Shown here one piece after another: positions 1 to 64,000 of a stretch of DNA of 64,000 nucleotides (positions within the stretch are counted from its first letter, which is position 1; each line of letters starts with the position of its first letter). Source of the stretch: Microbacterium yannicii PS01 (lineage in GTDB: Bacteria; Actinomycetota; Actinomycetes; Actinomycetales; Microbacteriaceae); NCBI RefSeq assembly GCF_000304335.1, contig NZ_CAJF01000001.1, positions 62,001 to 126,000 on the forward strand. Reading direction: 5' to 3'. Under the pieces are notes generated by a model. It did not search any database and had not been told where the DNA came from. It saw nothing but the letters and a program-made list of their open reading frames with translations. The translations under genes were made by a program, and so were the position numbers.

Positions 1-1
1 G

Positions 2-658
2 AAGGACCACGACGTCGACCAACTCATCCCGCCGCCCGCCGAGGGCCTCACGTCGTACCGATCCGCCGTGCGCGCCGCGCTGAGCCGGGTCGAGGCCGAC
101 ACCATCGAGACGAGCTGGCAGGACTCGGAGGTGCTCGGGGTGCCGAGCGACCCGCTGCCGAGCGATCCGGACTGGACCGGGCGCACAGCCTTCACCGACG
201 TGCGGTCGGCGCACACCACGGCATCTCCCGACGCCCTCTGGCGCGTGATCGAGGGAATCGGCGGAGAGAACGGCTGGTACTCCTCACCGCTGCTGTGGGC
301 CGCCCGGGGTTGGATGGACCGTCTCGTCGGCGGGATCGGCCTCGCGCGTGGTCGCCGCAGCCGCGCGCGGCTCGCGGTCGGCGATGCGCTGGACTTCTGG
401 CGCGTCGAGGCGCTGGAACCGGGACGGATGCTGAGGCTGCGGGCAGAGATGAAAGTGCCCGGGCTCGCCTGGCTGGAGCTGCGGGCCACGCCGGACGCCG
501 CGAACGACGGCGCGTCCTGGTATGACCAGCGCGCTGTCTTCTTCCCCCGCGGGCTCGCCGGCCGCCTGTACTGGCTCGCAGTGCTGCCGTTCCACGGCTT
601 CATCTTCGCCGGGATGGCGCGCCGTATCACGGCCACCGCGGAGGCATCCGCCGGCTGA
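2..658 (+). CDS. SDR-like NAD(P)H-binding protein, DUF2867 C-terminal part (5' partial)
   Basis: Only the C-terminal ~218 residues are in the window; the frame is open back to base 2, so the gene starts upstream. A GTG at 68 is internal, because the residues before it (PPPAEGLTSYRSAV) read as the usual linker of this family. The visible part matches the DUF2867 domain found after the Rossmann domain of YbjT-like NAD(P)H-binding oxidoreductases: it has the GENGWY segment, the RRSRARL-VGDALDFWRVE segment and the late LPFHGFIFAGMARRI segment. These proteins are predicted oxidoreductases with no settled substrate. The gene converges on cydC with a 39-base gap. Confidence 0.75.
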   Translation, partial: KDHDVDQLIPPPAEGLTSYRSAVRAALSRVEADTIETSWQDSEVLGVPSDPLPSDPDWTGRTAFTDVRSAHTTASPDALWRVIEGIGGENGWYSSPLLWAARGWMDRLVGGIGLARGRRSRARLAVGDALDFWRVEALEPGRMLRLRAEMKVPGLAWLELRATPDAANDGASWYDQRAVFFPRGLAGRLYWLAVLPFHGFIFAGMARRITATAEASAG

Positions 659-697
659 AGCCGGCAGAGCGCACGCCGGGTTCGCGCCGACCCGTCG

Positions 698-2462
698 TCA
701 GGCGCGGATGCGGCCGTCTTCGATCCGCACCACGCGATCGACGAGCCCGTCGGGTACGGCCACGTGCGAGATCAGCACCACGGCCTGGTCGTCTCGCACC
801 GCGCCCAAGAGGTCGGCGAGCAGAAGATCGGATGCCGCGGGGTCGACGCCGGCCGTCGGCTCATCGAGCACCAGCACCGGGAATCCGCGCAGCAGTGCCC
901 GCGCGAGGGCGATCCGCTGCGCTTGACCGCCCGAGACGAGGGCACCGCGTTCGCCGACCCGGGAATCGAGCCCGCCGCGCTCGTGCAGCCACGACCCGAG
1001 GCCGACCCGGGCCAGCACGGCCTCGAGGTCGGCATCGGACGCCGTCTCGCGTGCGAACAGCAGGTTCTGGCGGACGTCCTCGTCGAAGAGCATCGGCTGC
1101 TGCTCGCACAGGCCGACCGTCAGCCGCACGTCATCGCCGGCGAGGTCGTGCACCGAACGTCCGCCGATGTCGTAGCCGCCGTCGGTCTCGAGGAAGCGGA
1201 CCAGCGCGTGCGCAAGGGTCGTCTTCCCTGCGCCGCTGGACCCCATCACGAGCACGCGCTCGCCGGGACGGATCTGGAGGTCGACCGCGCGGAGAGCGGC
1301 GGGGTCGGCCGGACCGACGGCTCCGGCGTCCGCGGCCTCCGGCCACCGGACCGACGCGCCGCGCAGCCGGATGCCGTCGCCGAGCCGGGGGTCCCACGCC
1401 GGTAGGCGCGACCCACTCGCGCACGAGCGCGGCCGGCGGTTCGGCGGGAAGGGCCTCGGCGATGCGCTCGGCCGAAGCGCGGACCTGGCGCCACGACGCG
1501 GCGGCGAGCGGCACGGACGCGAAGACCTCGAACACGGCCATCGGCACCAGCACGACGACTGCGAGCCATGGACCGCCGAGTGCGCCGGACGCGATGCCGG
1601 GAGCGGCGACGGCGACCGCGGCGAGGGAGGCGACGCCGGCGAGCAGCGAGACCAGCGCAGCGGTGCCGGCCTGTGCGCCCGCGCGTCGCACCACCGACCG
1701 GCGCAGCGCGGCGTCGGCCGCCGCGATGCGCGCACGGCTCTGCTCTTCGGCGCCGAACGCCATCAGCACGTCCAGACTGCCGAGATGATCGAGCACCGCG
1801 TCGGCGAGCAGTGCCCGCAGCGGCGCGATCGATCGCTCGGCGCGGGCACCGGCCGCCCAGCCCCACAGTGTGGCGACGAGCGCTGCAAGGGCGAGGCAGG
1901 CGAGCAGCGTGAGTGCTGCCGGCCACCAGACGAACGCGACGAGGACCACGGCTCCGATCGCCACGAGCGCCGACGACACCAGCGGCTGGACCACACGCAG
2001 CGGGAGGTTCTGCAGATCGTCGACGTCGTCGACGAGCGCGCCGAGCACAGAGCCGCGGCGTGTGCGCGCCAGGCCGTCGGGTGCCAGCGGCACCAGGCGC
2101 CGCACGAGGTCGGCGCGCGTCGAGGCGAGCTGGCGCAGTGCGGCGTCGTGCCCAGTGAGGCGCTCGAGGTAGCGGAAGACGGCGCGCGAGATGGCGAAGA
2201 ACCGCACGCCGACGACGGCGGCCGACAGGTACAGCACAGGCGGCTGCTCGCTCGCGCGGACGATCAGCCACGCGCTGACGACGAGCAGGGCGACAGCGGA
2301 TGCCTCCGAGGCGAAGCCGGCGCCCAGTGCCCACCAGAACCGGCGGGCGGGCGGCAGCGCGCCACGCAGGACGGTGCGAGGAGTGGCGGGCGGGGAGGCG
2401 TCGCGCGGTGCGGGCGAGCGGTCTTCTCGCACGCGCGTCTCTTCTCCGAAGGTACGGATCAC
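698..2462 (-). pseudogene. cydC: CydC, heterodimeric ABC exporter subunit for cytochrome bd assembly, frameshifted
   Basis: CydDC exports cysteine/glutathione and is needed to assemble cytochrome bd oxidase. The start is the GTG at 2460-2462, overlapping the cydD stop (GTGA). Reading from there gives the membrane half of an ABC exporter, with CydC-typical segments (VALLVVSAWLIVRASEQPP, FRYLERLTGHD), down to the sequence REWVAP near base 1410. The frame then turns to nonsense. The neighbouring frame takes over with the nucleotide-binding domain: Walker A GSSGAGKTT, signature LVSGGQAQR, Walker B VLVLDEP and the H-loop ISH. One base too many explains the break. The likeliest site is the G5 run at 1387-1391 (C5 in the gene), since G4 gives a continuous 587-residue protein. 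This could be a sequencing error rather than a real mutation. Confidence 0.85.
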
Positions 2463-4186
2463 GCGGGCACCTCGACTGGCTCGAGGCGGACGACCTGATC
2501 GGCGATCTCGCGTGCGCTCGTTCGGTGCGAGATGAGAAGTACCGTCGCGCCGGCGTCGGCGAGCTCGCGGACATGCCGCCACAGCTTGGCCTCGGTGGCC
2601 GGGTCCAGCGCCGAGCTCGGTTCGTCGAGCGCGATCACGGGCGCGCGGCTGCGCAGGTGCCGATAGAGCGCGCGAGCGACTGCGACGCGCTGGGCCTGGC
2701 CGCCCGAGAGGCCCGCCCCCTGCACGCCCAGCTCGAGGTCGGGGTCGAGGCCGCCGGCGCAGGCGGCGTCGAGAGCGGTGCGGACGAGCGCCGGCTGCGG
2801 CGCCGGGTCGCCGAGGGCGACATTGTCGGCGATGGTTCCGGTGAGCAGCCCGGGCCGCTGGCCCGCCCAGGCCAGCCAGTCCGCGGAGCGGAGACTGCGC
2901 ACGTCGATGCCCGCGAGGGCCGCGTCTCCCTCGAACGGCGCGGCACCACGCAGCGCCGCGAACAGGCTCGACTTCCCGGCGCCGCTCGGGCCCTCGACGA
3001 GGGTGACGGTGCCCGGGCCAGCCGCGAAGCCGACGGGCGACAGCATCCGCTCGCCTCTCTGCACCCGCACCCCGCGCAGCACCAGGTCCGCTCGCTGCCC
3101 CTCACCCTGGTCGGCGTCACTTGTCAGAACACGCCGTACCGAGCTGTGAAGGCTCGGCGTGTCTTGGCGACTCGGGAGAGCTGATGGGGACTGCCGGCGC
3201 GCGGCATCCAGGACGGCGAAGACGTCGTCGGTCGCCGCCACCCCCTCGGCGGCGGCGTGGAACTGCACGCCGACCTGTCGGAGCGGGAGGTAGGCCTCGG
3301 GCGCCAGCAGCAGGACGAACAGACCCACCGCGAGCGTCAGCGACCCCTCGATGAGCCGGAAGCCGATCGAGACCGCGACGATCGCCACCGAGATGCTCGC
3401 GAGGAACTCCAGGGCGAAGCCCGAGAGGAACGACACGCGCAGCACCCGCATCGTCTCGTGGCGGTACTCCTCGGTGACGCGCTCGATGGATGCCGCGGCC
3501 CGGTGCTGGCGCCCGAAGACCCTGAGCGTCGACAGGCCTTGCACGGTATCGGCGAAACGGGCTGCAAGCCGCTGGAGGGTGCGCCATTGACGCTGCTGCA
3601 CCGTGCGGGTCGCGAGGCCGATCAGCACCATGAAGACGGGGATGAGAGGCAGGGTGAGCAGCACCGTCAGCCCCGAGATCCAGTCCTGCCACCACATCAC
3701 CGCGAGGATCAGCGGCGTGGCGACCACCGTCTGCACCAGCTGCGGCAGGTAGCGCCCGAAATACGCCTCGAGCGCGTCCAGACCGCGGCCCGCGGTGACG
3801 GCGAGCTGCGCCGAGTTGCGGGAGCCCAGCCACTCGGAGCCCAACGCGCCCACCGCGCCGATGAGTGCCGCGCGCAGCTGCGACTGCACCCGCGCCGCGG
3901 CCCGAGAGGCGACCGCTTCACGCGCCCACAGTAGCCCGGCGCGGAGCGCGACGACGGCGGCCAGACCCCCGAGCGTCGGTGCGAGCTCGGGCAGCGGCAT
4001 CCCCTCGATCGCCGCGGTGACGGCGCGGGTCAGCAGCCATGCGAAAGCGATGATGACGGCGGTCTGGGCGACGGCGATGGCGCCGATCGCGACGAAGAAG
4101 CCGCGCGACGCGCTGGCGTAGCGCAGCAGGCGAGGGTCGACGGGCTTGCCCGAGGTGCGGGGCGGGCCGTCGTCCGTGTCGTTCAT
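2459..4186 (-). CDS. cydD: CydD, ABC exporter subunit for cytochrome bd assembly
   Basis: Partner of CydC in the thiol exporter required for cytochrome bd biogenesis. The product is 575 residues from the ATG at 4184-4186, which has a strong Shine-Dalgarno (GAAGGAG); an ATG seven codons upstream lacks one. The N-terminal ~320 residues hold about six hydrophobic spans of a type-1 exporter fold. The C-terminal nucleotide-binding domain has Walker A (GPSGAGKSS), signature (LSGGQAQR), Walker B (VIALDEPSSALDP) and the H-loop ISH. It is the third gene of cydABDC; 39 bases separate it from cydB and it overlaps cydC by four bases, so translation of the two subunits is probably coupled. Confidence 0.93.
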   Translation of the reverse strand: MNDTDDGPPRTSGKPVDPRLLRYASASRGFFVAIGAIAVAQTAVIIAFAWLLTRAVTAAIEGMPLPELAPTLGGLAAVVALRAGLLWAREAVASRAAARVQSQLRAALIGAVGALGSEWLGSRNSAQLAVTAGRGLDALEAYFGRYLPQLVQTVVATPLILAVMWWQDWISGLTVLLTLPLIPVFMVLIGLATRTVQQRQWRTLQRLAARFADTVQGLSTLRVFGRQHRAAASIERVTEEYRHETMRVLRVSFLSGFALEFLASISVAIVAVSIGFRLIEGSLTLAVGLFVLLLAPEAYLPLRQVGVQFHAAAEGVAATDDVFAVLDAARRQSPSALPSRQDTPSLHSSVRRVLTSDADQGEGQRADLVLRGVRVQRGERMLSPVGFAAGPGTVTLVEGPSGAGKSSLFAALRGAAPFEGDAALAGIDVRSLRSADWLAWAGQRPGLLTGTIADNVALGDPAPQPALVRTALDAACAGGLDPDLELGVQGAGLSGGQAQRVAVARALYRHLRSRAPVIALDEPSSALDPATEAKLWRHVRELADAGATVLLISHRTSAREIADQVVRLEPVEVPA

Positions 4187-4225
4187 CGCTCCTTCGACCC
4201 TAGTCAAGCCTGCGGATGCCGCGTC

Positions 4226-5257
4226 TCAGTGCGCGACGGCGGACGCGGCCTCGATGTGGGACCGCGTGATGCGCTTGCGGAAGATCCAGTACGTCCAGCC
4301 CTGGTACAGCAGCACCAGCGGCAGGAAGATGAGCGCCGCCCACGACATGATCGTCAGGGTGTAGTCGGTGCTGGAGGCGTTCTCGATCGTCAGCGAGTTC
4401 TCGAGGGCTGTGGTCGAGGGCATCACGAACGGGAACAGGGCGAACCACAGTGCGAGCACGGCCGACACGATCGTCGCGGCGCCGAAGCCGAACGCCCACC
4501 CCTCGCGCCCGCGGGCGTTGGAGATCCACGAGGCGATGAGCGTCACCGCGGCCATCACGGCGAGCACCGCCGTCGCGGCGGCGAGCTCACGGCCCTGCGC
4601 GAAGGCCATGAAGACGGTCCAGGCCAGGAATGCCGCGCCGACGACGATCGTCACCGCACCGGACTGCGCCGCCAGCCGGCGGGCGTCGGCCGCGACCTGG
4701 CCGTCGGTCTTCAGGGCGACGAAGTACACGCCGTGCGTGAAGAACAGCAGCAGGGTCGTCACGCCGCCGAGCAGGCCGTACGGATTCAGCAGTGTCAGCA
4801 ACGAGCCGGTGAACTCCATGTGCTCGTCGATCGGCACGCCCTGCACGATGTTCGCGAACGCGACGCCCCACAGCAGTGCCGGCACGGCCGAGCCGATGAC
4901 GATCATGCGGTCGAAGCCGCGCTTCCATCGCAAGCTGTCGCGCTGGTGGCGGTACTCAAACGAGACGCCCCGCGCGATCAGCGCCAGCAGGATCAGCAGG
5001 AGCGCGAGGTAGAACCCGCTGAAGAGAGTGGCGTACCAGTGCGGGAAGGCCGCGAACAGGCATGCGCCCGCGACGATGACCCAGGTCTCGTTGAGATCCC
5101 ACACGGGGCCGATGGTGTTGATGACCTGGCGGCGGCTGATGTCGTCCCGGCCCAGGAAGGGCAGCGACATCCCGACGCCGAAGTCGAAGCCGTCCAGGAC
5201 GAAGTACCCGACGAACAGGAATCCGACGATCCAGAACCAGAGGTAGGCGAGATCCAT
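4226..5257 (-). CDS. cydB: Cytochrome bd quinol oxidase subunit II
   Basis: Membrane subunit II of the bd-type terminal oxidase, which passes electrons from menaquinol to oxygen. The 343 residues have the family start (LAYLWFWIVGFLFVGYFVLDGFDFG), a WDLNETW segment and about eight to nine hydrophobic spans, with the usual charged end after the last span. ATG start with GGAG spaced well upstream. It lies 18 bases after cydA and before cydD in the same operon. Length and motifs are normal for the family. Confidence 0.95.
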   Translation of the reverse strand: MDLAYLWFWIVGFLFVGYFVLDGFDFGVGMSLPFLGRDDISRRQVINTIGPVWDLNETWVIVAGACLFAAFPHWYATLFSGFYLALLLILLALIARGVSFEYRHQRDSLRWKRGFDRMIVIGSAVPALLWGVAFANIVQGVPIDEHMEFTGSLLTLLNPYGLLGGVTTLLLFFTHGVYFVALKTDGQVAADARRLAAQSGAVTIVVGAAFLAWTVFMAFAQGRELAAATAVLAVMAAVTLIASWISNARGREGWAFGFGAATIVSAVLALWFALFPFVMPSTTALENSLTIENASSTDYTLTIMSWAALIFLPLVLLYQGWTYWIFRKRITRSHIEAASAVAH

Positions 5258-5275
5258 AGCGTGCTCCGAAAGCTC

Positions 5276-6721
5276 TCAGTAGACCGTCGTGGGGGTGTGC
5301 TCGACCGCGAGGTCACGCGGGTCCGGGTCGTCGGGGCCAGGAAGCGGGTCAGGGCCCCGCTGACCCGTCTTGAGGATCAGGCCGACCTCGACCACGGCGA
5401 GCGCCGCGTAGATGAGGGTGAAGGCGACCAGCGAGATCAGGACGTTCCAGCCGGGGACGCTCGGCGAGACGCCGTCCTCGGTGAGCATGAGCCCGAACAC
5501 GATCCAGGGCTGGCGGCCCATCTCGGTGAAGACCCACCCGACGAGGATTGCGAACAGCGACGCCGGCCATGCCCAGATCGCGAGACGCCAGGCCCATGCG
5601 GGCACATCGCGCTTCGCGCCCTTGCGGGTCAGCCACAGGCCGACGACGGCGGTCAGCGCAGCGATGCCGCCCAGGCCGATCATCCAGCGGAAGGACCAGT
5701 ACGTGACCCACACGATCGGCGCGAAGTTGCCCTCGACCTGGTCGGCGAACTGCGGGAACAGCTCGGTGCTGTACTGCGTGTTGAGGTCGTTGATGCCCTC
5801 GACGCAGCCGTCCAGGGTGTGGGTGGACAGGAACGACAGCAGATACGGGATCCGTATCGAGAACAGCTCGGTGGAGCCGTCCGGAGTTCCGAGCGTGAAC
5901 ACGGAGAAGGACGCGTCCGCTCCGCACGCGCTGTTGAACATGGCTTCGGCCGCGGCCATCTTCATCGGCTGCGTCGCCACCATCACGAGGCTCAGCTGAT
6001 CGCCCGAGAGCGCGACGCCGGCGAAGGCGACGACCATGCCCCACAGCCCGTACTTCAGCGACGAGCGCATCATCTCGACGTTCTGCTTGCGCAGCAGGTG
6101 CCAGGCCGAGATCGAGATGATCACGCCCGCTGTCATCATGAAGGCCGCGAACAGCGTATGGGGGAGTGCCGCGAGCGCCACCGGATTCGTGAGCACCGCG
6201 AAGAAGTCGTTCATCTCGGCGCGTGAGCCGTCCTCGGCCATCTGGAAGCCGACCGGATTCTGCATGAACGCGTTCGCGGCGAGGATGAAGAACGCCGAGA
6301 ACCACGCGCCGATCGTCGCGATCCAGATGCTGGCCAGGTGCAGCGCCTTGGGCAGCTTGTCCCAGCCGAAGATCCACAGTCCGATGAACGTCGCCTCGAA
6401 GAAGAAGGCCATCAGCCCCTCGAAGGCCAGCGGCGCGCCGAACACGTCACCGACGAAGCGCGAGTAGGCCGACCAGTTCATGCCGAACTGGAACTCCTGG
6501 ACGATGCCGGTGACCACGCCCATCGCGAAGTTGATGAGGAAGATCTTCCCGAAGAAGCGCGTCAGGTGCAGCCACTTCACGTTGCCGGTGCGGAACCACG
6601 TCGTCTGGAAGATCGCGACGGTCAGCGCCATGCCGAGGGTGAGCGGCACGAACAGGAAGTGGTACAGCGTCGTGAGGCCGAACTGCCAACGGGCGAGCAG
6701 GAGGGGGTCCAGCAGATCCAC
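5276..6721 (-). CDS. cydA: Cytochrome bd quinol oxidase subunit I
   Basis: Heme-carrying, quinol-oxidising subunit of cytochrome bd. I place the start at the GTG 6719-6721 (reading DLLDPLLLARWQFG), preceded by GGAGA at proper spacing; a GTG six codons upstream is possible. The 481-residue protein has the early heme-ligand histidine region (TLYHFLFVP), the conserved glutamates in LAFEGLMAFFFEATFIGLW, the QPMKMAAAEAMF segment and FRWMIGLG. The loop between the sixth and seventh spans is short, as in actinobacterial short-Q-loop enzymes. First gene of cydABDC. Two palindromes sit 31-66 bases upstream of the start and probably control it. Confidence 0.95.
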   Translation of the reverse strand: MDLLDPLLLARWQFGLTTLYHFLFVPLTLGMALTVAIFQTTWFRTGNVKWLHLTRFFGKIFLINFAMGVVTGIVQEFQFGMNWSAYSRFVGDVFGAPLAFEGLMAFFFEATFIGLWIFGWDKLPKALHLASIWIATIGAWFSAFFILAANAFMQNPVGFQMAEDGSRAEMNDFFAVLTNPVALAALPHTLFAAFMMTAGVIISISAWHLLRKQNVEMMRSSLKYGLWGMVVAFAGVALSGDQLSLVMVATQPMKMAAAEAMFNSACGADASFSVFTLGTPDGSTELFSIRIPYLLSFLSTHTLDGCVEGINDLNTQYSTELFPQFADQVEGNFAPIVWVTYWSFRWMIGLGGIAALTAVVGLWLTRKGAKRDVPAWAWRLAIWAWPASLFAILVGWVFTEMGRQPWIVFGLMLTEDGVSPSVPGWNVLISLVAFTLIYAALAVVEVGLILKTGQRGPDPLPGPDDPDPRDLAVEHTPTTVY

Positions 6722-6751
6722 GGTGCGGTCTCCGATCACGAGCTGATCCGA

Positions 6752-6787
6752 TGTGGTCTGACCACACTATCATGTGGTCAGACCACA
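6752..6787. promoter_or_regulatory. Twin 15-bp palindromic operator between cydA and moaA
   Basis: Two perfect inverted repeats, TGTGGTCTGACCACA (6752-6766) and TGTGGTCAGACCACA (6773-6787), each have 7-base arms around one base. Their centres (6759 and 6780) are 21 bases apart, two helical turns. The TGGTC-N-GACCA core resembles sites of GntR-type regulators. It does not match the Rex or CRP boxes known for some actinobacterial cyd operons. No regulator gene lies next to it. It could act on cydA, on moaA, or on both. Confidence 0.7.
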
Positions 6788-6830
6788 GGAGCCAGGCCCC
6801 GCGTCGGCTGAGCACGACTACCCTCGAAGC

Positions 6831-6866
6831 ATGACGGGGCACTCGAGCGGGGCGGCGCGCACGTGA
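6831..6866 (+). CDS. Candidate 11-codon leader ORF coupled to moaA
   Basis: An ATG at 6831 opens a frame of eleven codons (MTGHSSGAART). It ends in TGA at 6864-6866, overlapping the moaA GTG at 6863 as GTGA. A TACCCT hexamer lies about seven bases before the ATG, as in leaderless actinobacterial transcripts, and there is no good Shine-Dalgarno. It may serve to start ribosomes for moaA, or moaA may really start further in. No function can be assigned to the peptide. Confidence 0.3.
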   Translation: MTGHSSGAART

Positions 6867-8092
6867 GCGCCATCCCGGTCGTCATCGGGCGACGGATGCC
6901 GCTGCCCGCGGCACCCGCTCGCTCCGGCGTCCTCAACGCCGGCGCTCCGTCCGCCGGTGCGCCTCTCGTCGACACGCACGGTCGCGTGCACCGCGACCTG
7001 CGGATCTCGTTGACCGATCGCTGCTCGCTGCGCTGCACGTACTGCATGCCCGAGCAGGGCAATGAGTGGCTCGCCAAGACGAGCATCCTGACCCTCGACG
7101 AGATCGAGCAGGTCGCGCGGGTGGCCGCGGCTGACGGCATCACGACCTTCCGCCTCACCGGCGGCGAGCCGTTGCTGCGCACCGACATCGTGGAGGTGGT
7201 GCGACGGCTGTCCGCTCTCACCGGTCCCGACGGTCGGCCGGTCGAGATCGCCATGACCACCAACGGCATCCGGCTCCGCGAACTGCTGCCGGGGCTGATC
7301 GCCGCCGGGCTGTCGCGTCTGAACATCTCCATCGACACGCTGCGGCGTGACCGGTTCCGCGATCTCACCCGCCGCGACCGGCTCGACGATGTGCTCGACG
7401 GGATCGCAGCGGCGGCGGCATCGGCTCTGCGCCCGTTGAAGCTGAACGCCGTGGCCATGCGTGACGTCAACGACGACGAACTCGTCGACCTCGTCGAGTT
7501 CGCGGTCGCGCACGACGCGCAGATGCGGTTCATCGAGCAGATGCCGCTGGATGCCGGCCACACGTGGGACCGGTCGCGCATGGTGACGCAGGACGAGATC
7601 CTGGCAGCGCTCGGCACGCGCTGGGCCCTGACGCCCGTGCCCGGCCGCGGCGGCGCCCCCGCCGCCCGCTGGACGCTCGACGGCGGCCCTCACACCGTGG
7701 GCGTCATCGCGTCGGTCACCGCGCCGTTCTGCGGCGACTGCGACCGGCTGCGCCTCACCGCCGACGGACAGCTGCGCAACTGCCTCTTCTCGACGACCGA
7801 GTACGACCTGCTGCCGGCCCTTCGACAAGCTCAGGGACCGGCAGGAGCGGCTCAGGGACCGGCGGGAGCCGCTCAGGGACCGGCAGGAGCGGCTCAGGGG
7901 CCGGCGGGAGCGGCCCTTCGACAAGCTCAGGGACCGGAGACGGAGGTGGTCGCTGAGCCTGTCGAAGCGTCCGCCGACGCCGCGATCGACCGGATGCTGC
8001 GGTCGTGCGTGCACGGCAAGCTCCCGGGTCACGCGATCAACGACCCCTCGTTCCTGCAGCCTGCGCGGGGCATGAACGCGATCGGCGGCTGA
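6863..8092 (+). CDS. moaA: GTP 3',8-cyclase MoaA with an in-frame repeat insertion
   Basis: Radical-SAM enzyme of the first step of molybdenum cofactor synthesis (GTP to 3',8-cyclo-dihydro-GTP). The N-terminal cluster motif is CSLRCTYC, followed by the SAM-binding LTGGEPLLR. The second cluster is bound by FCGDC and a later Cys in LRNCLF. The protein ends in the conserved GG tail. At 409 residues it is about 50 longer than usual. The extra part, roughly residues 319-369, is encoded by a repeat array (7818-7969) between the second cluster domain and the final helix, and reads as four AQGPAGA units plus flanks. All catalytic motifs are outside it. The GTG start is debatable; an ATG at 6896 is the alternative. 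fdhD follows after one base. Confidence 0.92.
   Translation: MSAIPVVIGRRMPLPAAPARSGVLNAGAPSAGAPLVDTHGRVHRDLRISLTDRCSLRCTYCMPEQGNEWLAKTSILTLDEIEQVARVAAADGITTFRLTGGEPLLRTDIVEVVRRLSALTGPDGRPVEIAMTTNGIRLRELLPGLIAAGLSRLNISIDTLRRDRFRDLTRRDRLDDVLDGIAAAAASALRPLKLNAVAMRDVNDDELVDLVEFAVAHDAQMRFIEQMPLDAGHTWDRSRMVTQDEILAALGTRWALTPVPGRGGAPAARWTLDGGPHTVGVIASVTAPFCGDCDRLRLTADGQLRNCLFSTTEYDLLPALRQAQGPAGAAQGPAGAAQGPAGAAQGPAGAALRQAQGPETEVVAEPVEASADAAIDRMLRSCVHGKLPGHAINDPSFLQPARGMNAIGG
7818..7969. repeat. REP-like elements and 21-bp tandem array inside moaA
   Basis: Two copies of TTCGACAAGCTCAGG begin at 7821 and 7917, and a diverged inverted copy (CTGAGCCTGTCGAAG) ends the array at 7967. Between the first two lie four 21-base units (7829-7849, 7850-7870, 7871-7891, 7892-7912) that differ at one to three positions. 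This word is, to my knowledge, a common palindromic intergenic repeat in Microbacteriaceae. Here it sits inside a gene without breaking the frame, since unit length and total length are multiples of three. Confidence 0.85.
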
Positions 8093-8093
8093 A

Positions 8094-8978
8094 GTGGGCC
8101 GCCTCACCGCGCGCAGTCCGGTCACCCGCATCAGCCTGGACGACGTCGCGCCCGGCGTGCGACGTCGCGCCGACACGCTGGCCGTGGAGGAGCCGCTCGA
8201 GATCCGCCTCGGCGGCGAGCCGCTGACGGTCACGATGCGCACGCCCGGGCACGACATCGAGCTGGCCGCGGGCTTCCTCGTCTCGGAGAGCGTCATCTCG
8301 GCAGGCGGGCACTTCCGCTCCGCCATCCATTGCGGCGGACCGGGCACGGGCACCGTGGGGCTCACATCCACTGAGAACACGTACAACGTCCTCGATGTGA
8401 CGCTCGCGCCCGGAGTCGAGGCGCCGTCGACGGACATCGCCCGCAACTTCTACACGACGAGCTCGTGCGGGGTCTGCGGCACCGCGTCGATCGAGGCGAT
8501 CGAGAAGTCGTCGCGCTACGACGTCGCCGCAGACCCGGTGACCGTCGACGCTGCCCTCATCGCAGGGCTTCCCGACGCGCTTCGTGCGGGACAGGCGGTG
8601 TTCGAGAAGACCGGCGGCCTCCACGCCGCCGCCCTGTTCGACGCTTCCACCGGTGAGCTGCTCGTCCTGCGCGAGGACGTCGGCCGGCACAACGCCGTCG
8701 ACAAGGTCGTCGGCTGGGCGGTCCTCGAGGACCGGCTGCCGCTCACGGGGACGGTCCTGCAGGTGTCGGGCCGTGCGAGCTTCGAGCTCGTGCAGAAGGC
8801 GGTGATGGCCGGCATCCCGGTTCTGTCGGCGGTGTCGGCACCCTCGTCCCTCGCGGTCGAGCTGGCCGCGGCATCCGGGCTCACCCTCGCGGGGTTCGTC
8901 CGCGGACGGTCGATGAACCTGTACTCACGGCCGGACCGGATCGCGGTCGGCCGAGCCGACGCCGCACACACCGCGTAG
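8094..8978 (+). CDS. fdhD: FdhD sulfurtransferase for formate dehydrogenase maturation
   Basis: FdhD moves sulfur from the cysteine desulfurase to the molybdenum cofactor of formate dehydrogenase. The 294-residue product has the ELAAGFLVSE segment, the functional CGVC pair, EKTGGLHAA and the LREDVGRHNAVDKVVG signature, in family order. GTG start one base after the moaA stop, so the two are almost certainly co-transcribed. No formate dehydrogenase gene is in the window; the target enzyme must be encoded elsewhere. Confidence 0.95.
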   Translation: MGRLTARSPVTRISLDDVAPGVRRRADTLAVEEPLEIRLGGEPLTVTMRTPGHDIELAAGFLVSESVISAGGHFRSAIHCGGPGTGTVGLTSTENTYNVLDVTLAPGVEAPSTDIARNFYTTSSCGVCGTASIEAIEKSSRYDVAADPVTVDAALIAGLPDALRAGQAVFEKTGGLHAAALFDASTGELLVLREDVGRHNAVDKVVGWAVLEDRLPLTGTVLQVSGRASFELVQKAVMAGIPVLSAVSAPSSLAVELAAASGLTLAGFVRGRSMNLYSRPDRIAVGRADAAHTA

Positions 8979-9010
8979 CGACCGGGCTCCCAGCCGCCCT
9001 GTTAACGGGC

Positions 9011-9042
9011 GCTGCCCGCCGGTCCGGGGAGAGGCGGGCAGC
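9011..9042. terminator. Bidirectional hairpin between fdhD and dps
   Basis: GCTGCCCGCC at 9011-9020 pairs perfectly with GGCGGGCAGC at 9033-9042 around a 12-base loop. A second small inverted repeat (CGCCC/GGGCG, 8995-9011) precedes it. The position between convergent genes suits a terminator, although there is no U-run. Confidence 0.6.
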
Positions 9043-9058
9043 GTCAGGGCGCCTGGGA

Positions 9059-9643
9059 TCACCGCTGCGGGGTGCGGTTCTCCGCGCTCACCATCCACGA
9101 GAGCTGCTCTACCCGCTCGAGAATCGCGTGCAGGATGTCAGCGCTGGTGGGGTCTTCTTCGTCGACGTCGTCGTGGACGTCGCGGCAGGTGGTGGCGACC
9201 GCGTCCAGTCGTTCGGTCATCAGGTCGATGACCTCGGTGGTCGCGATCTCTCCCTGGGGGAACTCCGGCAGGGTCGTGGTCTGGGCGACCAGGTCGCTGC
9301 GGCCGTCCGGGAGGGCATGCAGCGACCGCATCCGCTCGGCGATCGTGTCGGCGAAGTCGCGTGCGGCCTCGATGATCTCGTCCAGCTGCAGGTGCGTGTC
9401 GCGGAAGTTGCGTCCGACCACGTTCCAGTGAGCCTGCTTGCCCTGCAGCGACAGCTCGATGAGATCCACGAGCACCTTCTGGAGGTTCTCGCTGAGGGTC
9501 TCGGACGCGGAGAACCCGCGCTCGGCGTTCTGCTCCGAGGTCAGCTCGGCTCCGACGCCGCCGCGTGCGGGGCGCCGCTTGCCGGAGGTTGCGGAACCGG
9601 CCTGGGACTTGGCGGTGGGCTTCTTGGTCGCGGTGGTGGCCAC
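9059..9643 (-). CDS. dps: Dps-family ferritin-like DNA-binding protein
   Basis: Forms a dodecameric cage that oxidises and stores iron and protects DNA under stress. The ferroxidase signature is complete: QAHWNVVGRNFRDTHLQLDE, then the aspartate/glutamate-rich helix DFADTIAERM. The N-terminal ~35 residues are rich in Lys, Arg and Ala and would serve as a DNA-binding tail. I prefer the GTG at 9641-9643 because GGAG lies five bases before it; a GTG two codons upstream overlaps that GGAG. The gene stands alone and diverges from the amidase gene. Confidence 0.93.
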   Translation of the reverse strand: MATTATKKPTAKSQAGSATSGKRRPARGGVGAELTSEQNAERGFSASETLSENLQKVLVDLIELSLQGKQAHWNVVGRNFRDTHLQLDEIIEAARDFADTIAERMRSLHALPDGRSDLVAQTTTLPEFPQGEIATTEVIDLMTERLDAVATTCRDVHDDVDEEDPTSADILHAILERVEQLSWMVSAENRTPQR

Positions 9644-9756
9644 TGTCACTCCGTTCGTGGGGATGTGTGAAAAGTTACCGAGGACCCGAGTCGCAGGCCC
9701 GGGGATTGCCTTCCCCCCGATGACGTGCTACCCGGCGACGTGGTGGGATGGGACAG

Positions 9757-11196
9757 ATGACCGCATCCGAACCGGCACCGCCTTCCGACCTCGCCCTTCC
9801 CGACGAGATCGTCTCCGCCACCGCTATCGCGGCCGCCGTCCGCCGCGGAGAGGTGGCGGCGCGTGCGGTCGTCGACGCGCACCTGGATCGCATCGCCCGC
9901 GTCAATCCGGGTCTGCACGCGCTCACCGTCGTCTTCGCAGATCGGGCGCGGGCCGCTGCCGACGCGGTCGACGCGGCCGTCGCCGCCGGAGACGACCCCG
10001 GTCCGCTCGCGGGTGTGCCGATCTCGGTGAAGGAGAACATCGACCTCACCTGGTCGGCCACGACGAACGGGTGGCGCGGGTTCGCCGACGCGGTCCCCGA
10101 TCGCGACGCCACGATCGTGCGGCGCATGCGGGAGGCGGGCGCCGTGCCCATCGGGCGAGGGAACATGCCCGACTTCGGGATGCGGTGGGACACCGACAAC
10201 GACCTCTTCGGACGCACGGTCAATCCGTGGAATGCCGCGCGCAGCGCCGGAGGCTCGAGCGGCGGCGACGCCGTCGCGGTGGCGACCGGGATGAGCGCGA
10301 TCGGCCTCGGCAACGACTTCGGCGGATCGCTCCGCCTGCCCGCCTACGCCGCAGGGGTGTACGGTCTGCGTCCCTCGAGGGGAAGGGTGCCCCGCGCGGC
10401 CGTCGAGCGGCACCCGGTCGCGCTCACCCTCCAGGAGTTCTCGGTGAACGGACCGCTCGCACGGGGTGTCGATGACCTCGAGCTCGCCCTCCGCGTTCTG
10501 AGCGGATGGGATGCCGACGATCCTGTGTCGCTGGATGCTCCGCATGTGCAGCCCGAGGACGTACCTCGTCGGGTCGGAGTCGTGCGAGACCCGGTGGGCG
10601 ACGGGGTCGACCCGGAAGTCGCCGCCGGGATCGCCCGAACCGCGGCATCCCTCGCCGATGCGGGCTGGGATGTCGTCGACGTCGAGGCTCCGCTTCTCGA
10701 AGAGGCGGCGGTGCTGTGGCGCCGGCTGTCGTGCACCGACATGCTGATCTCGCTCGACCCGTCCGTGCTCGGCACGCCGCTCGGCGGGTCGGCCACGCGG
10801 TTCCTGCGCGACAGCACCGCCGCCGCGAGGCCGTACGAGACGGCGACGGAGTACGCGCAGGCGTGGGCGCGCCGGGCGGTGATCGCCGCAGACTGGCGAC
10901 GACTGCAGGTGGAGGTGCCGCTCGTCCTCGGGCCGGTGTCGGCGTCCCGCATGCGCGAGCCCGACTACGACCTGGGCGGCAGGGAGCCGGCCGACCACGC
11001 TTGGCGGGATCTGCGGCTGACGGTGGCGGCGAACTTCCTGGGACTTCCCGCGCTCGCTCTTCCGAGCGGGCTCGGCACCGATGGCATGCCCTCGGGCGTG
11101 CAGCTGATCGGGCCGATGTTCGGCGAGGCCGTGGCGGTCGCCGCCGCCCGAGACGTCGAGATGCGGCTCGCCCGGATGCCGCACCCTCAGCCGTGA
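9757..11196 (+). CDS. Amidase signature family hydrolase
   Basis: Hydrolyses an amide bond; the exact substrate cannot be read from sequence. The Ser-cisSer-Lys triad is present: Lys in VPISVKENID, the glycine/serine stretch AGGSSGGDAVAV, and the nucleophilic serine in FGGSLRLPA. About 480 residues, normal for the family. Two ATG codons lie at 9748 and 9757; neither has a strong Shine-Dalgarno and I take the second (MTASEP). Single gene with its own terminator; relatives act on acylamides and aryl amides. Confidence 0.85.
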   Translation: MTASEPAPPSDLALPDEIVSATAIAAAVRRGEVAARAVVDAHLDRIARVNPGLHALTVVFADRARAAADAVDAAVAAGDDPGPLAGVPISVKENIDLTWSATTNGWRGFADAVPDRDATIVRRMREAGAVPIGRGNMPDFGMRWDTDNDLFGRTVNPWNAARSAGGSSGGDAVAVATGMSAIGLGNDFGGSLRLPAYAAGVYGLRPSRGRVPRAAVERHPVALTLQEFSVNGPLARGVDDLELALRVLSGWDADDPVSLDAPHVQPEDVPRRVGVVRDPVGDGVDPEVAAGIARTAASLADAGWDVVDVEAPLLEEAAVLWRRLSCTDMLISLDPSVLGTPLGGSATRFLRDSTAAARPYETATEYAQAWARRAVIAADWRRLQVEVPLVLGPVSASRMREPDYDLGGREPADHAWRDLRLTVAANFLGLPALALPSGLGTDGMPSGVQLIGPMFGEAVAVAAARDVEMRLARMPHPQP

Positions 11197-11237
11197 CGTC
11201 GGCACCGGGCCGAGGTGCCGGGCTTCGGACGTAGAAA

Positions 11238-11273
11238 CGAGGCGGAGCAACCGATCACGATCGCTCCGCCTCG
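11238..11273. terminator. Hairpin between amidase and proline-rich ORF
   Basis: CGAGGCGGAGC (11238-11248) pairs perfectly with GCTCCGCCTCG (11263-11273), loop 14 bases. It sits between two convergent genes and can serve both. Confidence 0.65.
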
Positions 11274-11286
11274 CGCCACCGGGGCG

Positions 11287-11505
11287 TTAGGGAAGGGGGG
11301 TCTCCGGCGGCTGGGGGAAAGTCGGTTCTTCGGGGTTCGGCGCGAGCGGCTCGTCCGGGTACGGCGCGGACGGCTCGACCGGTCCACCGGGGGGCGCCGT
11401 CGCCGGCGACGGCGAGGGCGCATCAGGAGAGCCCGGCGCTCCGGGTCCACCGGGGCCTGACGGCATCTCACCCGGAGTGGACGGCGGAGGGGTCGGATCG
11501 GTCAT
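11287..11505 (-). CDS. Small proline-rich protein of unknown function
   Basis: A 72-residue product starting at MTDPTPPPSTPGEMP, with GGGAG a few bases before the ATG. It is about one third proline, with Gly, Ala and Glu, and has no Cys, membrane span or signal peptide, so it is probably disordered. An open frame continues upstream of the ATG but does not look like protein there. Similar small proline-rich proteins seem common in this group. Function unknown. Confidence 0.6.
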   Translation of the reverse strand: MTDPTPPPSTPGEMPSGPGGPGAPGSPDAPSPSPATAPPGGPVEPSAPYPDEPLAPNPEEPTFPQPPETPLP

Positions 11506-11590
11506 CGCTGCTCCCATCGGTCCGCCGGCATGGGTCCACCGTGCGGCAAGATGACCAGCATCCACGTCGCTCTCGCGTCGAGCGACCCCC

Positions 11591-11629
11591 TTGACCTGGG
11601 GGTCAATGTCGAGTAGCGCCACGTACGCT
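11591..11629 (+). promoter_or_regulatory. Palindrome and -10-like box upstream of trhO
   Basis: TTGACC-TGGG-GGTCAA (11591-11606) is a perfect inverted repeat. It is followed by TACGCT (11624-11629), eight bases before the trhO GTG, which has no Shine-Dalgarno. This suggests a leaderless transcript with an operator over the -35 region. The binding protein is unknown. Confidence 0.4.
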
Positions 11630-11636
11630 AGAGGTC

Positions 11637-12377
11637 GTGGCATCCGTTCTCAACGTCTCGGCGTACCTGTTCACCCGAATCGACGATGCCGCGCATCTGC
11701 GCACGACGCTGCGCGAGCGTGCCGTCGCGGCGGAGCTCAAGGGCACGATCCTGCTCGCCGAGGAGGGAATCAATCTGTTCCTCGCCGGCGGGGCTGCCGA
11801 CGTGCGCGGTTTCCTCGAAGAGCTGCGCGGGGACGCTCGCTTCGCCGGACTCACGGCGAAGGAGAGCTGGTCGACCGCCACGCCTTTCGGCAGGCTGCTC
11901 GTGAAGGTCAAGCGCGAGATCATCCGCATGGATCACCCGACGATCCGCCCGGGTGGCGGTCGGGCGCCCGCCGTCTCGCCGGCCACCCTGCGGCGGTGGC
12001 TCGACCGAGGTCGCGACGACGACGGCCGCGAGATCGTGCTGCTCGACACGCGGAACGCCTTCGAAGTCGACTACGGCTCGTTCGAAGGGGCGCTGGACTG
12101 GCGCCTCGAGCGGTTCACCCAGTTTCCGGATGCGGCTGCCGCCGCCGCGGCGGAACTTCGGGGCAAGACGGTGGTGAGCTACTGCACCGGCGGCATCCGG
12201 TGCGAGAAGGCGGCGCTCTACCTGCGCGAAGAGGGCGTCGAGGCGTTCCAGCTCGACGGCGGGATCCTCGGCTACTTCGAGCACGTGGGCGGCGATCACT
12301 GGACGGGGGAGTGCTTCGTCTTCGACGAGCGTGAAGCCCTCACTCCCGGACTGGCGCCGCGCGCCGAGGCCGCCTGA
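11637..12377 (+). CDS. trhO: tRNA uridine-34 5-hydroxylase TrhO (rhodanese-domain)
   Basis: Oxygen-dependent hydroxylation of U34 in tRNA, the YceA family. The N-terminal ~95 residues form the ferredoxin-like part with ILLAEEGINLFLAG. The C-terminal rhodanese domain has LLDTRNAFEVDYGSF and the active loop YCTGGIRCEKAA with its two cysteines. 246 residues, slightly shorter than the E. coli protein. GTG start without Shine-Dalgarno; the -10-like TACGCT lies just upstream. The DUF3054 gene starts on the last base of its stop codon. Confidence 0.92.
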   Translation: MASVLNVSAYLFTRIDDAAHLRTTLRERAVAAELKGTILLAEEGINLFLAGGAADVRGFLEELRGDARFAGLTAKESWSTATPFGRLLVKVKREIIRMDHPTIRPGGGRAPAVSPATLRRWLDRGRDDDGREIVLLDTRNAFEVDYGSFEGALDWRLERFTQFPDAAAAAAAELRGKTVVSYCTGGIRCEKAALYLREEGVEAFQLDGGILGYFEHVGGDHWTGECFVFDEREALTPGLAPRAEAA

Positions 12378-12784
12378 TGCCCGACGCAGCCCACCGCGCC
12401 GGACTTGCGGCCATCCTTCTCGCCGCCGTCCTCGACGCCGTGCTGATCATCGCGTTCGCCGCGACCGGCCGCGCCAGCCACGACTCGGACGTCTGGTCGG
12501 GGCTGTGGCAGACGGCGTGGCCGTTCCTCGCCGGCCTCGCCGGCGGCTGGCTGGTGACGCTCGCGTGGCGGGCTCCTTCGGCCCCTGTGCGCACGGGGCT
12601 GGGCGTGTGGGCGGCGACCCTGGTCGGCGGCATGCTGTTGCGCGCGGCATCCGGTCAGGGTACGGCCCTGCCGTTCGTCATCGTGGCGGCCGTCACGCTG
12701 CTGATCGCCCTGGTCGGCTGGCGTGCTGTCGCGGTGCTCGTCCGCCGTGGGCGAGTCCGCCGCGCCGAGGCATCCGTCCGCTAA
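12377..12784 (+). CDS. DUF3054 family membrane protein
   Basis: A 135-residue protein with four hydrophobic spans (about residues 8-28, 43-65, 72-90 and 98-120), the WQTAWPFLAGLAGGWL segment and an Arg-rich cytoplasmic tail. This matches actinobacterial DUF3054 proteins, whose function is unknown. The ATG shares one base with the trhO stop, so the genes are probably translated together. Confidence 0.8.
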   Translation: MPDAAHRAGLAAILLAAVLDAVLIIAFAATGRASHDSDVWSGLWQTAWPFLAGLAGGWLVTLAWRAPSAPVRTGLGVWAATLVGGMLLRAASGQGTALPFVIVAAVTLLIALVGWRAVAVLVRRGRVRRAEASVR

Positions 12785-12900
12785 GCGCGGTGGCGCAGGC
12801 CGGTCTCGATCACGATCCGGTTGCCCTCGATCACGCCGACCGACCGCGGCCTCCAGCCCGCGACGGCGCATGGCGCGGCAGGGCGGCGCGCTGACGGACG

Positions 12901-12938
12901 ACGAAGCGGATGCCTCGAATCCGAGGCATCCGCTTCGT
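12901..12938. terminator. Strong hairpin between DUF3054 and SRPBCC genes
   Basis: ACGAAGCGGATGCCTCG (12901-12917) pairs over all 17 bases with its complement at 12922-12938, leaving a loop of four. It serves two convergent genes and contains the GGATGCC word that recurs across the window. Confidence 0.85.
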
Positions 12939-12962
12939 GTCGCCGTGGCGTGAGGCGAGCGA

Positions 12963-13418
12963 TCAGTTCTCGACGTCGCCGCGCCAGGCACCGGTCTCGC
13001 GGTCGGTGTTCTCGATGAACTCCTTGAAGTTCTTCAGGTCCTTCTTCACGGCGTGCGTCCCGGCGCGGACCAGCGAGCCGAGCTTCTCGACGGCATCGGT
13101 CGGGGTCCAGTCGATCTGCACCGTCACCCGCGAAGACGTGTCGGAGAGCTTGTGGAAGGTCACGACTCCGGCGTGGGCCGTGTCGCCCCCGATGCTGGTC
13201 CATGCGACCCGCTCGTCGGGGTGCTGCTCGGTGACCTCGGCGTCGAACTCGCGCGTGAACGGACCGACCTTCACCTTCCAGTGCAGGTGCGTGTCGTCGA
13301 TCTGCGTGATGGACTCGACCTCGTCGAGGAAGTGCGGGAAGCTCTCGAACTGGGTCCACTGGTTGTAGGCCATCGTGACGGGCACGTCGACGTCGATGCT
13401 CTCGATGATCTGGCTCAT
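12963..13418 (-). CDS. SRPBCC / START-like ligand-binding protein
   Basis: A 151-residue protein starting at MSQIIESIDVDVPV; AAGGAGAAG lies just upstream of the ATG. It follows the polyketide cyclase/dehydrase pattern of the SRPBCC fold: an opening strand, YNQWTQFESFPHF, then the strand set DDTHLHWKVKVG and RVAWTSIGG, and a long terminal helix. These proteins bind hydrophobic ligands in a deep pocket; the ligand is unknown. Single gene. Confidence 0.85.
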   Translation of the reverse strand: MSQIIESIDVDVPVTMAYNQWTQFESFPHFLDEVESITQIDDTHLHWKVKVGPFTREFDAEVTEQHPDERVAWTSIGGDTAHAGVVTFHKLSDTSSRVTVQIDWTPTDAVEKLGSLVRAGTHAVKKDLKNFKEFIENTDRETGAWRGDVEN

Positions 13419-13563
13419 GGCTTCTCCTTTCGCCGGCGAGGACGGACCTCGGCCGGCCGGTGTCTGTTCTTCCAGCATCGTCGTCGCGCGCGCCCGAACC
13501 CACCCCCTTGACCGCAGGCCGCTGCCCGGATAACGGGGGTGTCCGACGGCGCGATGAGGCGCC

Positions 13564-15084
13564 TCACTCGCCGGAGAGGCCCCCGCTCAGCCGGCGGTGG
13601 AACGCGGTGGTGGCGTCGTTCATGCCCTCCAGCTCGGCGACGATGCCATGCTGCTGGTACTTCGTCACGATCGCATCGAGCGCGGCCACGGTCGAGGCAT
13701 CCCAGATGTGCGAGCGTGACATGTCGATCACGACCCGCGGTGGATCGGTCGCGTACTCGAACTGCGTCGTCAGGTCGTTGCTCGACGCGAAGAACAGCTC
13801 TCCGTCGACGCGGTACTGCGCGACCTCACCATCGTGGGTGAGCGTGACCGTGCGCGTCACCGAGGTGAAGTGCGCCACGCGCCGAGCGAAGAGCACCATC
13901 GCGGTCAGCACGCCGGCCACGACGCCGATCGCCAGGTTGTGCGTCCACACCGTGATCGCGACGGTCACGACCATCACCAGCGTCTCGCTCACCGGCATTC
14001 GCCTGAGCGTCGACGGGCGGACGCTGTGCCAGTCGAACGTCGAGAACGACACCAGGATCATGACCGCCACGAGCGCGGCCATGGGGATCATCCCGACGAT
14101 GTCGCCGAGCACGACGACCAGCACCAGCACCCAGACGCCCGCCATGAAGGTCGAGATCCTGGTGCGACCGCCGGATGTCTTGATGTTGATCATCGTCTGG
14201 CCGATCATGGCGCAGCCGCCCGTTCCTCCGAAGAACGCCGAGGCGATGTTCGCGACTCCCAGACCCCAGGCCTCACGCGTCTTGCGCGAGTGGGTGTCGG
14301 TGATGTCGTCGACGAGCTTCGCGGTCATGAGCGATTCGAGCAGGCCCACGAGGGCTGCGGCGACCGCGAACGGAGCAACGATCTGCAGGGTCTCCCAGGT
14401 GAGGGGCACGTCGGGGATGAGCAGCTCGGGCAGGCTCCGCGGCAGCTCGCCCTGATCGGCGACATCCGGCACCGCGATTCCGAAGATCGCGACGGCCGCC
14501 GTGAGCAGCACGATGGCGATGAGCGGACCCGGGACCGTTCGCGTGATCTTCGGCCAGACGAACAGGATGCCGAGCCCGACCGCGACGAGGAGGTACACCG
14601 GCCAGGGCACATCGATGAGCTGCGGCAGCTGCGAGACGAAGATCAGGATCGCGAGCGCATTGACGAATCCCACCATCACGCTGCGGGGGATGAAGCGCAT
14701 GAGCTTCGCCACCCCCAGCGCTGCGAACACGATCTGGATGAGCCCCGCCAGCACGATGGTCACGATGAGGTAGTCCGCGCCGTACTCGCGGGCCACGGGC
14801 GCGATGACGAGCGCGACCGCGCCCGCAGCGGCGGTGATCATCGCGGGACGCCCGCCCGTGAAGGCGATGACCGCAGCGAGCACGAACGAGGAGAAGAGGC
14901 CGACCCGGGGGTCGACGCCCGCGACCACGGAGAACGCGATCGCCTCGGGGATGAGCGCGAGGGCGACCACCAGGCCGGCGACCACTTCGCGGGTGAGGAG
15001 GCGGGGGCTCCGCAGCGCCTGCCGGACGGTCGGCTCGATGCGGTAGCGACCGGCGGGATCGGGCGCGGGGGCGACGGCAGACAC
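13564..15084 (-). CDS. SulP family anion transporter with STAS domain
   Basis: Predicted sulfate, bicarbonate or other anion transporter in the membrane. The start is the GTG at 15082-15084, with GAGGAG at ideal spacing, giving 506 residues; the open frame upstream of it is not protein-like. About ten to twelve hydrophobic spans run from residue 25 to 390, with LIPEAIAFSVVAGVDPRVGLF near the start. A STAS domain follows (about 395-500, with PPRVVIDMSRSHIWDASTVAALD). The substrate cannot be told from the sequence; sodium/bicarbonate and sulfate carriers are both in this family. Confidence 0.88.
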   Translation of the reverse strand: MSAVAPAPDPAGRYRIEPTVRQALRSPRLLTREVVAGLVVALALIPEAIAFSVVAGVDPRVGLFSSFVLAAVIAFTGGRPAMITAAAGAVALVIAPVAREYGADYLIVTIVLAGLIQIVFAALGVAKLMRFIPRSVMVGFVNALAILIFVSQLPQLIDVPWPVYLLVAVGLGILFVWPKITRTVPGPLIAIVLLTAAVAIFGIAVPDVADQGELPRSLPELLIPDVPLTWETLQIVAPFAVAAALVGLLESLMTAKLVDDITDTHSRKTREAWGLGVANIASAFFGGTGGCAMIGQTMINIKTSGGRTRISTFMAGVWVLVLVVVLGDIVGMIPMAALVAVMILVSFSTFDWHSVRPSTLRRMPVSETLVMVVTVAITVWTHNLAIGVVAGVLTAMVLFARRVAHFTSVTRTVTLTHDGEVAQYRVDGELFFASSNDLTTQFEYATDPPRVVIDMSRSHIWDASTVAALDAIVTKYQQHGIVAELEGMNDATTAFHRRLSGGLSGE

Positions 15085-15241
15085 GGAGGCTCCTCGGATG
15101 ACGAGCGCACCGTTGCGCTGGGCCGGCTCACCGGCGGGAAGAGTGGGATGCCGCGGTGCCCGCGACACCCGGAACTCTACCTCGGGGCGCGCCCGCGGCG
15201 AAGCCAGCCTGCTCGCCGCGCCGGCGGGCAGACGGTGAGGA

Positions 15242-16312
15242 TCAGGCCCGGCGGTACTGGCCCGAGACGGGGCAGTCGAACGGGTCGCGGGCGGCGAGCC
15301 CGACGCGGTTGAGGTAGTCGATGACGATGCCGTAGGACTTCCACATGGTGGTCTCGACGTAGGGCACGTCGAGGGTGCGACAGTGATCGCGCACGATCTC
15401 ACGCGCCTGGGCGAGGTGCGGGCGGGGCATGTTCGGGAAGAGGTGATGCTCGATCTGATAGTTCAGGCCGCCCATGATCCAGGTCGCCCACCATCCACCG
15501 GAGATGTTGCGCGAGGTGCGAACCTGCTTGCTGAAGAAGTCGAGCTTCGCGTCCTTCGCGATGATCGGCATCCCCTTGTGGTTCGGCGCGAACGAGGCGC
15601 CCATGTACACCCCGAAGACGGCCAGCTGCACGCCGAGGAACGCGAAGGCCATGCCGAGCGGCAGGAACAGGAAGACCGGCGTCCAGATGACGGCGAAGCG
15701 CCCGACCAGCATCGCGAGGTCGACCCAGCGGCCCTTGACCGGCTCGCGGCTGAAGAGGTGGCGGAACGCGATGAAATGCAGATTCAGCCCCTCGAGCGTG
15801 AGCAGCGGGAAGAACAGCCAGCCTTGGCGCTGCGTGATGAAGCGGCGCAGTCCGCGCGCGCTCGCGGCATCCGTCTCGAGGAACGAGATCGTGTCGATCT
15901 CGATGTCGGGATCCTTGTCGACCCGGTTGGGGTTGGCGTGATGACGCGTGTGCTTGGTGGTCCACCACGAGGAGCTCATGCCGACGACGGCGTTGCCGAG
16001 GATGCGGGCGAGGCGGTCGTTGGCGGGACCGGAGGAGAGGATCTGGCGGTGCGCGGCCTCGTGCGACAGGAACGCGACCTGGGTGAAGAGGATGCCCAGC
16101 GCAGCGGCGATGAGCAGCTGGAACCAGCTGTCGCCCAGAAGGATGAATCCGGCGACACAGCCCGCGAAGGCGAGGGCGATGACCGTGCCCACGATGCCGT
16201 AGAACCAGGGGGTCCGGCGCAGCAGACCGGTCTCGCGCACGATCTGCGAGACGTCGGTGTACGCGCGGGTGATCGGGGGGAACTCCGCAGTGCCGGCATA
16301 TGTCTGCCGCAC
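15242..16312 (-). CDS. Membrane fatty acid desaturase
   Basis: Di-iron acyl-lipid or acyl-CoA desaturase. Three histidine boxes are present: HEAAHR, HTRHHANPN and QIEHHLFP. They are arranged as in front-end/delta-type desaturases and flanked by four membrane spans; no cytochrome b5 domain is fused. The only standard start in frame is the GTG at 16310-16312. The frame stays open upstream and the 11 codons before the GTG (SSTTLEPRLGP) look protein-like, so the real start may lie further up. Single gene, terminated before the next one. Confidence 0.9.
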   Translation of the reverse strand: MRQTYAGTAEFPPITRAYTDVSQIVRETGLLRRTPWFYGIVGTVIALAFAGCVAGFILLGDSWFQLLIAAALGILFTQVAFLSHEAAHRQILSSGPANDRLARILGNAVVGMSSSWWTTKHTRHHANPNRVDKDPDIEIDTISFLETDAASARGLRRFITQRQGWLFFPLLTLEGLNLHFIAFRHLFSREPVKGRWVDLAMLVGRFAVIWTPVFLFLPLGMAFAFLGVQLAVFGVYMGASFAPNHKGMPIIAKDAKLDFFSKQVRTSRNISGGWWATWIMGGLNYQIEHHLFPNMPRPHLAQAREIVRDHCRTLDVPYVETTMWKSYGIVIDYLNRVGLAARDPFDCPVSGQYRRA

Positions 16313-16518
16313 AGGTCCGAGCCGAGGCTCGAGGGTGGTGGAAGAGATGAGGGAACCTGGGTTTCGATCGGGGACCGCGTTGGCCTCGGGAAGCCAAAGG
16401 CGGGTGCCGATCGCTGAGTCCCACGCTACGCCCCCTCACATGAGGCGACCGGAATACACCGGTACTCCCAGGCACTCGTCAGGCATGCCGTCGGTCACCA
16501 GATCGGTGCCCGGACATG

Positions 16519-16556
16519 CGTCAGCCCGGGACGGCCAATGCCGTCCCGGGCTGACG
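16519..16556 (-). terminator. Terminator of the cold-shock gene
   Basis: CGTCAGCCCGGGACGG (16519-16534) is fully complementary to 16541-16556, with a loop of six bases. It starts six bases downstream of the csp stop codon on the minus strand. Confidence 0.85.
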
Positions 16557-16562
16557 AGGGGA

Positions 16563-16766
16563 TCAGAGCGGCCGGATGTTGGCTGCCTGCATGCCCTTCG
16601 GACCGCGCTCGGCGTCGAATTCGACCTTCTGGTCTTCGCGGAGCTCCTTGAAGCCCTCACCGGTGATCGCGCTGAAGTGTGCGAAGAGATCGGCAGAGCC
16701 GTCATCGGGAGCGATGAAGCCGTAGCCCTTCTCGGAGTTGAACCATTTCACGGTGCCAGTGGCCAT
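16563..16766 (-). CDS. Cold-shock protein, CspA family
   Basis: A 67-residue OB-fold protein that binds single-stranded RNA/DNA and melts RNA structure. Both RNA-binding motifs are intact: KGYGFI and the DLFAHFSAI variant of RNP2. It starts [10 protein letters not shown], with AAAGGAAAG before the ATG, and ends in the usual ANIRPL. The same frame remains open for about 500 bases upstream (see the next entry). The ATG given here fits the family length. Confidence 0.95.
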
Positions 16767-17054
16767 CGTGTCTTTCCTTTTACTTTTCGGGCCGCGTGAG
16801 CGACCAGGGGCGCCGTTCCAACGTGTTCGGAACGGACGTGTGAGGTGCGCGGTGCGCGCAGGTGCCGGCGCGAGCCGGGTGGCGACGGCTGCCACCGCTC
16901 GGTTCGCGAGGTCGCGGGTCGCGTGCAGGCCGAGGTGCTCGCCGCGTGCACCGTGGGCTTCATAGCCGCGCGGGGTCACGCCGACGAACCCGGCGTACTC
17001 GCCGGCGCTGGTCGCGACGAAGACGTCGTCGTCGGCCTGGCGCCAGTCGAGCAT
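16767..17054 (-). CDS. Possible small ORF upstream of and in frame with csp
   Basis: In the csp frame, an ATG at 17052-17054 begins [20 protein letters not shown], and the next ~45 residues ([31 protein letters not shown]) have ordinary protein character. After that comes a low-complexity Arg/Pro-rich linker with no stop codon before the csp ATG. Either a small protein has lost its stop, or a 163-residue protein with a C-terminal cold-shock domain is made besides Csp. No good Shine-Dalgarno precedes the ATG. I do not recognise the family with certainty. Confidence 0.35.
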
Positions 17055-17289
17055 CGAGCGCGACGGGGAGGTGGTGTGGGTGACGAAGGTCAAGAGGTCT
17101 TTCAGGAGAAGATGCGCGGGCTCTGAGGCTCTAGCGCGGGAAGTCGAAGGAGAAGAGGAGGGGCCGGTTGTGCTGCGGCGGTCGGACGTCGGGCGGTCTG
17201 CTTCTCCACAGTGAGGCAGTGCATTCGACGCGGAGACCCGAATGGGCAATCGCCAGCGTAGCACGAGGTGACGTGTGACGACGACGTGG

Positions 17290-17319
17290 CCGTGGGGGCG
17301 CTGACGAGCGCCCCCACGG
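17290..17319 (-). terminator. Terminator of the osmoprotectant ABC operon
   Basis: CCGTGGGGGCGCT (17290-17302) pairs perfectly with AGCGCCCCCACGG (17307-17319) around a GACG loop, nine bases downstream of the binding-protein stop. Confidence 0.85.
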
Positions 17320-17327
17320 GCTCACCG

Positions 17328-18239
17328 TCAGGCGAGGTCGTTCTCGGCGAGCCAGTCCGCGGCGATGTCCTCGGACGAGCGCTCCTCCTCGGTCGACTGG
17401 ACGTTGAGCGCCACGAGGCCCTCCGGTGTCAGGGCCGCGCTCACCGCGTTGATGACGTCGGCGATCTCGTCCGCGACATCGGCGCCTACCACCGGCACCA
17501 CGTTCGAGGCGAGGAAGAGACCCTCGGGGTCTTCCAGGGTGACCAGGTTCTCGGTCTCGATGCGCGGGTCGGCGCTGTAGACGTTGGCGATCTGGATATT
17601 GCCGGCGACGAGTTCGTCGACGGTGGTGTCGGCCGTCGCCTCGAAGGCGACGGTGACGCCGTAGACCTCCTGCAGGCCCGTGGGACCGTACGGACGCTCC
17701 TCGAGCTCGGGTGCGCCTCCGAGCACCAGGCCCTCGACGCCGGCGAGGTCGCCGATCGACGAGAGACTGTTCTGCTCGGCGAACTCCGCCGTGACGTTGT
17801 ACGAGTCCTGGTCGGTCGCGGACGACTGATCGAGCACCGTCAGGCCCTCGGGAAGCGCCTCCTGCAGGGCCGCGTAGACGTCGTCGGACGTGGTCGCGGT
17901 CGCCGCCTCGTCGAAGTACTGCAGCAGGTTGCCGGTGTACTCGGGGAAGAGGTCGATCGAGCCGTCTTCGAGGGACGGCATGTAGGCGTCGCGCTGGCCG
18001 ATGTTGAATTCCCGCTCGACCTCGAAGCCGGCGCCCTCGAGCGCCTGCGCGTAGATCTCGGCAACGATCTCGTTGGAGTAGTAGGCCTGCGAGCCGATGA
18101 CGATGGCCGACGACTCCTCGGTGTCGCCGCCCGCGTCGCCGCTCTCGAGCGGGTCGCTCGAGGCGCATCCGGCGAGCGCGAGCGCGGCGACAGCGGTCGC
18201 GCCGAGCGCGAGCGACAGTCGTGTGCGTGTGATGGGCAT
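17328..18239 (-). CDS. Glycine betaine/choline-type ABC transporter substrate-binding lipoprotein
   Basis: Captures osmoprotectants outside the membrane for the importer encoded upstream. The 303-residue product has a signal sequence ending in the lipobox LAGC, then an OpuAC/OsmF-type domain (IVIGSQAYYSNEIVAEIYAQ, and SIDLFPEYTGNLLQYF typical of OpuCC/ProX-2). Last gene of the four-gene operon, 27 bases after the second permease. Preference among glycine betaine, carnitine and choline is not readable. Confidence 0.9.
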   Translation of the reverse strand: MPITRTRLSLALGATAVAALALAGCASSDPLESGDAGGDTEESSAIVIGSQAYYSNEIVAEIYAQALEGAGFEVEREFNIGQRDAYMPSLEDGSIDLFPEYTGNLLQYFDEAATATTSDDVYAALQEALPEGLTVLDQSSATDQDSYNVTAEFAEQNSLSSIGDLAGVEGLVLGGAPELEERPYGPTGLQEVYGVTVAFEATADTTVDELVAGNIQIANVYSADPRIETENLVTLEDPEGLFLASNVVPVVGADVADEIADVINAVSAALTPEGLVALNVQSTEEERSSEDIAADWLAENDLA

Positions 18240-18266
18240 TTCGGATCCTCCGGTGTTGTGGTGGGG

Positions 18267-18989
18267 TCAGGAAGGTTCGGGGACGGCAGGACGGGCGCGC
18301 GGCAGAGTAGATCGTCGCGTGCGTCGCGATTCGGTGCGCGGGACCGCGATGCGCGCCAGGACGGCGAAGACGCCGTCGAGCACCAGGGCGAGCACGACGA
18401 CCACGATCGACGCGCCGAGCACTTCGGCGATGTCGCGAGTCGCGAGACCTCTGATCATGAAATAGCCCAGGCCGCCGAGGCCGAAGTAGGCGGCGATCGT
18501 CACCGTCGCGACCACCTGGAGCGACGCGGAGCGGAAGCCGCCGATGAGAAGGGACAACCCGAGGGGCACTTCGACTCTGAACAGGATCTGCCAGCGCGTC
18601 ATTCCCATCGCGCGGCCGGCGTCGATGACCGTCCGGTCGATCGCCTCGATGCCGGCATAGGCGCCCGCGAGGATCGAGGGGATCGCGAGCAGCACGAAAG
18701 CGACCATCGCCGCCTCGGTCTTCAGCGTCACGCCGATCAGCAGCACGAGCAGCGCCACCAGTCCGAGCGCGGGCAGCGCCCGGGCGGCTCCCGAGAGGAA
18801 GACGGCGATCTCGCGCCCCTTCCCGGAATGGCCGATGAGCCAGCCGAGAGGGACGGCGATGACGGCGGCGATGAGCACCGCGAAGAACGTGAAGGCCAGG
18901 TGCTGGAGAATGGCCTGAGGCAGGGTGAGCGATCCGGTCAGCCGCTCGGGAGAGAAGATCCACGCGATCGCGTCGATGAACAGGTTCAC
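18267..18989 (-). CDS. Osmoprotectant ABC transporter permease (second)
   Basis: Inner-membrane channel subunit of the OpuC-like importer, 240 residues from the GTG at 18987-18989, whose bases overlap the stop of the preceding permease (GTGA). Five to six hydrophobic spans. The coupling loop is in the conserved segment AIDRTVIDAGRAMGMTRWQILFRVEVPLG. The Arg-rich tail is cytoplasmic. Open frame upstream of the GTG is the shadow of the other permease. Confidence 0.9.
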   Translation of the reverse strand: MNLFIDAIAWIFSPERLTGSLTLPQAILQHLAFTFFAVLIAAVIAVPLGWLIGHSGKGREIAVFLSGAARALPALGLVALLVLLIGVTLKTEAAMVAFVLLAIPSILAGAYAGIEAIDRTVIDAGRAMGMTRWQILFRVEVPLGLSLLIGGFRSASLQVVATVTIAAYFGLGGLGYFMIRGLATRDIAEVLGASIVVVVLALVLDGVFAVLARIAVPRTESRRTRRSTLPRARPAVPEPS

Positions 18990-19672
18990 GCTGTCACCGC
19001 CCCTCGACGTGCTGCCCGTCTTCTCGCCTGCCGCGGTGCGGTGCGCCGTACCCACGGCATGAGCACGCGGCCGAGCAGGACGAGCAGCAGGTCGATGATG
19101 AGAGCGATGACCACGACCGCGACGACACCGGCCAGCACCTCGCCGATGATCCGCCGCTGCGACCCGTTCGTGAAGAGATAGCCGAGGTTGGTCACCCCGA
19201 CGATCGCCCCGACGGTGGCGAGCGAGATCGTCGACACGGCGGTGACCCGTAGTCCCGACATGATCACGGGGCCGGCGAGCGGGAAGTCGACGGTCCAGAA
19301 TCTGCGCCACGGGCCGAAGCCGACCGCGACCGCGGCTCCGCGGGTGGTGGCGTTCACCGAAGCCAGGCCGTCCGTGACCGAGCGCGTCATGATCGCGACC
19401 GCGTACACCGTGAGAACGGCGATCAGCGTGATCTCGGACCGGAGCGGGAACCCGATGACGACTGCCATCACCGGCAGCAGCGCGAAGGACGGGATGGTGT
19501 AGAGCAGACCGACCACCGTGAGGACCGGCCCGCGCAGTCTCGTGTAGCGGAACGCGGCCCAGCCGATCGGCAGGGACACGACGAACCCCAGGATGATCGC
19601 GATGCTGCTCTGACGGAGGTGATCCACCGTCAGCTCGCCGATCAGGTCGAGGTTGTCGAGGACCCAGTTCAC
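18986..19672 (-). CDS. Osmoprotectant ABC transporter permease (first)
   Basis: Partner permease of 228 residues, GTG start overlapping the ATPase stop as GTGA. It has the OpuCB-type opening (RQSSIAIILGFVVSLPIGWAA), YTIPSFALLPVM, and the coupling segment ATTRGAAVAVGFGPWRRFWTVDFPLA. Five to six membrane spans. It forms a heterodimer with the second permease. Confidence 0.9.
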   Translation of the reverse strand: MNWVLDNLDLIGELTVDHLRQSSIAIILGFVVSLPIGWAAFRYTRLRGPVLTVVGLLYTIPSFALLPVMAVVIGFPLRSEITLIAVLTVYAVAIMTRSVTDGLASVNATTRGAAVAVGFGPWRRFWTVDFPLAGPVIMSGLRVTAVSTISLATVGAIVGVTNLGYLFTNGSQRRIIGEVLAGVVAVVVIALIIDLLLVLLGRVLMPWVRRTAPRQARRRAARRGAVTA

Positions 19673-20493
19673 GCGGTGTCCTCCACGAGGACGCCCTGGG
19701 TGCGTCCGGCGCCGTCGACCAGGACGGTGCCGCGCTCCGTTTCTTTGCGGTGCAGCGCCCGTGCGCCGCGTTCGGCCCCGATGAAGCTGGCGACGAAGTC
19801 GCTCGCAGGATTCTCGATGATCTCGCTCGGCGTGCCGACCTGGGCGATGTGCGCGCCCTTCTCCAGGATCACGACCTGGTCGCCCAGCAGGAACGCCTCA
19901 TCGATGTCGTGGGTGACGAAGACGATGGTCTTGTCGAGCTCCTCCTGCAGGCGCAGCGTCTCGGTCTGCAGCTCTGCGCGCACGATCGGGTCGACGGCGC
20001 CGAACGGCTCGTCCATGAGGAGGATGTTCGGATCGACCGCGAGTGCCCGTGCCACGCCGACGCGCTGCTGCTGTCCGCCCGAGAGCTGGCTGGGATACCT
20101 CGGCGCGAGCGCTCGGTCGAGGCCGACGACATCCATGAGCTCCTGCGCCCGCTCGCGCGCACGCGCGCGCGGAACGCCCGACAGCACCGGAACGGTCGCG
20201 ATGTTGTCGATGACCGAGAAGTGGGGGAGCAGGCCCGCGTTCTGCAGCACGTAGCCGATCCCGCGGCGCAGCGTGACCGGGTCGCGATCCGCGATCGGCT
20301 CGTCGTCGATCGTGATCTGCCCTGCCGTCGGCTCGACGAGGCGGTTGATCATGCGCAGGAGCGTCGTCTTGCCGCACCCTGATGATCCGACGAAGACGGT
20401 CGTCTTGTGAGCCGGGATGATGAGGCTGAAGTCGTCGACCGCGAGCGTGCCGTCGGCGAACCGCTTCGAGACCGCGCGGAATTCGATCGCCAT
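19669..20493 (-). CDS. Osmoprotectant ABC transporter ATP-binding protein
   Basis: Energises the importer. From the ATG at 20491-20493 (MAIEFRAVSK), which has AAAGGA upstream, the product is 274 residues. Walker A is GSSGCGKTT, Q-loop VLQNAGLLP, signature LSGGQQQR, Walker B ILLMDEPFGAVDP, and the H-loop THD. Beyond the core (~residue 235) there is only a short extension with no CBS domains, so ionic-strength sensing by a CBS pair, as in OpuA, is not expected. First gene of the operon, divergent from the flavoprotein gene. Confidence 0.93.
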   Translation of the reverse strand: MAIEFRAVSKRFADGTLAVDDFSLIIPAHKTTVFVGSSGCGKTTLLRMINRLVEPTAGQITIDDEPIADRDPVTLRRGIGYVLQNAGLLPHFSVIDNIATVPVLSGVPRARARERAQELMDVVGLDRALAPRYPSQLSGGQQQRVGVARALAVDPNILLMDEPFGAVDPIVRAELQTETLRLQEELDKTIVFVTHDIDEAFLLGDQVVILEKGAHIAQVGTPSEIIENPASDFVASFIGAERGARALHRKETERGTVLVDGAGRTQGVLVEDTA

Positions 20494-20653
20494 GCTGTCC
20501 TTTCGGCGGGCTTCCCAGAAAACCACACCTCACCGACATCGCGCCCGAGTTGGCCGGATGTTGACACGGTGTGACCGTTGTGTGATGTTCGGCGCCCGGC
20601 TCCCGGCGGATTGCCGTTCGTCACGGGCGGCCCGGGCAAGTACCGTGAACGCC

Positions 20654-22072
20654 ATGAGCACACGAGAGTACGACCTCGTCGTCATCGGAGCCGGCCCGGT
20701 CGGAGAGAACGTCGCGGACCGGGCGACGCAGGGCGGCCTGTCGGTCGTCATCGTGGAGAGCGAGCTCGTCGGCGGAGAGTGCTCGTACTGGGCGTGCATG
20801 CCGTCCAAAGCACTGCTGCGCGCGGGCTCGGCGCTGAGGGCCGCGCGCGATGTGGAAGGGGCGGCGCAGGCCGTCACGGGCACCGTGGATGTCGCCGCGA
20901 CACTGAAGCGGCGAGATGCCGTCGTGCACGAGTGGAACGACTCTTCGCAGGCCGAATGGCTCGCCTCGGCCGGCATCGATCTTGTTCGCGGCCACGGGCG
21001 CATGACCGCGGAGCGCGAGATCGCGGTCGCCCACGCGGACGGCACCGAGACGACGCTTCGGGCGCGTCACGCGGTCGCGATCGCGACGGGAACGGCGGCC
21101 CTCCTGCCCGACATCCCCGGTCTGCGTGACGCGCAGCCGTGGACGAGCCGTGAGGCGACCGGGGTGCGCGAGGTTCCCGCGTCGCTGGCGATCCTGGGAG
21201 GGGGCGTCGTCGGAAGCGAGATGGCGACGCTGTTCTCATCGTTCGGCACGCAGGTCACCGTCATCGCGCGATCCGGACTGCTGGGCGGCGTGGAGCCGTT
21301 CGCGGGTGAGGCGGTGGCACGGGCGCTGACGGATGCCGGAGCCGACGTGCGCACCGGTGTGCAGGTGGAGCGGGTCGAGCGCGACGATGCGGGCCAGGTC
21401 GTCCTGGCGCTGTCGGACGGGTCGGAGGTGCGTGCGGACGAGATCCTCGTGGCGACCGGGCGCGTCCCGCGCACCGGGGATGTCGGGCTCGAGCACGTGG
21501 GCGGAGAGCCCGGCGCGTGGCTCGACGTCGACGACACCCTTCGCGTCCGAGGGTTCGACTGGCTCTATGCGGTGGGCGACGTCAACCACCGGGTGCTCCT
21601 GACGCATCAGGGCAAGTACCAGGCGCGCGCCGCGGGCGACGTCATCGCCGTGCGTGCTCGCGGAGGTGACGTGGACGACCGGCCGTGGGGGAAGCACGTG
21701 GCCACCGCAGATCACTCCGCCGTGCCGCAGGTCGTCTTCACCGAGCCCGAAGTGGCGTCGGTAGGGCACACCGAGGCGTCCGCACGCCAGGCGGGCATCG
21801 GCATCCGGGTTCTCGACTACGACCTCTCGTGGGTCGCCGGAGCGAGCACGCATGCCGACCACTACCGCGGTCAGGCGCGCGCGATCGTCGACGAACAGCG
21901 CCAGGTGATGATCGGGGCCACGTTCGTCGGCCCCGACGTCGCCGAGCTCCTCCACGCCGCGACCGTCGCGATCGTGGGCGAGGTGCCCATGGATCGACTC
22001 TGGCACGCGGTGCCGTCGTACCCGACGCTCAGCGAGGTCTGGCTGCGCTGGCTCGAGGCCTGGGGCCGCTGA
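20654..22072 (+). CDS. Class I pyridine nucleotide-disulfide oxidoreductase (FAD)
   Basis: FAD/NAD(P)-dependent flavoprotein of 472 residues, related to dihydrolipoamide dehydrogenase and mercuric reductase. The FAD site is VVIGAGPVGENVA, the redox-disulfide region ECSYWACMPSKALLR, the NAD(P) site LGGGVVGSEMAT, and the second FAD motif YAVGDVNH. The C-terminal dimerisation domain carries HAVPSYPT in place of the lipoamide-type H-x-HPT, so the acid-base histidine arrangement is non-standard and the substrate is open. It starts at the ATG 20654; a TACCGT box lies just upstream, suggesting a leaderless transcript. Confidence 0.85.
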   Translation: MSTREYDLVVIGAGPVGENVADRATQGGLSVVIVESELVGGECSYWACMPSKALLRAGSALRAARDVEGAAQAVTGTVDVAATLKRRDAVVHEWNDSSQAEWLASAGIDLVRGHGRMTAEREIAVAHADGTETTLRARHAVAIATGTAALLPDIPGLRDAQPWTSREATGVREVPASLAILGGGVVGSEMATLFSSFGTQVTVIARSGLLGGVEPFAGEAVARALTDAGADVRTGVQVERVERDDAGQVVLALSDGSEVRADEILVATGRVPRTGDVGLEHVGGEPGAWLDVDDTLRVRGFDWLYAVGDVNHRVLLTHQGKYQARAAGDVIAVRARGGDVDDRPWGKHVATADHSAVPQVVFTEPEVASVGHTEASARQAGIGIRVLDYDLSWVAGASTHADHYRGQARAIVDEQRQVMIGATFVGPDVAELLHAATVAIVGEVPMDRLWHAVPSYPTLSEVWLRWLEAWGR

Positions 22073-22084
22073 CGCTCGGCCGCA

Positions 22085-22693
22085 TCAGCTCGGCGGCGCG
22101 GGGTAGGGACGCTCCTTCAGCAGGGTCGCGAGATGCGCGGCATTGCCTGCGAGCGTGCCGATCGTCGACTCGACCTTCTCGGGCGTGGCCGTGAGGTCCT
22201 TGTAGTCCGTCGTCTTCATCGCCTCGCCGTTCCAGTACACCCCGCCCTGCGACGGGATGCTGAAGCCCACATCGCCCAGCGCCTGGTACAGATCCGCGGT
22301 GATCCCGTGGGCACCGTCCTCATTGCCCACCACGACGGTGACGGCGACCTTGCCGGCCAGGATCGCGCGGCCCTCGTCGTCCGTCTCGGAGAGCTCGGCG
22401 TCGAGCCTCTCGAGCACCCGCTGCGCGACGCTCGACATGTGACCCACCCAGGTGGGCGTCGCGAAGACGAGGATGTCGGACGCCATGAGCTTCTCGCGGA
22501 TCTGCGGCCACTGGTCGCCGTCGCCCATGTCGGCCTCCACGCCGGGTCTCACATCGAAGTCGACGACGCGCACCTGTTCGCCGGTCACGTCGTGCCCGGC
22601 CAGGGCATCGAGCACCTGCTGCGCCATCAGCTCCGAGCTGGAAGCGGCGGGCGAGGGCTTGAGGGTGCAGTTCAGGGCGAGTGCGCGGAGCAT
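22085..22693 (-). CDS. Flavodoxin-fold NADPH-dependent FMN reductase family protein
   Basis: A 202-residue protein with the flavodoxin-like FMN-binding pattern: LNCTLKPSPAASSSELM (phosphate loop), FATPTWVGHMSSVAQRVLERL and VGNEDGAHGI. It belongs to the family of NAD(P)H-dependent FMN reductases/quinone reductases. ATG at 22691-22693 with AAGGAT upstream; the longer open frame is not protein-like. It converges on the flavoprotein gene with a 12-base gap. Confidence 0.85.
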   Translation of the reverse strand: MLRALALNCTLKPSPAASSSELMAQQVLDALAGHDVTGEQVRVVDFDVRPGVEADMGDGDQWPQIREKLMASDILVFATPTWVGHMSSVAQRVLERLDAELSETDDEGRAILAGKVAVTVVVGNEDGAHGITADLYQALGDVGFSIPSQGGVYWNGEAMKTTDYKDLTATPEKVESTIGTLAGNAAHLATLLKERPYPAPPS

Positions 22694-22857
22694 GGAGATC
22701 CTTTCGTCGTCGACGTTCGGCACGCTACGCACGATCGCTCCGTCGGACGAGGGCCTTGACAGCCCTCGCCGGCGGACCGGTCCGCCGGCGGCTGTGAGAT
22801 CACCGGGTTCGACCCCGCGCACGAGGACCACGCCTACGCTGGCGGCGAGGAGGCAAG

Positions 22858-23355
22858 ATGAGACATCCGCTGCCGGACCCGGTCGCATCCGGGCAGGAGT
22901 CCGTCTGGGACTATCCTCGTCCGCCGCGCATCGAGCGCGTCGCTCGCCGCGTCCGCATCATCCTCGGCGGCGAGCTGATCGTCGACACCGACGATGTCGT
23001 GCGAGTGCTCGAGACCAGTCATCCGCCGGTGTACTACCTGCCGATCGCGGCGTTCGCAGGCGGCGCGCTCAGCTCGGGAGCCGGCTCGTCCTTCTGTGAG
23101 TACAAGGGCGCCGCCCGGTACCTGGATGTCCGAGGCGGTGATGTCCTCCGCACCCGCGGGGCGTGGAACTATCCCGACCCGTCGCCCGGATTCGCGTCGC
23201 TTGCGGACCGCGCCGCGGTGTACCCGGGCCACATGGACGTGTGCACGGTCGACGGTGTGATCGTCGAGCCGCAGCCGGGTGGGTTCTACGGCGGCTGGAT
23301 CACTCCGGACATCGTCGGCCCCTTCAAGGGAGCGCCCGGTTCGATGGGCTGGTGA
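22858..23355 (+). CDS. DUF427 domain protein
   Basis: A 165-residue cytoplasmic protein with GAGGAGG before its ATG. It shows the DUF427 pattern: RRVRIILGGELIVDTDDVVRVLE, PVYYLPIAAF, FCEYKGAARYLDV, AWNYPDP and the tail segment GGFYGGWITPDIVGPFKG. DUF427 proteins have a small beta fold and no agreed function. It stands alone. Confidence 0.9.
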   Translation: MRHPLPDPVASGQESVWDYPRPPRIERVARRVRIILGGELIVDTDDVVRVLETSHPPVYYLPIAAFAGGALSSGAGSSFCEYKGAARYLDVRGGDVLRTRGAWNYPDPSPGFASLADRAAVYPGHMDVCTVDGVIVEPQPGGFYGGWITPDIVGPFKGAPGSMGW

Positions 23356-23463
23356 CGTCCCGCAGAAAAAGAGTTTCATGCAACTGCATCCGAAATGGCT
23401 CCGGCGCCGGAAAGCACTGTCATGGGGTGGTGATGGACCGCCCCCTTCATGAGGAGGAAGACA

Positions 23464-24294
23464 GTGCGAAAGACAGCAGCCGCCGGTCTCGCCGTCGGCA
23501 TCATCGCGGCTCTTGGGTTCGCGATGCCGGCATCGGCCGACACGAACGGATCCGCCCAGCTCTCGGTGCTCCACGGCATCCCCGACACCCCCGTCGACGT
23601 CTACGTCAACGGAGAGCTCACACTCGACGACTTCCAGCCGGGTGACCTCGCCGGCCCCCTCGAGCTCCCGGCAGGCGACTATGAGGTCGCTCTGACGGCG
23701 ACGGATGCCGCGGACGCGAGTTCTCCCGTGCTCGGACCTGCCACGCTCACGCTCGCCGCGGGCTCCAATTACACGGCTGTCGCACACCTGACCGAAGCCG
23801 GCGAACCCGGGCTGAACCTCTTCACCAACGACACCGCGACCACGGCTGCGGGCGAGGGCCGTCTCACGGTCCGGCATGTCGCCGCCGCTCCCGCGGTGGA
23901 CGTGCTCGCCGGCGGATCGCCGGTCGTCGAAGGGCTCACGAACCCGAACGAGGCGACGCTGAACCTGCCGGCCGGCACGGTCTCTGCAGCCGTCGCCCTC
24001 GCCGGGACCACCGAACCGGTGCTCGGCCCGACAGACGTGCAGATCCAGGACGGCGTCCTGACCATCGTGTACGCGTGGGGAAGTGCCGAGGACGGCAACC
24101 TCGCGATCGCGGCGCAGACCGTCACGGGGCTGCACTCCAGCCCTGACGGCGTGCCGTCGGGATCGGCCGGCTACCTCGCACAGCGCGACGCGTCGACCAC
24201 GTTCCTGATGATCGCGGGCGCCGGCGTGCTCGCGATCGCCGTGGCTGCCGGAGCCGTCACGGTCGTGCGGGCTCGGCAGGGAGCTTCGCACTGA
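23464..24294 (+). CDS. Exported DUF4397 surface protein
   Basis: Signal peptide with cleavage after ASA near residue 25, then two DUF4397 repeats (VLHGIPDTPVDVYVNGE and VRHVAAAPAVDVLAGG), then a C-terminal membrane span (FLMIAGAGVLAIAVAAGAV) with a positive tail. The start is the GTG at 23464, preceded by AGGAGGAA; an ATG five codons earlier is less well placed. There is no LPXTG-type motif before the span. First gene of an operon with sortase, sigma factor and anti-sigma factor; in mycobacteria and relatives such proteins belong to the SigK/RskA regulon. Confidence 0.85.
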   Translation: MRKTAAAGLAVGIIAALGFAMPASADTNGSAQLSVLHGIPDTPVDVYVNGELTLDDFQPGDLAGPLELPAGDYEVALTATDAADASSPVLGPATLTLAAGSNYTAVAHLTEAGEPGLNLFTNDTATTAAGEGRLTVRHVAAAPAVDVLAGGSPVVEGLTNPNEATLNLPAGTVSAAVALAGTTEPVLGPTDVQIQDGVLTIVYAWGSAEDGNLAIAAQTVTGLHSSPDGVPSGSAGYLAQRDASTTFLMIAGAGVLAIAVAAGAVTVVRARQGASH

Positions 24295-24977
24295 TGGCGC
24301 GGGGCACGTCGCGAGGCCTCCGGAGAGAGCAGTCGATGGTCTGCGTTCTCGCGGGAACGGTCCTCGCGGCGTGCCTCGTCGCCTGCACACCGGTGGGAGC
24401 GGGAGATGCGACGCCGACTCCCCGTCGCATCGCGACGGCGTCTCCTTCCGCTCCCACCCCACCCCCCGCGCTGCCGACGCCGACGATCGATGTGCCCGTG
24501 CAGTCGGGTGCGCTGTCGGCGCCGGCAGCCGCGGTTCCTCCCGTGCGGCTGCGCATCGATGCGCTCGGAGTCGACATGCCGGTGACCGACGTCGGGATCG
24601 AACCCAGCGGTCAGATGGAGCTGCCGGTCGACCCGGCCGTTGCCGGCTGGTATCGGTACGGGCCGGATGCGCTCAGCGAAGCGGGCAACGTCATGCTCGC
24701 CGCCCACGTCGACGCTCCCGACTATCCCATCGGGCCTCTCGCACGACTGCGGGAACTGGGTCCGGGCGCCGCCCTGTCGATCGACGCCGCCGACGGGTCG
24801 TCGCGCGGGTATGTGGTGGAGTCGCTCACGTTCTACGACAAGACCGCCCTGCCGACCGCAGAGCTGTTCGCCCGGGAGGGGGCGCCGGCGCTCGTGATCA
24901 TCACGTGCGGTGGACCGTTCGACCCCACCACCGGCCGATACCGCGATAACGTCGTCGCCATCGCACGACAGCAATGA
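24294..24977 (+). CDS. Class F-type sortase
   Basis: Membrane- or lipid-anchored cysteine transpeptidase of 227 residues. An N-terminal hydrophobic stretch ends in LVACTP, a possible lipobox. A Pro/Thr linker follows, then the sortase fold from about residue 80 (PVRLRIDALGVDMPVTDVG). The catalytic residues are His in LAAHVD, Cys in IITCGG and Arg in GRYRDNVV. The ATG shares one base with the DUF4397 stop. Substrates of class F sortases are poorly known; the neighbour lacks a classical sorting signal. Confidence 0.87.
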   Translation: MARGTSRGLRREQSMVCVLAGTVLAACLVACTPVGAGDATPTPRRIATASPSAPTPPPALPTPTIDVPVQSGALSAPAAAVPPVRLRIDALGVDMPVTDVGIEPSGQMELPVDPAVAGWYRYGPDALSEAGNVMLAAHVDAPDYPIGPLARLRELGPGAALSIDAADGSSRGYVVESLTFYDKTALPTAELFAREGAPALVIITCGGPFDPTTGRYRDNVVAIARQQ

Positions 24978-25561
24978 CGCCCGGAAGCGAGGACAGCGTG
25001 GCAGCGGATGCCGAGCCCGACGCCGAAGCGCAGCTGAACGCGCGCTTCCGGACGGGTGACGAGTCCGCGCTCGCGGAGGTGTACCGACGGTGGTCGCCCG
25101 TGGTGTTCACGTTGGCGCTCCGGTCCCTGGGCGACCGGGGCGACGCCGAGGACGTGACGCAGCGCACCTTCGTGTCGGCGTGGACCTCCCGAGCCTCGTA
25201 CGACCCCGACAAGGCGCGGCTGTCGACATGGCTGGTCGCGATCGCCCGCCATCGCATCGCCGACACGCACGAGTCCCGTGCGAAGGTGCGGGCCATCCAG
25301 GCGGAGATGGAGCGACTCACCCGCCCCGACGACCTGGTCCGGGAGGCCCCGGACCTCTCCGAGACCCTGCTCGTGGCCAACGAGCTGCAGCAGCTCGAGC
25401 CCGACGCGCAGATCGTCATGCGCCTGGCCTTCTACGACGATCTGACGCACGACGAGATATCGCGAAGGCTCGGGATGCCCCTGGGTACCGTGAAGAGCCA
25501 CATCCGGCGAAGTCTCATGCGGATGCGCGACCGATTGGAGGTGACCCGTGTCACACCTTGA
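24974..25561 (+). CDS. ECF sigma factor, SigK-like
   Basis: RNA polymerase sigma factor of 195 residues. Region 2 spans about 20-95 (ALRSLGDRGDAEDVTQRTFVSAW) and region 4 about 135-190, with the helix-turn-helix DEISRRLGMPLGTVKSHIRRSL. It overlaps the sortase stop by four bases and the anti-sigma start by 14, so the set is tightly coupled. It presumably transcribes this operon when released from the anti-sigma factor. Confidence 0.92.
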   Translation: MTPGSEDSVAADAEPDAEAQLNARFRTGDESALAEVYRRWSPVVFTLALRSLGDRGDAEDVTQRTFVSAWTSRASYDPDKARLSTWLVAIARHRIADTHESRAKVRAIQAEMERLTRPDDLVREAPDLSETLLVANELQQLEPDAQIVMRLAFYDDLTHDEISRRLGMPLGTVKSHIRRSLMRMRDRLEVTRVTP

Positions 25562-26339
25562 CCCGGAGCAGCTCGCCCTGGTCGCCATGGGCGAGGCCGT
25601 CGCGACGGACGAGGAGCGCGCTCACCTCGCGTCCTGCCCGGCGTGCACGGCGGAGGTCGCCGAGATGACGCACGCGGCGGTCGTCGCGCGCTCGACGATC
25701 GACGAGGGCGTGCTCGAGGCACCGTCGTCCCGCGTGTGGGGACGCATCCACGAAGAGCTCGGGCTCGGACAGGCCGTCATGGCAGATCCGCTGTCTTCGG
25801 CGGCGGCTGCCCTCGAGCCCGCGGACACGTCGGGGCAGGCGGAGGCCGCGTCCGCCCCGCTCGAGACGTCCGCGTCGGCGGAACGCGTCGGCCGGCGAGT
25901 TCGTCGAACCCGGTCGATGTGGGTGCTCGCGGCATCCGTCGTCCTCATCCTCGCCGTAGGCGGGGGACTGTGGGCCGGAGTCTCGGCCAGACTGACGCCG
26001 ACTGTCGTCGCCGCGGCCTCGCTCGACGCCTTCCCCTCGCACCCGCAGGCCGAGGGCGCGGCCGAGGTCGACGAAAGCCGGGACGGGCGTCGCACCCTCA
26101 CTGTGACCCTCGAGGGCGCCGCCGAGTCGGACGCCTATCGCGAGGTGTGGCTCATCGGGAACGATGGCGCGGCGCTGATCAGCCTCGGGCTGCTGGAAGG
26201 CTCGACCGGCACCTTTCCCATCCCGGAGGGCGTCGATCTGAGTGAATACGACCTCGTCGACATCTCGTTCGAGCCGGTCGACGGCGACCCGGCGCATTCG
26301 GGCGACTCGATCGTCCGCGGACAGCTGAAGTCCGCATGA
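25548..26339 (+). CDS. Anti-sigma factor with zinc motif, RskA-like
   Basis: Membrane anti-sigma factor of 263 residues for the sigma factor encoded just upstream. The zinc-type anti-sigma motif is HLASCPAC near residues 26-33. A single membrane span (WVLAASVVLILAVGGGLWAGV, about 125-145) leads to an extracellular anti-sigma-K/RskA domain with REVWLIGNDGAALISLGLLEG. Release would follow regulated proteolysis, as for RskA. GTG start inside the sigma factor gene with GGAGGTGA upstream. Confidence 0.92.
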   Translation: MSHLDPEQLALVAMGEAVATDEERAHLASCPACTAEVAEMTHAAVVARSTIDEGVLEAPSSRVWGRIHEELGLGQAVMADPLSSAAAALEPADTSGQAEAASAPLETSASAERVGRRVRRTRSMWVLAASVVLILAVGGGLWAGVSARLTPTVVAAASLDAFPSHPQAEGAAEVDESRDGRRTLTVTLEGAAESDAYREVWLIGNDGAALISLGLLEGSTGTFPIPEGVDLSEYDLVDISFEPVDGDPAHSGDSIVRGQLKSA

Positions 26340-26357
26340 GGCGATAATGTCCCTCCC

Positions 26358-26966
26358 GTGAAGACGGACTTCAAGAAGGAGATCCGGGCCTACACGGCTC
26401 GTCGCGGTGCTTTCGACGTCGTCGACGTGCCGCCGCTGCGGTACCTCATGATCGACGGCCACGGCGACCCGAACGCGCAGGAGTACGCCGACGCCATCTC
26501 GACGATCTTCCCCGTCGCCTACAAGCTCAAGTTCCTGAGCAAGAAGGAGCTCGACCGCGACTACGTCGTGATGCCGCTGGAGGCACTGTGGTGGTCGGAC
26601 GACATGTCAGCGTTCACCACCGGCCGAGACAAGTCGAAGTGGGACTGGACCGCGCTCAACATGATCCCCGACTGGATCACCGAAGACCTCGTCGACCGCG
26701 CGCTCGCCGCAGCTGAGGACGCGCCGGCGATCAGAAAGGTGCGGATCGAGACGCTCGCCGAAGGACGCTGCGTGCAGTCGCTCCACATCGGGCCGTTCGA
26801 TGAGGAGGGGCCGGTGCTCGCGCGCCTGCACGACGAGTACATCCCTGACCACGGCCTGCGCATGACGGGCAAGCACCACGAGATCTATCTCAGCGACCTC
26901 CGCCGCACCGATCCGTCCAAGCTGCGCACGATCCTGCGTCAGCCGGTGACGGATGCCGCGGACTGA
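26358..26966 (+). CDS. GyrI-like small-molecule-binding domain protein
   Basis: A 202-residue cytoplasmic protein starting at the GTG of 26358-26360. It has the pattern of stand-alone GyrI-like/SHS2 proteins of this length class: RYLMIDGHGDPN, YAYKLKF region, VVMPLEALWW, WDWTALNMIPDWI, LHIGPFDEEGPVL and KHHEIYLSDLRR. Family members bind small hydrophobic molecules, and some hydrolyse cyclopropanes. Ligand unknown. It stands alone, followed by a strong terminator. Confidence 0.87.
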   Translation: MKTDFKKEIRAYTARRGAFDVVDVPPLRYLMIDGHGDPNAQEYADAISTIFPVAYKLKFLSKKELDRDYVVMPLEALWWSDDMSAFTTGRDKSKWDWTALNMIPDWITEDLVDRALAAAEDAPAIRKVRIETLAEGRCVQSLHIGPFDEEGPVLARLHDEYIPDHGLRMTGKHHEIYLSDLRRTDPSKLRTILRQPVTDAAD

Positions 26967-26997
26967 CCGGCCGGGGCCCCGATGCTGAACGCGCGGA

Positions 26998-27033
26998 ACG
27001 CCCGCTCCGTCGGTCGGTCGACGGAGCGGGCGT
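26998..27033. terminator. Strong hairpin after the GyrI-like gene
   Basis: ACGCCCGCTCCGTCG (26998-27012) pairs over 15 bases with 27019-27033, loop of six. It lies between convergent genes and can serve both. Confidence 0.85.
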
Positions 27034-27103
27034 ATGCGGGATGCCGCGAGCCCCAGTGGCGGCATCCTCGGCCGACGACCCGAACGCCGGCCCGCGGGCC
27101 CGC

Positions 27104-27832
27104 CTAGGCGTCCGCGCGGTCTGTGATGCGGCTGCGCCCCACGGCGAGCCAGAGTCCGGTGATGGCGAGCCAGATCGGCATGAGAACGCCGGGAAGGCCC
27201 GGAACCCCGGATGCGAAGACGGCGCCGAGGGTGGCGATACCCGCGAGTGCTGCAACGGTGCCGAGGATCCGTGAGACGCTCCGCTCCCGGAATGCCATCC
27301 ACGCCATGGCCAGCGCGCTCGCGATCAGGCCCGTCCAGCCGATGTAGGCGCCGAAGTCGGTGAGCACGTAGTAGACGAACAGGCCGGTGCCGTCCCAGAG
27401 GCCGGATTCCGGCCCGAGGTAGTTCGCCAATGCTCCGCGCCAGCCGTATCCGAGGGCGAGGGCACCACTGGCGGCGATCACTCCGCCGCTCACGACCCGG
27501 GAGGCGGTCGAACGCGCGAAGCGCGCATCCACGTGACGTCGCCACGCGGCGGCGAAGACGATGAGCGCGAGCACGGAGACCAGGCCGGCGAAGAACCCGA
27601 TGCGCCCCACCAGCGGGTCGAGGCTGAGCATGTCGGCTGCGGTGACGATGTACTGCTCGCCCCGGTCGGCGGCCGCCAGCTCGGCCTCGGGGCGAAGGTC
27701 GGTGACGACGGTGCCGGTGGTGCCGGCGAGCCCGGCGAGCAGGGCCCACAGCGGCCATCCCGCGAATCGGCCTCGCGGCGCACGGGACGGCGCCGGGGCG
27801 CCGGGTTGGGTGAGATCGGATGTCGAGGACAT
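27104..27832 (-). CDS. Integral membrane protein of unknown family
   Basis: A 242-residue protein from the ATG at 27830-27832, which has GAAGG upstream; the longer frame runs into the response regulator gene and is not protein-like. After a short Ala/Pro-rich head there are about seven hydrophobic spans (starting WPLWALLAGLAGTTGTVV). I do not recognise a domain. It is the last gene after the kinase and response regulator genes, 166 bases downstream of the regulator, and could be a target or accessory of that system. Confidence 0.65.
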   Translation of the reverse strand: MSSTSDLTQPGAPAPSRAPRGRFAGWPLWALLAGLAGTTGTVVTDLRPEAELAAADRGEQYIVTAADMLSLDPLVGRIGFFAGLVSVLALIVFAAAWRRHVDARFARSTASRVVSGGVIAASGALALGYGWRGALANYLGPESGLWDGTGLFVYYVLTDFGAYIGWTGLIASALAMAWMAFRERSVSRILGTVAALAGIATLGAVFASGVPGLPGVLMPIWLAITGLWLAVGRSRITDRADA

Positions 27833-27998
27833 GGCCTGGCCTTCGTGTTCGGGAGCGCGGCCCGGTGCCACGCAGCCGCGGTTGCGGCTCGATCCCAGCT
27901 TCGGGCGCCTGGCCGCCCGGCGGTCAGGTGCGTGAGTCCTCGATGTGCCTGGGACGCCCGCCGGGACACTCGACTGGCCTGGCGCGGGTGAGGCACGC

Positions 27999-28676
27999 TC
28001 AGGCGCCGGCTGTTCCATGGCGGGAGCCGAGCCCCGCTTCGCGCGCCATCACGATCAGCGCGCTGCGATCGGGTGCACCCAGCTTGGTGATGATGCTGTA
28101 GACGTAGTTGCGCACCGTCTTGCTCGTGAGCACGAGCGTGCGTGCGATCGAGCCGTTGTCGAGGCCCCGCGCGACGAGGTCGAGCACCTCGGATTCGCGA
28201 TCGGTGAGCTCGGGGAATCTCCGGGCGCCCGTATCGGACGCGCTGCCGCTGAGATACGCGACGGCGCGGGCCGCGACATCCGCTCCGAACAGCACCTGAC
28301 CGTCGGCGACGGCATGGATCGCGCGTTCGACCTCGAGCGGGGAGGCGACCTTCAGCAGGTACCCCTTGGCGCCGGCGCGCATTGCGGCGAACAGGGAACG
28401 GTCGTCCCCGAGCATGGTCAGGACCAGCACGGCGGTCGAGGGATGCTGCTGCGTGAGCATCCGCGTGGCGTCGATGCCGGACTCGGATCCGAGGTCCAGA
28501 TCCATGAGCACCACGTCGGGGGCGTGCTGACCCACCAGGTCCAGGGTGTCGGCGATCGTCGCCGCGTCGCCGACGACTTCCACGCCGTCCAGCGTGTCCA
28601 GCAGCGACGTGATGCCTCGGCGGAAAAGCGGGTGATCGTCGACGACGGCGACCTTGAGTGCGTGGCCTTGACTCAT
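27999..28676 (-). CDS. NarL/LuxR-family response regulator
   Basis: A 225-residue two-component regulator. The receiver domain (residues 8-125) has the acidic pair VDDHPLF, the phosphate-accepting Asp in VVLMDLDLG, Thr in LVLTML and Lys in GYLLKVAS. The LuxR-type helix-turn-helix domain (about 153-215) has LTDRESEVLDLVARGLDNGSIA and SKTVRNYVYSI. It follows two histidine kinase genes in the same direction, 123 bases after the second. Confidence 0.93.
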   Translation of the reverse strand: MSQGHALKVAVVDDHPLFRRGITSLLDTLDGVEVVGDAATIADTLDLVGQHAPDVVLMDLDLGSESGIDATRMLTQQHPSTAVLVLTMLGDDRSLFAAMRAGAKGYLLKVASPLEVERAIHAVADGQVLFGADVAARAVAYLSGSASDTGARRFPELTDRESEVLDLVARGLDNGSIARTLVLTSKTVRNYVYSIITKLGAPDRSALIVMAREAGLGSRHGTAGA

Positions 28677-28799
28677 CTCGACTCCCTCCGCCGCGATCTC
28701 GCCGCGGTTCGTGGCTTCATTGTGCCGTCTCCGGCGCCCACACGGACTGCGTCGATCCGCGTCTGCGCTTCGAGCCTGCAGGTCCCGGTGTCCCGGACG

Positions 28800-30875
28800 T
28801 CAGGACGCGTAGTCCTGGATCGCCGACCGAGCCGCGGGAAGCGAGACCGTGACCACCGTTCCGCGCCTCCCGCTCGACACGTCCAGGACTCCGCCGTGTG
28901 CGGCCGCCCGTTCGCGCATCGAGGTCATCCCGATGCCGGGCGTCGCGTCTTCCGGGATCCCTCGGCCGTTGTCGGAGACCTCGAGGACCGAGGACTCTGC
29001 GCTCGCCGTCACGCGGACCGCGACGTGGCGCGCGCCGGAATGGCGCGCCGCGTTGGCCAATGCCTCTGCCGCGACCAGGTACAGCGCTTCGGCTATGTCG
29101 GGAGACAGGTGAGCATCGCCGGCGACGGTGGCGTGCACTCGGAGCGCCGGGGACGCGAAACGGCTCACGAGCCGCTGGAGCGCGTCCGCGAGGTCCTCGC
29201 CATCGAGCGGACTCGGCGAGACCGCGTTCGCGAGATCGCGCACCTCTCGCAGCCGGCGATGGATGTCGTGGGTCAGTTCCGCCAACAGGTCGCGGGCACG
29301 TCGCGGGTCGCTCGCGGCGAGATTCTCGACCGCGGCGAGCCCGAATCCGATCCCGGCGAGGGCGGGACCGAGGCCGTCGTGCAGCTCGCGACGAATCGCC
29401 CGTCGCTCCTCCGCCCGGCGGGCGACGAGGTCGCTGCGCGCCGTGTCGAGAACCTCGTACGATTCCGCGAGGCGCACCACGGTGCTCACGAGCCCCGCGA
29501 CGTCGGCGAGCACGACGAGCGTGCGGCGGTCGAATCGCTGGCCGCCGATGGGCTGGGCTCGGAGTTCGCCGGCCGCCTCGCCACCGGTCGACAGTGGCAC
29601 GCGGGCCGGCTCGCCCGTCACCCGCACACCCGACTCCGCACGCTGCCCGCCGGCGTGGATCTCGACCCAGCCGAGCCGCAGCACCGAGCGCAGTGTGTGG
29701 GCGAGGTCCGTGAGGCCGGCCGCTCCCGGCGGGAGCTCGCCGATCCGCTCACCGAGGCGCGTCAGCAGGTGGGCGCGGTCGGCGCCGTCGCCGTAGACGA
29801 GTCGATCGATCCGGCGCTGCAGCCACCCCCGAAGAGGGAGTATCGCGAGGGCGATGACGACCGGCACGAGCAGCGACAGCGCGTCCACGCCGGCGAGCGT
29901 CACCGGGAGCGCGGCGACGAGCACCAGGTAAAGGGCGACGCCGGCGAAGGTGAGCAGCGACCACAGCAAGAGACGGCTCACGACGAGCGCGACCCCCCAC
30001 AGTCGCTGCCCGAGGACGACGACGAGGATCGCGGCGGGGTAGAGGATCTGTCCCAGCACCGGCGCCACGAGCCCGAAGTCGACCGCCCACGAGGGCAGAT
30101 CGAGACCCTCCGGCAGGACGAGTGCGAGGTACGACAGTGTGAGGAAGAGATGCCCGATGGTCAGCCAAGACAGACCCACGCGGGTGCGGCCTCGTGCCCG
30201 CGTCCATCGCGCGATCAGCACCGCGAGCGAGACGAACGAGATCGCTACGGCGGCGAAGGACAGGGCCGTGTACACGGGTGGAAGCGCCGCCTGGTATGCG
30301 GCGATGTCGATGGCCAGCGGGTTGCGCGGTGTCGGCACGGTCTGCTGGGTGAGGCTCGCGAAGAAGGCCGCGCCGGCGAAGACCGAGCACAGCGCCACGA
30401 GGGCGCGCTGCCAGCGTGGAAGCGGGGCGCGCGTGACGAGGATCGGCAGCACCGCCGTCATGAACGTGCCGGGAACGAATCCCCAGCCCGCCGCGAACGC
30501 GACCAGTCCCCACAGCGGAAGACCCGGCACCTGTGCCCCGAGCAGGCCGTACTGCACGCCGAACGCCGCGATGCCGGACCCTACTGCGTGCAGGGCGATG
30601 ATGACGCCCACCGGATGCGGTCGTCGAGCGAGGATAAGAGCGCTGACCGGCCCGTAGATCAGAGCCACCGTCACCCCGATGTCGTCGAAGCGCGCCTGCA
30701 TCTCGGGCGGAGCGGGGGAGAGGAAGACGCCGGGAAGGGGCTCGGCCGGAAGCTGCGCGATCCAGGCGATGGCGAGGGAAGCGATGGCGAGCGTCCACGA
30801 CACTGCCCACACACCGCCGGCGATCCATCGCCGGGGAGCGGCATCCCCTCCGCCGACCGGCAGCCGGGGCGTCAT
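28800..30875 (-). CDS. Membrane sensor histidine kinase, HisKA_3 type (intact)
   Basis: A 691-residue NarX-family kinase beginning at the ATG 30873-30875, which overlaps the preceding kinase stop (ATGA). About ten hydrophobic spans fill the N-terminal ~375 residues. A GAF-like segment follows, then the dimerisation/phosphoacceptor motif RRELHDGLGPALAGIGFGL and an intact ATPase domain: N box EALANAARHS, G1 VSDNGRGIPED and G2 GIGMTSMRERA. It should phosphorylate the LuxR-type regulator encoded next. Confidence 0.9.
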   Translation of the reverse strand: MTPRLPVGGGDAAPRRWIAGGVWAVSWTLAIASLAIAWIAQLPAEPLPGVFLSPAPPEMQARFDDIGVTVALIYGPVSALILARRPHPVGVIIALHAVGSGIAAFGVQYGLLGAQVPGLPLWGLVAFAAGWGFVPGTFMTAVLPILVTRAPLPRWQRALVALCSVFAGAAFFASLTQQTVPTPRNPLAIDIAAYQAALPPVYTALSFAAVAISFVSLAVLIARWTRARGRTRVGLSWLTIGHLFLTLSYLALVLPEGLDLPSWAVDFGLVAPVLGQILYPAAILVVVLGQRLWGVALVVSRLLLWSLLTFAGVALYLVLVAALPVTLAGVDALSLLVPVVIALAILPLRGWLQRRIDRLVYGDGADRAHLLTRLGERIGELPPGAAGLTDLAHTLRSVLRLGWVEIHAGGQRAESGVRVTGEPARVPLSTGGEAAGELRAQPIGGQRFDRRTLVVLADVAGLVSTVVRLAESYEVLDTARSDLVARRAEERRAIRRELHDGLGPALAGIGFGLAAVENLAASDPRRARDLLAELTHDIHRRLREVRDLANAVSPSPLDGEDLADALQRLVSRFASPALRVHATVAGDAHLSPDIAEALYLVAAEALANAARHSGARHVAVRVTASAESSVLEVSDNGRGIPEDATPGIGMTSMRERAAAHGGVLDVSSGRRGTVVTVSLPAARSAIQDYAS

Positions 30876-32857
30876 CGTGCGATCTCCGCATGGACGCCGC
30901 CCGTGGTGGGCAGCTCGGTCCGCGCACCGAGTTCGTCGGCGCGCTGCCGCACCGCCTCGGCGAGAGCCGTCGTCACCGTCGAGTCGCCATCGAATCGAAC
31001 ACCCAGGCGAACGCGCGAATCCTCGATGCTGACAGATGCCGCGACCCCCGCTACTCCGGGAGCCCTTCGCGCGCGCGACACCGCGTCGGCGATCACGAGG
31101 TAGACCGCCAACTGCAGGTCCGAGTCCAGCACGTCCGCGCCGTGAGCCGTCGTGGCCACGCGCAGTTCGCCGTGCGAGGCCGTCGTCGCCAGCTCGTCGA
31201 GCGCTGCTTCCAGATCCCCCTGGTCCAGCGCGGTCGGCATCAGCGTGCGTGCGAGCTGGCGAACGTCGTCGGCGCACGCGGTCGTGTCGCCTCGAAGTTC
31301 GGCGACGGCGATCGCTGCCAGGGGATCCTGGTTCGCGATGAGCGCGTCGGCGGCCGACATCCCGAATCCGATGCCGGCGAGCGCCGGAGCCAGCCGATCG
31401 TGCAGTTCGGTTCGCAGTAGGCGGCGCTCCTCCCGCCGAACGCCGAGCGTCCGGCGCCGCGTCGCGGCCACGTCTTCGTTGACCGTCGCCAGGAGGACGG
31501 CCGCGGCGACGAAACCGGCGGTCTGCTCCAGCACCGGTCGCGCCGCTCGGTCGATCGGCCGACCGGGATCATCGGTCACGGTGAGACGACCGATCGACCG
31601 GCCACCCGAGAGCAGGTCGACCGACACCGTGTCGGCGGCGATCGTTCCCACACGGACAGGAGCGGAGGCCGACGCGAGCGCGATCTCGACGGACGACAAG
31701 CGGAACGTCTCTCGCAGCGAAGCGGCGATCCTGCGCACCCCGTCCCGTCCGATCTCGGCGGAGTCGGCGTCCTCCTCGCCGGACGGGGTCACGGCCTCGG
31801 CCAGCCGACGCAGGACGTGTCGGGCCTCGGGTGCGCCGTCGGTGAACAATCGTCCGAGCCGCAGACGCAGCCGACGGGCGGTGGTGCCGAGGACGAGGGC
31901 GAGCGTGGCGGCGGCGATCGCGCCCGCGAGCGCGGCGTCCAGCCCGAGCGCCCGCCCGGCGGCGGTGGTCACGAGGTAGGCGGCGACGGCGAACGCCAGC
32001 GACTGCACACCGGCGATCGCATCGACGGTGCGTGACGCCAGATGACTCCCGTCGCGCACGGCGACAGCGGCGAGGATCCCGACCGGGAGGAGTCCCTGCG
32101 AGAGCACGAAGGCGGCATCGGCCAGGAGTGCCATCGGCGCCGGGAGAGCGGCCGCCAGGCGTCCGTAACTCGCGACAAGAAGAACGACTCCGGCGACGAA
32201 CCAGGCCACCGACTCCCGCTCCCGATCGATGCCGTCGCGCCAGCGCCGGGCGACGGCCACCGAGCCGGCGACGAAGCTGGCGATCGCCCAGAGGAGCGGA
32301 GCCACGTCGACCGACTGCGGAACAGGGCCGATCAGCGTGACGATCGAGACGACGAGGCTCGACAGCGGCGCGCCGAGGCCGATGGCCAATGCCACCCGAT
32401 GGGGGTGCGCGTGATCGCGGACCAGCAGCCACGGAAGCAGGGCGAGCGCCGCCAGCTCGGGGAGTCGCGCGAGGTGCGCAGTGACGGTGACCACGGTGCC
32501 GATCCCAGACGTATCGGGCAGCAGGCGACTCAGCACGAGGACGAGCGCCAGCCACCCGCTCGTGATCGCGAGAGCGCCGGTGAGGGCGGCGACATCCCGG
32601 CGGCGAAGCGACAGCGCGACCGCCGCCACCGGCGCGTATACGACGGCCGCGACGACGAGGCGGGCGATCGGCGAGGGATCCGTGGCTGTCGAGACCGCCA
32701 GGATGAGCGCGATCACCGAGGGCAGGACGGCGAGGAGAACCAGTGCGAGTCCGATGCGCGTCGGCGGCGCCGGCGAGTGAGCAAAGGTGAGTGCCGGGCG
32801 TGGCGAGTGGACCGGCGCGTCGCCGGGACGCGCAACCGCGCCTCGATATCCGCTCAC
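30872..32857 (-). CDS. Histidine kinase-like membrane protein with degenerate ATPase domain
   Basis: A 661-residue protein of the same plan as the following kinase: eight or nine membrane spans, a GAF-like stretch, then RTELHDRLAPALAGIGFGM with the phosphoacceptor His kept. In the ATPase domain the N box has no Asn (IADAVSRARRAPGVAG), and the region where DNGRGI and GIGMTSMRERA should be reads RFDGDSTVTTALAEAVRQRA. It should not bind ATP. It is probably a partner or regulator of the intact kinase, possibly phosphorylated in trans. The GTG at 32855-32857 is the only reasonable start; no clear Shine-Dalgarno. Confidence 0.82.
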   Translation of the reverse strand: MSGYRGAVARPGDAPVHSPRPALTFAHSPAPPTRIGLALVLLAVLPSVIALILAVSTATDPSPIARLVVAAVVYAPVAAVALSLRRRDVAALTGALAITSGWLALVLVLSRLLPDTSGIGTVVTVTAHLARLPELAALALLPWLLVRDHAHPHRVALAIGLGAPLSSLVVSIVTLIGPVPQSVDVAPLLWAIASFVAGSVAVARRWRDGIDRERESVAWFVAGVVLLVASYGRLAAALPAPMALLADAAFVLSQGLLPVGILAAVAVRDGSHLASRTVDAIAGVQSLAFAVAAYLVTTAAGRALGLDAALAGAIAAATLALVLGTTARRLRLRLGRLFTDGAPEARHVLRRLAEAVTPSGEEDADSAEIGRDGVRRIAASLRETFRLSSVEIALASASAPVRVGTIAADTVSVDLLSGGRSIGRLTVTDDPGRPIDRAARPVLEQTAGFVAAAVLLATVNEDVAATRRRTLGVRREERRLLRTELHDRLAPALAGIGFGMSAADALIANQDPLAAIAVAELRGDTTACADDVRQLARTLMPTALDQGDLEAALDELATTASHGELRVATTAHGADVLDSDLQLAVYLVIADAVSRARRAPGVAGVAASVSIEDSRVRLGVRFDGDSTVTTALAEAVRQRADELGARTELPTTGGVHAEIAR

Positions 32858-32969
32858 GCGGACCAGGATCGCGGCGCCGCGTGCCGCGCCGCGGGACGTG
32901 AAGAGTGCACCTCCCGATGCTCCCGCGACCCGCGGCCCGAGCGATAGGGGCGGTTGTCCTCGGTTCGCC

Positions 32970-33545
32970 TCAGGCGGCGCGTTCCAGGCGGACCGTGGCG
33001 ACCAGAACCCCCGCGACGACAGCCCCCAGGCCGCCGACGGTCATATCGCCGATCGTGTCTTGATACGTGACGAAGATCTCGGCGGTGACGAAGGTCTTGC
33101 CCAGCCACTCCACCATCTCCCACACCGCGCTGACCGCGAGCCCGAGCGCCGTCACGATCACGATCGGCGTGCGCCGCCTCGCACCCGCCGCCCGTGGGAG
33201 CGGGACGACGTCCAGGCGAGTGAGAAGGAGATAGAGCATCGCTGCGCCGGCCCCCGTGCAGACGACGTGCACGGCGAGGTCCCACCCTGGCCAGACGCGA
33301 TACAACCCCAGCACGTTGCTCCACGCCGCCACGAGCACCGTTATCCCGAAGAAGATGTCGAAGCCCGGGCGCACTCCGACGAAGCGCGGGACCACGAGCG
33401 CCGGAAGGGCGAGCGCGAGGATGCCGGCATCCGTCGCCGTCCACCAGACGAACGCGGCGGCGACGCTCAACAGGCCCAGGGCGCGGACCGCATCGGCGAG
33501 CCATTCGCCCGGGCCGGCCGGCGCGCGCAGGAAGTTCGCGATCAT
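32970..33545 (-). CDS. DUF2238/YjdF-like membrane protein
   Basis: A 191-residue protein with five or six hydrophobic spans. The segments WDLAVHVVCTGAGAA, SAVWEMVEWLG and YQDTIGDMTVGGLGAVVAG match the conserved acidic/histidine pattern of the DUF2238 (YjdF) family. Function unknown. ATG overlaps the stop of the EEP-family gene (ATGA). It is the last gene of a three-gene unit with the hydrolase and the glycosyltransferase. Confidence 0.72.
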   Translation of the reverse strand: MIANFLRAPAGPGEWLADAVRALGLLSVAAAFVWWTATDAGILALALPALVVPRFVGVRPGFDIFFGITVLVAAWSNVLGLYRVWPGWDLAVHVVCTGAGAAMLYLLLTRLDVVPLPRAAGARRRTPIVIVTALGLAVSAVWEMVEWLGKTFVTAEIFVTYQDTIGDMTVGGLGAVVAGVLVATVRLERAA

Positions 33546-34372
33546 ACGGGGCCGTTCTCCTCACCGAGCCGTACGACGGCCTGGACGGGCAGATGGTCGG
33601 ACGGCCAGGACCCGTCGAAGCGGCGCGCGTTGATCCCCGCCCGCTCCACGGCGAAGTCGGGAGTGACCACGATCCAGTCGATCCGGGTCGTACCGGTGCG
33701 CGGCGGGCGGTAGTTCGCGAACGTGCCGACCGAGGCGCCGAGCCGGTGCTCCGCGACGGTCCACGCATCCTTCAGCGATTCGTCCGCGAGGAGCGCTCGA
33801 AGCGTGCGGGACTCGGCGCCGGCATTGAGGTCGCCGGTCAGGATCGCAGGGCCGTCACCGACGAGAGCGCGCAGCGTGTCCACGGAGCGCAGTCGCGATC
33901 GGGGCGAGAAGGGATCGAGGTGGGTGTTGATCGCGAGAAAGGACGTGCCGGTCGCGCGGTCACGCAGACGCGCCGTGACGGCGATGCGCGGGATCGGGTT
34001 GCCCCAAGACCGGGATCCGGGCTGGTGCGGGTGCTCCGAGAGAGCGGTCTGGTCCCACTCGAGCAGTTCCAGGCGCTCGGTGTCGAAGTACAGTGGGCAC
34101 CCCTCGCCGGTGCGGCGGGCGCCCCGCCCGTGGCCGACGAAGCGGTACCGGGGCCCGAGGGCGTTGAGCACGTCGTCCGCCTGGTCCGGCATGGCCTCCT
34201 GGAGACCGAGAAGAGCCGGTCGCTCGCTCGTCAGGAGGTCCCGCGCGGCCGGCCGGCGATGCCGCCAACGGTCGGCGCGCCGCCACGCGAGTCCGTCCAT
34301 CCGGCGGCGGATGTTGAACGTCGTGACGTGCAGGCCCGGCGGATCGACGGGTCCGATCAGCGGCACCGTCAC
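33542..34372 (-). CDS. Endonuclease/exonuclease/phosphatase (EEP) family hydrolase
   Basis: A 276-residue metal-dependent phosphodiester hydrolase. The catalytic elements appear in order: TTFNIRR, LLGLQEAMP (metal Glu), INTHLDP, LTGDLNAG (Asp/Asn), TRIDWIVV and WPSDHLPV (Asp-His). The start is the GTG at 34370-34372, preceded by GGGAGGGG and overlapping the glycosyltransferase stop as GTGA. There is no signal peptide. The substrate could be DNA, a phospholipid head group or another phosphodiester. Confidence 0.88.
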   Translation of the reverse strand: MTVPLIGPVDPPGLHVTTFNIRRRMDGLAWRRADRWRHRRPAARDLLTSERPALLGLQEAMPDQADDVLNALGPRYRFVGHGRGARRTGEGCPLYFDTERLELLEWDQTALSEHPHQPGSRSWGNPIPRIAVTARLRDRATGTSFLAINTHLDPFSPRSRLRSVDTLRALVGDGPAILTGDLNAGAESRTLRALLADESLKDAWTVAEHRLGASVGTFANYRPPRTGTTRIDWIVVTPDFAVERAGINARRFDGSWPSDHLPVQAVVRLGEENGPV

Positions 34373-35175
34373 CGTTCCCCTCCCTCTCTCCGAGGCGGGG
34401 CTGCATCGCGGCGAGACCGTTCCAGCGCCCGGCGCAGAAGCAGGCGCGTCCACCGCACCGGCGGGAAGTCCGCCGGCCAGTGCACGATCACCGTTCGCAC
34501 GCCGAGCCAGGTCCGTCGCAGGAAGCCACGGCCGCTGCCGAACGGTCTCATCGAGATCCCCATGGCAGCGTGGGGGAGGTAGCGGATCTGGAAGCGCTCG
34601 CCCAGGTGGTACGCGAGGTCGAGGTCGTCGTGCAGGTCGGCATCGTGCCGGTGCACGCGTGAACGGATGCTGCGCCAGGCGTCGCGGCGCAGTCCGAGGT
34701 TCGACCCGAACACGGGCAGATGGCCCAGGGTCGGGGTCAGCACGGCGGCGTAGGCGGCGAGATAGGCGGCGGCCAAGGGCGCCCGCAGCATGCGCGGCCC
34801 GTCGATGAAGCGGGCACCGCCGGTGAAGGCGGCGATATCGGGCCGATGCGCGAACGCGCTCGTCACCGCCTCCACCCAGTTCGCCGACGGGAGGCAGTCC
34901 GCGTCCAGCCGCAGGATGAGGTCACCGGCGACCGCGTCGTATCCTGCCGCGCTCGCTGCCGGGATTCCCGGCTCGTCGCAGCGGATCACACGAGCCCCCG
35001 CGTCCCGTGCCACCTCGGCGGAGGCGTCCGAAGACCGATTGTCGACGACGACGATCTCGTCGGGCTTCCTCGTCTGCAGCGACAGCGCGCGCAGGCATCG
35101 CGCGAGCTCCCGGTCGTCGTCCTTCACCGGGATCACGACCGACACCGTCGCAGTGTGCGGGGCAGTGCGGGTCAC
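34369..35175 (-). CDS. Family 2 glycosyltransferase
   Basis: A 268-residue GT-A fold enzyme: VSVVIPVKDDDRELARCL, the nucleotide-binding VVVDNRSSDAS, DxD-like LRLDADCLPS, and the later GSNLGLRRDAW and DDLDLAYHL (acceptor/base region). The start is the GTG at 35173-35175 with GAGGAG at good spacing. It probably transfers a sugar to a lipid or polysaccharide; there is no membrane span. First gene of the unit with the EEP hydrolase and DUF2238 protein. Confidence 0.88.
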   Translation of the reverse strand: MTRTAPHTATVSVVIPVKDDDRELARCLRALSLQTRKPDEIVVVDNRSSDASAEVARDAGARVIRCDEPGIPAASAAGYDAVAGDLILRLDADCLPSANWVEAVTSAFAHRPDIAAFTGGARFIDGPRMLRAPLAAAYLAAYAAVLTPTLGHLPVFGSNLGLRRDAWRSIRSRVHRHDADLHDDLDLAYHLGERFQIRYLPHAAMGISMRPFGSGRGFLRRTWLGVRTVIVHWPADFPPVRWTRLLLRRALERSRRDAAPPRREGGER

Positions 35176-35297
35176 GTCGGCTCCTCGGTGGCTCGCGCTC
35201 CACGCTAGCCACGTCACCAGGCGGCGTCGCGGCGGTTGACACCGTCGTACGGGATCGATAGCGGGCGCATGTCCCGGCCTAGTCAGATCGCAGATAG

Positions 35298-35339
35298 CGA
35301 TATATCGTTGAGTATCGCGAAGGTATCGCTCGTCGATAC
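35298..35339 (+). promoter_or_regulatory. Likely PadR operators
   Basis: A perfect 10-base palindrome CGATATATCG (35298-35307) and a second inverted repeat GTATCG-N5-CGATAC (35323-35328/35334-35339) lie immediately before padR. The AT-rich TATCG words stand out from the surroundings. PadR-family proteins commonly repress their own gene through such sites. Confidence 0.6.
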
Positions 35340-35351
35340 GAGGAGGTCATC

Positions 35352-35924
35352 ATGAACGGTTTCGACTTCGGAGGAGCGTTCGGCGCCCGGCAGCCGGGAC
35401 AGGGCTCCAGCTCTGTCGGTGGAGGGATCTGGGACGCCGTGGATCAGTTGCGCGACGCGTTCGAGCAGCGCTTCACCCCGCCCAGGATGGCGCGGGGAGA
35501 TGTGCGCGCGGCCGTCCTGTCGCTGTTGGCTGAGAAGCCCATGCACGGGTACCAGATCATCCACGAGATCGAGGAGCGCAGCGGCGGCACGTGGAAGCCG
35601 AGTCCCGGCTCGGTGTACCCGACTCTCCAGCTTCTGGCCGACGAGGGCCTCATCAGTGCGACGGAGTCCGCCGGAAAGAAGACCTACTCGCTGACCGAGG
35701 CCGGTCGCGCTGCCGTCGACGCCACGGAGGGCCGCTCCGCACCGTGGGAGTCTCCGGGCGCCCGGGAAGCCGCCCGCGCCACCGCTCTGCCGAAGGCCGG
35801 CGCGAAGCTGGCACAGGCCGCCGCGCAGGTGGCGAGCAGCGGTTCGCCCGAGCAGGTGCAGCAGGCTGTCGAGGTCCTCGAGGAGGCGCGTCGTAAGCTC
35901 TTCTCGATCCTCGCGCAGGACTGA
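35352..35924 (+). CDS. PadR-family transcriptional regulator
   Basis: A 190-residue repressor. A Gly/Ser-rich head leads to the winged-helix domain (about 48-125: DVRAAVLSLLAEKPMHGYQIIHEI, PSPGSVYPTLQLLADEGLI, KKTYSLTEAGRAAV). The C-terminal helical part (QVQQAVEVLEEARRKLFSIL) would form the dimer. GAGGAGG precedes the ATG. ubiB follows after 50 bases in the same direction, so PadR probably controls both. Confidence 0.93.
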   Translation: MNGFDFGGAFGARQPGQGSSSVGGGIWDAVDQLRDAFEQRFTPPRMARGDVRAAVLSLLAEKPMHGYQIIHEIEERSGGTWKPSPGSVYPTLQLLADEGLISATESAGKKTYSLTEAGRAAVDATEGRSAPWESPGAREAARATALPKAGAKLAQAAAQVASSGSPEQVQQAVEVLEEARRKLFSILAQD

Positions 35925-35974
35925 CCGAGGGCCGAGCGAGCGCCGACGCCGAGCGTCGGGATCAGGGAGATTCG

Positions 35975-37657
35975 ATGGCCGACGCCGCCGGTTCGCGCGC
36001 CCGCTACCGTCGCATTCTGCGCTTCGCGGCCCGGTACATCGCGCAGGCCTGGTGGTTCGAGCTCTTCCTGCCGCGGATCGGACTCGCGCGATTCGCCGCG
36101 CGCGGCCGCGCCGCTCGGTTGCGCACGATCGCGCGCAGCTTCCACGGACTGGCCGTCTCGCTCGGCGGGCTCATGATCAAGGTCGGCCAGTTCATGTCGT
36201 CGCGCCTGGACGTGCTTCCGCCCGAGATCACGAAAGAGCTCGAGGGCCTCCAGGACGAGGTTCCGCCTGTCGCCTTCGCAGACATCCGGGCTCTCGCAGA
36301 GGCCGAGCTCGGTCTGCCGCTGGAGCAGGCGTACGCGTGGATCGACCCGGCGCCGCTGGCCGCGGCATCCCTCGGGCAGGCGCACCGTGCGCGACTGACG
36401 GATGCCGAGGCCGCCGACACCGGCTTCGCGGACGTCGTGGTCAAGATCCAGCGACCGGGCATCGACGAGATCGTCGCGGTCGACCTCGCTGCACTGCGCA
36501 AGGTCGCCGGATGGCTCAGCCGCGTGCGGATCGTGGCCGACCATGTGGATCTCCCGGCGCTCATCGAGGAGTTCGCGCAGACCAGCCAGGAGGAGATCGA
36601 CTATCTGCACGAGGCCGCCAACGCGGAGCGGTTCGCGGAGAACTTCCGTGACGACCCGCGTGTGGACGTGCCCGAGGTCGCGTGGGAGCGCGTGACCGGG
36701 AGGGTCCTCACCCTGTCGGACGTGTCGGCGATCAAGATCAACGACGTCGCCGCGCTGAAGGAGGCCGGCATCGACCCGGCCCAGGTCGCCTCGGAGTTCG
36801 CGAACGTGATGTTCGACCAGCTCTTCCGCGACGGCTACTTCCATGCCGACCCGCATCCCGGCAACATCTTCGTCACGCCCATGTCGACGCAGGAGCGACC
36901 GTTCCGCCTGACCTTCGTCGACTTCGGCATGATGGGCGAGGTTCCCGAGCGGCTGCGGCGCGACCTGCAGCAGCTCGTGATCGCGGTGGCCTCACGAAAC
37001 GGCAGGCAGCTCGTCGACAGCATCCGCGATGTGGGAGTGCTGCTGCCGTCGGCCGACACCGTCGAGCTCGAGCGGGCGATGACGGCGCTGTTCGCGCGCT
37101 TCGGCGGCATGGGCTTCGCCGAGCTGCAGCGCGTCGATCCCCGGGAGTTTCAGGACTTCGCGACGGAGTTCGGCGACGTCATCCGGTCGCTGCCGTTCCA
37201 GCTGCCCGAGAACTTCCTGCTCATCGTCCGCGCCGTGTCGCTGACGTCCGGCCTCTGCAGCTCGCTCGAGCCGGAGTTCAACATGTGGGACGCCGTCGAG
37301 CCGTACGCGGACCAGCTGATCCGCGGTGAGCGGGGCAATGCGGTGACCGCCGTGGCGAGAGAGGCGGTCTCGGTCGCGGCCATCGCGGCGCGGCTGCCCC
37401 GTCGCCTCGACGATTTCGTGACCCGTGCCGAGGAGGGCCGGCTGTCGATCGATTCGCCCCGGTTGGATCAGCGCGCCAAGCGCCTCGAGCGCCTCGGGCG
37501 CCGAGCGGTGTCAGCGGTGCTCTTCGCCGGGCTGTTCATCGGCGGGGCCGTTCTGCGGTCCGAGGACCCGATCTGGGGCATCGCTCTCATGGTGTCGTCG
37601 GCGGTGCCGTTCCTTCACGCGGTGTTCGGCGGCTTCGTCGATCGGCGAGGGCTCTGA
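35975..37657 (+). CDS. ABC1/UbiB (AarF) family atypical kinase
   Basis: A 560-residue member of the UbiB/ADCK family, which supports quinone or lipid metabolism through an ATPase activity. It has the family-specific KVGQFMSSR, the alanine-rich loop AAASLGQAHRA, the Lys in VVKIQRPG, catalytic HADPHPGNIF and metal-binding FVDFGMMG. Two membrane spans lie at the C-terminus (about 510-545). Actinobacteria use menaquinone, so its role would concern that quinone or another lipid. Second gene after padR. Confidence 0.92.
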   Translation: MADAAGSRARYRRILRFAARYIAQAWWFELFLPRIGLARFAARGRAARLRTIARSFHGLAVSLGGLMIKVGQFMSSRLDVLPPEITKELEGLQDEVPPVAFADIRALAEAELGLPLEQAYAWIDPAPLAAASLGQAHRARLTDAEAADTGFADVVVKIQRPGIDEIVAVDLAALRKVAGWLSRVRIVADHVDLPALIEEFAQTSQEEIDYLHEAANAERFAENFRDDPRVDVPEVAWERVTGRVLTLSDVSAIKINDVAALKEAGIDPAQVASEFANVMFDQLFRDGYFHADPHPGNIFVTPMSTQERPFRLTFVDFGMMGEVPERLRRDLQQLVIAVASRNGRQLVDSIRDVGVLLPSADTVELERAMTALFARFGGMGFAELQRVDPREFQDFATEFGDVIRSLPFQLPENFLLIVRAVSLTSGLCSSLEPEFNMWDAVEPYADQLIRGERGNAVTAVAREAVSVAAIAARLPRRLDDFVTRAEEGRLSIDSPRLDQRAKRLERLGRRAVSAVLFAGLFIGGAVLRSEDPIWGIALMVSSAVPFLHAVFGGFVDRRGL

Positions 37658-37675
37658 CCTTCGGCTCTGCCGCGG

Positions 37676-37888
37676 CTACGAGAGCTTGCGCAGCGCGCCG
37701 GCCTTGTGAGCCGCCTTGTCGCCGCTCTTCTCCGACTTCACGATGTAGGCCGGCTCGTCGTCCGACGCCGTGAAGTGCTGGCCGGCGAACTGGAAGTCGC
37801 TCGTCCTCTTCTCCACCACCTCGCCCTGGGTCCGCCCCTGGGACGTGTTCCAGCTGACACGGTCGCCCTTCTTGAGATCCTTCGCCAC
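37676..37888 (-). CDS. DUF2945 / HVA1-type Tudor-like small protein
   Basis: A 70-residue basic protein starting at the GTG 37886-37888 with GGAGGAGG upstream. It reads VAKDLKKGDRVSWNTSQGRT, then GEVVEKRTSDFQFAGQHF and AYIVKSEKSG, ending KAGALRKL. This matches the DUF2945 family (hypervirulence-associated Tudor-like fold). Function unknown; such genes often travel with stress genes, and here a stress-type SDR gene is next to it. Confidence 0.87.
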   Translation of the reverse strand: MAKDLKKGDRVSWNTSQGRTQGEVVEKRTSDFQFAGQHFTASDDEPAYIVKSEKSGDKAAHKAGALRKLS

Positions 37889-38078
37889 GGCGTCCTCCTC
37901 CGATTCGTTGCACGACACCATAGACAGCCGCGCGATCGGGTCCAAGAGGCTTGCGCTGCCGATCGGTCGGCACCGGGCGGCACTAACGACTTCTGAGCCG
38001 TCGTGCAACCCCTGAGCGCGCTCGAAGACCCCTGCCTAGCGTGGATCGCACACGTTCGCATCCGACCCAGGAGGAAGA

Positions 38079-38975
38079 ATGTCCCGCGACCAGTACACGC
38101 TGACCAACCCCGCCGAGCTGTACGCCGACTTCGACCCCAAGAAGCAGCGCCAGCCTGAGCCCGGGCTCGACGCCGAGCTTCAGCCGAAGGCCGACCTCGG
38201 CGAAGACACGTACCGGGGCACCGAGCGCCTGAAGGGTCGGAAGGCCCTGATCACCGGGGCCGACTCGGGCATCGGCGCCGCCACCGCCATCGCGTTCGCG
38301 CGCGAAGGAGCAGACGTCGCGATGTCGTACCTGCCCGAGGAGGAGGTCGACGCGCAGCGAGTCGCCGGAATTCTGCAGGACGCCGGCGTCAACGTGCTCA
38401 CGCTGCCGGGCGACCTGCGCGACGCCGCCTACTGCCGCGACCTCGTCGCCCGCGCGGTGGAGGGGCTCGGGGGACTGGACATCCTCGTCAACAACGGCGG
38501 CAAGCAGGTTTTCAACGAAGACCTGACGACCCTCGAGGACGATCAGTTCGACGACACGTTCAAGACCAATGTCTACGCGATGTTCTGGATCACCAAAGCG
38601 GCGCTCCCTCACCTGAAGCCCGGGTCGACGATCATCAACACCACGTCGATCCAGGCGTATCAGCCGTCTGAGATCCTCGTCGACTACGCGTCGACGAAGG
38701 CGACCATCAACGCTTTCACGAAGGCGCTCGCCCAGCAGCTCGCGCCCAAGGGCATCCGGGTGAACGCCGTGGCACCGGGCCCGATCTGGACGCCGCTGCA
38801 GGTCAGTGACGGCCAGCCGCAGGAGAAGATCGAGTCGTTCGGCGAGCAGACGCCGCTCGGACGCGCCGGACAGCCGGCTGAGCTCGCTCCGGCCTACGTC
38901 TTCCTGGCCTCTGCCGAGTCCAGCTACGTCGCCGGCGAGACCCTGGCCGTGACCGGAGGTTCGCCCACTCCCTGA
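38079..38975 (+). CDS. Short-chain dehydrogenase of the YghA/general-stress type
   Basis: A 298-residue NAD(P)-dependent SDR with the ~45-residue head typical of the GSP39/YghA group (QPEPGLDAELQPKADLGEDT). Cofactor motif TGADSGIG, NNGG in place of the usual NNAG, catalytic Ser in TTSIQAYQ and YASTK. It ends SYVAGETLAVTGGSPTP. The substrate is probably an aldehyde or ketone. AGGAGGAAG precedes the ATG. Confidence 0.9.
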   Translation: MSRDQYTLTNPAELYADFDPKKQRQPEPGLDAELQPKADLGEDTYRGTERLKGRKALITGADSGIGAATAIAFAREGADVAMSYLPEEEVDAQRVAGILQDAGVNVLTLPGDLRDAAYCRDLVARAVEGLGGLDILVNNGGKQVFNEDLTTLEDDQFDDTFKTNVYAMFWITKAALPHLKPGSTIINTTSIQAYQPSEILVDYASTKATINAFTKALAQQLAPKGIRVNAVAPGPIWTPLQVSDGQPQEKIESFGEQTPLGRAGQPAELAPAYVFLASAESSYVAGETLAVTGGSPTP

Positions 38976-39029
38976 CACCGCACCTCGATCAGCCTGTAGA
39001 ACTGACGTCAACGACACGAGGAGCGGCGA

Positions 39030-40127
39030 ATGCAACTGGGAATGGTGGGCCTCGGCCGGATGGGCGGCAACATCGTCCGGCGCTTGATGCGCGACGGGCA
39101 CGAGTGCGTCGTCTTCGATGTGAATCCGGGCGCGGTCACCGCGCTCGCCGGGGAGGGGGCGGTGGGTTCCGAGAGCATCGCCGACCTGGTCGCCAAGCTG
39201 GAGGCGCCACGGGCGATCTGGCTGATGATCCCCGCCGGACTTACCGGGAAGGTGGTCGACGAGGTGGCCGCGCTGCTCGAGCCGGGCGACATCATCATCG
39301 ACGGCGGCAACTCCAACTATCGCGACGACGTCCGCCGCGCGGCGAAGCTGCAGAGCACCGGGGTCCACTACGTCGACATCGGAACGAGCGGCGGCGTGTT
39401 CGGTCTCGAGCGCGGGTACTGCCTCATGGTGGGCGGGCCCGACGAGGCCTTCCGGCGCATCGAGCCGATTCTGCAGACCATCGCGCCGGGAAGCGGTGAG
39501 GTGCCTCGCACCCCCGGCCGCGACGGGGATCCCGCGCCCGAAGAGCTCGGATACCTGCACTGCGGTCCATCCGGAGCGGGCCACTTCGTGAAGATGGTGC
39601 ACAACGGCATCGAGTACGGCGTCATGGCGGCGCTCGCCGAGGGTTTCAACATCCTCGAGCACGCCGATGCCGGCATCCGTCAGACCGAGCACTCCGCCGA
39701 GGTCGCTCCTCTGGAGGAGCCGGAGTTCTACCAGTTCACGATCGACACGCCGAAGGTCGCCGAGCTGTGGCGCCGCGGCTCGGTCATCTCTTCCTGGCTT
39801 CTGGATCTCACCGCGGCGGCGCTGCACGGAAATCCGACGCTCGACGGGCTCGCGGGTCGTGTCTCCGACTCGGGCGAAGGGCGATGGACGGTGAAGGCCG
39901 CGGTGGACACGGGGGTTCCGGCGCCGGTGCTGGCGGCATCCCTCTTCGAGCGCTTCGCCTCGCGTGACGAGGACCAGTTCGCCAATCAGGTGCTGTCGGC
40001 GATGCGCCTGCAGTTCGGTGGACATCAGGAGCTGCCCGCCGGAGACGTCCTCGAGGCCGGTGGCGAGAAGGCCGAGTCGTCGACGCGTGGTCAGTCCGAA
40101 GAGACCGGCGAAGCCGAGCACGAGTGA
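39030..40127 (+). CDS. gnd: 6-phosphogluconate dehydrogenase, short decarboxylating form
   Basis: Oxidises 6-phosphogluconate to ribulose 5-phosphate in the pentose phosphate pathway. It has the NAD-type Rossmann motif [28 protein letters not shown], the catalytic Lys in [13 protein letters not shown] and SSWLLDL. At 365 residues it is the short YqeC/GndA type, which lacks the long C-terminal tail of the E. coli enzyme and usually prefers NAD. An acidic, probably disordered tail of about 25 residues ends it. Confidence 0.9.
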
Positions 40128-40130
40128 ACG

Positions 40131-40163
40131 ACGGATGTCGCGGCCGAGCGCCGCGACATCCGT
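40131..40163. terminator. Hairpin between gnd and the MFS gene
   Basis: ACGGATGTCGCGG (40131-40143) is complementary over 13 bases to 40151-40163, loop of seven. It lies between convergent genes. Confidence 0.8.
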
Positions 40164-40178
40164 TGTCACCTCCCGACG

Positions 40179-42537
<2,359 letters not shown>

Positions 42538-42546
<9 letters not shown>

Positions 42547-42557
42547 TATTGCACTTC
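42538..42557. promoter_or_regulatory. TetR operator over the tetR start
   Basis: GAAGTGCA (42538-42545) and TGCACTTC (42550-42557) form a perfect inverted repeat with a four-base spacer. Related half-sites occur nearby (TTGCACT at 42522, TAGTGCA at 42567). Position and symmetry fit autorepression by the TetR protein. Confidence 0.7.
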
Positions 42558-42598
42558 TCGGGACTTAGTGCATGTTGCTGCTCAGGTCGCCGAGAAAC

Positions 42599-44404
42599 TC
42601 ACGTGTGCGATTCCCCGCGCACCGCGGAGCGGATGTGTGAGGTGGGCACCTTCGGAGATCGATCGGCGAACAGCAGGCCGTTCGTCTCCTGACCGGTGTC
42701 GGTCAACTGTGTGTAGCAGAAGCCGGCGAGGGGCGGTGCAGACGCCACCGCCCGCACGATGGCGGTGACCTGCTGCTCGAAAGATGCCGGGTCGCTGGCG
42801 GTGGAGTAACCCCAGCCGTCGTCGCGGTTTCCCAGGCTCACCCCACCGAACTCCGTCACCATGACGGGCAGGGGCCCTGCGGCGGCGCCGACGCTCATGC
42901 GCCGTCCTGCCGGGCCGAAGCCCGCCAGCATCGACCGCACGGAGTCCTCATCGCCGTACCGGCGTGCCAGCACATCCGGATCCGACTCATAGTCGTGGAC
43001 CGTCCAGATGTCGGAAGCGGCATGCTCCCAGCCGTCGTTCGAGATGACCGGCCGGGTTCCGTCGAGCGCTCGCGTGAGATCGGCGATCGACCGGCTGAAG
43101 GCCTGCTGGCGAGAATCATGTGCGATGTGCTGGACGCCCCAGCTCTCGTTGAGAGGCACCCAGACCACGATCGACGGATGTGATTGATCGCGGCGGACGA
43201 TGGCGGACCATTCACTCACCAGATTGCTCATCGCTCGCTGGTCGAACGAGTACGCGCTCGCCGTCTCGGCCCAGACCATGAGTCCCAGTCGATCCGCCCA
43301 GTAGAGGAAGCGCGGATCCTCGGCCTTCTGATGCACGCGTGCGGTGTTGAAGCCGAGATCCAGGATCAGCTCCACTTCCCGGCGGAGCATGTCTCCGGAG
43401 GCCGCGAGGTGTGTCTCGGGCCAGTAATTCTGCGCGAGGACCGCTCGCACCATGATCGGGCGGTCGTTGAGGAGCAGCGCCTCCGCAGAGGTGGCGACAC
43501 TGCGCAGCCCGAGGTAGGTGGCGATCTCGTCGACCTTCGTCGAGTCGGCGGTTTCGAGGGTGACGGATGCCGCGAGCAGCGTCGGCCGCGACGGCGACCA
43601 GAGCAGCTCCTCGTATTGCTGGCCGTTGAGCTGGTGAGGGAGAACGAGGCGGATTGCGACGGCGGTTCGGCCCATGGTCCGCACTCGGCCCTCTGCGAGC
43701 ACACCTCCGTCGTGGGATACCACGACACGTACCCACGTGTCGTCGGCAGGCGGGCTGCCGTCGATCGTCAGGTCGACCTCGACGCCGCCCGAGGGGAGAT
43801 CCGACCGGATCGCCACGGCGCCGATCGATGTCTCCGGGACGCACTCGAGCCAGACGGGCTGCCAGATGCCGGTCGTCCGGTGATACCAGATGGAGTGCGG
43901 TTCCTCGCGCCAGTCCTGCTTGCCGCGAAGCACCGAGACATCGGAGGGCAGATCGACGGCGCGCACGACCACGACATTGTCGCCTCTCGGATCCACTGCC
44001 TCGGTCACGTCGGCAACGAACGGCGACTGTCCTCCCTCGTGTGTGGCGACCAGCCGACCATTGACCCATACGGTCGCCGTGTGATCCACGGCACCGAAGT
44101 GGAGCAGCACGCGGCCTGCGGCATCCCCGTGACCCGCCGTGGCCAGCTCGCTCGGTCCGAACGCCCGCCGGTACCAGACGCACGGGAGGAACCCGGTCTC
44201 GTGGATGCCGGAGGCCGGCGACTCGGGCGGGAACGGGACGACGATCGTGCGGTCGAACACCACGTCCTCGAGACGCGCGCTTCGATCGTCGTCGCGCGCG
44301 AAATCCCACTCGCCTGAGAGGTCGCACCAATCTCGCCGAACCAACTGCGGTCGAGGATACGTTCCGTCCAGTGTGGTGGCGTCGATCGGGCGGTGAGCCG
44401 TCAT
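42599..44404 (-). CDS. Glycoside hydrolase family 2 protein
   Basis: A 601-residue enzyme of the beta-galactosidase/glucuronidase/mannosidase family. The N-terminal jelly-roll carries the sugar-binding pattern CVWYRRAF and HFGAVDHTATVWVNGRLV. An Ig-like domain and the TIM barrel follow, with the acid/base Glu in VVWVPLNESWG and the nucleophile Glu in VMVTEFGGV. The substrate is not certain. ATG overlaps the lacI stop (ATGA). It would process the oligosaccharide brought in by the divergent ABC importer. Confidence 0.9.
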   Translation of the reverse strand: MTAHRPIDATTLDGTYPRPQLVRRDWCDLSGEWDFARDDDRSARLEDVVFDRTIVVPFPPESPASGIHETGFLPCVWYRRAFGPSELATAGHGDAAGRVLLHFGAVDHTATVWVNGRLVATHEGGQSPFVADVTEAVDPRGDNVVVVRAVDLPSDVSVLRGKQDWREEPHSIWYHRTTGIWQPVWLECVPETSIGAVAIRSDLPSGGVEVDLTIDGSPPADDTWVRVVVSHDGGVLAEGRVRTMGRTAVAIRLVLPHQLNGQQYEELLWSPSRPTLLAASVTLETADSTKVDEIATYLGLRSVATSAEALLLNDRPIMVRAVLAQNYWPETHLAASGDMLRREVELILDLGFNTARVHQKAEDPRFLYWADRLGLMVWAETASAYSFDQRAMSNLVSEWSAIVRRDQSHPSIVVWVPLNESWGVQHIAHDSRQQAFSRSIADLTRALDGTRPVISNDGWEHAASDIWTVHDYESDPDVLARRYGDEDSVRSMLAGFGPAGRRMSVGAAAGPLPVMVTEFGGVSLGNRDDGWGYSTASDPASFEQQVTAIVRAVASAPPLAGFCYTQLTDTGQETNGLLFADRSPKVPTSHIRSAVRGESHT

Positions 44405-45405
44405 TGGACCGGTCCCTTCGTGCTCGCGCGATGCGCGATGGTGAATCCGACGGTGTGCATGCCCGGTGTCGCCGGCTGGTCGAAGAGGAGGTCGATCGCT
44501 CGGCGCGCGAGAGCGGCCGTGTCCGGAGCGATCGAACTGAGCGCAGGAGTGCTGTACCGCGACTCCTCGATGTCGTCGAACCCGATGATCGCGAGGTCTT
44601 GTGGAACGTCGAGACCAGAAGTGACGAAGACGTGAAGAGCGCCGAGCGCAAGCAGATCGTTGAAGGCGAAGACGCCGTCCGGCCGCAGATCCGAGTCCAG
44701 GATGCGGCGTGCCGCATCCGCGCCGTCCGCGCGGTGGAACTCGTCGACAGAGAATACGAGGCGCTCGTCCCACGCCATCCCCGCCTCGTCCAGCGCAGCT
44801 CGGTACCCCGCCAGCCGAAGCTCCGACGTCTCGTTCGGCCCGGACTGCTGAGCGCCGATCGCGGCGATGCTCCGGCAGCCGAGTGCGATCAGATGCTCGG
44901 TCGCGGCCTTGGCGGCGGCGGTGTTGTCGACGGTGACGTGCGGGAAGGTGCTGTCGCCGATGTGCTCGCCCAGCAGGACCAGAGGAGTGCTGTCCAGTCT
45001 CCCTTCCAGCTCCTTCGCCCCCAGAGCCAGCGGGCTGAGGATGAGCCCGTCCACAGCCGGACCGTCGATCCCGTCGCTGATCCGACGCTCGGCTTCCGGT
45101 CGGCCATCCGTCTGATTCACCAGGACCGTCATGGAGCGCTCCTGCGCCGCGCGGACCAGCTCCGACGCGAGCTCGGCGAAGTACGGCTGGCTCAGTTCGG
45201 GAAGCGCGAGCGCGATCATGCCGTTGCGTCCGCTGCGCAGCTGACGCGCCGCGGCGTTCGGGCGATAGCCCAGTTCGACGAGAGCTGTCCGCACGCGAGC
45301 GGCGAGATCGTCGGTGACCCACCCGGTGCCGTTGACGACATTCGAGACGGTCTTGGCCGACACCCCGACATGTGCGGCGACATCTTTCAGCGTCGTTCGA
45401 GGCAT
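44401..45405 (-). CDS. LacI-family repressor of the carbohydrate locus
   Basis: A 334-residue regulator. The N-terminal helix-turn-helix is TLKDVAAHVGVSAKTVSNVVNG with hinge helix AAARQLRSGR; the rest is the periplasmic-binding-protein-like effector domain (IALALPELSQPYFAEL, GLILSPLALG, AIIGFDDIEESRYSTPALSS). It is divergent from the binding-protein gene, and a perfect palindrome of LacI type lies between them. It is also the first gene of a unit with the GH2 gene. Confidence 0.94.
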   Translation of the reverse strand: MPRTTLKDVAAHVGVSAKTVSNVVNGTGWVTDDLAARVRTALVELGYRPNAAARQLRSGRNGMIALALPELSQPYFAELASELVRAAQERSMTVLVNQTDGRPEAERRISDGIDGPAVDGLILSPLALGAKELEGRLDSTPLVLLGEHIGDSTFPHVTVDNTAAAKAATEHLIALGCRSIAAIGAQQSGPNETSELRLAGYRAALDEAGMAWDERLVFSVDEFHRADGADAARRILDSDLRPDGVFAFNDLLALGALHVFVTSGLDVPQDLAIIGFDDIEESRYSTPALSSIAPDTAALARRAIDLLFDQPATPGMHTVGFTIAHRASTKGPVQ

Positions 45406-45464
45406 CTGCCCTCCTTGACTCCTCGCGGCGGCGTCGCGTCGTCACACTGACACAGCCTGGTGGG

Positions 45465-45524
45465 TTGTTCAACGATTACCGGTCATGTATAACAGTGATC
45501 GATCCGATCGTTCAACGTTGAACG
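45465..45524 (+). promoter_or_regulatory. Promoter and LacI operator of the sugar ABC operon
   Basis: TTGTTC (45465-45470) and TATAAC (45488-45493) are spaced 17 bases, a good sigma-70-type promoter. Downstream lies CGTTCAACGTTGAACG (45509-45524), a perfect 16-base palindrome with the central CG typical of LacI-family operators. GTTCAACG also occurs at 45467-45474 over the -35 box, so a second half-site may exist. Binding would block the binding-protein operon and perhaps the divergent lacI. Confidence 0.8.
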
Positions 45525-45546
45525 CCAATTCGAAGGGGAAAGATCG

Positions 45547-46869
45547 ATGAACACACAGCACCGTGTACTCCGCGGCCGCACCAGAGGGATCGCCGCAATC
45601 ACGGCGAGCGGTGCAGCTCTTGCTCTGTTGCTCTCCGGCTGCGCCGGGCAGGGCTCCGGCGGAGGAAACGACACCAACGCCGAAGGCAAGATCGTCCTCG
45701 ACTTCTGGAACGGGTTCACCGGCCCGGACGGGCCGGCTCTTCAGCAGGTCGTCGACGACTTCAACGCGTCCCAGGACGAGGTCGAGGTCAAGACCAACAT
45801 CATGCCGTGGGACACCCTGTACCAGAAGGTGCTGACCTCTGTCGCCGGAAACGACGGGCCCGACATCATCGCCATGTCGGCGACGCGGATTCCGCAGTTC
45901 GCTGATGAGGGGCTCTTCATGGAGCTCGACGACTACTACGAGGATGCAGACAACGACACGGATGCCCTCGCCCCGGCGGCGGTGGAGGCATCCATCTACG
46001 ACGGTGCGAACTACGGCGTGCCCGTCAACTACGCGCCGATGATGATGTATTACAACAAGGACCTGTTCACAGCTGCGGGCCTGGACCCCGAGGCGCCACC
46101 GACCACATGGGAAGAGTTCGCCGGCATGGTCCCCAAGCTCAGCGTCGATGAGAACGGCGACGGCAAGCCGGAGCAGTACGCGATCGCGCTCGCCGATCAC
46201 GAGACCGTGCCGATCTTCCCTTCGCTGCTGTGGGGCACCGGCGGCAGCATCGTGTCCGAGGACGGCACCACATCCACGCTCGGCGATCCGGAATCCATCG
46301 AAGCACTGGACTTCTGGGTGTCGATGGTGCGCGAGCAGCAGGCGGCCCCGGTAGGGCTGAACGGCGCCGACGCCGACAAGCTCTTCCAGACCGGAAAGGC
46401 AGCGATCGAGATCGTGGGACCGTGGATGACGACGGGCTTCGACGAGGCCGGTCTCAATTACGGACTGGCGAAGCCGTTCGCCGGGCCGGCGGACGACGCG
46501 GTCCTCGCCGACGTCGTGTCGATGGGTCTTCCGGCGAACACCGACGACGCGACCAAGGATGCCGCGTATCAGTTCTTCGCCTACTGGAACTCGGTCGATG
46601 GTCAGACGACCTGGGCGAACGGATCCGGATTCCCCCCCACCCGCGCTGACGTCGCCGACAAGGTCACCGAGAGCCCGTACCCCGCGATCTTCGGCGCACC
46701 CGACGTGGCAGACAGCGCACGCGTGCTCATGCCCGGTGTCGCGGCCGGCGGTCCGATCCTCGAGACGGTCTTCACTCCGGCTCTCCAGCGGGCCCTGAAC
46801 GGCGAGGGCACCGTGGAGGACATCTTCACCGAGGCCTCGGCCCAGGTCCAGGCAGAGCTCGACAGGTAG
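45547..46869 (+). CDS. Carbohydrate ABC transporter substrate-binding lipoprotein
   Basis: A 440-residue family 1 solute-binding protein. Signal peptide ending in the lipobox LLSGCAG, then IVLDFWNGFTGPDGPALQQVVDDFN, YGVPVNYAPMMMYYNKDLF and the C-terminal lobe. It should bind an oligosaccharide or glycoside; the neighbours suggest a beta-linked sugar. First gene of binding protein-permease-permease-hydrolase, behind the promoter/operator above. AAGGGGAAAG precedes the ATG. Confidence 0.93.
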   Translation: MNTQHRVLRGRTRGIAAITASGAALALLLSGCAGQGSGGGNDTNAEGKIVLDFWNGFTGPDGPALQQVVDDFNASQDEVEVKTNIMPWDTLYQKVLTSVAGNDGPDIIAMSATRIPQFADEGLFMELDDYYEDADNDTDALAPAAVEASIYDGANYGVPVNYAPMMMYYNKDLFTAAGLDPEAPPTTWEEFAGMVPKLSVDENGDGKPEQYAIALADHETVPIFPSLLWGTGGSIVSEDGTTSTLGDPESIEALDFWVSMVREQQAAPVGLNGADADKLFQTGKAAIEIVGPWMTTGFDEAGLNYGLAKPFAGPADDAVLADVVSMGLPANTDDATKDAAYQFFAYWNSVDGQTTWANGSGFPPTRADVADKVTESPYPAIFGAPDVADSARVLMPGVAAGGPILETVFTPALQRALNGEGTVEDIFTEASAQVQAELDR

Positions 46870-46928
46870 CCCACATCGAGAGCGGGCGGCAGACCATCTG
46901 CTGCCCGCTCTCGCGGAAGGTACTCCCC

Positions 46929-47873
46929 ATGACGACGACGTCCACCGCCGCACCCCCGGCAGGCACGGCGACAGCGAAGCCCCGACGCCGCGGCGTTCCG
47001 CAGAGCACGCGCCGGGCGCGTACCGCCTGGCTCTTCCTCGCTCCGGCGCTGCTCATCCTCATCGCCTTCACGCTCTACCCCATGGTGCAGGCGGTGTGGC
47101 TGTCGCTGACCGACTACAACCTCATCCGAGCGGCCGAGTTCGTCGGCTTGGCCAACTACGTCGAGCTGTTCCAGGACGCCTCTTTCTGGAACGCCTTCGG
47201 CAACACGATCCTCTACGCACTGGTCGTGACGCCCGTCACGGTCATTCTCGCCCTGGTCTTCGCGATCATGCTGAATCAGCGTTTCGCCGGTCGCGGTTTC
47301 GCCAGGACGGCGATCTTCCTGCCGTTCATCGTGTCGCTCGGCATCATCGCGATCGCCTGGGCCTTCCTGCTCGACCCCAACATCGGCCTGCTGTCCTACT
47401 GGCTCGGATTGATCGGCATCGTGCCGGAACAGGGATGGTTGAGCGACCCTCGCTATGCGATGGCAGCGGTCATGATCGTCGGCGTCTGGAAGAACGTCGG
47501 CTTCTACATGGTCATCTACCTGGCCGGCCTGCAGTCCATCCCCGTGGACATGTACGAGGCGGCGCGACTTGACGGCGCCGGCCCCTGGCAGCGTTTCCGC
47601 AGCATCACCCTGCCCCTGCTGTCCAACCAGACCCTTCTTGTGTCGGTCCTGGCGCTCATCGCCACGCTGCAGGCTTTCGATCAGATCTGGGTGATGACCC
47701 GCGGAGGTCCGTTCTTCCGCACCGAGACGCTCGTCATGCTGATCTACCGGGAGGGCTTCCAGGAGTTGCGCTTCGGATACGCCTCAGCGATCTCCTTCGT
47801 GTTGCTGGTCTTCGTCTTCGTCTTGTCCATGATCCAATTCGGATTCCTCCGTCGTAAGCAGGTGACGTACTGA
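46929..47873 (+). CDS. Carbohydrate ABC transporter permease (MalF/UgpA type)
   Basis: A 314-residue channel subunit with six membrane spans; the first follows an Arg-rich head (TAWLFLAPALLILIAFTLYP). The EAA coupling loop is VDMYEAARLDGAGPWQRFRSITLPLL. 59 bases after the binding-protein gene. No ATPase gene is in the cluster, so a shared MsmK-type ATPase encoded elsewhere is expected. Confidence 0.94.
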   Translation: MTTTSTAAPPAGTATAKPRRRGVPQSTRRARTAWLFLAPALLILIAFTLYPMVQAVWLSLTDYNLIRAAEFVGLANYVELFQDASFWNAFGNTILYALVVTPVTVILALVFAIMLNQRFAGRGFARTAIFLPFIVSLGIIAIAWAFLLDPNIGLLSYWLGLIGIVPEQGWLSDPRYAMAAVMIVGVWKNVGFYMVIYLAGLQSIPVDMYEAARLDGAGPWQRFRSITLPLLSNQTLLVSVLALIATLQAFDQIWVMTRGGPFFRTETLVMLIYREGFQELRFGYASAISFVLLVFVFVLSMIQFGFLRRKQVTY

Positions 47874-48763
47874 TGACCGTGACCGCGTTCCCCGCCGCAG
47901 GGGAGACCCTGGCCGATCCGACGATCGACAGGAGCCGGCGCGCCCGTGGGCCGCGGGCGGCGACATGGCTGCTGGCCATCACGACGATTCTCATCGGGCT
48001 GCTGATGCTGCTCCCGATCATCTGGATGGTCTTCACCGCCTTCAAGCCGGAAGTCGACATCGTCTCGTACCCGCCGACGCTCTGGCCCCGGGAACTGACC
48101 CTCGAGCACTTCGTCGACGTGTGGGAGCGCATTCCCTTCGCCCGTCTCTACGTCAACACGATCATCTTCGCCGGCGGCGTGACGATCATCTCCCTGCTCC
48201 TCGATTCGATGGCGGCCTACGCTCTCGCGCGGCTGCCCTTCAAGGGCCGCGGGGTGGTCTTCGTCGGCATCCTGCTGCTGCTGATGCTGCCGTTCCAGGT
48301 GACCCTCATCCCGCTCTACGACATGCTCAACGGGCTGGGGCTGACCAACACCCTGCCGGGCCTGATCATCCCTCGGATGACCAATGCCTTCGGCATCTTC
48401 TTCCTCACGCAGTTCTTCCTGTCGCTGCCCAAGGATCTCGAGGAGGCGGCCCGGGTGGACGGTGCATCGGAGTGGCGGATCTACTGGGGCATCATCATGC
48501 CGCTTGCCCGGCCGGCCCTGCTCACGCTCGGGCTGTTCCACTTCCAGTACAACTGGAACGATCTGCTGTGGCCGCTAGTCATGTCGTCGTCCGTCGAGAC
48601 GTCGACGCTCCCCGCCGGGCTCGCTCTCTTCATGGGCCAGCACGTCGTGGAGTACGGGCTGCTGATGGCGGGGTCGCTGCTCGCCTTGCTTCCGGTTGTG
48701 ATCTTCTTCCTCTTGATTCAGCGGAGTTTCGTCGCGGGCATCGCGACGACCGGCCTGAAATGA
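47873..48763 (+). CDS. Carbohydrate ABC transporter permease (MalG/UgpE type)
   Basis: A 296-residue partner permease with six spans and the coupling loop KDLEEAARVDGASEWRIYWGIIMPLA. The ATG shares its first base with the stop of the preceding permease. The pair forms the channel of the importer. Confidence 0.94.
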   Translation: MTVTAFPAAGETLADPTIDRSRRARGPRAATWLLAITTILIGLLMLLPIIWMVFTAFKPEVDIVSYPPTLWPRELTLEHFVDVWERIPFARLYVNTIIFAGGVTIISLLLDSMAAYALARLPFKGRGVVFVGILLLLMLPFQVTLIPLYDMLNGLGLTNTLPGLIIPRMTNAFGIFFLTQFFLSLPKDLEEAARVDGASEWRIYWGIIMPLARPALLTLGLFHFQYNWNDLLWPLVMSSSVETSTLPAGLALFMGQHVVEYGLLMAGSLLALLPVVIFFLLIQRSFVAGIATTGLK

Positions 48764-48803
48764 CCCATCGTCAGCACGACTGCCGACGGAGAAAGGATGC
48801 CGC

Positions 48804-50022
48804 GTGAGCGACACCCCCTGGTACCGCGAAGACCGACTTCACTATGGCGTGGGAATCGAAGACACTTTCATTCCCCACGAGAAGCTCGGGCACCGCAAGC
48901 TCGACGAGTACGAACTGACGCAGCATTACGGCCGGTGGCGGGAAGACCTCGAACGCGTCGCCGAGAGCGGAGCGGAGTTCCTCCGCTGGGGGGTGCCCTG
49001 GTATCTCGTCGAGCCGCGGCCCGGCGAATTCGACTGGTCGTGGACTGACCAGGTCGCGGCGAAGATGGACGAACTCGGCATCCGCTGCCTCGTGGACCTC
49101 ATGCACTACGGGACCCCGCTGTGGCTGGACAACTCGTTCCTCAATGCGGGGTACCCGGAACGCGTCGCGGCCTACTCCCGTTCGGTGGCGCAGCGCTACG
49201 GGCATGTCTGGACCGATTACACGCCGCTCAACGAGCCCCTGGTGAACGCCGAGTGGTGCGGCCAGAACGGGGCCTGGCCGCCGTACCTGACAGGACAGGA
49301 CGGATTCGTCAAGGTGCTCCTGCAGCTGGCGAGGGGGAATGGTGCGCAGCCAGCAGGAGATCGCTGCAGTGCTTCCCGAAGCCACGTTCGTCCACGTGGA
49401 CGCCGGCTTCCTCTATGAGGGCGAGACGTCGCCGGTGCCGCGGGGAGTGCTCGACGAGCGCCGTTTCCTGGCACTCGATCTGATCTCCGGCCGCGTCGAC
49501 GACCGTGCACCCATCTATCCGTACCTCGCAGAGCACGGGCTGACGGCGGCCGACCTCCAGTGGTTCCGAGAGAACGCGGTCACTCCTGACGTGATCGGGG
49601 TCAACTACTACCCCCGATTCTCGAACGGGCGCCTGGAGGACGGCGCGTTCACCCCCGTGCGCTCCGATGCGCGCGGACTCCGCACCCTCGTCGAGCTGTA
49701 CACCGACCGCTACCGTCTGCCGATCGCGATCACCGAGACGTCACTGGTGGGTACCGCCGAGGAGAAGATCGAGTGGCTGCGCGAGTCCGCTGCCGAGATT
49801 GCGGCCCTGCGCAGCGAAGGGCACGACATCGTCGGCTTCACCTGGTTCCCCTTCTTCACCATGGTCGACTGGCTGTACCGCTTCGATCATCGGCCAGCGG
49901 ACGAGTGGTTCATGGAGTTCGGCATCGTCGACCTCAGGCGTGGCGCTGACCAGGTCCTCGAACGGGTGCCCAACCCGGCCTTCGCGGTCTTCCAGGAGCT
50001 CGCCCAGGCGGCTCGCTCCTGA
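48804..50022 (+). pseudogene. Family 1-type glycosyl hydrolase, frameshifted
   Basis: Begins at the GTG 48804 and reads a (beta/alpha)8 retaining glycosidase: SGAEFLRWGVPWYLVEP, the acid/base Glu in YTPLNEPLVNAEW, and on to VKVLLQLARG. It then shifts frame at the G5 run 49333-49337. The other frame resumes at once with MVRSQQEIAAVLPEA, DVIGVNYYPR, the nucleophile Glu in IAITETSLVG and FTWFPFFTMVDW, ending at 50022. With G4 the gene would encode 405 continuous residues with both catalytic glutamates. It was probably a beta-glucosidase-like enzyme for the imported sugar. Whether the break is real or a base-calling error cannot be told here. Confidence 0.8.
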
Positions 50023-50035
50023 GCCGTGGAACGAC

Positions 50036-50071
50036 GGATGCCGCGACCCGGCCGGGTCGCGGCATCCGTTC
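50036..50071. terminator. 36-bp perfect palindrome, terminator
   Basis: ACGGATGCCGCGACCCGG (50036-50053) is followed directly by its exact complement (50054-50071), then TTCTCTT. It ends the sugar operon and faces msrA from the other side. Confidence 0.85.
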
Positions 50072-50079
50072 TCTTGCGG

Positions 50080-50640
50080 TCACGCCGTGGCGGAGGCGTC
50101 CTCGCGCTTGGGCAGCACCCATCCCGCACGCGGGAAGTGGCACGTGTAGCCGTTGGGGTAGGTGATGAGGTAGTCCTGGTGCTCGGGCTCGGCCTCCCAG
50201 AACGGCCCGGCGGGCTCGATCGTGGTGACGGCCTTGCCCGGCCACAGCCCCGAGGCGTCGACGTCGGCGATGGTGTCGCGCGCCACGCGCTCCTGCTCGG
50301 GTGAGAGCGGGAAGATCGCCGAACGGTAGCTCGACCCGATGTCGTTGCCCTGGCGGTTCAGCGTCGACGGGTCGTGGATCTGGAAGAAGAACGCCAGGAT
50401 GTCGCGGTACGACGTCTGCGTCGGGTCGAACACGATCTCCACCGCCTCGGCGTGGCCGCGGTGATTGATGTAGGTCGCGTGATCCTTCTCGCCGCCGGTG
50501 TAGCCGACGCGCGTGTCGAGCACGCCGGGCTGGCGGCGGATGAGGTCCTCCATGCCCCAGAAACAGCCACCCGCCAAGACAGCCGTCTCGGTGTCGGGGT
50601 TCTGGGTGATGGCGCCGGTGTCGGTGGGTCCACTCGTCAT
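50080..50640 (-). CDS. msrA: Peptide-methionine (S)-S-oxide reductase
   Basis: Repairs methionine-S-sulfoxide in proteins. A 186-residue product with the catalytic motif [23 protein letters not shown] and [11 protein letters not shown]. The C-terminal part ([15 protein letters not shown]) has another Cys that may resolve the sulfenic acid. ATG overlaps the msrB stop (ATGA), so the two repair enzymes are made together. Confidence 0.95.
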
Positions 50641-51113
50641 GATGCGTGCTCCTGGTCGTTCGTGGTGGGCTCGAAGAGTCCGCGGTATTCACCGTATCCC
50701 TCGGAGTCGAGGTCGGCGGCGGGGATGAAGCGAAGGGCGGCGGAGTTCATGCAGTACCGTAGGCCGCCGGCCTGGCGCGGTCCGTCACGGAAGACGTGAC
50801 CGAGGTGACTGTCGGCACCGGACGAGCGCACCTCGGTGCGCGGCATCAGGAGCTTCCAGTCGGTCTTGGTGTCCACAGCCTCGGCGTCGATGGGCTTCGT
50901 GAAGCTCGGCCAGCCGGTGCCGCTGTCGTACTTGTCCACAGACGAGAACAGGGGCTGGCCCGAGACGACGTCGACGTAGATGCCGGGCTCGTGGTTGTTC
51001 CAGTATTCGTTGCGGAACGCAGGCTCGGTGGCGTCCTGCTGGGTGACGCGGTACTGGGTGTCGGTGAGGCGACTCAGCGCCTCGGATGTGGGGCGGTAAT
51101 CGGTGCTCTTCAC
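50637..51113 (-). CDS. msrB: Peptide-methionine (R)-S-oxide reductase, zinc-free type
   Basis: Repairs methionine-R-sulfoxide. A 158-residue product with [21 protein letters not shown] and the catalytic Cys in [11 protein letters not shown]. The two CxxC pairs that bind zinc in the E. coli enzyme are replaced ([17 protein letters not shown]). The Cys of the SGCGW segment is Thr, so the catalytic residue is the only cysteine in the protein. It should be recycled through a mechanism without an internal disulfide, or by small thiols. First gene of the pair. Confidence 0.93.
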
Positions 51114-51321
51114 TTCGGGATTCCTCCTCGGGCGACGACGCTGGCTGCGTCGTCATAGGAGAAGAACGGATGCCGCCTCCCATTTGGTCCCGCGAACCTG
51201 GGAACGAGCTTTGAGTTCGCGTCGACTCCCGATCTGACAGGTCCTCTCGCCCAGCGCAAGCCCCTCCCACAATCCTCCGTACTGCGTCGAGGGTGTTGGA
51301 GACACCCTTTTGGAGGAGCGC

Positions 51322-52467
51322 ATGAAAGCGATGACGTACCGCGGACCGTACAAGCTCCGCGTCGAGAACAAGCCCGAGCCCAAGATCGAGCACCCGAACG
51401 ACGCCGTCGTGCGGGTGGAGCTCGCTGCGATCTGCGGCTCCGACCTGCACCTGTACCACGGCATGATGCCCGACACCCGGATCGGTCACACGTTCGGCCA
51501 CGAGTTCATCGGGACGGTCCAGGAGGTCGGCGGATCGGTCCAGAATCTGAAGGTCGGCGATCGGGTGATGGTGCCCTTCAACATCTACTGCGGCTCGTGC
51601 TTCTTCTGCGCGCGTGGGCTCTTCTCGAACTGCCACAACGTCAATCCGAACGCGACCGCGGTCGGCGGCATCTACGGCTACTCCCACACCACCGGCGGAT
51701 ACGACGGCGGGCAGGCAGAGATGGTGCGCGTACCCTTCGCGGATGTCGGCCCGGCCCTGATCCCCGACGACATCCAGGCCGAAGACGCGCTGCTGCTCAC
51801 CGACGCGTTCTCGACGGGATACTTCGGCGCGCAGCTCGCCGACATCGTGGAAGGCGACACCGCGGTGGTGTTCGGCGCCGGTCCTGTCGGCCTGGCGGCA
51901 GCCCGCTCATGCTGGCTCATGGGCGCCGGGCGCGTGATCGTCGTCGACCACCTCGACTATCGGCTTCGCAAGGCGGAGGAGTTCGCCTACGCCGAGACCG
52001 TCGCCTTCGGGCAGGTCGGCGACATCGTGCGCGAGCTGAAGAAGATGACCGACGGCCTCGGAGCGGATGTCGCGATCGACGCCGTCGGTGCGGAGGCGGA
52101 CGGCCACGTGCTCCAGCACGTGACGTCGGCGAAGCTCAAGATGCAGGGCGGCTCGCCGGTCGCGCTGAACTGGGCGATCGACTCGGTGCGCAAGGGCGGG
52201 ACGGTCTCAGTGATGGGGGCCTACGGGCCGCTGTTCAGCGCCGTCAAGTTCGGCGATGCGATGAACAAGGGGCTGACCCTGCGCATGAACCAGGCGCCGG
52301 TGAAGCGGCAGTGGCCCCGGCTGTTCGAACACATCCGCGCCGGCTACCTGAAGCCCAGCGACCTCATCACCCATCGGTTCCCGCTGGACGAGATCGCCGA
52401 GGGGTACCACGTGTTCTCGTCGAAGCTCGACGACATCATCAAGCCGGTCATCACGCCGGCGTCCTGA
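51322..52467 (+). CDS. Zinc-dependent alcohol dehydrogenase family protein
   Basis: A 381-residue medium-chain dehydrogenase of the glutathione-independent formaldehyde dehydrogenase-like group. Catalytic zinc ligands lie in ICGSDLH, GHEFIG and later Asp/Glu; structural zinc cysteines in CGSCFFCARGLFSNC; NAD site VVFGAGPVGLAAA. The start is the ATG at 51322 (MKAMTYRGPY) after GGAGGAG; a TTG four codons earlier overlaps the Shine-Dalgarno. The next gene follows by 21 bases. Confidence 0.9.
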   Translation: MKAMTYRGPYKLRVENKPEPKIEHPNDAVVRVELAAICGSDLHLYHGMMPDTRIGHTFGHEFIGTVQEVGGSVQNLKVGDRVMVPFNIYCGSCFFCARGLFSNCHNVNPNATAVGGIYGYSHTTGGYDGGQAEMVRVPFADVGPALIPDDIQAEDALLLTDAFSTGYFGAQLADIVEGDTAVVFGAGPVGLAAARSCWLMGAGRVIVVDHLDYRLRKAEEFAYAETVAFGQVGDIVRELKKMTDGLGADVAIDAVGAEADGHVLQHVTSAKLKMQGGSPVALNWAIDSVRKGGTVSVMGAYGPLFSAVKFGDAMNKGLTLRMNQAPVKRQWPRLFEHIRAGYLKPSDLITHRFPLDEIAEGYHVFSSKLDDIIKPVITPAS

Positions 52468-52488
52468 CGATCAGCGAAGGAGAAGACC

Positions 52489-53067
52489 ATGCCGTACACC
52501 GCGAACAAGCCTGGACGTACGCCGGACCCCGATGAGCTGCAAGCCCGCATCCCCGGCTGGGGCGCCGATCTCGACGCCGCCGATCGTCCCGCCTTCCCTC
52601 GCGAGCAGCCGGGCATCGCCACCGGCGCCCATTGGGAGCTCCCCGAGCAGCAGAAGGCCCATGGTCCGCGCGAGCGCTCTGTCGAGCACGAGCGCCTCAC
52701 GCCGGTCTTCGGCACCGCCCAGCCGCTGCGCGGTGTCGCGGGCAAGGTGCGACGGTACGCCTACGACACCTACAGCGAGGGTCAGGCCGCGCACTGGCTG
52801 CTTCTGGTCGTAGGTGACCGTATCGACTCCGCAAGCGCGCATGTGAAGTCGCTGTTCACGAAGCGACCGGATGATCCGATCACGCAGTCGGGAGTGCTGG
52901 GAGAGCGGGGTCGTCGCCCCATCGCCTCGCGTTTCGGTCGCGGTCGCGTCGATCTGAAGCACGCCTGGCTCGATCCGATCCTCGTGATCGGGCCGTGGGT
53001 GCTCAGTGCCGTCCTCATCTTCAAGCTCGGGCGCGCGATCGTGCGTCCGGCGTCCCGTCGCACGTGA
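52489..53067 (+). CDS. Conserved small protein with C-terminal membrane span, unknown function
   Basis: A 192-residue protein. The first ~75 residues are Pro/Glu-rich (PDPDELQARIPGWGADLD, FPREQPGI, HWELPEQQ) and look soluble. The middle part is basic, and a single hydrophobic span (LDPILVIGPWVLSAVLIFKLG) lies near the end with an Arg-rich tail. GAAGGAG precedes its ATG. It is co-oriented with the alcohol dehydrogenase and probably co-transcribed. I do not recognise a domain. Confidence 0.7.
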   Translation: MPYTANKPGRTPDPDELQARIPGWGADLDAADRPAFPREQPGIATGAHWELPEQQKAHGPRERSVEHERLTPVFGTAQPLRGVAGKVRRYAYDTYSEGQAAHWLLLVVGDRIDSASAHVKSLFTKRPDDPITQSGVLGERGRRPIASRFGRGRVDLKHAWLDPILVIGPWVLSAVLIFKLGRAIVRPASRRT

Positions 53068-53113
53068 ACCGGTCGGGACTCCGCCCCGGGCCCCGGCCGA
53101 CGAGAATCAAGGC

Positions 53114-53608
53114 ATGGCGACGCGACTGCTCCTGATCTCGGACACGCACATACCCGGGCGGGCACGCCGCCTTCCCGAGGCGGTGCTCCGCGAGGCGGAT
53201 GCCGCGGACCTGGTCATCCATGCGGGGGACTGGGTCGTGGCATCCGTTCTCGACGAATTGGAACGCCATGCCGAGGTGCTGGGCGTCTTCGGCAACAACG
53301 ACGGTGCGGACCTGCGCGCGCGACTTCCCGAGATCGCGCGGCGGACGATCGAAGGCGTGCGATTCGCGGTGGTCCACGAGACGGGACCCGCCCCCCGGCG
53401 CGAGATGAGGATGGATGCCGCGTTCCCCGACACCGATGTGCTCGTGTTCGGTCACAGTCACATCCCGTGGGACACCGCGACGCCCAGAGGCCTGCGGCTT
53501 CTCAACCCCGGTTCGCCCACCGACCGCCGGCGGCAGCCCGCGCACACGTTGATGACCGCGACCGTCGATGATGGCGCCCTCACCGAGGTGAGCCTCGTCG
53601 AGCTCTGA
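53114..53608 (+). CDS. YfcE/MJ0936-type metallophosphoesterase
   Basis: A 164-residue phosphodiesterase with all calcineurin-like metal motifs in order: LLISDTHIPG, VIHAGDWV, VFGNNDG, VVHETG and FGHSHIPW. The start is the ATG at 53114; upstream open frame overlaps the previous gene. The natural substrate is unknown. Confidence 0.9.
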   Translation: MATRLLLISDTHIPGRARRLPEAVLREADAADLVIHAGDWVVASVLDELERHAEVLGVFGNNDGADLRARLPEIARRTIEGVRFAVVHETGPAPRREMRMDAAFPDTDVLVFGHSHIPWDTATPRGLRLLNPGSPTDRRRQPAHTLMTATVDDGALTEVSLVEL

Positions 53609-53657
53609 CCCGGCGACGCACCGCTAGCCTGAGATCTCGCCGACCCCGAGGAGTCCC

Positions 53658-54479
53658 GTGCCCCGCACCATCGTGATCACCGGAGCGAGCGACGGCATCG
53701 GTGCGGCCTCGGCCCGTCAGCTGCATGAGGCGGGGGAGCGGGTGGTGATCGTCGGGCGCAACCCCGCGAAGACGAGCGCCGTGGCCCGAGCTCTGGGCGC
53801 GGACTCGTTCAGCGCCGACTTCAGCGACCTCGCCGACGTGCGACGCCTCGCCGCGGACCTGCTCGAGAGGTACGAGCGCATCGACGTGCTGGCGAACAAC
53901 GCGGGCGGGATCTTCGCCGAGCGCGAGCTGACAGCCGACGGCTACGAGACCACGTTCCAGGTGAACCACCTGGCGCCGTTCCTGCTCACGAACCTGCTGC
54001 TGGACCGTCTGATCGACAGCGGCGCCTCGGTCATCCAGACCTCGAGCGAGGCCGCGCGCCGCTTCGCCCGCTTCGACATCGACGACCTGCAGGGCGAGCG
54101 CCGCTACTCCGCGGGCGCCGCCTACGGCAACGGCAAGCTCGCGAACGTCCTGTTCACGAAGGAGCTGCACCGTCGATACGGGGACGGCGGGGTGCACGCC
54201 GTCGCCTTCCACCCAGGAGTCATCGCGAGCAGCTTCGCCGGCGCGTCGCACGGGGTGATGCGCTGGTTCTACACCAGCCGGCTCACCAAGCCGCTTCTGG
54301 CCTCGAACGATCTCGGCGGCTCCCGGCTGACCTGGCTGGCCCTCGGCAAGCCCGGTGTGGACTGGGAGCCGGGCGGGTTCTACGCGAACAACCGCCTCGC
54401 CCGCACCAATCGCCTCGCCGACGACCCCGCGCTGGCCAAGATGCTGTGGGACCGCAGCGCCGAGATGGTCGCACTCTGA
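53658..54479 (+). CDS. Short-chain dehydrogenase/reductase, retinol dehydrogenase-like
   Basis: A 273-residue SDR starting at the GTG 53658. Cofactor motif TGASDGIG, NNAGGIF, catalytic Ser in QTSSEAARR, and YGNGK as the Tyr-Lys pair, with the long C-terminal region of retinol dehydrogenase/protochlorophyllide reductase-like members. Substrate unknown. It stands alone, 49 bases after the phosphoesterase. Confidence 0.88.
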   Translation: MPRTIVITGASDGIGAASARQLHEAGERVVIVGRNPAKTSAVARALGADSFSADFSDLADVRRLAADLLERYERIDVLANNAGGIFAERELTADGYETTFQVNHLAPFLLTNLLLDRLIDSGASVIQTSSEAARRFARFDIDDLQGERRYSAGAAYGNGKLANVLFTKELHRRYGDGGVHAVAFHPGVIASSFAGASHGVMRWFYTSRLTKPLLASNDLGGSRLTWLALGKPGVDWEPGGFYANNRLARTNRLADDPALAKMLWDRSAEMVAL

Positions 54480-54548
54480 CGGGGCGGCTCGGACGGGCGA
54501 CGTCAAGGGGATCCCCGCTGTTTCCCCCGGCGGCCTAGACTCCGTCGC

Positions 54549-56567
54549 GTGGAACAGCGAACCCGCGCCCGGCCCGCGCGCTCGGGGTTCCGGGCCGACA
54601 TCCAGGGACTGCGTGCCGTCGCGGTCGGCGCAGTGCTGCTCTACCACGCAGGGGTGCCGTTCCTTCCCGGCGGGTACGTCGGAGTCGACGTCTTCTTCGT
54701 GATCTCGGGGTTCCTGATCACCGCGCACCTGCTCGACCAGCTGCAGCGGCACGGACGACTGCGGTTCGGCGAGTTCTACGCACGCCGGGCCCGCCGCATC
54801 CTCCCCGCCTCGTTCGTGGTGCTGATCCTCTCGGTCGTGGCCGCGCTCGTCTGGTATCCGCCGCTGCTCATGCGGGACGTCTGGGCCGGGGCGGTGGCGA
54901 CCGCGCTGTACGTGCCCAACTACTTCTTCGCGGCCACCGACGCGGACTACCTCGCCGAGGCCTCTTCCCCGTCGCTGTTCCAGCACTATTGGTCGCTGGG
55001 TGTGGAGGAGCAGTTCTATCTGCTGTGGCCGGCGCTGCTCGCCCTGGTGTGGGCTCTCGTCCGCACGCGTCGAGCGCTCGTCGTCGTGCTCGCCACGGTC
55101 GTCGTCACCTCCTTCGCCCTCTGTGTCTGGCTCACGTTCCAGTCGCAGCCCTGGGCGTTCTTCTCGCTCGGCACCCGTGCCTGGGAGCTGGGTGTCGGGG
55201 GCCTGGTCGCCGTGCTGCTGCAACACCGGGCGCGCGCCGTGCCGGAGCGATTCGCCGCGCCACTCGGCTGGCTCGGCATGGCGGCGATCGCGGCCTCGGT
55301 CTTCCTGTTCTCCTCCGCCACCCTCTTTCCGGGGGCGGCCGCCGCCCTCCCGGTGCTCGGCACCGCGGCCGTCATCGCTGCGGGCGAGACGGCGAAGGGC
55401 CCGACGCGGATGCTGTCGGTGCGGGCGATGGTCTTCGTGGGCGCCATCTCGTACTCGCTGTACCTGGTCCACTGGCCGGCGCTCGTCCTGCCCGAGGCGG
55501 CGACGCCCGGGCGTCTTCCGCTCTGGGCGACGCTGCTGATCGCCGCGGCCTGCGTGCCGGCGGCGTGGCTGCTGTACCGGTTCGTCGAAGATCCCGTGCG
55601 CACGGCGCCCGTTCTCACACGGGCGCGCGCGCGACTGACGCTGGGCGGCGCCGCCGCCGGCTCGGTGGCCTGCCTGCTCGTGGCGACCGGTGCGTACGCG
55701 CTCGCCGACAACCGGTCGCTCAATGCGCCGCGGGCGGCGTCGCAGACCGTCATCGTCGACTCGCCGCGAGGTACCGACTACGTGCCCGAGAATCTGGACC
55801 CCGAGCTGCGCGAGGCTCGCGAGAGCCTGCCCGAGATCTACGACGACGGGTGCAATCGGGGGACGGGTGCGACCGATGCCGAGGGCTGTCTGTACGGAGA
55901 CGCCGAGGCTCCGCGCATCGTGCTGTTCGGCGATTCGCACGCGGCGCACTGGTTCCCCGCGGTCGAGGCATTCGCGACCGCGTCGGGATACGCCGTCGAG
56001 GTGCACACCAAGAGCTCGTGCCCGGCCGCCGACATCAAGACGCTGCGGCAGGGCAGTCCGTACCCGCAATGCCCGAAGTGGCGCGATGCCGTCGTCGATC
56101 TCGTGAACGAGTCGCAACCGGCGCTGGTGCTGCTGGCCAGCTTCTCGGACGCGGAGCTCGCGCCGGGCGTCGAGGACGATCCGCAGATGTGGGATGCCGC
56201 GCTCGGACGCACCCTCGACGCCCTCGACGTGCCCACCGCGGTGCTGGCGGACACGCCCGACATGCTCGAGGATCCCGCGCCGTGCCTGTCAGCGCACCTG
56301 ACCGACGCCGGGGCGTGCGGGCAGCCGCGGGAGCGCGCGCTGGACGGAGCGGCTCGCGACGCACAGGTCTCGGCGACCGCGAGCCGCGGCATCCCGCTCA
56401 TCGACCTCAACGAGTACCTGTGCGACGAGGATTGGTGCCCGCCCATCATCGGCAACACCCTCGTCTACCGTGACTCGCACCACCTGACCGCCGAGTTCAG
56501 CGCTGATCTGGCCGGGGTGCTGGCCGAGGCGGCGCTGCCCCTGCTCGCCGAGAGGTCTGCGCCCTGA
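54549..56567 (+). CDS. OafA/YrhL-type acyltransferase with SGNH domain
   Basis: A 672-residue membrane O-acyltransferase. The N-terminal acyltransferase-3 domain (about residues 15-380, ten spans) begins RADIQGLRAVAVGAVLLYHAG and has FFVISGFLITAHLL and HYWSLGVEEQFYLLWP. The C-terminal extracellular SGNH domain has the Ser in VLFGDSHAAHWFP and the Asp-His in YRDSHHLTAEFS. It should acetylate peptidoglycan, teichoic-type or other surface glycans. GTG start. Neighbours are also envelope genes. Confidence 0.92.
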   Translation: MEQRTRARPARSGFRADIQGLRAVAVGAVLLYHAGVPFLPGGYVGVDVFFVISGFLITAHLLDQLQRHGRLRFGEFYARRARRILPASFVVLILSVVAALVWYPPLLMRDVWAGAVATALYVPNYFFAATDADYLAEASSPSLFQHYWSLGVEEQFYLLWPALLALVWALVRTRRALVVVLATVVVTSFALCVWLTFQSQPWAFFSLGTRAWELGVGGLVAVLLQHRARAVPERFAAPLGWLGMAAIAASVFLFSSATLFPGAAAALPVLGTAAVIAAGETAKGPTRMLSVRAMVFVGAISYSLYLVHWPALVLPEAATPGRLPLWATLLIAAACVPAAWLLYRFVEDPVRTAPVLTRARARLTLGGAAAGSVACLLVATGAYALADNRSLNAPRAASQTVIVDSPRGTDYVPENLDPELREARESLPEIYDDGCNRGTGATDAEGCLYGDAEAPRIVLFGDSHAAHWFPAVEAFATASGYAVEVHTKSSCPAADIKTLRQGSPYPQCPKWRDAVVDLVNESQPALVLLASFSDAELAPGVEDDPQMWDAALGRTLDALDVPTAVLADTPDMLEDPAPCLSAHLTDAGACGQPRERALDGAARDAQVSATASRGIPLIDLNEYLCDEDWCPPIIGNTLVYRDSHHLTAEFSADLAGVLAEAALPLLAERSAP

Positions 56568-56648
56568 CGGGAACGGATACGCTCCCGCAACATCGCGTCG
56601 CGTGGACTGGTGCTGCCGGTCCACCCGAGTTCCGGCGGAAAGGCCGGC

Positions 56649-57113
56649 ATGACCGACATCACCACGACGCGTCGCAGCGGCATCCGTGTCTTCGCAGCGA
56701 CCGTCGTCCTCGCCGTCGTAGCGGGGCTCACCCTCGCACCGCCCTCGATCGCCGCGCCCGCCCGCCGCGTCTTCATCCAGTCGATGGTGACCCTCGCCGA
56801 GCCCCTCGTGCTGTGGATCCCGGGCGGGCTCACCGAGCGGGTGCTCAACACGCTGTTGTTCGTGCCGCTCGGCGCCACCGTCGCTCTGCTCCTGACACGG
56901 CGCCTGTGGTGGGTCGCGAGCCTCTCCGGTCTCGCGCTGTCGGCCACGGTCGAGTTCGCGCAGGCGTCGATCCCCGGGCGGGTTCCCGATGCCGCCGACG
57001 TGCTGTGGAACACCGTCGGCGCCGTGATCGGCGTGGCGGTCGTCGCGGCGCCGCGGCAGATCGCCGCCGTCATGCGGCGCAGACGTCAGCGCGGAAGGGC
57101 GACGCGCACGTGA
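56649..57113 (+). CDS. VanZ-like membrane protein
   Basis: A 154-residue protein starting at ATG 56649 with GGAAAGG upstream. About four membrane spans and the VanZ-family pattern LVLWIPGGLTERVLNTLLFVP (split LVLWIPGG and NTLLFVPLG), ATVEFAQASIPGRVPDAADVLWNTVGA. VanZ of enterococci gives low-level teicoplanin resistance, while most chromosomal relatives have unknown roles. Its end overlaps the convergent kinase gene by 28 bases. Confidence 0.87.
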   Translation: MTDITTTRRSGIRVFAATVVLAVVAGLTLAPPSIAAPARRVFIQSMVTLAEPLVLWIPGGLTERVLNTLLFVPLGATVALLLTRRLWWVASLSGLALSATVEFAQASIPGRVPDAADVLWNTVGAVIGVAVVAAPRQIAAVMRRRRQRGRATRT

Positions 57114-58192
57114 AACCCGCCCTCGGGCATGCCGTTCACCGTCAGCGTCCCGCCGTGCACGCGCACGATCGACGCGACGATCGCGAGGCCGAGCCCCGCG
57201 CCGTCGCCGGCGCCACGGGTTCGACCCTCACCACGCACGAACGGCTCGGTGAGGGTCGCCACGGCCGGAGGGTCGATCACCGGGCCGCTGTTCTCGACGA
57301 TCAGCTCGACCGGCGACGAGTTCCACACGGCGACCCTCACCCAGCCGCCATCCCCGGGCGAGCGAGAGCTGTTGTGGACGACCGCGTTGCGCATGAGGTT
57401 CGCGGCGAGCTGAGCGAGCAGGGTCGGGTCGCCGCTGACGACGGCGGGAGCGAACGAGGTGTCGAAACGGATGCCGCGTGCCGAGGCATCCGCTCGCTCT
57501 GCGGCGATCGCCTCCGCGACGATCGCCGTCAGATCCACCCGCCTCTTCTCGACGGCGCCGCCGTCGCGTCCGGCCCGCGACAGCGCGAGGAGGGCTTCGG
57601 TCGTCGCGATCGCCCGGTCGTTCGTCGTGGCGATGCGCTGCAGCACGACATCGACGTCGCGACCCTCGGCGTCTGCCTGCGCCACCTCTACCATCGTGCG
57701 GATGATCGCGTGCGGCGTGCGCAGCTCATGCGAGGCGTTCGCGGCGAAGCGACGCTCCTCATCGATCGTGTGCTCGACGCGGTCGAGCATCGCGTCGAGG
57801 GCGTCGGCCAGATCGGTCAGCTCCGTGCGTGGCCCCGGCAGTGCGACCCGATGGCCGAAGTGGCCGTCACGGGCGTGCGCCGCGGCATCCGTGATCCGGC
57901 CCAACGGGCGCAGCACGAGCCCCGCGAGCAGCCAGCCGCCCACGAGACCGAAGATGACCAGCGCCGCCATCGCCCAGGACGCGTAGCGGACGAAGACCTC
58001 GATGAGGTCGCTGCGGTTCGGGGCCCAGCCGCCGTCGGCGACGAAGATCGCCCCGGTCGGCACGAAGCGCAGGAGAAGGAACCCCACGACGAACAGCGCG
58101 ATGCCCGCGACGACGAGGAACCCGGCGTAGCTCAGGGCGAGCTTGACGCGGACGGAGATCCCCGGCGGGCGCTCGCCGGTGCGGTCGGTCAC
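57086..58192 (-). CDS. Membrane sensor histidine kinase, OmpR-partner type
   Basis: A 368-residue kinase starting at the GTG 58190-58192, overlapping the regulator stop as GTGA. Two membrane spans (near 18-40 and 65-90) enclose a short sensor loop. Then come a HAMP domain, the phosphoacceptor ASHELRTPHAII, N box LMRNAVVHN, G1-like ENSGPVIDP and G2 GAGLGLAIVASI. It resembles VanS-type kinases in plan. Its C-terminal end overlaps vanZ on the other strand. Confidence 0.92.
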   Translation of the reverse strand: MTDRTGERPPGISVRVKLALSYAGFLVVAGIALFVVGFLLLRFVPTGAIFVADGGWAPNRSDLIEVFVRYASWAMAALVIFGLVGGWLLAGLVLRPLGRITDAAAHARDGHFGHRVALPGPRTELTDLADALDAMLDRVEHTIDEERRFAANASHELRTPHAIIRTMVEVAQADAEGRDVDVVLQRIATTNDRAIATTEALLALSRAGRDGGAVEKRRVDLTAIVAEAIAAERADASARGIRFDTSFAPAVVSGDPTLLAQLAANLMRNAVVHNSSRSPGDGGWVRVAVWNSSPVELIVENSGPVIDPPAVATLTEPFVRGEGRTRGAGDGAGLGLAIVASIVRVHGGTLTVNGMPEGGFHVRVALPR

Positions 58193-58848
58193 GTGCTGAT
58201 CCGGTAGCCGACGCCCGGCACCGTCTCGATGACCCACGGCTCGCCGAGCCGCTTGCGCAGCGTCGAGATCGTGATCCGGACCGCATTGGTGAACGGGTCG
58301 GCGTTCTCGTCCCAAGCGCGTTCGAGCAGGTCTTCGGCGCTGACCACGCCGCCGCTCGCCGCCATGAGCACATCCAGCACCGCGAACTGCTTGCGTGTGA
58401 GCGCGATGTAGCGGCCCTCGCGATAGACCTCCCGCCGGAACCGATCCAGTCGCACACCGGCGACATCGATGACCGGCGGAGTGCCGGTCGCGGGCCGCCG
58501 ACCGAGAGCGCGCAGCCGCAGCACCAGCTCCCGGAGGGCGAACGGCTTGGTGAGGTAGTCGTCGGCCCCGCTCTCGAAGCCGGACGCCTTGTCATCGAGG
58601 CGGTCTGCCGCGGTCAGCATCAGGATGCGCGGGCTCTCGATCCTGCCGGCGAGCTGCCGGGCGATGTCGTCGCCGTTCGGCCCGGGGATGTCGCGATCGA
58701 GCACGACGACGTCGTATGCGTTGACGGCGAGCTGTTCGAGCGCCGAATCGCCGTCACCTGCGATGTCCGCGGCGATCGCCTCGAGGCGCAGCCCGTCGCG
58801 GATCGCCTCGGCGAGGTAGAGCTCGTCCTCGACGATCAGCACGCGCAT
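58189..58848 (-). CDS. OmpR/PhoB-family response regulator
   Basis: A 219-residue regulator. Receiver domain with the acidic pair VEDELY, the phosphoacceptor Asp in VVVLDRDIPG, Thr in LMLTAA and Lys in YLTKPFALREL. The winged-helix output domain has YIALTRKQFAVLDVLM and TVPGVGYRI. First gene of the regulator-kinase pair, divergent from the VanY-like gene. Confidence 0.94.
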   Translation of the reverse strand: MRVLIVEDELYLAEAIRDGLRLEAIAADIAGDGDSALEQLAVNAYDVVVLDRDIPGPNGDDIARQLAGRIESPRILMLTAADRLDDKASGFESGADDYLTKPFALRELVLRLRALGRRPATGTPPVIDVAGVRLDRFRREVYREGRYIALTRKQFAVLDVLMAASGGVVSAEDLLERAWDENADPFTNAVRITISTLRKRLGEPWVIETVPGVGYRIST

Positions 58849-58869
58849 GCGCCCAGCCTAGGTCGCAGG

Positions 58870-58888
58870 GCATATCGCGGACATATGC
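58870..58888. promoter_or_regulatory. Inverted repeat between response regulator and vanY-like genes
   Basis: GCATAT (58870-58875) and ATATGC (58883-58888) form a perfect repeat with a seven-base spacer, in the only AT-rich patch between two divergent genes. It is a candidate site for the OmpR-type regulator. Confidence 0.45.
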
Positions 58889-58935
58889 GATTGCGCGTAC
58901 GCCGTGGCAACGCGGGCGCCCCTGGACTGGGTGTC

Positions 58936-59541
58936 ATGCAGCAATCCGTTCTCGAGCCCACCGTGTTCGTCCGTCCGCCCTCACGCATCCGCCAGCTCAC
59001 ATTCGTCGGCCTGGGGCTGTGTGTGGCTGCGCTGCTGGCAGGGTTCGCGACCGTGCTCGTACAACTGCACATGCCCGGCATCGGCGCGCCGTTCCTGCCG
59101 ACCGCGAAAGAGGGTCACATCGCCGAGGGCACCGTCGTCACCCTCGCCGATGCCGATGTGCCGGCGATCGCCCAGCTGGAGCCGGCATTGCTCGACGCCC
59201 TGCGTCGCGCCGAGACGGAGGCGGTCGCCGCCGGCGCTCCCGGATTCCAGATCACGAGCGGCTGGCGGAGCGAGAGCTATCAGCGCTGGCTGTTCGACGA
59301 TGCCGTCGAGCACTACGCCAGCGAGGAGATCGCTCGGCGGTTCGTCGCCACGCCCGAGGCCTCCAGCCACGTGACCGGGGACGCGGTCGACATCGTTCCT
59401 CTCGACGCTCAGCTGTGGCTGATCGAGCACGGGGCCCGGTACGGCCTGTGCCAGATCTACGCGAACGAGCGGTGGCACTTCGAGCTCGCGACCTCGCCGG
59501 GCGGGACATGCCCCGAGATGAAAGCGGACGCTGCGGGCTGA
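58936..59541 (+). CDS. VanY-like D,D-carboxypeptidase (M15 family)
   Basis: Membrane-anchored zinc peptidase that would trim the terminal D-alanine of peptidoglycan stems. One N-terminal span (about 22-42: LTFVGLGLCVAALLAGFAT). The catalytic domain has ITSGWRSESYQRWLF, the zinc motif SSHVTGDAVDI (SxHxxxxAxD) and WHFELAT. I chose the ATG at 58936 because its product begins shortly before the span; an in-frame ATG at 58885 is possible. It is divergent from the two-component genes, which may regulate it. Confidence 0.87.
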   Translation: MQQSVLEPTVFVRPPSRIRQLTFVGLGLCVAALLAGFATVLVQLHMPGIGAPFLPTAKEGHIAEGTVVTLADADVPAIAQLEPALLDALRRAETEAVAAGAPGFQITSGWRSESYQRWLFDDAVEHYASEEIARRFVATPEASSHVTGDAVDIVPLDAQLWLIEHGARYGLCQIYANERWHFELATSPGGTCPEMKADAAG

Positions 59542-59625
59542 CGATGGGGAGTGGGGCCGCGTAGCACTGCCCCGCACTCTGTCAAGCCCGCTCGCGACCC
59601 TCGTCCGCGACGGCAGTCTGGTGGC

Positions 59626-59802
59626 ATGAACACCGATGCAGACGGCCGTCGCGAGCGCGGCGACGAGAACGACGCGCTCGCCGGCGGGGATTTCACCGAC
59701 GAGCTCACCGACGGCCAGCTCGAGGCGGATGACGAGAGCGGCAGCACGGACGGCACCGATGACGCGGCGACGGCAGGGGAGTCGGAGACCCGCGAATCAT
59801 GA
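59626..59802 (+). CDS. Small acidic protein coupled to recQ
   Basis: A 58-residue product rich in Asp, Glu, Gly, Ser and Thr (TDELTDGQLEADDESGS), without hydrophobic stretches and thus probably disordered. Its TGA overlaps the recQ ATG (ATGA), which argues that it is translated. No clear Shine-Dalgarno. Function unknown; acidic peptides of this kind may only serve translational coupling. Confidence 0.5.
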   Translation: MNTDADGRRERGDENDALAGGDFTDELTDGQLEADDESGSTDGTDDAATAGESETRES

Positions 59803-61478
59803 CGGGTGCCGCGGCATCCGTCCGGGAAGCGGAATCCGAGGCAGCCGGCGTCTCTCGAGACGAGATCCGGCGGGTGGCCCGGGAATCGTTCGGACTCGAG
59901 CGATTGCACGACGACCAGCTCGACGCCATCGAGGCGGCCGTGAGGGGCCGGGATGTGCTCGTGGTGCGAGCGACGGGATGGGGCAAGTCAGCCGTGTACC
60001 AGGTCGCCGCCGCTCTGCGGGAGGGGATCACGGTGGTGGTCTCGCCGCTGATCGCCTTGCAGGAGGACCAGCTCGCCGGTCTGAGCGACACCCCGCACGC
60101 TCCGCGGGCCGTCGCGCTCAACTCGCTGCGTGGCGCGCGCCTCAGGGCGGACGCGTGGCGGCGGCTGCGTGAGGGTGAGGCCGCGATCGTCCTGCTCGCG
60201 CCCGAGCAGCTCGCGAAGGAAGACGTGCGGGACGAGCTCGCCCGCCTCGAAGTGTCGATGCTGGTCGTCGACGAAGCGCACTGCATCGCGTCGTGGGGTC
60301 ACGACTTCCGTCCGGACTACCTCGGCATCGGCGCCGTTGCTGAGCGACTCGGTCGCCCGCCCATCGTGGCCCTGACGGCGACAGCGTCGACGCCCGTCGG
60401 CGAAGAGATCATCGAGCGTCTGCATCTGCGCGAGCCTGCGGTGTTCCTCGGCGACGTCGACCGCCCCGAGATCCGACTCGATGTGCGCCGCCACACCGAG
60501 GACCGCGACAAGCGCGCCGCCGTGCTCGAGGAGGTCTCGACGCTTCCGCGTCCGGGCCTGCTGTATGTCGCGACCCGGCGGGCGACTGAGGAGTACGCGG
60601 GCGAACTGGCCGAGCGAGGCCTCCGAACGGCCGCCTATCACGGCGCCCTCTCCGCCTCGCACCGCCGGCGGGTCCACGAGGCGTTCGCCGCCGACGAGGT
60701 CGATGTCGTCGTGGCGACTGCGGCCTTCGGCATGGGTATCGACAAAGCCAACGTGCGCTTCGTGGTGCACGCCGATACCCCGGACTCGATCGACGGCTAC
60801 TACCAGGAGCTCGGACGGGCCGGCCGGGACGGCGAGTCTGCGCAGGCGACGTTGCACTATCGCCCCGAGGATCTCGGGCTGCGCAGGTACTTCGCGGCGC
60901 GGCATTCTGATCCCTCGGAGATGGGTGCCCTCTTCAACGCCCTGCGCGACGGCCATGTGCGGCGCGCGGCGTTGGCGGAGGCATCGGGGCTCTCTCCTCG
61001 ACGGGTGGCCGCGCTGCTCACTCTCTTCGTCGACACCGGATCTGTGGTCATCGGGCGGTCGGGAGCGCGTCTGCGGCGGAACGCCGACAGGGCCGACGCT
61101 GTCGCCGCTGCGATCGGACGCGTCGAGGATCGGCAGCGGATCGACGAGTCGCGCATCGACATGCTGCGCGAGTACGCCGAGACGCGCCGCTGCCGGCGCC
61201 AGGTGCTGCTCGGATACTTCGGTCAGCAGCTCGGCGAGCCGTGCGGCAACTGCGACACATGCGACCACGGTGCTGCCACAGCGGCCGCTGATGACTCGCG
61301 TGCAGTCGAGAGAGGTTTCGGCGTCGACGATCGCGTGCGACATGTCGAATGGGGCGATGGCACCGTCGTGTCGGCGGAAGACGACCGCATCAAGGTCTTC
61401 TTCGAGAGCGAGGGCTACAAGGTGCTGTCGCTCCACGCCGTCGCCGAGAACGACCTGCTCGAACGTCGGGCAGGGTGA
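59799..61478 (+). CDS. recQ: RecQ-family ATP-dependent DNA helicase
   Basis: A 559-residue superfamily 2 helicase for DNA repair and recombination. Walker A GWGKSAVYQ, DEAH box VVDEAHCIASWGHDFRPDYL, motif III LTATAST, motif VI region FGMGIDKANVRFVVH and QELGRAGRDG. The RecQ zinc-binding cysteines are in CRRQVLLGYFG and PCGNCDTC. In place of an HRDC domain the tail (about 510-559: VDDRVRHVEWGDGTVVSAEDD, KVLSLHAV) resembles the small DUF3553-like beta domain. It overlaps the acidic ORF by four bases. Confidence 0.9.
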   Translation: MTGAAASVREAESEAAGVSRDEIRRVARESFGLERLHDDQLDAIEAAVRGRDVLVVRATGWGKSAVYQVAAALREGITVVVSPLIALQEDQLAGLSDTPHAPRAVALNSLRGARLRADAWRRLREGEAAIVLLAPEQLAKEDVRDELARLEVSMLVVDEAHCIASWGHDFRPDYLGIGAVAERLGRPPIVALTATASTPVGEEIIERLHLREPAVFLGDVDRPEIRLDVRRHTEDRDKRAAVLEEVSTLPRPGLLYVATRRATEEYAGELAERGLRTAAYHGALSASHRRRVHEAFAADEVDVVVATAAFGMGIDKANVRFVVHADTPDSIDGYYQELGRAGRDGESAQATLHYRPEDLGLRRYFAARHSDPSEMGALFNALRDGHVRRAALAEASGLSPRRVAALLTLFVDTGSVVIGRSGARLRRNADRADAVAAAIGRVEDRQRIDESRIDMLREYAETRRCRRQVLLGYFGQQLGEPCGNCDTCDHGAATAAADDSRAVERGFGVDDRVRHVEWGDGTVVSAEDDRIKVFFESEGYKVLSLHAVAENDLLERRAG

Positions 61479-61531
61479 CCCGCCCGTGATCTCACCTGGC
61501 AGGTCATGAACACTCGAGAAGGAGATAAGCA

Positions 61532-62422
61532 ATGAAGCAGCGCACTCTGGCTGGACGACAGGTCTCGGCGATCGGCCTCGGCGCCATGCCGCTGTCGATG
61601 AACAACGATAAGAAGTACCCCTCGTTCGAGGATGCCGTGGCCACCGTGCACGCGGCGCTGGACGCCGGCGTCACCCTTATCGACACCGCCGACATCTACG
61701 CCCCGGACGGCGAGGAGATGGGCCACAACGAACGGATCGTCGCCGAGGCGCTCCGCAGGTGGGACGGGGACGCGTCGAGCATCTTCGTCGCGACGAAGGG
61801 CGGCATCACCCTCGGCGAGGACGGCTCCAAGGGACGCGACGGGTCGCACGCGTATCTGCGCTCCGCCGTCGAGCGATCCGTCGAGATCTTCGGAGTCGAC
61901 CACATCGAGCTGTACCAGTACCACCGTCCAGACCGCACCCGGGTGTACGCCGACGTCATGAGGGGCTTGAAGTCGCTGCAGGATGACGGCCTCGTCCGCG
62001 CGATCGGCATCTCGAACGCGAGCGTCGAGGAGATCCAGATCGCCCTCGACGTTCTCGGCGAGGGCAACCTCGCCAGCGTGCAGAACGAGTTCTCGCCGAA
62101 GCATCCGGGAAGCATCGACGAACTGCGGTTCTGCGCCGACCACGACATCGCTTTCCTGCCGTGGAGCCCGCTCGGCGGCACGGGCGGGGGCGCCAGCAGC
62201 GTCGGCGACCGGTTCTCGGTCTTCCGCGAGGTCGGCGAGGCGCACGGCGTCAGCCCGCAGCAGGCCGTGCTCGCGTGGGAGCTCGCGCTGGACCCGCACG
62301 TCATCCCCATCCCCGGTGCGCGGCGCGCGGCATCCATCACCGACTCGGCCAAGGCCGCCGACCTCGCGCTCACCACTGACGAGGTGACCCGTCTGTCGGA
62401 GTCGGTCGGGATCTTCGACTGA
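61532..62422 (+). CDS. Aldo/keto reductase
   Basis: A 296-residue NADPH-dependent reductase with the (beta/alpha)8 fold. The catalytic tetrad is Asp in LIDTADIYAP, Tyr in the same motif, Lys in FVATKGG and His in LYQYHRPD. The cofactor end is VIPIPGARRAASI. GAAGGAGA precedes the ATG. Substrate unknown. It stands alone, and a short 7-bp hairpin (62430-62445) follows the stop. Confidence 0.93.
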   Translation: MKQRTLAGRQVSAIGLGAMPLSMNNDKKYPSFEDAVATVHAALDAGVTLIDTADIYAPDGEEMGHNERIVAEALRRWDGDASSIFVATKGGITLGEDGSKGRDGSHAYLRSAVERSVEIFGVDHIELYQYHRPDRTRVYADVMRGLKSLQDDGLVRAIGISNASVEEIQIALDVLGEGNLASVQNEFSPKHPGSIDELRFCADHDIAFLPWSPLGGTGGGASSVGDRFSVFREVGEAHGVSPQQAVLAWELALDPHVIPIPGARRAASITDSAKAADLALTTDEVTRLSESVGIFD

Positions 62423-62744
62423 CCTCGGCCTCCGCTCAAGCGGAGCCGCTCCCCGCACGGGCACGATGATCCATGTCACGGTTGCGCATTCCGCCTTCGA
62501 CGTGCCACGAGCGTGAGCTGCGGCATCCGCGCCGGTCTGTGCGCCCAGCTGATGGCTACAGGACTGCGCTCACTCCTGGCAGCGGGTGTCTCTTTCGACT
62601 GAGGGGCGTGCGCCGACCACTGCTCGGGCGGCGGCGACCGGTCTCGATAGACCGTCGGCGTGACGGCGAACGTCGGCTCCACTCCCTGTCGAGGCAGTCT
62701 CGACGGCGCGGCGAAAAGATCGCCGTTGACCGCCCATGTCTACT
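62423..62744. other. Intergenic stretch without a convincing gene
   Basis: These 322 bases hold the weak terminator CTCCGCT-CA-AGCGGAG (62430-62445), the perfect small repeats CGGTCT-N4-AGACCG (62639-62654) and GTCGAG-N5-CTCGAC (62688-62704), and only short open frames without protein character. The TCTCGATAGACC words look like remains of the palindromic repeats common in this group. The two flanking genes converge here. Confidence 0.6.
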
Positions 62745-63464
62745 TCACTTCTCGAAGCCCGCGCCGAAGCGGGCGGCCGACTTCTCGATGTGCCGGCGCA
62801 TCGCGTAGGCCGCGGCATCGGGGTCCCGTGCCGAAATGGCGTCGAGGATCCGACGGTGCTCGTCGAGGGCTTCCGCTGTGATGGCGGAGGTGCTGCGCAG
62901 CCGGAAGAGGTGAACGTGCGGGTGCAGCCTCGCCAGGGAGTCGCGGATGTACCCGTTCTGGCTTCCAGCGGCGATGCCGTCGTGCAGCTGCGCGTCGATC
63001 TCCGAGAAGCGGGCGTACGAGGCGATGTCCGACCCACGCTGCGCGTGCAGCGACTGCATGGCCGCTTCGAGCCTGATGAGTTCCGCGACCGCCTCCGGCG
63101 TCATGCGCTCGGCGGCGCGGCGGGCTGCCGCGGGCTCCAGGAGAAGTCGGATCTCGACCATGTCCTCGAACTGCTCGCGGCCGATCTTGGGCGCGACGCG
63201 ATAGCCGGCCAGATGGTTGCGGACGACGATGCCCTCCGCATCCAGCCGATGCAGTGCCTCTCGGATCGGGGTCTGGGACACGCCGAAGTCGCGGGCAAGG
63301 GTGTCGATCGTCAGGCGATCCCCGGGGCCCAGATCCGACGTGAGGATTCGTGACAGAATCGCACCATAGATCTCGGTGCCCAGCGGCGTCCGCCCTGACC
63401 CGTCCCGCACGCGCGCTGCGTCACTCTTCTCCACGCTTGTCTCCGCGTGCGAATCCGTGGACAT
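62745..63464 (-). CDS. GntR-family regulator with FCD effector domain
   Basis: A 239-residue regulator from the ATG 63462-63464, which has AGAGGAGG upstream; the longer open frame is not protein-like. The winged helix-turn-helix (about residues 28-95) reads ILTSDLGPGDRLTIDTLARDF, GVSQTPIREALHRLDAEGIV. The all-helical FCD domain has the metal/ligand pattern FSEIDAQLHDGIAAGS and EHRRILDAISARD. It is divergent from the dehydrogenase gene at the window edge and probably represses it in response to its substrate. Confidence 0.93.
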   Translation of the reverse strand: MSTDSHAETSVEKSDAARVRDGSGRTPLGTEIYGAILSRILTSDLGPGDRLTIDTLARDFGVSQTPIREALHRLDAEGIVVRNHLAGYRVAPKIGREQFEDMVEIRLLLEPAAARRAAERMTPEAVAELIRLEAAMQSLHAQRGSDIASYARFSEIDAQLHDGIAAGSQNGYIRDSLARLHPHVHLFRLRSTSAITAEALDEHRRILDAISARDPDAAAYAMRRHIEKSAARFGAGFEK

Positions 63465-63487
63465 CGTCCTCCTCTTTGAGGCTTGAT

Positions 63488-63502
63488 CATATCGGATCGT
63501 AT
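63488..63502. promoter_or_regulatory. Possible GntR site before its own gene
   Basis: The 8-mer TATCGGAT (63490-63497) followed by CGTAT matches the core of the site at 63689-63701. The imperfect symmetry suggests a weaker autoregulatory operator. Confidence 0.4.
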
Positions 63503-63688
63503 TAGCCCTCTGCCCCAGTCTGCCGCACTTCGGCATCGCTTTCCACTCCTCATCGCTGATCCGCGCCACCTGCGTCATTACAGGGAGTTCGGACCGCGCG
63601 ATCGGCGCGCGACAAGCACTGGAGTTTCGAAACCCCGGACTGTGGTTGACAGCCCGAGGGGCCGCAGTTAGCGTGAATCGGGCAAGAT

Positions 63689-63701
63689 CGTATCGGATAC
63701 G
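63689..63701 (+). promoter_or_regulatory. Likely GntR operator before the iron dehydrogenase gene
   Basis: CGTATC-G-GATACG is a perfect 13-base palindrome ending about 21 bases before the dehydrogenase ATG. It is of the size and symmetry used by GntR/FCD proteins, and its TATCGGAT core recurs near the gntR start. Confidence 0.6.
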
Positions 63702-63722
63702 CTTCCAACGGAGGATCAGCGA

Positions 63723-64000
63723 ATGTACGCAGTGTTGCGATCGCCTGGGCAGATCGTCTTCGGGCGTGGGCAACGGCACCGCATACCAGCCTTGGTCGCG
63801 CAGCGCGGTACTCGGGCGTTCATCGTGGTCGATCCGTTCCTGTCCGCTGCGCCGGTGGTCCGGGATCTGCGGGAGGGCCTGGCAGCGGCAGGTGTCGCCT
63901 CGGAAGTGTTCGATCAGGTCGTCCCCGAGCTGCCGGTGTCCGCGATCGCAACCGCCGCTCGGGCCGCTGCCGCTTTCGGCGCGGACGTCTTCGTCGCCGT
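63723..64000 (+). CDS. Iron-containing alcohol dehydrogenase family protein (3' partial)
   Basis: Only the first ~92 codons are present; the frame is open to the window end. It begins MYAVLRSPGQIVFGRGQ, with GGAGGA upstream, followed by RAFIVVDPFLS and EVFDQVVPELP, as in group III/glycerol-dehydrogenase-type enzymes, where this region forms the NAD-binding half. Metal ligands would lie downstream. It is probably regulated by the divergent GntR protein. Confidence 0.82.
   Translation, partial: MYAVLRSPGQIVFGRGQRHRIPALVAQRGTRAFIVVDPFLSAAPVVRDLREGLAAAGVASEVFDQVVPELPVSAIATAARAAAAFGADVFVA

Follow-up and report, generated by a model that had tools for sequence, protein, structure and literature searches.

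The two overlapping histidine kinase genes considered here, K1 and K2, probably encode proteins that depend on each other for function and make up one sensor, half of which is active. They are found in a stretch of 64,000 nucleotides of Microbacterium yannicii PS01 (the window; Table 1), and the explanation preferred, to which a probability of about 0.55 is given, is that the two products would be obligate partners in a heterodimeric sensor kinase in which catalysis and docking take place at only one functional site. In such an arrangement, K2 would contribute the alpha1 helix with the phosphoacceptor His as well as the ATP-binding CA domain, while K1 would contribute the facing alpha2' and linker, completing the surface on which the CA domain of K2, and then the LuxR-type regulator, would dock. 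The His of K2 would be phosphorylated by K2 itself, in cis, and phosphotransfer to the regulator would take place where K2 alpha1 and K1 alpha2' meet. The other face, formed by K1 alpha1 and K2 alpha2, would be redundant and decaying. The CA domain of K1 would be retained as a folded module, predicted not to bind ATP and presumably structural or allosteric in role. We infer heterodimerisation, the composite site and cis phosphorylation from the sequences and from the analogy with known kinases. As regards the origin of the system, the chances seem about even that gene duplication permanently fixed the half-of-sites asymmetry that homodimeric histidine kinases show, the K2 alpha1+CA/K1 alpha2' site being kept while the mirror site decays stepwise; with one composite site kept and its mirror decaying, phosphorylation would be forced to run in cis.

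Table 1. Features of the K1-K2 locus (window coordinates)
Feature	Position	Strand	Remarks
K1, membrane-anchored putative pseudo-histidine kinase, 661 aa	30872..32857	minus	GTG start
K2, intact NarL-type histidine kinase, 691 aa, same plan as K1	28800..30875	minus	
Overlap of K1 stop and K2 start, ATGA	30872..30875	minus	TGA of K1 lies within
K1 His486 codon (H-box)	31400..31402	minus	His present in 8/21 K1s
K1 alpha2 end and linker, VRQLARTLMPTALDQGDLEAALDEL	31190..31264	minus	best conserved part of K1
K1 degenerate CA domain	30875..31189	minus	predicted fold kept; no ATP lid; N/D/G boxes lost
K2 His499 codon, phosphoacceptor	29379..29381	minus	His present in 20/20 K2s
K2 alpha2 end and linker	29169..29243	minus	eroded across the K2 family; the window's copy retains Pro, Leu and Asp
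K2 CA (ATPase) domain	28830..29168	minus	N, G1, G2 and G3 boxes intact
Response regulator, REC + GerE/LuxR	27999..28676	minus	acidic pair, phospho-Asp, Thr and Lys seen by eye
DUF4386-like membrane protein adjoining the regulator	27104..27832	minus	sub-threshold Pfam match

K1 consists of a hydrophobic N-terminal half, a GAF-like domain, a DHp domain and the degenerate CA domain. By sequence comparison K1 and K2 are paralogues across the greater part of both proteins (32% identity over 577 columns including the membrane part, E 1e-28 in a single comparison), and their H-boxes read ELHDRL and ELHDGL, respectively, so that the shared plan and phosphoacceptor helix of the original prediction were borne out. 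In Pfam, K2 matched both HisKA_3 (45.9 bits) and HATPase_c (52.4 bits), while K1 matched HisKA_3 at 28.3 bits, the cut-off being 24, and gave no HATPase_c match even at E<=1. When aligned, the boxes EALANAARH, SDNGRG and GIGM of K2 stood against DAVSRARRA, RFDGDS and nothing alignable in K1. In the orthologues, the N-box Asn and the G1 Asp (N608 and D635) were each found in all 20 K2s and in none of the 21 K1s; the glycine pairs G637+G639 and G647+G649 were likewise complete in 20/20 K2s, and present in five and one of the 21 K1s. HATPase_c was matched at E<=1 by 9/9 K2s, by 0/9 K1s and by 0/13 K1 cytoplasmic parts, HisKA_3 by 6/9 K1s and 7/13 cytoplasmic parts. Since Asn and Asp stand at 0/21 versus 20/20 and HATPase_c at 0/9 versus 9/9, the loss of the boxes in K1 is more than chance; an HATPase_c domain with its N, G1 and G2 boxes belongs to K2 and not to K1, which confirms that the first kinase has lost its ATP site and the second has kept it. 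The further claim that K1 keeps the phosphoacceptor His holds for the window, where both proteins carry a HisKA_3 DHp domain with its His, and for the 8/21 K1s that retain it, but fails for the other 13, as against 20/20 K2s with the residue. On sequence and model, K1 qualifies as a pseudo-histidine kinase, with its fold kept, its catalytic residues lost and its gene under selection. The AlphaFold2 model of K1 had a mean pLDDT of 84.5 and a pTM of 0.56, its predicted CA part superposed on that of VraS with a Z of 12.6 (2.8 A over 115 residues), and dN/dS in the CA domain was 0.16-0.47 (five comparisons by a counting method, without a significance test). Region-wise dN/dS of K2 was readable in two of the five comparisons, two others being unsplit and one spoiled by a deletion in G519.

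Judged from its sequences, the K1-K2 pair is an old and rare family. Twenty-one pairs were found, in Microbacterium, Leucobacter, Aeromicrobium, Pimelobacter and others, all of them with an open K1 reading frame and a 4-base (A/G)TGA overlap at the junction. K1 adjoined K2 in 15/15 sampled genus and family genomes that have K2, a count that leaves out one 281-bit match in G222 and seven weaker matches without a locus, and this survey for a missing first gene supports the idea of two kinases that do not occur apart, one of them intact. The searches at order and class level used K1 as the sole query and scored at most 10 candidates in each genome for the order and 4 for the class, a scope that a lone K2 could escape. 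In the open-access text of PMC, which excludes subscription journals and preprints, no paper on the pair was found. The conservation counts rest on 21 K1s, 20 K2s and 31 control NarL-type kinases, the latter being matches of the K1 search in the genus and family rather than a random draw.

The DHp class of K1 and K2 is that of DesK-DesR from Bacillus subtilis, a HisKA_3 kinase with a NarL-type regulator; DesK gave the best Foldseek matches of the K1 model and the best matches of K2 among solved sequences. The docking geometry applied here is that given in the DesK-DesR sections of PMC5231405, where the regulator sits against alpha1 from one protomer and alpha2' from its partner, the named contacts including Leu200 and Arg235, where one CA domain touches alpha1 of the other protomer, and where one complex is asymmetric, with one CA domain engaged and one regulator per dimer. 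As presented in the same sections (PMC5231405), DesK is a single-gene homodimer with an ATPase domain in both subunits, whereas K1 and K2 are two genes which appear to fix the asymmetry permanently.

The preferred explanation is favoured by the complementary conservation of both helices, and also by the constant four-base overlaps, by the separate clades of K1 and K2 with their intact single-copy relatives, and by the dN/dS of the K1 CA domain. Mean entropy per column over alpha1 (27 columns) was 1.53 bits in K1, 0.49 in K2 and 1.17 in the 31 control kinases, and over alpha2 and the linker (28 columns) 0.77, 1.98 and 1.46 bits, the values of K1 and K2 being taken from the same 20 genomes; the resulting interaction of 2.25 bits was matched by none of 100,000 column shuffles. 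The same pattern was seen in mean pairwise identity across 19 genomes, with 0.44 for alpha1 and 0.70 for alpha2 and linker in K1, versus 0.80 and 0.34 in K2. In ten tip pairs picked by the author from the tree, the interaction had the same sign in all ten, and K2 alpha2 always changed more than K2 alpha1; two of these pairs share branches with others (Maoya-G120 with Aeromic-G387, MYb66-G160 with Pimelob-Msuff), and dropping both left 8/8. In K1 alone the trend was weaker, alpha1 changing more than alpha2 in 8/10 pairs, with a tie in Maoya-G120 (9 and 9) and a reversal in two Leucobacter (3 versus 5). At the level of single residues (K2 numbering), Pro554, Leu557 and Asp558 were together present in 21/21 K1s and 29/31 control kinases, and in 4/20 K2s. 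Position 511, equivalent to DesK Leu200, was hydrophobic in 20/20 K2s, 9/21 K1s and 28/31 controls, while position 546, equivalent to DesK Arg235, was Arg in 21/21 K1s, 14/20 K2s and 30/31 controls, both equivalences being obtained by gap-free HMM alignment, counting from His188. The six K2s without Arg546 form one clade, and their loss is therefore probably one event. By these counts the intact kinase K2 has itself largely lost the conserved alpha2-linker element, a point absent from the original prediction. Retention of the PxxLD linker in K1 might have a cause other than docking.

The decay of the mirror face may be incomplete in part of the family. Leu-Asp at 557/558 of K2 was found in 5/8 pairs whose K1 has the His, including that of the window, and in 0/12 pairs whose K1 lacks it (1/12 in another alignment, owing to a gapped stretch in G160). 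This distribution is in line with the model, yet both faces may still work in those five pairs, which counts against it. Parsimony needs two changes each for the K1 His label and the K2 Leu-Asp label, few events, and the tree yields only one to two independent pairs for the association. As for sensing, the membrane region is better conserved in K2 than in K1 (mean pairwise identity 0.50 versus 0.295), which leaves the proposal that the pseudo-kinase senses and its partner phosphorylates unsupported.

An improbable rival reading is a split kinase acting in trans, in which the ATPase of K2 phosphorylates the His of K1, from which the phosphate goes on to the regulator: the ELHD motif is kept by K1 of the window and of 8/21 pairs, CheA3/CheA4 is a split kinase operating in this way in the sections of PMC3591291 concerned, and the DesK contact between CA and the alpha1 of the other protomer (PMC5231405) would suit it. 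Nevertheless, 13/21 K1s have no His, K1 alpha1 erodes while K2 alpha1 is nearly invariant, the reverse of the pattern that such a route would require, and K2 carries both phosphosite and ATPase in 20/20 cases instead of their being divided between separate proteins. Trans-phosphorylation of K1, part of the original prediction, is thus rejected as a conserved mechanism by the His loss in most K1s and the conservation polarity. Geometry also bears on the preferred heterodimer, since in a strictly trans family a K1:K2 dimer would leave the His of K2 unphosphorylated. Moreover, K2 possesses both His and ATPase, so that a K2 homodimer could be active. It is rather unlikely that enzymatic activity resides in such a homodimer, with K1 tuning it as an allosteric pseudokinase or as a competitor and sharing no active site with it, as DivL or ChrS might; the His, N-box and G boxes present in 20/20 K2s are in its favour, together with the precedents, in the relevant passages of PMC9491836, of DivL, needing neither ATPase nor phosphorylation residue, and of a ChrS pseudokinase raising output via HrrS. 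This leaves unexplained why K2 alpha2 and linker decay with those of K1 frozen, and why K1 always adjoins K2 in the sampled genomes.

The phosphatase residues of NarL-type kinases are located in alpha1 directly past the His, and that segment is the eroding part of K1, so a role of K1 as phosphatase or titrating partner of the regulator is very improbable, even with its predicted DHp fold and conserved alpha2. Hardly credible is a decaying, pseudogene-like duplicate: K1 has lost catalytic residues, but it is open in every pair of one old clade, its motif is invariant and, with a constant overlap and the low dN/dS reaching even into the dead CA domain, pseudogene decay is ruled out.

Partial parallels to the heterodimer proposed here are known. 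Spo0B is a phosphotransferase of DHp type whose CA-like domain lacks ATP binding, although it is a relay protein retaining its His, which most K1s have lost. A DivL structure was among the fold matches of K1, and DivL is not known to form a tandem pair of paralogues with its partner. Like K1, DivL with CckA in Caulobacter is a pseudo-histidine kinase modulating a true kinase, as cited in PMC9491836, whose lines on it mention no shared composite site such as that proposed for K1/K2. ChrS and HrrS of Corynebacterium glutamicum are actinobacterial kinases as well, and here too one partner is ATPase-dead, its own His being dispensable; the native kinases heterodimerise by two-hybrid, the truncated form not significantly. 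Unlike K1/K2, the dead form of ChrS is a laboratory-evolved frameshift in one of two separate systems with their own regulators, and no complementary decay is described in the sections of PMC9491836 drawn upon for all these points. In Rhodobacter sphaeroides, two proteins each without a part, CheA3 and CheA4, make one kinase, but according to the portion of PMC3591291 used it is of CheA type with phosphosite and ATPase split, while K2 keeps both and K1 is proposed to give a helix. In the AbrC1/AbrC2/AbrC3 locus of Streptomyces coelicolor, as in that of K1/K2, a single NarL-type regulator is accompanied by two kinases; each of these is reported to be capable of phosphorylating the regulator, with no dead member in the relevant part of PMC9739842, unlike K1/K2.

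In the trees, the K1s formed one clade and the K2s another, and the single-copy relatives examined keep the His, N-box and G boxes. K1, K2 and five intact kinases (L082-L085) made up one supported group (100/99), the five-kinase clade joining K1 in the best tree (support 76/47); K1 and K2 together (AU p 0.48) or K2 with the five kinases (AU p 0.089) were not rejected. An earlier arrangement, with K1 and K2 as sisters and single kinases as outgroup, was withdrawn once the five kinases had been added, the branching order being ambiguous. The duplication may, on these sequences, be older than the five-kinase clade, and intact relatives of K1 may lie within it, because the best tree places five intact kinases with K1. 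That neighbouring clade contains a tandem pair with both members intact (L084, in G913), whose candidacy as a living intact K1 was discarded: the tree joins the two copies with each other (100/98), and placing the downstream copy with K2, the one placement so tested, was rejected (AU p 0.0015). The survey for an intact ATPase domain in the first gene thus found none among 21 K1s, with this tandem and the ambiguous branching leaving room for intact relatives. The complementarity of K1 and K2 holds whatever the root, so that confidence in the preferred explanation is unaffected by the order.

Engineered hybrids are the usual means of asking whether a histidine kinase dimer needs both of its halves and whether its phosphorylation is in cis or trans. 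In this family evolution seems to have run the experiment itself, with one face maintained and the other eroding in 21 pairs, and the separately addressable subunits allow asking which helix docks the regulator, the heterodimer yielding a clear prediction that is open to failure. There is also a warning for annotation, K1 being a histidine kinase by HisKA_3, yet, from its sequence, probably unable to phosphorylate anything. The REC-LuxR regulator gene is downstream of K1-K2, just beyond the span 28800-32857 occupied by the kinases, and homologues of the DUF4386-like protein were present somewhere in 13/20 other pair loci.

The locus holds the pseudo-histidine kinase gene K1, lacking the ATP-binding site, and the gene of its intact NarL-type partner kinase K2, together with the neighbouring genes listed in the table. 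The TGA stop of K1 lies inside the ATGA start of K2, and the two proteins share 32% identity across 577 aligned columns (E 1e-28). A hydropathy scan gave nine hydrophobic segments per protein and, since the ninth of K2 lies in its cytoplasmic part, the common plan is about 8 or 9 spans, a GAF-like domain, the DHp helices (alpha1 and alpha2) and the ATPase (CA) domain. Homologues of the DUF4386-like protein were found in 13 of the 20 other pair loci, adjoining the regulator in some only, and this protein is a likely partner or target. For the DUF2238-like gene, a search at E<=1e-12 gave no homologue at the loci of the other pairs.

Genes at the kinase pair locus
Feature	Coordinates	Strand	Remarks
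K1	32857-30872	minus	661 aa; matches HisKA_3; ATPase models give no hit at E<=1
K2	30875-28800	minus	691 aa; HisKA_3 and HATPase_c matches
REC-GerE regulator	28676-27999	minus	3' of K2
DUF4386-like membrane protein	27104-27832	minus	adjoins regulator; 17.2 bits, cut-off of 27.6 not reached
DUF2238-like membrane protein	32970-33545	minus	directly upstream of K1; 18.3 bits, cut-off of 26.4 not reached

The K1-K2 family is rare, and K1 and K2 are linked wherever seen. The genus sample (295 genomes) was searched with K1 and a K2 profile, the family sample (398 genomes) with profiles of both, and the order (119 genomes) and class (296 genomes) samples with K1; an additional single scan of named genomes gave 12 loci. 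In all, 21 pairs were counted after dropping six loci whose contig had been seen twice, five of them with contigs of equal length and one, M. sufflavum, with a difference of 100 bases. A K2 match above 400 bits was obtained in 9/295 genus and 6/398 family genomes, that is, in 14 different genomes, the window's being in both samples, and a partial match of 321 bits in genome G519 brings the number to 15. Frequent absence of the first gene, which the original prediction had named as evidence against itself, was looked for and not seen, K1 adjoining K2 in all 15 of these genomes. Within Microbacterium, pairs occur in the window, M. aoyamense, M. album, M. sufflavum, spp. CPCC 204701, A20, MYb62 and MYb66 and genomes G120, G160 and G236; outside the genus, in Leucobacter ruminantium, a Leucobacter MAG, Aeromicrobium sp. 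PE09-221 and Pimelobacter simplex; and, at family level, also in a Microbacteriaceae MAG (G317) and in G387, G472, G519, G648 and G672. No further pair of this family was found in the order sample, where the seven matches beyond the window's genome were single kinases, or in the class sample, where the 12 fetched regions held single kinases and one tandem of intact kinases. The regulator gene is divergent and upstream of K1 in the Pimelobacter/MYb/G160 clade (loci L058, L060-L063 and L070) and downstream of K2 in the remaining loci, in G387 (L064) beyond a gap of about 2.6 kb. The K2 of G519 (L065) lacks about 290 N-terminal profile positions, beginning directly after the K1 stop, and that of G672 (L069), split over frames in the assembly, was excluded from the K2 rows; either may reflect a deletion or an assembly error.

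The loss of the ATP site was followed in an alignment of 21 K1, 20 K2 and 31 other NarL-type kinases from the genus and family. The predicted absence of the N-box Asn from the first member was confirmed family-wide (K1 0/21, K2 20/20, other kinases 31/31), and that of the glycine boxes was borne out by the G1 Asp (0/21, 20/20 and 31/31, respectively), G637+G639 (5/21, 20/20 and 28/31; K2 numbering throughout) and G647+G649 (1/21, 20/20 and 31/31). The junction is a 4-base overlap in 21/21 pairs (18 ATGA, 3 GTGA), and in trees a branch sets all K1s apart from the other sequences, and another does so for the K2s. An AlphaFold2 model of the K1 cytoplasmic part (13 sequences; mean pLDDT 84.5, pTM 0.56) shows the DHp helices between a GAF-like fold and a fold resembling CA, the predicted CA lacking the stretch that carries the ATP lid in K2. 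Its N-terminal part matches GAF domains and its CA part aligns with the ATPase domains of VraS (Z 12.6) and DosS (Z 12.0), the best Foldseek matches being DesK (E 3e-6), with low whole-chain TM-scores of 0.2-0.3 by query length. Moreover, dN/dS of the K1 CA part, 0.16-0.47 in five close comparisons by a counting method (synonymous change being high in the window's comparison), suggests that this part is under purifying selection.

The DHp helices of the two proteins decay in a complementary way. The phosphoacceptor His, said to be kept by K1, is indeed present in the window's K1, but family-wide ELHD is found in 8/21 only, Glu, Asp, Arg, Gln or Ser standing in its place in 13/21. Within K1, conservation is highest where alpha2 ends and in the linker to the CA domain, VRxLARTLLPxxLDxGDLxxAL, in which Arg546, Arg550, Pro554, Leu557, Asp558, Gly560 and Asp561 are each present in 21/21; the Pro-Leu-Asp of this linker is found in 29/31 other kinases and 4/20 K2s. 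Conversely, alpha1 of K2 is almost invariant, the opposite of its alpha2 and linker. Per-column entropies treat a gap as a letter and column shuffles retain shared ancestry; in a tip-pair comparison, the interaction had the same sign in 10/10 pairs (8/8 without two branch-sharing pairs), K2 changing more in alpha2 than in alpha1 in 10/10 and K1 more in alpha1 than in alpha2 in just 8/10, with one tie and one reversal. The window pair is among the less decayed, with the His present in K1 and Pro, Leu and Asp in K2.

This complementary conservation, taken together with the docking geometry of DesK-DesR, suggests by analogy that the K1:K2 pair shares one composite site. According to PMC5231405, the regulator docks mainly on alpha1 of one DesK protomer, alpha2' of the second adding minor contacts, and Leu200 (alpha1) and Arg235 are named contact residues. 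The phosphotransferase complex has one engaged CA and a single free regulator site, and in a DesK complex the CA reaches across to the other protomer. By gap-free alignment counted from His188, these residues correspond to positions 511 and 546, the latter placing Arg235 in alpha2; position 511 is hydrophobic in 20/20 K2s and 9/21 K1s, and 546 is Arg in 21/21 K1s and 14/20 K2s. Since the six K2s without Arg546 form a single clade, whose K1s also lack the His, this was probably one loss and not six. A K1:K2 dimer would have two regulator faces; were phosphate to pass through the K2 His, the working face would be K2 alpha1 plus K1 alpha2', leaving K1 alpha1 and K2 alpha2 free to drift. Flow through the K1 His, with K1 alpha1 and K2 alpha2 as the working face, would preserve the reverse of what is conserved, so that the observations fit the route through K2. 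Both faces might still be functional in the eight pairs whose K1 has the His. Were the CA always to act on the other protomer, as in the DesK complex, the composite-site reading would fail unless K2 also pairs with itself.

As regards sensing, the original division into a K1 that senses and a K2 that acts is spoken against by the membrane regions, since that of K2 is better conserved (pairwise identity 0.50 vs 0.295). The shortened membrane part of the G519 K2, should it prove genuine, would point in the opposite direction.

K1, K2 and five intact class-sample kinases (from L082, L083, L085 and two from L084) form a supported group (100/99), within which the trees support no single branching order; outside it lie single kinases, 7/7 from the order sample and eight more from the class sample, where the L090 gene is split over frames. 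The His, N-box and G boxes are present in all 20 intact relatives, and the linker has Pro, Leu and either Asp or Glu in 7/7 (order) and 12/13 (class). A regulator and a DUF4386-like gene also lie near L082, L083 and the L084 pair. A plausible course would start from a single kinase-regulator-DUF4386 locus, followed by tandem duplication, loss of the ATPase in the K1 stem, decay of K2 alpha2 and, in several lines, decay of K1 alpha1. Should the five kinases group with K1, an older duplication and a loss of K2 from their line would follow. L084 (G913:C26:116000-131000) is a tandem of kinases with all boxes intact, and looks like a separate duplication, since its copies group together (100/98).

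Pseudokinase and split-kinase partnerships are known, precedents including ChrS/HrrS, DivL/CckA, CheA3/CheA4 and Hik36/Hik43; no description of the K1-K2 pair or of complementary DHp decay was found in searches of the open-access PMC literature. Elsewhere on the window's contig, beyond the window (L001:2561-4642; G000:C1 ~159560-161641), a 693-aa protein has two DUF7134 and HisKA_3 halves, the first with the H-box ELNG (His to Asn) and no ATPase match, the second complete; this protein resembles a pseudokinase fused to a kinase, which would give the genome two solutions of this kind. At L094:3828-7658 (G651), a kinase-kinase tandem, by score outside the K1 family, has an upstream copy with an intact DHp, a frame break ahead of the CA part and no N-box Asn; this could represent another pairing of pseudokinase and kinase, or else an error of the assembly.
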